Assembly (NCBI GenBank): GCA_002509225.1
Contig: DAHL01000026.1
Span: 1-6,540, forward strand
Length of the DNA: 6,540 bases
Direction: 5' to 3'
DNA from: Euryarchaeota archaeon UBA102
GTDB taxonomy: Archaea; Thermoplasmatota; Poseidoniia; MGIII; CG-Epi1
This document shows, piece by piece, positions 1-6,540 of this stretch (positions within the stretch are counted from its first letter, which is position 1; the number at the start of each line of letters is the position of its first letter). Below the pieces are notes generated by a model, which was not told the origin of the DNA, searched no databases, and saw nothing but the letters and a program-made list of their open reading frames with translations. Made by a program: the position numbers and the translations under genes.

Positions 1-480
1 CCCATCGTTATCCATTACACGGAAGGAGATTGTGTGAGTACCGCCTGAGAGTGACATGTCGAAATCCTCATGATCACTAAGCGAACCATCTAGAGAAGAT
101 TTCCAATCATACTCTGTGATACTACCGTCATCATCTATTCCAGTACCGGTGAAACTGATAACGTCATCGAAACGAGCCGGTGACGGAGAGATAGAATCGA
201 TTGATGAGGTTGGAATCTCATTAGGATTGACGATTAATTCCATAGTTGACCAATTAGACCAAGCTCCTTTGTCATCCTGAACACGGAAAGAGATGTTATG
301 CGTAGCAACTGTGAGAATAGCGCTGAAATCTTCTTGATCACTCAAGAAACCATCGACCGATGAATTCCATTCATAACCGATAATAGAACCGTCAGTATCG
401 GAACCGGAACCACTGAAAGAGATTGTATCGCCATACGTAGCTGGAGAAGGAGTGATTGAATCGATAATGGCAGATGGATA
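1..480 (-). repeat. Two PKD/Ig-like domain repeats, the second cut by the edge
   Basis: Two copies lie about 89 residues (267 nt) apart. The first reads IDSITPSPATYGDTISF ... TDGSIIGYEW ... HNISFRVQDDKG. The second reads IDSISPSPARFDDVISF ... DDGSITEYDW ... HTISFRVMDNDG. Such domains are usually extracellular beta-sandwich spacers or binding modules. Because the second copy runs off the window, more copies may follow. Confidence 0.8.
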
Positions 481-1581
481 ATCATTATGAACGAAGAGAA
501 AGACATTGGAATCCAGATTACCAGCAACGATGTAACTGGAATCTGCTGAGATTGAGACTGAAAAAACGTTATTTTCAGTATCGTAAAACCAGAATGGTTC
601 TCCACTCTCTTTCTCAAAGAGATAAACAAAATCATCGATAGAGCCTGCTAGAATGTAATCTCCATTTTCTGAAATAGAGACCGATTGAATAGTCTCTGGA
701 GCAGTGTATGTCCATAATGTTTGATTACTATCTCTATGGAAGAAATAGAGCGTATTATCTTGAGAGCCGGCGGCGATGTATTCACTGTCATCGGATATGT
801 CAACAGAAATTACAAAATCCGTAGCAGCATAACTCCATAGATTGTTACCGGCCTGATTGAAGAGATAGAGACTGTCATCAGCCGAACCGGCGGCGATGTA
901 TTCGCCGTCAGCAGAGATATCTACCGAAATTATAGAACCGCTTGTGTTGTATTTCCAAGTAGGAATGCCGTTGTTATCTTTATCGAAAAGATAGACAAAT
1001 GAATTCATAGAACCGGCAGTAATGTATTCACCATCATCAGAGATAGAGACTGAAAGTACCCAACTGAAAATAAATTCAGTGCCGTCGGTTAAAGTGTCAT
1101 AACTCCATAGATGATTGCCTGCCTGATCGAAGAGATGAACCTTGTTATCCCAAGAACCGACTGTGATGTATTCGCCGTCGGCTGAGATGTCGACCGCCTC
1201 TACACCATTGTAAGCAGAAGATGACTCAATAATGTAAGTCCAGAGTGGTTCGTTACTATCGCGGTGAAAGAGATAGACTATTCCATCATAATCGCCGGCT
1301 GCGATGTATTGACCATCAGCGGAGATTGCTACGGAATTCACACCGTTGTCAGCAGTATAATTCCAGAGTGGTGTGCTATTATCCTTGTGAAAGAGATTGA
1401 TTGACCCCTCGCCATCACTGGCAACGATGTACATGCCATCATCAGAGATGTCGGTTGAATGTGCATTACCGGAAATTGTATGATTCCAGAGTAGATCGAC
1501 TTCGGCCTCTGTCTCTTCAGCACAGACGCCACATACGCCCAGAAAAAGAACCAATAAGACAGAAAGTTTGAATGAGTTCAC
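1..1581 (-). CDS. Secreted eight-bladed beta-propeller protein with PKD-like domains (C-terminus cut by window edge)
   Basis: This gene is open to the left edge, and 527 codons are visible. The GTG start at 1581 is the only start after an in-frame TGA (1602-1600). It begins a clear signal peptide: N-S-F-K, a hydrophobic stretch at residues 6-20 (LSVLLVLFLGVCGVC) and a probable signal peptidase I site after VCA-21. The cysteines do not sit in a good lipobox. Residues 31-365 hold eight repeats of 32-47 residues with the pattern LWxY ... SVxISxDGxYIxAGSxDxxLYLF, one per blade as in WD40/PQQ-like propellers. Two PKD/Ig-like domains follow (about 368-453 and 456 to the edge), each with SPSPA, DG-S-I-x-x-Y-x-W and HxISFRV motifs. 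The protein is probably exported and surface-bound or released; adhesion or polymer binding is plausible, but no catalytic motif is visible and the rest of the protein is unseen. It begins 38 nt after the Nmd3 gene and may have its own promoter. Confidence 0.85.
   Translation of the reverse strand, partial: MNSFKLSVLLVLFLGVCGVCAEETEAEVDLLWNHTISGNAHSTDISDDGMYIVASDGEGSINLFHKDNSTPLWNYTADNGVNSVAISADGQYIAAGDYDGIVYLFHRDSNEPLWTYIIESSSAYNGVEAVDISADGEYITVGSWDNKVHLFDQAGNHLWSYDTLTDGTEFIFSWVLSVSISDDGEYITAGSMNSFVYLFDKDNNGIPTWKYNTSGSIISVDISADGEYIAAGSADDSLYLFNQAGNNLWSYAATDFVISVDISDDSEYIAAGSQDNTLYFFHRDSNQTLWTYTAPETIQSVSISENGDYILAGSIDDFVYLFEKESGEPFWFYDTENNVFSVSISADSSYIVAGNLDSNVFLFVHNDYPSAIIDSITPSPATYGDTISFSGSGSDTDGSIIGYEWNSSVDGFLSDQEDFSAILTVATHNISFRVQDDKGAWSNWSTMELIVNPNEIPTSSIDSISPSPARFDDVISFTGTGIDDDGSITEYDWKSSLDGSLSDHEDFDMSLSGGTHTISFRVMDNDG
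487..1491 (-). repeat. Eight tandem propeller-blade repeats within the secreted protein
   Basis: The repeats cover residues 31-365 of the secreted protein. Blades begin at the LWxY-type motifs near residues 31, 72, 113, 158, 209, 249, 289 and 330, and each ends in a (L/V)(Y/H/F)(L/F)F strand. Blades 5 and 6 are the closest pair (shared ISVDIS and EYIAAGS segments). Blades 3 and 4 carry insertions before the ISxDGEYI strand. The similarity extends to DNA level (recurring gcgatgtattc/gccgtc blocks on the plus strand), which suggests growth by internal duplication. Confidence 0.85.
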
Positions 1582-1599
1582 AAAGTACCAATTGTTACT

Positions 1600-1611
1600 T
1601 CATTATATGAA
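1600..1611 (-). promoter_or_regulatory. Possible TATA box for the secreted propeller gene
   Basis: The minus strand reads TTCATATAATG, centred about 24 nt upstream of the GTG start at 1581, and no Shine-Dalgarno sequence lies between. This fits an archaeal leaderless promoter. It lies in the 38-nt gap after the Nmd3 stop. The match is short and in AT-rich sequence, so read-through from the upstream genes is equally possible. Confidence 0.35.
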
Positions 1612-1619
1612 TTTCCGAT

Positions 1620-2624
1620 TCAATCATTCCAGACGAAATAGGTAGAATCGATATGATGGAGTGCTGAAATTGTTTCACCTGACCAGTCGTCTGGCGAACG
1701 TAAATCCTCCGTTTTCAAAGTAAACGGATTGAGAACTTGGAATTCCTGACCACGTTGTGAAATTATTTGAACGTCTTCGGCTGGACCGACTATCGGGTAC
1801 TTCTCAATTAACTCTAATTCGGATGATTCGCGAAGTGGTTTGCCTGTGACTCTAGCGATATCGACTTTCCGTTTACGAATAGATGTTACTTTCCAGATTT
1901 CATCATTTCTAGTGAAAAATTCACCGACCAAGATACTTGGTAACCTGACGCCAAATGTATGTCTTAGTACATCGCGTCCTAATTTCTTTCCAACGACTTT
2001 GCGAGCCTCTTTTACTGAACCACCGTAGGAATTGATCATCAAACGGGCGATTGTTCTGGCTTTATCTGTTGAAGATAACTGAAAATCATGACCGCCACGT
2101 ACCGGTGCATCCATTGTCGAGAAAATCTCTGGCGGAGCGGAAGATATCTCATTTCTAACCTTCTCAATTGCTGAAGCTAGAACGCTTTTTCTTTTACTAC
2201 GTAATTGAAGTGTTGATTCGAAATAGCCGCCAGCTTGACGAGAGCAGTTTTCACAAACTTGAAATTTAACCAAAACTTCAGTTTCGAAATCGGAACTGAG
2301 ATTGAATTCAGAAATTGAACCGGAACATTCTGCAAAAACGCGATATGAATTATCATCTAATGTCTTGATACTCAATGTAAGATCGTGATTGGTACTATCC
2401 TTAAGCCAAGAGAGATTGTGAAGGAAGATGTGTTCAACTGAATCCTTCATATTCTTATGTCTGTCCCAACGACCGGAGATGTGACTGGCAAAACAGCGTT
2501 TACAACAGATTGCTTTGACAGGATTAGGTATAGAAATCAAATCTGTTGATTCTGAAAAACAGTCCTGACATATCAAATCCAGAAGAGGGGGCTGATTACC
2601 GCATTTAATGCAAGATTTCACCAA
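1620..2624 (-). CDS. nmd3: Nmd3-family large ribosomal subunit maturation factor
   Basis: This 334-residue protein is an archaeal homologue of Nmd3, the eukaryotic 60S export adaptor. Archaea lack a nucleus, so the likely role is late maturation or quality control of the 50S subunit. The N-terminus carries zinc knuckles C5-x2-C8 with C19-x2-C22, and C41-x2-C44 with C124-x2-C127. The family signature GGYFESTLQLR spans 132-142. A GGHDFQLSSTDKAR segment (177-190) and a GGSVKEARKVVGK segment (201-213) form the central domain. A beta-rich SH3/OB-like C-terminal part (from about 225) ends in FQVLNPFTLKTEDL (295-308), which is typical of the family. The start is TTG at 2624, placed 9 nt after a GGTAGG ribosome-binding sequence; the adjacent GTG at 2621 is the alternative. 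The gene begins 17 nt after the fumarase stop, so the two are probably co-transcribed. I see no eukaryote-like export-signal tail. Confidence 0.92.
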   Translation of the reverse strand: MVKSCIKCGNQPPLLDLICQDCFSESTDLISIPNPVKAICCKRCFASHISGRWDRHKNMKDSVEHIFLHNLSWLKDSTNHDLTLSIKTLDDNSYRVFAECSGSISEFNLSSDFETEVLVKFQVCENCSRQAGGYFESTLQLRSKRKSVLASAIEKVRNEISSAPPEIFSTMDAPVRGGHDFQLSSTDKARTIARLMINSYGGSVKEARKVVGKKLGRDVLRHTFGVRLPSILVGEFFTRNDEIWKVTSIRKRKVDIARVTGKPLRESSELELIEKYPIVGPAEDVQIISQRGQEFQVLNPFTLKTEDLRSPDDWSGETISALHHIDSTYFVWND

Positions 2625-2633
2625 TGGCCAAAG

Positions 2634-2639
2634 CCTACC
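2634..2639 (-). promoter_or_regulatory. Ribosome-binding site of nmd3, supporting a TTG start
   Basis: GGTAGG on the minus strand lies in the 17-nt gap between the fumC stop (TAA, 2644-2642) and the TTG at 2624, with 9 nt of spacing. The spacing favours TTG at 2624 over the in-frame GTG at 2621 (12 nt). There is no ATG near the family's expected N-terminus. Confidence 0.5.
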
Positions 2640-2641
2640 GT

Positions 2642-4318
2642 TTATGGAGTTTTTGTTTTTGAATCGGGTTCGGAGGTGTTCGGTTCTAACATACTCGATG
2701 GATCTAAAATCTCTTCTAATTCTTCCCTAGAAAGATCTGTCTTATACTCAGCCACTTCAATTACAGTCTTACCGGAAGAATGGGCCTCCTTCGCTATCTT
2801 AGCAGCCTCCACATATCCGATAACTGGGGCGAGGGCAGTTGCCAACATCAAACCAGAATGAAGTAATTCTGGACCTTTACTGGTTGCTTCAAGTCCTTGT
2901 ACGCATTTCTCATCGAAAACTGCAGAAGAGGAAGTCAAAAGATTGATAGATTGTAAAATATTGTGTGCTGCAAATGGTAACATTGTATTAAGTTCGAAAT
3001 AACCCCCCTGTGCTGCTTGTAGCATAGCAGAATCACAAGCGATTACTTGTGAACAGGCCTGAATCAAAGCTTCAGGAATTACTGGATTGACTTTTCCTGG
3101 CATGATTGATGAACCGGGTTGAACTGCAGGTAGTTGTAATTCTGAAATACCAGCTCTGGGGCCTGATCCGAGCCATCTAATATCGTTAGCAATCTTCTGC
3201 ATACTTACTGCAGCACCCCTTAGAACTGAACTTGCAGCTAATGCACCATCTAATGTTGATTGAGCTAGGAAATGATTATCGGTTTCATGCACATCTACAC
3301 CAGCTAATTCCGAAATATATGTACAAGTTAGAGATGAAAAATCACTATGCGTATTTACACCAGTACCAACAGCAGTACCACCAAGTGCAAGAAGCGAAAG
3401 TTCATCTTGAACTAAGATTAAACGATCAATTGAACGTTCAATTAATCCAGCAAAGCCCTCGAACTCCTGACCTAAACGGATTGGAGTGGCGTCCATCAGA
3501 TGTGTACGACCAGTTTTGACTACATCATGAAATTCATTCGACTTATCGGTTAATGAATTTTGTAATTTTACCAATTGAGGTATTAATTTGTTCTGAATTT
3601 GAAAAAGAGCAGAGAGATGAATTGCAGAAGGTATTACATCGTTTGAAGATTGACCTTGATTAACGTGATCATTTGGATGAATTTCCAATCCTGAATCTTT
3701 TGAAGCTAATCTAGCTATGACTTCATTAGCATTCATGTTTGAAGAAGTTCCAGAACCTGTTTGAAAGACATCAATTGGGAAATGTTCATCGTGTTCACCC
3801 TCTGCTACAGATATTGAAGCTGTAACGATCGCTTCGCTGATATCGTCGGGAATGATACCCAATTTACTGTTAGATTTAGCCGCTGCAGCTTTTATCAGAC
3901 CTAAAGAACGAATAAATGAACGAGGCATTCTGAGACCGCTTACTGGAAAGTTTAGAACTGCTCTTTGAGTACTAGCACCCCATAATGCAGTCTCGGGAAC
4001 ATCCATAGTTCCCATTGTATCCTTCTCCTTGCGAGTGTAAACATCTCCAGGTAAGGATCCTGCCATAGAAACATCAGAAACGCCCTCTTGACTTGCAATT
4101 ATCTTAGCTGCTGCATCTCTAAGACGTTCCTTACGATGTGTAGGGCATTCAAAGATACCGTAATCTGGAAATTTAACATACCCTGAATTCAAATCATCCA
4201 ATAAAACTTGTAACATACTGTTCAATGAGAGGTCTGCATAGCATTTTGTAGAATAATCCTTCAACATTTTGTTGACATTTTTGGTCACCCTTATAGTTGT
4301 ATAAGATTTATCGGCCAT
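2642..4318 (-). CDS. fumC: Class II fumarate hydratase with N-terminal ribbon-helix-helix-like domain
   Basis: This enzyme interconverts fumarate and malate in the citric acid cycle and is a homotetramer in its family. The FumC core runs from about residue 94 (TRKEKDTMGTMDVP) to about 540, matching the usual length of about 460 residues. Visible motifs are FQTGSGTSSNMNANEV (185-200), the B-site-like HPNDHVNQGQSSND (214-227), TGRTHLMDATP with the expected catalytic H273 (269-279), and PGSSIMPGKVNP with the expected catalytic S403 (401-412). The ending LSREELEEILDPSSM is the normal FumC C-terminus, followed by a Ser/Thr/Glu-rich tail of about 15 residues. The first ~93 residues are extra. Residues 6-45 read as an RHH fold: strand YTTIRVTK, helix NVNKMLKDYSTK, turn YADLS and helix LNSMLQVLLDDLN. 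The ATG at 4318 sits about 25 nt after a TATA box and has no Shine-Dalgarno sequence, which suggests a leaderless mRNA. Enzyme identity is near certain; the RHH call rests on pattern only. Confidence 0.95.
   Translation of the reverse strand: MADKSYTTIRVTKNVNKMLKDYSTKCYADLSLNSMLQVLLDDLNSGYVKFPDYGIFECPTHRKERLRDAAAKIIASQEGVSDVSMAGSLPGDVYTRKEKDTMGTMDVPETALWGASTQRAVLNFPVSGLRMPRSFIRSLGLIKAAAAKSNSKLGIIPDDISEAIVTASISVAEGEHDEHFPIDVFQTGSGTSSNMNANEVIARLASKDSGLEIHPNDHVNQGQSSNDVIPSAIHLSALFQIQNKLIPQLVKLQNSLTDKSNEFHDVVKTGRTHLMDATPIRLGQEFEGFAGLIERSIDRLILVQDELSLLALGGTAVGTGVNTHSDFSSLTCTYISELAGVDVHETDNHFLAQSTLDGALAASSVLRGAAVSMQKIANDIRWLGSGPRAGISELQLPAVQPGSSIMPGKVNPVIPEALIQACSQVIACDSAMLQAAQGGYFELNTMLPFAAHNILQSINLLTSSSAVFDEKCVQGLEATSKGPELLHSGLMLATALAPVIGYVEAAKIAKEAHSSGKTVIEVAEYKTDLSREELEEILDPSSMLEPNTSEPDSKTKTP
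4021..4028 (-). promoter_or_regulatory. Internal Shine-Dalgarno-like sequence before fumarase Met102
   Basis: GGAGAAGG on the minus strand ends 5 nt before an in-frame ATG (4015-4013, residue 102); the GGAG core is 9 nt away. It could start a 457-residue fumarase lacking the RHH domain. The same bases encode conserved residues of the FumC N-terminus (K97 E98 K99), so the match may be coincidental, and starting there would remove part of the usual first strand. Another in-frame ATG, Met85 at 4066, has no such sequence. Confidence 0.3.
4184..4303 (-). other. RHH-like DNA-binding domain fused to fumarase (residues 6-45)
   Basis: The segment has the strand-helix-helix layout of Arc/MetJ/CopG-type repressors and VapB-like antitoxins. 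In the strand YTTIRVTK the polar residues T8, R10 and T12 alternate with hydrophobic I9 and V11; in known RHH dimers the polar face reads DNA bases. Two amphipathic helices follow, the second (LNSMLQVLLDDL) strongly hydrophobic as needed for dimer packing. A linker of about 48 residues (46-93), with an FECPTHRKERLRDAAAK stretch that I do not recognise, leads into the enzyme. I infer DNA binding from the pattern; no structure or search was possible. Confidence 0.6.
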
Positions 4319-4337
4319 ATATCGTCTTAAAACTGAC

Positions 4338-4348
4338 TATATATAAAT
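4338..4348 (-). promoter_or_regulatory. TATA box of fumC
   Basis: ATTTATATATA on the minus strand contains a textbook archaeal TATA element (TTTATATA, 4347-4340). Its centre is about 25 nt upstream of the fumC ATG at 4318, so transcription would begin at or next to the start codon, giving a leaderless mRNA. The lack of a Shine-Dalgarno sequence in the intervening bases agrees. The fourth copy of the RYATACAT repeat touches its upstream edge, where TFB (BRE) contacts would fall. Confidence 0.6.
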
Positions 4349-4393
4349 GTATGCATTATGTATATATTAAAGAAATGTATACAATATGTATAC
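4347..4393 (-). repeat. Four-copy helically phased motif upstream of fumC, candidate operator
   Basis: Read on the coding (minus) strand, the motif RYATACAT occurs four times: GTATACAT (4393-4386), GTATACAT (4382-4375), ATATACAT (4365-4358) and GCATACAT (4354-4347). Spacing is 11 bp within each pair and 28 bp between equivalent members of the two pairs. The first two copies each contain the 8-bp palindrome TGTATACA and the last contains ATGCAT, so each could seat a symmetric dimer. The array fills most of the gap between the reductase stop and the fumC TATA box. It is a candidate operator, perhaps for the RHH domain encoded just downstream. AT-rich chance repetition is the alternative. Confidence 0.55.
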
Positions 4394-4394
4394 A
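4365..4394 (-). terminator. Possible terminator after the aldo/keto reductase gene
   Basis: Immediately after the reductase TAG, the transcript would read TGTATACA-TAT-TGTATACA, an 8-bp self-complementary stem with a 3-nt loop, followed by the T-rich run TTTCTTTAAT. This could end the purQ-phosphatase-reductase transcript. The stem is AT-rich and weak, and the same bases form the first half of the candidate operator, so either reading or both may hold. Confidence 0.3.
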
Positions 4395-5231
4395 CTAAGT
4401 TGGCGCATATGGAGGTGGATTTGATGGATTCCAACAGGTAATGTAGGCCTCGTCAAGGTCATCTAGCTCAGACATGACAGAGGAAGGTATATCGAAACTG
4501 AAAACGTCGAAGTTTTCACCTATCCTACCTTTATTGATTGATTTTGGTAATGGAATCATACCATGTTGAATGGCCCACCTGATCAAAACCTGCGCAGGAG
4601 TGACGTTTAGTTGGTCAGCTATCTTGACTAACCTAGGTTCTTCGAGTTTTTTGCCGTGTGCTAAGGGGCTGTACGCTTCAATTAGTATATTTTCAGAGTT
4701 ACAGTAACTCAAAAGCTTCCGTTGAAAGTGATAAGGGTGTAATTCCACCTGATTTATTGCAGGAATGACGTTACAGGATTCCTTAAGCTCTTCTAAATGC
4801 TCTATTGTGAAGTTACTAACACCTATGGAACGGCACTTTCCCTCCTCCTGTAGAACTTCTAGTGCCTTCCAAGCATCTACACGTTTATCTTTGAGAGGCC
4901 AGTGAATAAGATAAAGATCTATGTAATCTATATCTAATCTTTTGAGACTCTTATTACAAGCTTCAATAGCACTTTCGAAGCCTTCGTCTTGATATCTTAA
5001 TTTGGTTGTGACAAAAATTTCCCCTCTGTTAACGCCTGAATCTCGAACAGCTCTGCCGACATCCTCTTCATTTCCATATGCTCGAGCAGTATCGATATGA
5101 CGATATCCCAATTCCAATGAATCAAGAACTGCTTGATACGTGACTTCTCCAGGTTCTGACTTCCAAGTACCTAAACCTACAGCAGGTATCTCAAAACCGT
5201 CATTCATTTTAAAAAAAGATTGAGAAGGCAC
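4395..5231 (-). CDS. Aldo/keto reductase, DkgA-like
   Basis: This 278-residue NADPH-dependent oxidoreductase of the aldo/keto reductase superfamily is most like the 2,5-diketo-D-gluconate reductase group, which reduces aldehydes and ketones in the cytosol. The full catalytic tetrad is present: D47 (RHIDTARAYGNE), Y52, K77 (VTTKL) and H110 (LIHWPLK). Further family marks are GVSNF (137-141), NQVELHPYHFQ (160-170), EAYSPLAHG (185-193) and the cofactor-binding PKSINKGRIGEN (229-240, with K230, S231, R236 and N240). The GTG at 5231 gives the usual N-terminus ahead of KMNDGFEIPAVGLGTW; ATG at codon 9 (5207) is the alternative. Neither has a Shine-Dalgarno sequence, but a weak TATA-like ATATTTAG lies about 27 nt before the GTG. 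The gene starts 23 nt after the phosphatase stop. The substrate cannot be told from sequence; detoxification of reactive aldehydes is one possibility. Confidence 0.93.
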   Translation of the reverse strand: MPSQSFFKMNDGFEIPAVGLGTWKSEPGEVTYQAVLDSLELGYRHIDTARAYGNEEDVGRAVRDSGVNRGEIFVTTKLRYQDEGFESAIEACNKSLKRLDIDYIDLYLIHWPLKDKRVDAWKALEVLQEEGKCRSIGVSNFTIEHLEELKESCNVIPAINQVELHPYHFQRKLLSYCNSENILIEAYSPLAHGKKLEEPRLVKIADQLNVTPAQVLIRWAIQHGMIPLPKSINKGRIGENFDVFSFDIPSSVMSELDDLDEAYITCWNPSNPPPYAPT

Positions 5232-5254
5232 ATTCTAAGTAATAAGGTATGGGA

Positions 5255-6043
5255 CTAAATATCTATCATATCTATCAAATTATCATGGCATTTACCATTG
5301 CTAACCAAACTACAGTTAGAATAGAGGGGATTAGAATCAGAATCCAATGACATGACCTTTCCTCCAGCCTCTCTGACTAGCAATATTCCAGCTGCGAGAT
5401 CCCAAGGTTTAGCCCCTGCGACCAAGTATGCATCTAAGCGTCCTGAAGCTACATACGCTAAATCTAAAGCTGCAGAACCGGTTCTTCTTACTGATTGAGA
5501 TTTTTTAGAGAGGATTGAGAAAGAATTCAAAATATTTTTGAATAAATCAGTATCTCTCTGATATGGAAAACCAGCAGAAATTAAACAATCGCTGATTTCT
5601 ATATTTGAAGAGACTTCTAACTTACGAGAATTACTTTCATCATTTAGATTGCAAAGAAAAGCCCCATTTCCAGATTCAGAAAAGAATAATTCATTTCGAA
5701 TAGGATCTGCTATAACTCCAATCAATGGTAAATTCTCAGAAACTAAAGCTATACTAACACAAAAATGAGGAAATTGATGTGAAAAATTAGTAGTTCCATC
5801 TAATGGATCAATTATCCAACGTGGATTTCCCTGAATTTTAGTACCCTCTTCTGATAAAATACCGAAATTCGGAGTTGAAGATTTTAAAAAATCGACCACT
5901 GCATTTTCACACTTAGGATCCGTTTCCGTCAATAAATCAAATTCTGATTTATGTTCTATTATCTTTGGAGATTTATATCCTTCTAAAATAATATCAGCTG
6001 CGATTTTAGCAGCTTCAATGGCGAATCTTAATTCGTTTGACAA
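5255..6043 (-). CDS. Inositol monophosphatase / fructose-1,6-bisphosphatase family phosphatase
   Basis: This is a 262-residue member of the Mg2+- and Li+-sensitive phosphatase superfamily. The metal- and substrate-binding motifs are complete: GILSEEG (61-67, E65/E66), WIIDPLDGTTNF (76-87, D79 and D82) and KPWDLAAGILLVREAGG (212-228, D215). Many archaeal members act on both inositol-1-phosphate and fructose-1,6-bisphosphate, so a role in inositol lipid synthesis or in gluconeogenesis is possible; sequence alone does not decide. The start is TTG at 6043, which lies inside the end of purQ (16-nt overlap) and follows a GGTGGA ribosome-binding sequence by 6 nt. An in-frame TGA at 6064-6062 leaves no room for an earlier ATG. 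The overlap implies co-transcription and probable translational coupling with purQ. The coding sequence is visibly AT-rich, like purQ. Confidence 0.92.
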   Translation of the reverse strand: MSNELRFAIEAAKIAADIILEGYKSPKIIEHKSEFDLLTETDPKCENAVVDFLKSSTPNFGILSEEGTKIQGNPRWIIDPLDGTTNFSHQFPHFCVSIALVSENLPLIGVIADPIRNELFFSESGNGAFLCNLNDESNSRKLEVSSNIEISDCLISAGFPYQRDTDLFKNILNSFSILSKKSQSVRRTGSAALDLAYVASGRLDAYLVAGAKPWDLAAGILLVREAGGKVMSLDSDSNPLYSNCSLVSNGKCHDNLIDMIDI

Positions 6044-6540
6044 AGAAAGTCCACCACTGATTCAAATAGAGGCCTTCCATCTCCAGGACCGTCTGGATTT
6101 ATCCCCTTAGAAGTCCAATCTGTGTGTTGCCACCCATGAAAAACTCGTTCTGGATGAGGCATTAGGCCTAGAACATTACCTCTTCGATTAGTAATTCCTG
6201 CAATATTGTTTGGTGCACCATTTGGATTCCAAGGATAGTCTGCATCAGTGTCTCCAGATGAATCAGAATATCTGAATGCCACCTGTCCATTCTGTTCTAG
6301 TTCATCTAATTTATCTGCAGAGAGTTGTAGTTTTCCTTCAGCGTGAGCACAAGGAAAAGAAACCAATTGATTGGTTTCATATTTGTTAGTAAAAAGAGAT
6401 TTGTTAGCAACTGTGAGATAAGTTGGTCTACATTCAAATCTACTAGAAGAATTTGTGTGTAAAACTGCCTCTGGTGCATCACTTATGCCTGAGTCAGTGC
6501 CTGGAAGCGCTCCCAATTCAACTAAAATTTGAAATCCGTT
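6028..6540 (-). CDS. purQ: PurQ, glutaminase subunit of phosphoribosylformylglycinamidine synthase (N-terminus cut by window edge)
   Basis: The last 170 residues of a class I glutamine amidotransferase domain are visible, entering from the right edge in frame. The first residues, NGFQILVELGALPG, are the continuation of the GxCNGFQ nucleophile motif, so the catalytic cysteine lies just outside the window. The other two members of the triad are H129 and E131 (visible numbering) in LMPHPERVF. The segments VSFPCAHAEGKL and YPWNPNGAPNNIAGITNRRGNVLGLMPHPER identify PurQ, or the equivalent domain of a large PurL. It supplies ammonia to PurL for step four of purine synthesis (FGAR to FGAM). An odd point is Ala in HAEG where HGEG is common. 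The tail after PHPER (FHGWQHTDWTSKG to the end) is longer than in short PurQ proteins. Whether it is a separate PurQ or the end of a fused PurL cannot be seen. The TAA at 6028 overlaps the next gene. Confidence 0.92.
   Translation of the reverse strand, partial: NGFQILVELGALPGTDSGISDAPEAVLHTNSSSRFECRPTYLTVANKSLFTNKYETNQLVSFPCAHAEGKLQLSADKLDELEQNGQVAFRYSDSSGDTDADYPWNPNGAPNNIAGITNRRGNVLGLMPHPERVFHGWQHTDWTSKGINPDGPGDGRPLFESVVDFLCQTN
6050..6055 (-). promoter_or_regulatory. Ribosome-binding site deciding the TTG start of the phosphatase gene
   Basis: GGTGGA on the minus strand, 6 nt before the TTG at 6043, sits within the last codons of purQ. It matches the GGTG-type sequence complementary to archaeal 16S rRNA 3' ends. 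No ATG or GTG start is available between the in-frame stop at 6064-6062 and the conserved N-terminal helix, so this site supports the TTG. Confidence 0.6.

Follow-up and report, generated by a model that had tools for sequence, protein, structure and literature searches.

Does a fumarase of planktonic archaea switch off its own gene? The question is raised by a gene on the minus strand of the stretch of DNA analysed here (6,540 nucleotides, the window throughout), whose product has a fumarase-type core preceded by an N-terminal extension. A preliminary description had likened the front of this extension to a ribbon-helix-helix (RHH) DNA-binding domain and had proposed a self-regulating enzyme. 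We examined the extension, the promoter in front of it and the corresponding genes of related archaea.

The fusion gene and its N-terminal extension

The minus-strand genes of the window are, in order, the end of a gene that we take to be PurQ-like, an inositol monophosphatase-family gene, an aldo/keto reductase, the fusion, NMD3 and a WD40-repeat protein. In Euryarchaeota archaeon isolate bin133s (L001), the PurQ-like gene, the monophosphatase, the aldo/keto reductase and the fusion follow one another in identical order. Among 98 relatives of the bin133s genome, the window's kind was found in a clade of small genomes (G001-G021; 98% identical in G016), which we infer to be Marine Group III. 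The presence of NMD3 points to an archaeal source. The WD40-repeat protein (1-1581, minus strand) is truncated and secreted-looking, with WD40-type beta-propeller repeats and then, by eye, PKD-like repeats, of which Pfam lists WD40 only. The fusion gene is divided as follows.

2642..4318, minus strand: the entire fusion, 558 codons and a stop codon, ATG start; orthologs found
4181..4318, minus strand: residues 1-46, strand-helix-helix unit of RHH-like type, predicted to bind DNA (low-confidence model; invariant residues; without RHH profile match)
4034..4180, minus strand: residues 47-95, conserved GxVxFPxYGxxxCP hairpin, helix 59-76 and variable linker (alignment, models)
2645..4033, minus strand: residues 96-558, catalytic core of class II fumarase type, followed by a short C-terminal tail (NCBIfam and Pfam matches, Foldseek)

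The NCBIfam family fumC_II matched residues 96-544 of the 558-residue protein, and Pfam identified Lyase_1 (residues 103-426, 293 bits) and FumaraseC_C (residues 492-544, 69.1 bits), both above cut-off. The complete FumC core is preceded by 95 residues, close to the 93 or so first estimated. With the full-length model as query, Foldseek returned solved fumarase chains at 43-49% identity across the 50 matches listed. Since the score against fumC_II (TIGR00979; 507.8) lies under the curated cut-off of 664.75, although this is still the best family, we call the enzyme a fumarase-family protein; judged from its sequence, fumarase is the likely function of the core.

The preliminary description had pointed to close relatives as the place to look for the extension, and there it was found throughout: it runs from the aligned start codon in all 18 orthologs with a readable start (the window and 17 loci, L083-L098 and L100). 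The database proteins P0002 and P0003 also bear it, and it is therefore no artefact of a single assembly. In an alignment of 16 of the extensions (L092 and L098, which contain unknown residues, were omitted), Y6, T7, I9, R10, V11, T12 and K13 were invariant, leaving the predicted DNA-contact strand nearly so. Following the RHH-like unit, residues 47-76 (about 4091-4180, minus strand) contain the GxVxFPxYGxxxCP hairpin, with one invariant cysteine.

AlphaFold2, given the extension alone as a monomer, returned a strand at residues 6-10, helices at 13-27 and 33-44, a strand at 47-51 and a helix at 59-76, with a mean pLDDT of 50.7; in the full-length model (pLDDT 73.3) the two helices of the extension were present and the first strand was absent. 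The RHH strand forms only within a dimer, so that a weak monomer model is to be expected and proves nothing. The order of elements is the one that had been proposed for residues 6-45, but the profile searches did not bear the proposal out: RHH_1 matched 0 of 16 members at E≤1 in Pfam, the window's extension gave zero RHH profile matches in PHROGs, NCBIfam and the PDB profile search, and RHH entries were absent among the fold matches listed for the extension model. Because Pfam returned no RHH match, the resemblance is a pattern match and not detected homology, and we treat the extension as a predicted RHH-like DNA-binding domain. Two weak Pfam hits were put down to chance: that to the RnlA-toxin DNA-binding domain appeared in 2 of 16 members (E 0.02), that to KaiA in 9 of 16 (best 0.027). 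All 20 matches to a profile of the extension were 50-100% identical to that of the window; no stand-alone relative was seen among them (12 of the 20 read), nor was any relative found in viral contigs.

A doubled palindrome in the promoter

The fusion is separated from the aldo/keto reductase by 76 bp (4319-4394), which contain a 28-bp direct repeat with the palindrome TATRCA-N3-TGYATA in each copy.

4378..4392, minus strand: palindrome 1, TATACATATTGTATA (TATRCA-N3-TGYATA), 74 bases ahead of the ATG
4350..4364, minus strand: palindrome 2, TATACATAATGCATA, 46 bases ahead of the ATG and 28 bp from palindrome 1
4338..4348, minus strand: TATA-like box ATTTATATATA, by pattern only, at the aligned position in orthologs

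The TATA-like box stands directly downstream of palindrome 2, about two bases from its end. All 18 ortholog promoters carry the palindrome, doubled and just upstream of the TATA-like box: 13 have two exact copies and five have one exact copy and one that agrees at 14 of 15 positions, these near-matches having been read by eye. The window and L083 have the two copies 28 bp apart, the other 16 sequences 17 bp; the difference of 11 bp amounts to one helical turn. In an alignment of 15 promoters (the window, L083 and L091 omitted) the palindromes were nearly invariant, the sequence upstream was near-random, and downstream there was moderate conservation, at the TATA-like box and near the start codon.

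Across the 21 clade genomes, the palindrome occurs at 32 places in 19 genomes, every one of them immediately in front of the fusion gene. G011 and G014, the two in which it is missing, have no fusion in their assemblies either, and in G021, where the contig stops 11 codons into the fusion, the palindrome is still found upstream. As a control, the reversed pattern was found at 3 places across the same 21 genomes; in 16 genomes of Marine Group II (MGII, see below) the palindrome itself occurred at 2 places, in one of the 16 genomes, and neither was on the fumC contig. Such confinement to one promoter is more in keeping with a dedicated regulator acting on its own gene than with a global one.

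The palindromes could instead be the operators of a separate regulator, with the extension serving tetramer packing, stability or protein contact, a reading that we consider unlikely. It would agree with the missing RHH profile match of the window's extension and, because RHH_1 proteins besides the fusion occur in 11 of the 21 clade genomes (eight of them in frames of 97-106 amino acids), a separate regulator may act at the palindromes. Against it stand the restriction of the palindrome to this promoter and the 10 of 21 genomes in which no RHH_1 protein reached the threshold, although 19 of the 21 carry the palindrome. A further argument against it comes from MGII, where that group's own palindrome is missing from all 38 promoters of genes without the extension.

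Fumarases of Marine Group II

Outside the G001-G021 clade, the fumarases among the relatives of the bin133s genome were about 44-50% identical to the window's kind, and their database relatives are named Poseidonia and Thalassarchaeum, that is, MGII, the next-nearest group. The MGII fumarase often carries a different extension, of about 77 residues and starting MAKHRxGDRRI, in which nothing resembling the GxVxFPxYGxxxCP hairpin was seen. Pfam RHH_1 matched this extension at E≤0.1 in each of the 12 members, with a best value of 3.5e-05 but near the cut-off (first member 19.9 against 20.5 bits), and NikR gave a very weak profile match (E 0.84); among three divergent MGII extensions, one matched RHH_1 weakly and two did not. 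A profile-profile comparison of the window-clade and MGII extensions (one run with 34 against 66 sequences) detected no similarity.

The RHH fusion of the MGII fumarases is easy to overlook. The best 120 of 170 MGII proteins all had the lyase domain, showed no RHH in the precomputed Pfam column and, where names were given, were called 'class II fumarate hydratase', gene-caller strings aside. Since the search for these relatives admitted proteins of 0.55-1.75 times the query length, free-standing RHH proteins could not surface in it.

MGII promoters have a palindrome of their own, ATTAATAA-N-TWATTAAY, which lies over a TATA-like stretch. A longer pattern, TTTATTAATAANTNATTAAY, was found in 14 of 30 MGII genomes hand-picked with and without the RHH domain, as a single copy that in every case sat immediately before fumC. 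For a wider comparison, 389 genomes of the phylum were scanned and 120 fumarase start regions taken, eight of them from outside both groups; nine were without the core by pattern, L175 and L206 were unusable, and four of those scored were outgroup. The scored MGII set consisted of 65 promoters of genes with the RHH domain (RHH+), one with a divergent RHH-like domain (L253, score 15) and 39 without (RHH-), reduced to 38 by removing L192, in which the RHH is hidden behind unknown bases. A palindrome score of at least 15 out of 19 was reached by 47 of the 65 RHH+ promoters and by none of the 38 RHH- promoters (highest 13), as scored with a consensus drawn partly from the same promoters; the RHH- promoters are also visibly less AT-rich. 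In 45 of the 47 the palindrome starts 29-32 bases before the ATG, while shuffled RHH+ promoters scored at least 15 in 17 of 1300 cases. The other 18 RHH+ genes were without a good match. A comparison of domain loss with palindrome loss on independent branches yielded one pair (starred branches) or seven (all), too few to test the association, and gave no significance.

Several MGII loci deviate from this scheme. In 19 of the 38 RHH- fumC loci (L202, L204, L207, L209, L210, L211, L216, L218, L219, L220, L222, L226, L227, L228, L234, L237, L238, L240 and L241), a conserved leader of approximately GTRCGAACKGTGAAGAAGT stands right before the start codon (last 40 nt); neither a consensus RNA fold nor an Rfam match was obtained for the 19 leaders, which possibly represent an alternative control of fumC. 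In the MGII fumarase L253 / L273 (G058) the RHH-like N-extension, RIVSVSFPSEILNSMREIEGVSKNRSQWIVEAVKRQ, is clearly of another kind and gave no Pfam match, possibly a further domain replacement. A sub-lineage of five loci (L187, L189, L190, L193 and L197) has a divergent RHH extension (M[GA]KHN..., WTGxGKxxGRSAWIVQAI); the usual palindrome is absent from it and TTTAATAAC is found farther upstream, so that protein and site may have changed together. Two genomes have two class II fumarase genes each, G088 (C9, C13) and G307 (C9, C33), and in G088 one is with and one without the RHH extension.

A probable autogenous control and its origin

Because a predicted DNA-gripping domain is combined with a doubled palindrome confined to this gene's promoter in close relatives, the enzyme is likely to turn off its own gene: we propose that this fumarase-family protein, through its conserved 95-residue predicted RHH-like extension, probably represses its own gene at the palindromes 4350-4364 and 4378-4392. 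The extension would pair into RHH-like dimers and would itself bind the palindromes. In a fumarase tetramer, the four RHH chains would form two RHH dimers, one per palindrome half-site, and the two palindromes, being in helical phase, could hold two tetramers beside the TATA-like box, excluding initiation factors. As the enzyme accumulates, tetramers would shut the promoter and its own synthesis would drop, homeostasis being the simplest outcome; gating by fumarate or malate is possible. What bears on the self-regulating, DNA-binding fumarase imagined in the preliminary description is thus the doubled palindrome within 4319-4394, conserved in 18 of 18 orthologs and restricted to this gene in 21 genomes, together with an MGII extension that is recognisable as RHH. 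This backing is strong but indirect, and it does not reach the RHH fold predicted for the extension in the window, the putative DNA binding itself, or the sensing of carbon flux and the bridging of paired sites by the tetramer that the description also suggested.

Repression is preferred over activation because the sites border directly on the TATA-like box, the expected place of archaeal initiation factors, and because the MGII palindrome covers the box. Archaeal activators also use sites upstream of the TATA box, and in the window's clade both palindromes are upstream of the TATA-like box and not over it, as an enzyme that activated its own promoter might have them; but with palindrome 2 only some two bases from the box, and with the MGII palindrome over its TATA-like stretch, repression fits better, and we hold self-activation to be quite improbable. 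It is equally improbable that the core is an aspartate ammonia-lyase or some other member of the superfamily, in which case the control would concern another pathway, since the near-tie of fumC_II (507.8) with the broad aspartate ammonia-lyase subfamily PRK12273 (506.8, cut-off 510) is countered by a score of 423.1 against the aspA equivalog, by class I fumarase (PF05681) being found in 0 of the 21 clade genomes (which may be incomplete), by catalytic loops (TGSGT, HPNDHVN and QSSND) that we take to resemble those of fumarase, and by the MGII relative L099, which at 771.8 passes the fumC_II cut-off.

Did the fusion arise once or twice? In a tree of the catalytic cores, the window's clade stood beside the bacterial fumarases L003 and L007 (SH-aLRT 99) and MGII elsewhere; it left out 29 of the 79 loci from bacteria or haloarchaea and 3 of the 11 other loci, in which the pattern had missed the core. 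A second tree, of 48 hand-chosen rows, placed the clade beside a Chloroflexota row (L004, masked stops; SH-aLRT 97) and MGII again elsewhere; both trees were quick. Since the trees separate the enzymes and the extensions have no detectable similarity, two separate fusions, one in the window's clade and one in MGII, are favoured. A single origin might still account for both, because an AU test did not reject one clade for the two fusions (p 0.069). It is a tentative idea, and one that we would rather doubt than defend, that fumarase twice became a DNA-binding autorepressor in planktonic archaea, a Chloroflexota-like enzyme in the window's clade and a separate one in MGII, each capturing a different RHH-type domain and evolving a dedicated operator, with fumarate or malate occupancy setting transcription without a separate regulator.

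Self-regulating enzymes with a DNA-binding domain are few, and PutA is the textbook case. The sequence evidence above supports a PutA-style autogenous control, perhaps evolved twice. The fusion differs from PutA in being another enzyme of another superfamily, in which Lyase_1 and FumaraseC_C were the only domains found and those for flavin, proline dehydrogenase and P5C dehydrogenase are absent; it has an archaeal TATA-type promoter, its predicted RHH unit is unrecognisable by profile in the window's clade, and it has no known ligand or membrane switch. Trifunctional PutA is described with an N-terminal RHH domain and as an autogenous repressor (PMC5293562), and the fusion is alike in being a metabolic enzyme with an N-terminal (predicted) DNA-binding domain and operator-like sites in its own promoter. 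The likeness to PutA is one of architecture, not of family.

With the RHH/CopG repressors (RHH_1, NikR, Arc) the fusion shares the strand-helix-helix order, paired half-sites 9-11 bp apart and, in MGII, an RHH_1 match near the cut-off, but it is fused to an enzyme, and the window's version is found only as this extension. From ordinary class II fumarases (FumC), whose complete core it has, it is set apart by 95 more N-terminal residues and by a score below the curated fumC_II cut-off. Among the literature matches listed, no fumarase paired with a ribbon-helix-helix was found, in agreement with the earlier remark that no described one was known, and the fusion would extend the known enzyme-repressor fusions to a new case.

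The finding narrows the matter down to one defined domain and one defined DNA segment of 76 bp. If the proposal is true, an enzyme of the TCA cycle of uncultured ocean archaea shows small genomes merging enzyme and regulator in one chain; and if a second lineage repeated the fusion with a different domain and a different palindrome, the two would constitute a natural experiment in the co-evolution of protein and operator.
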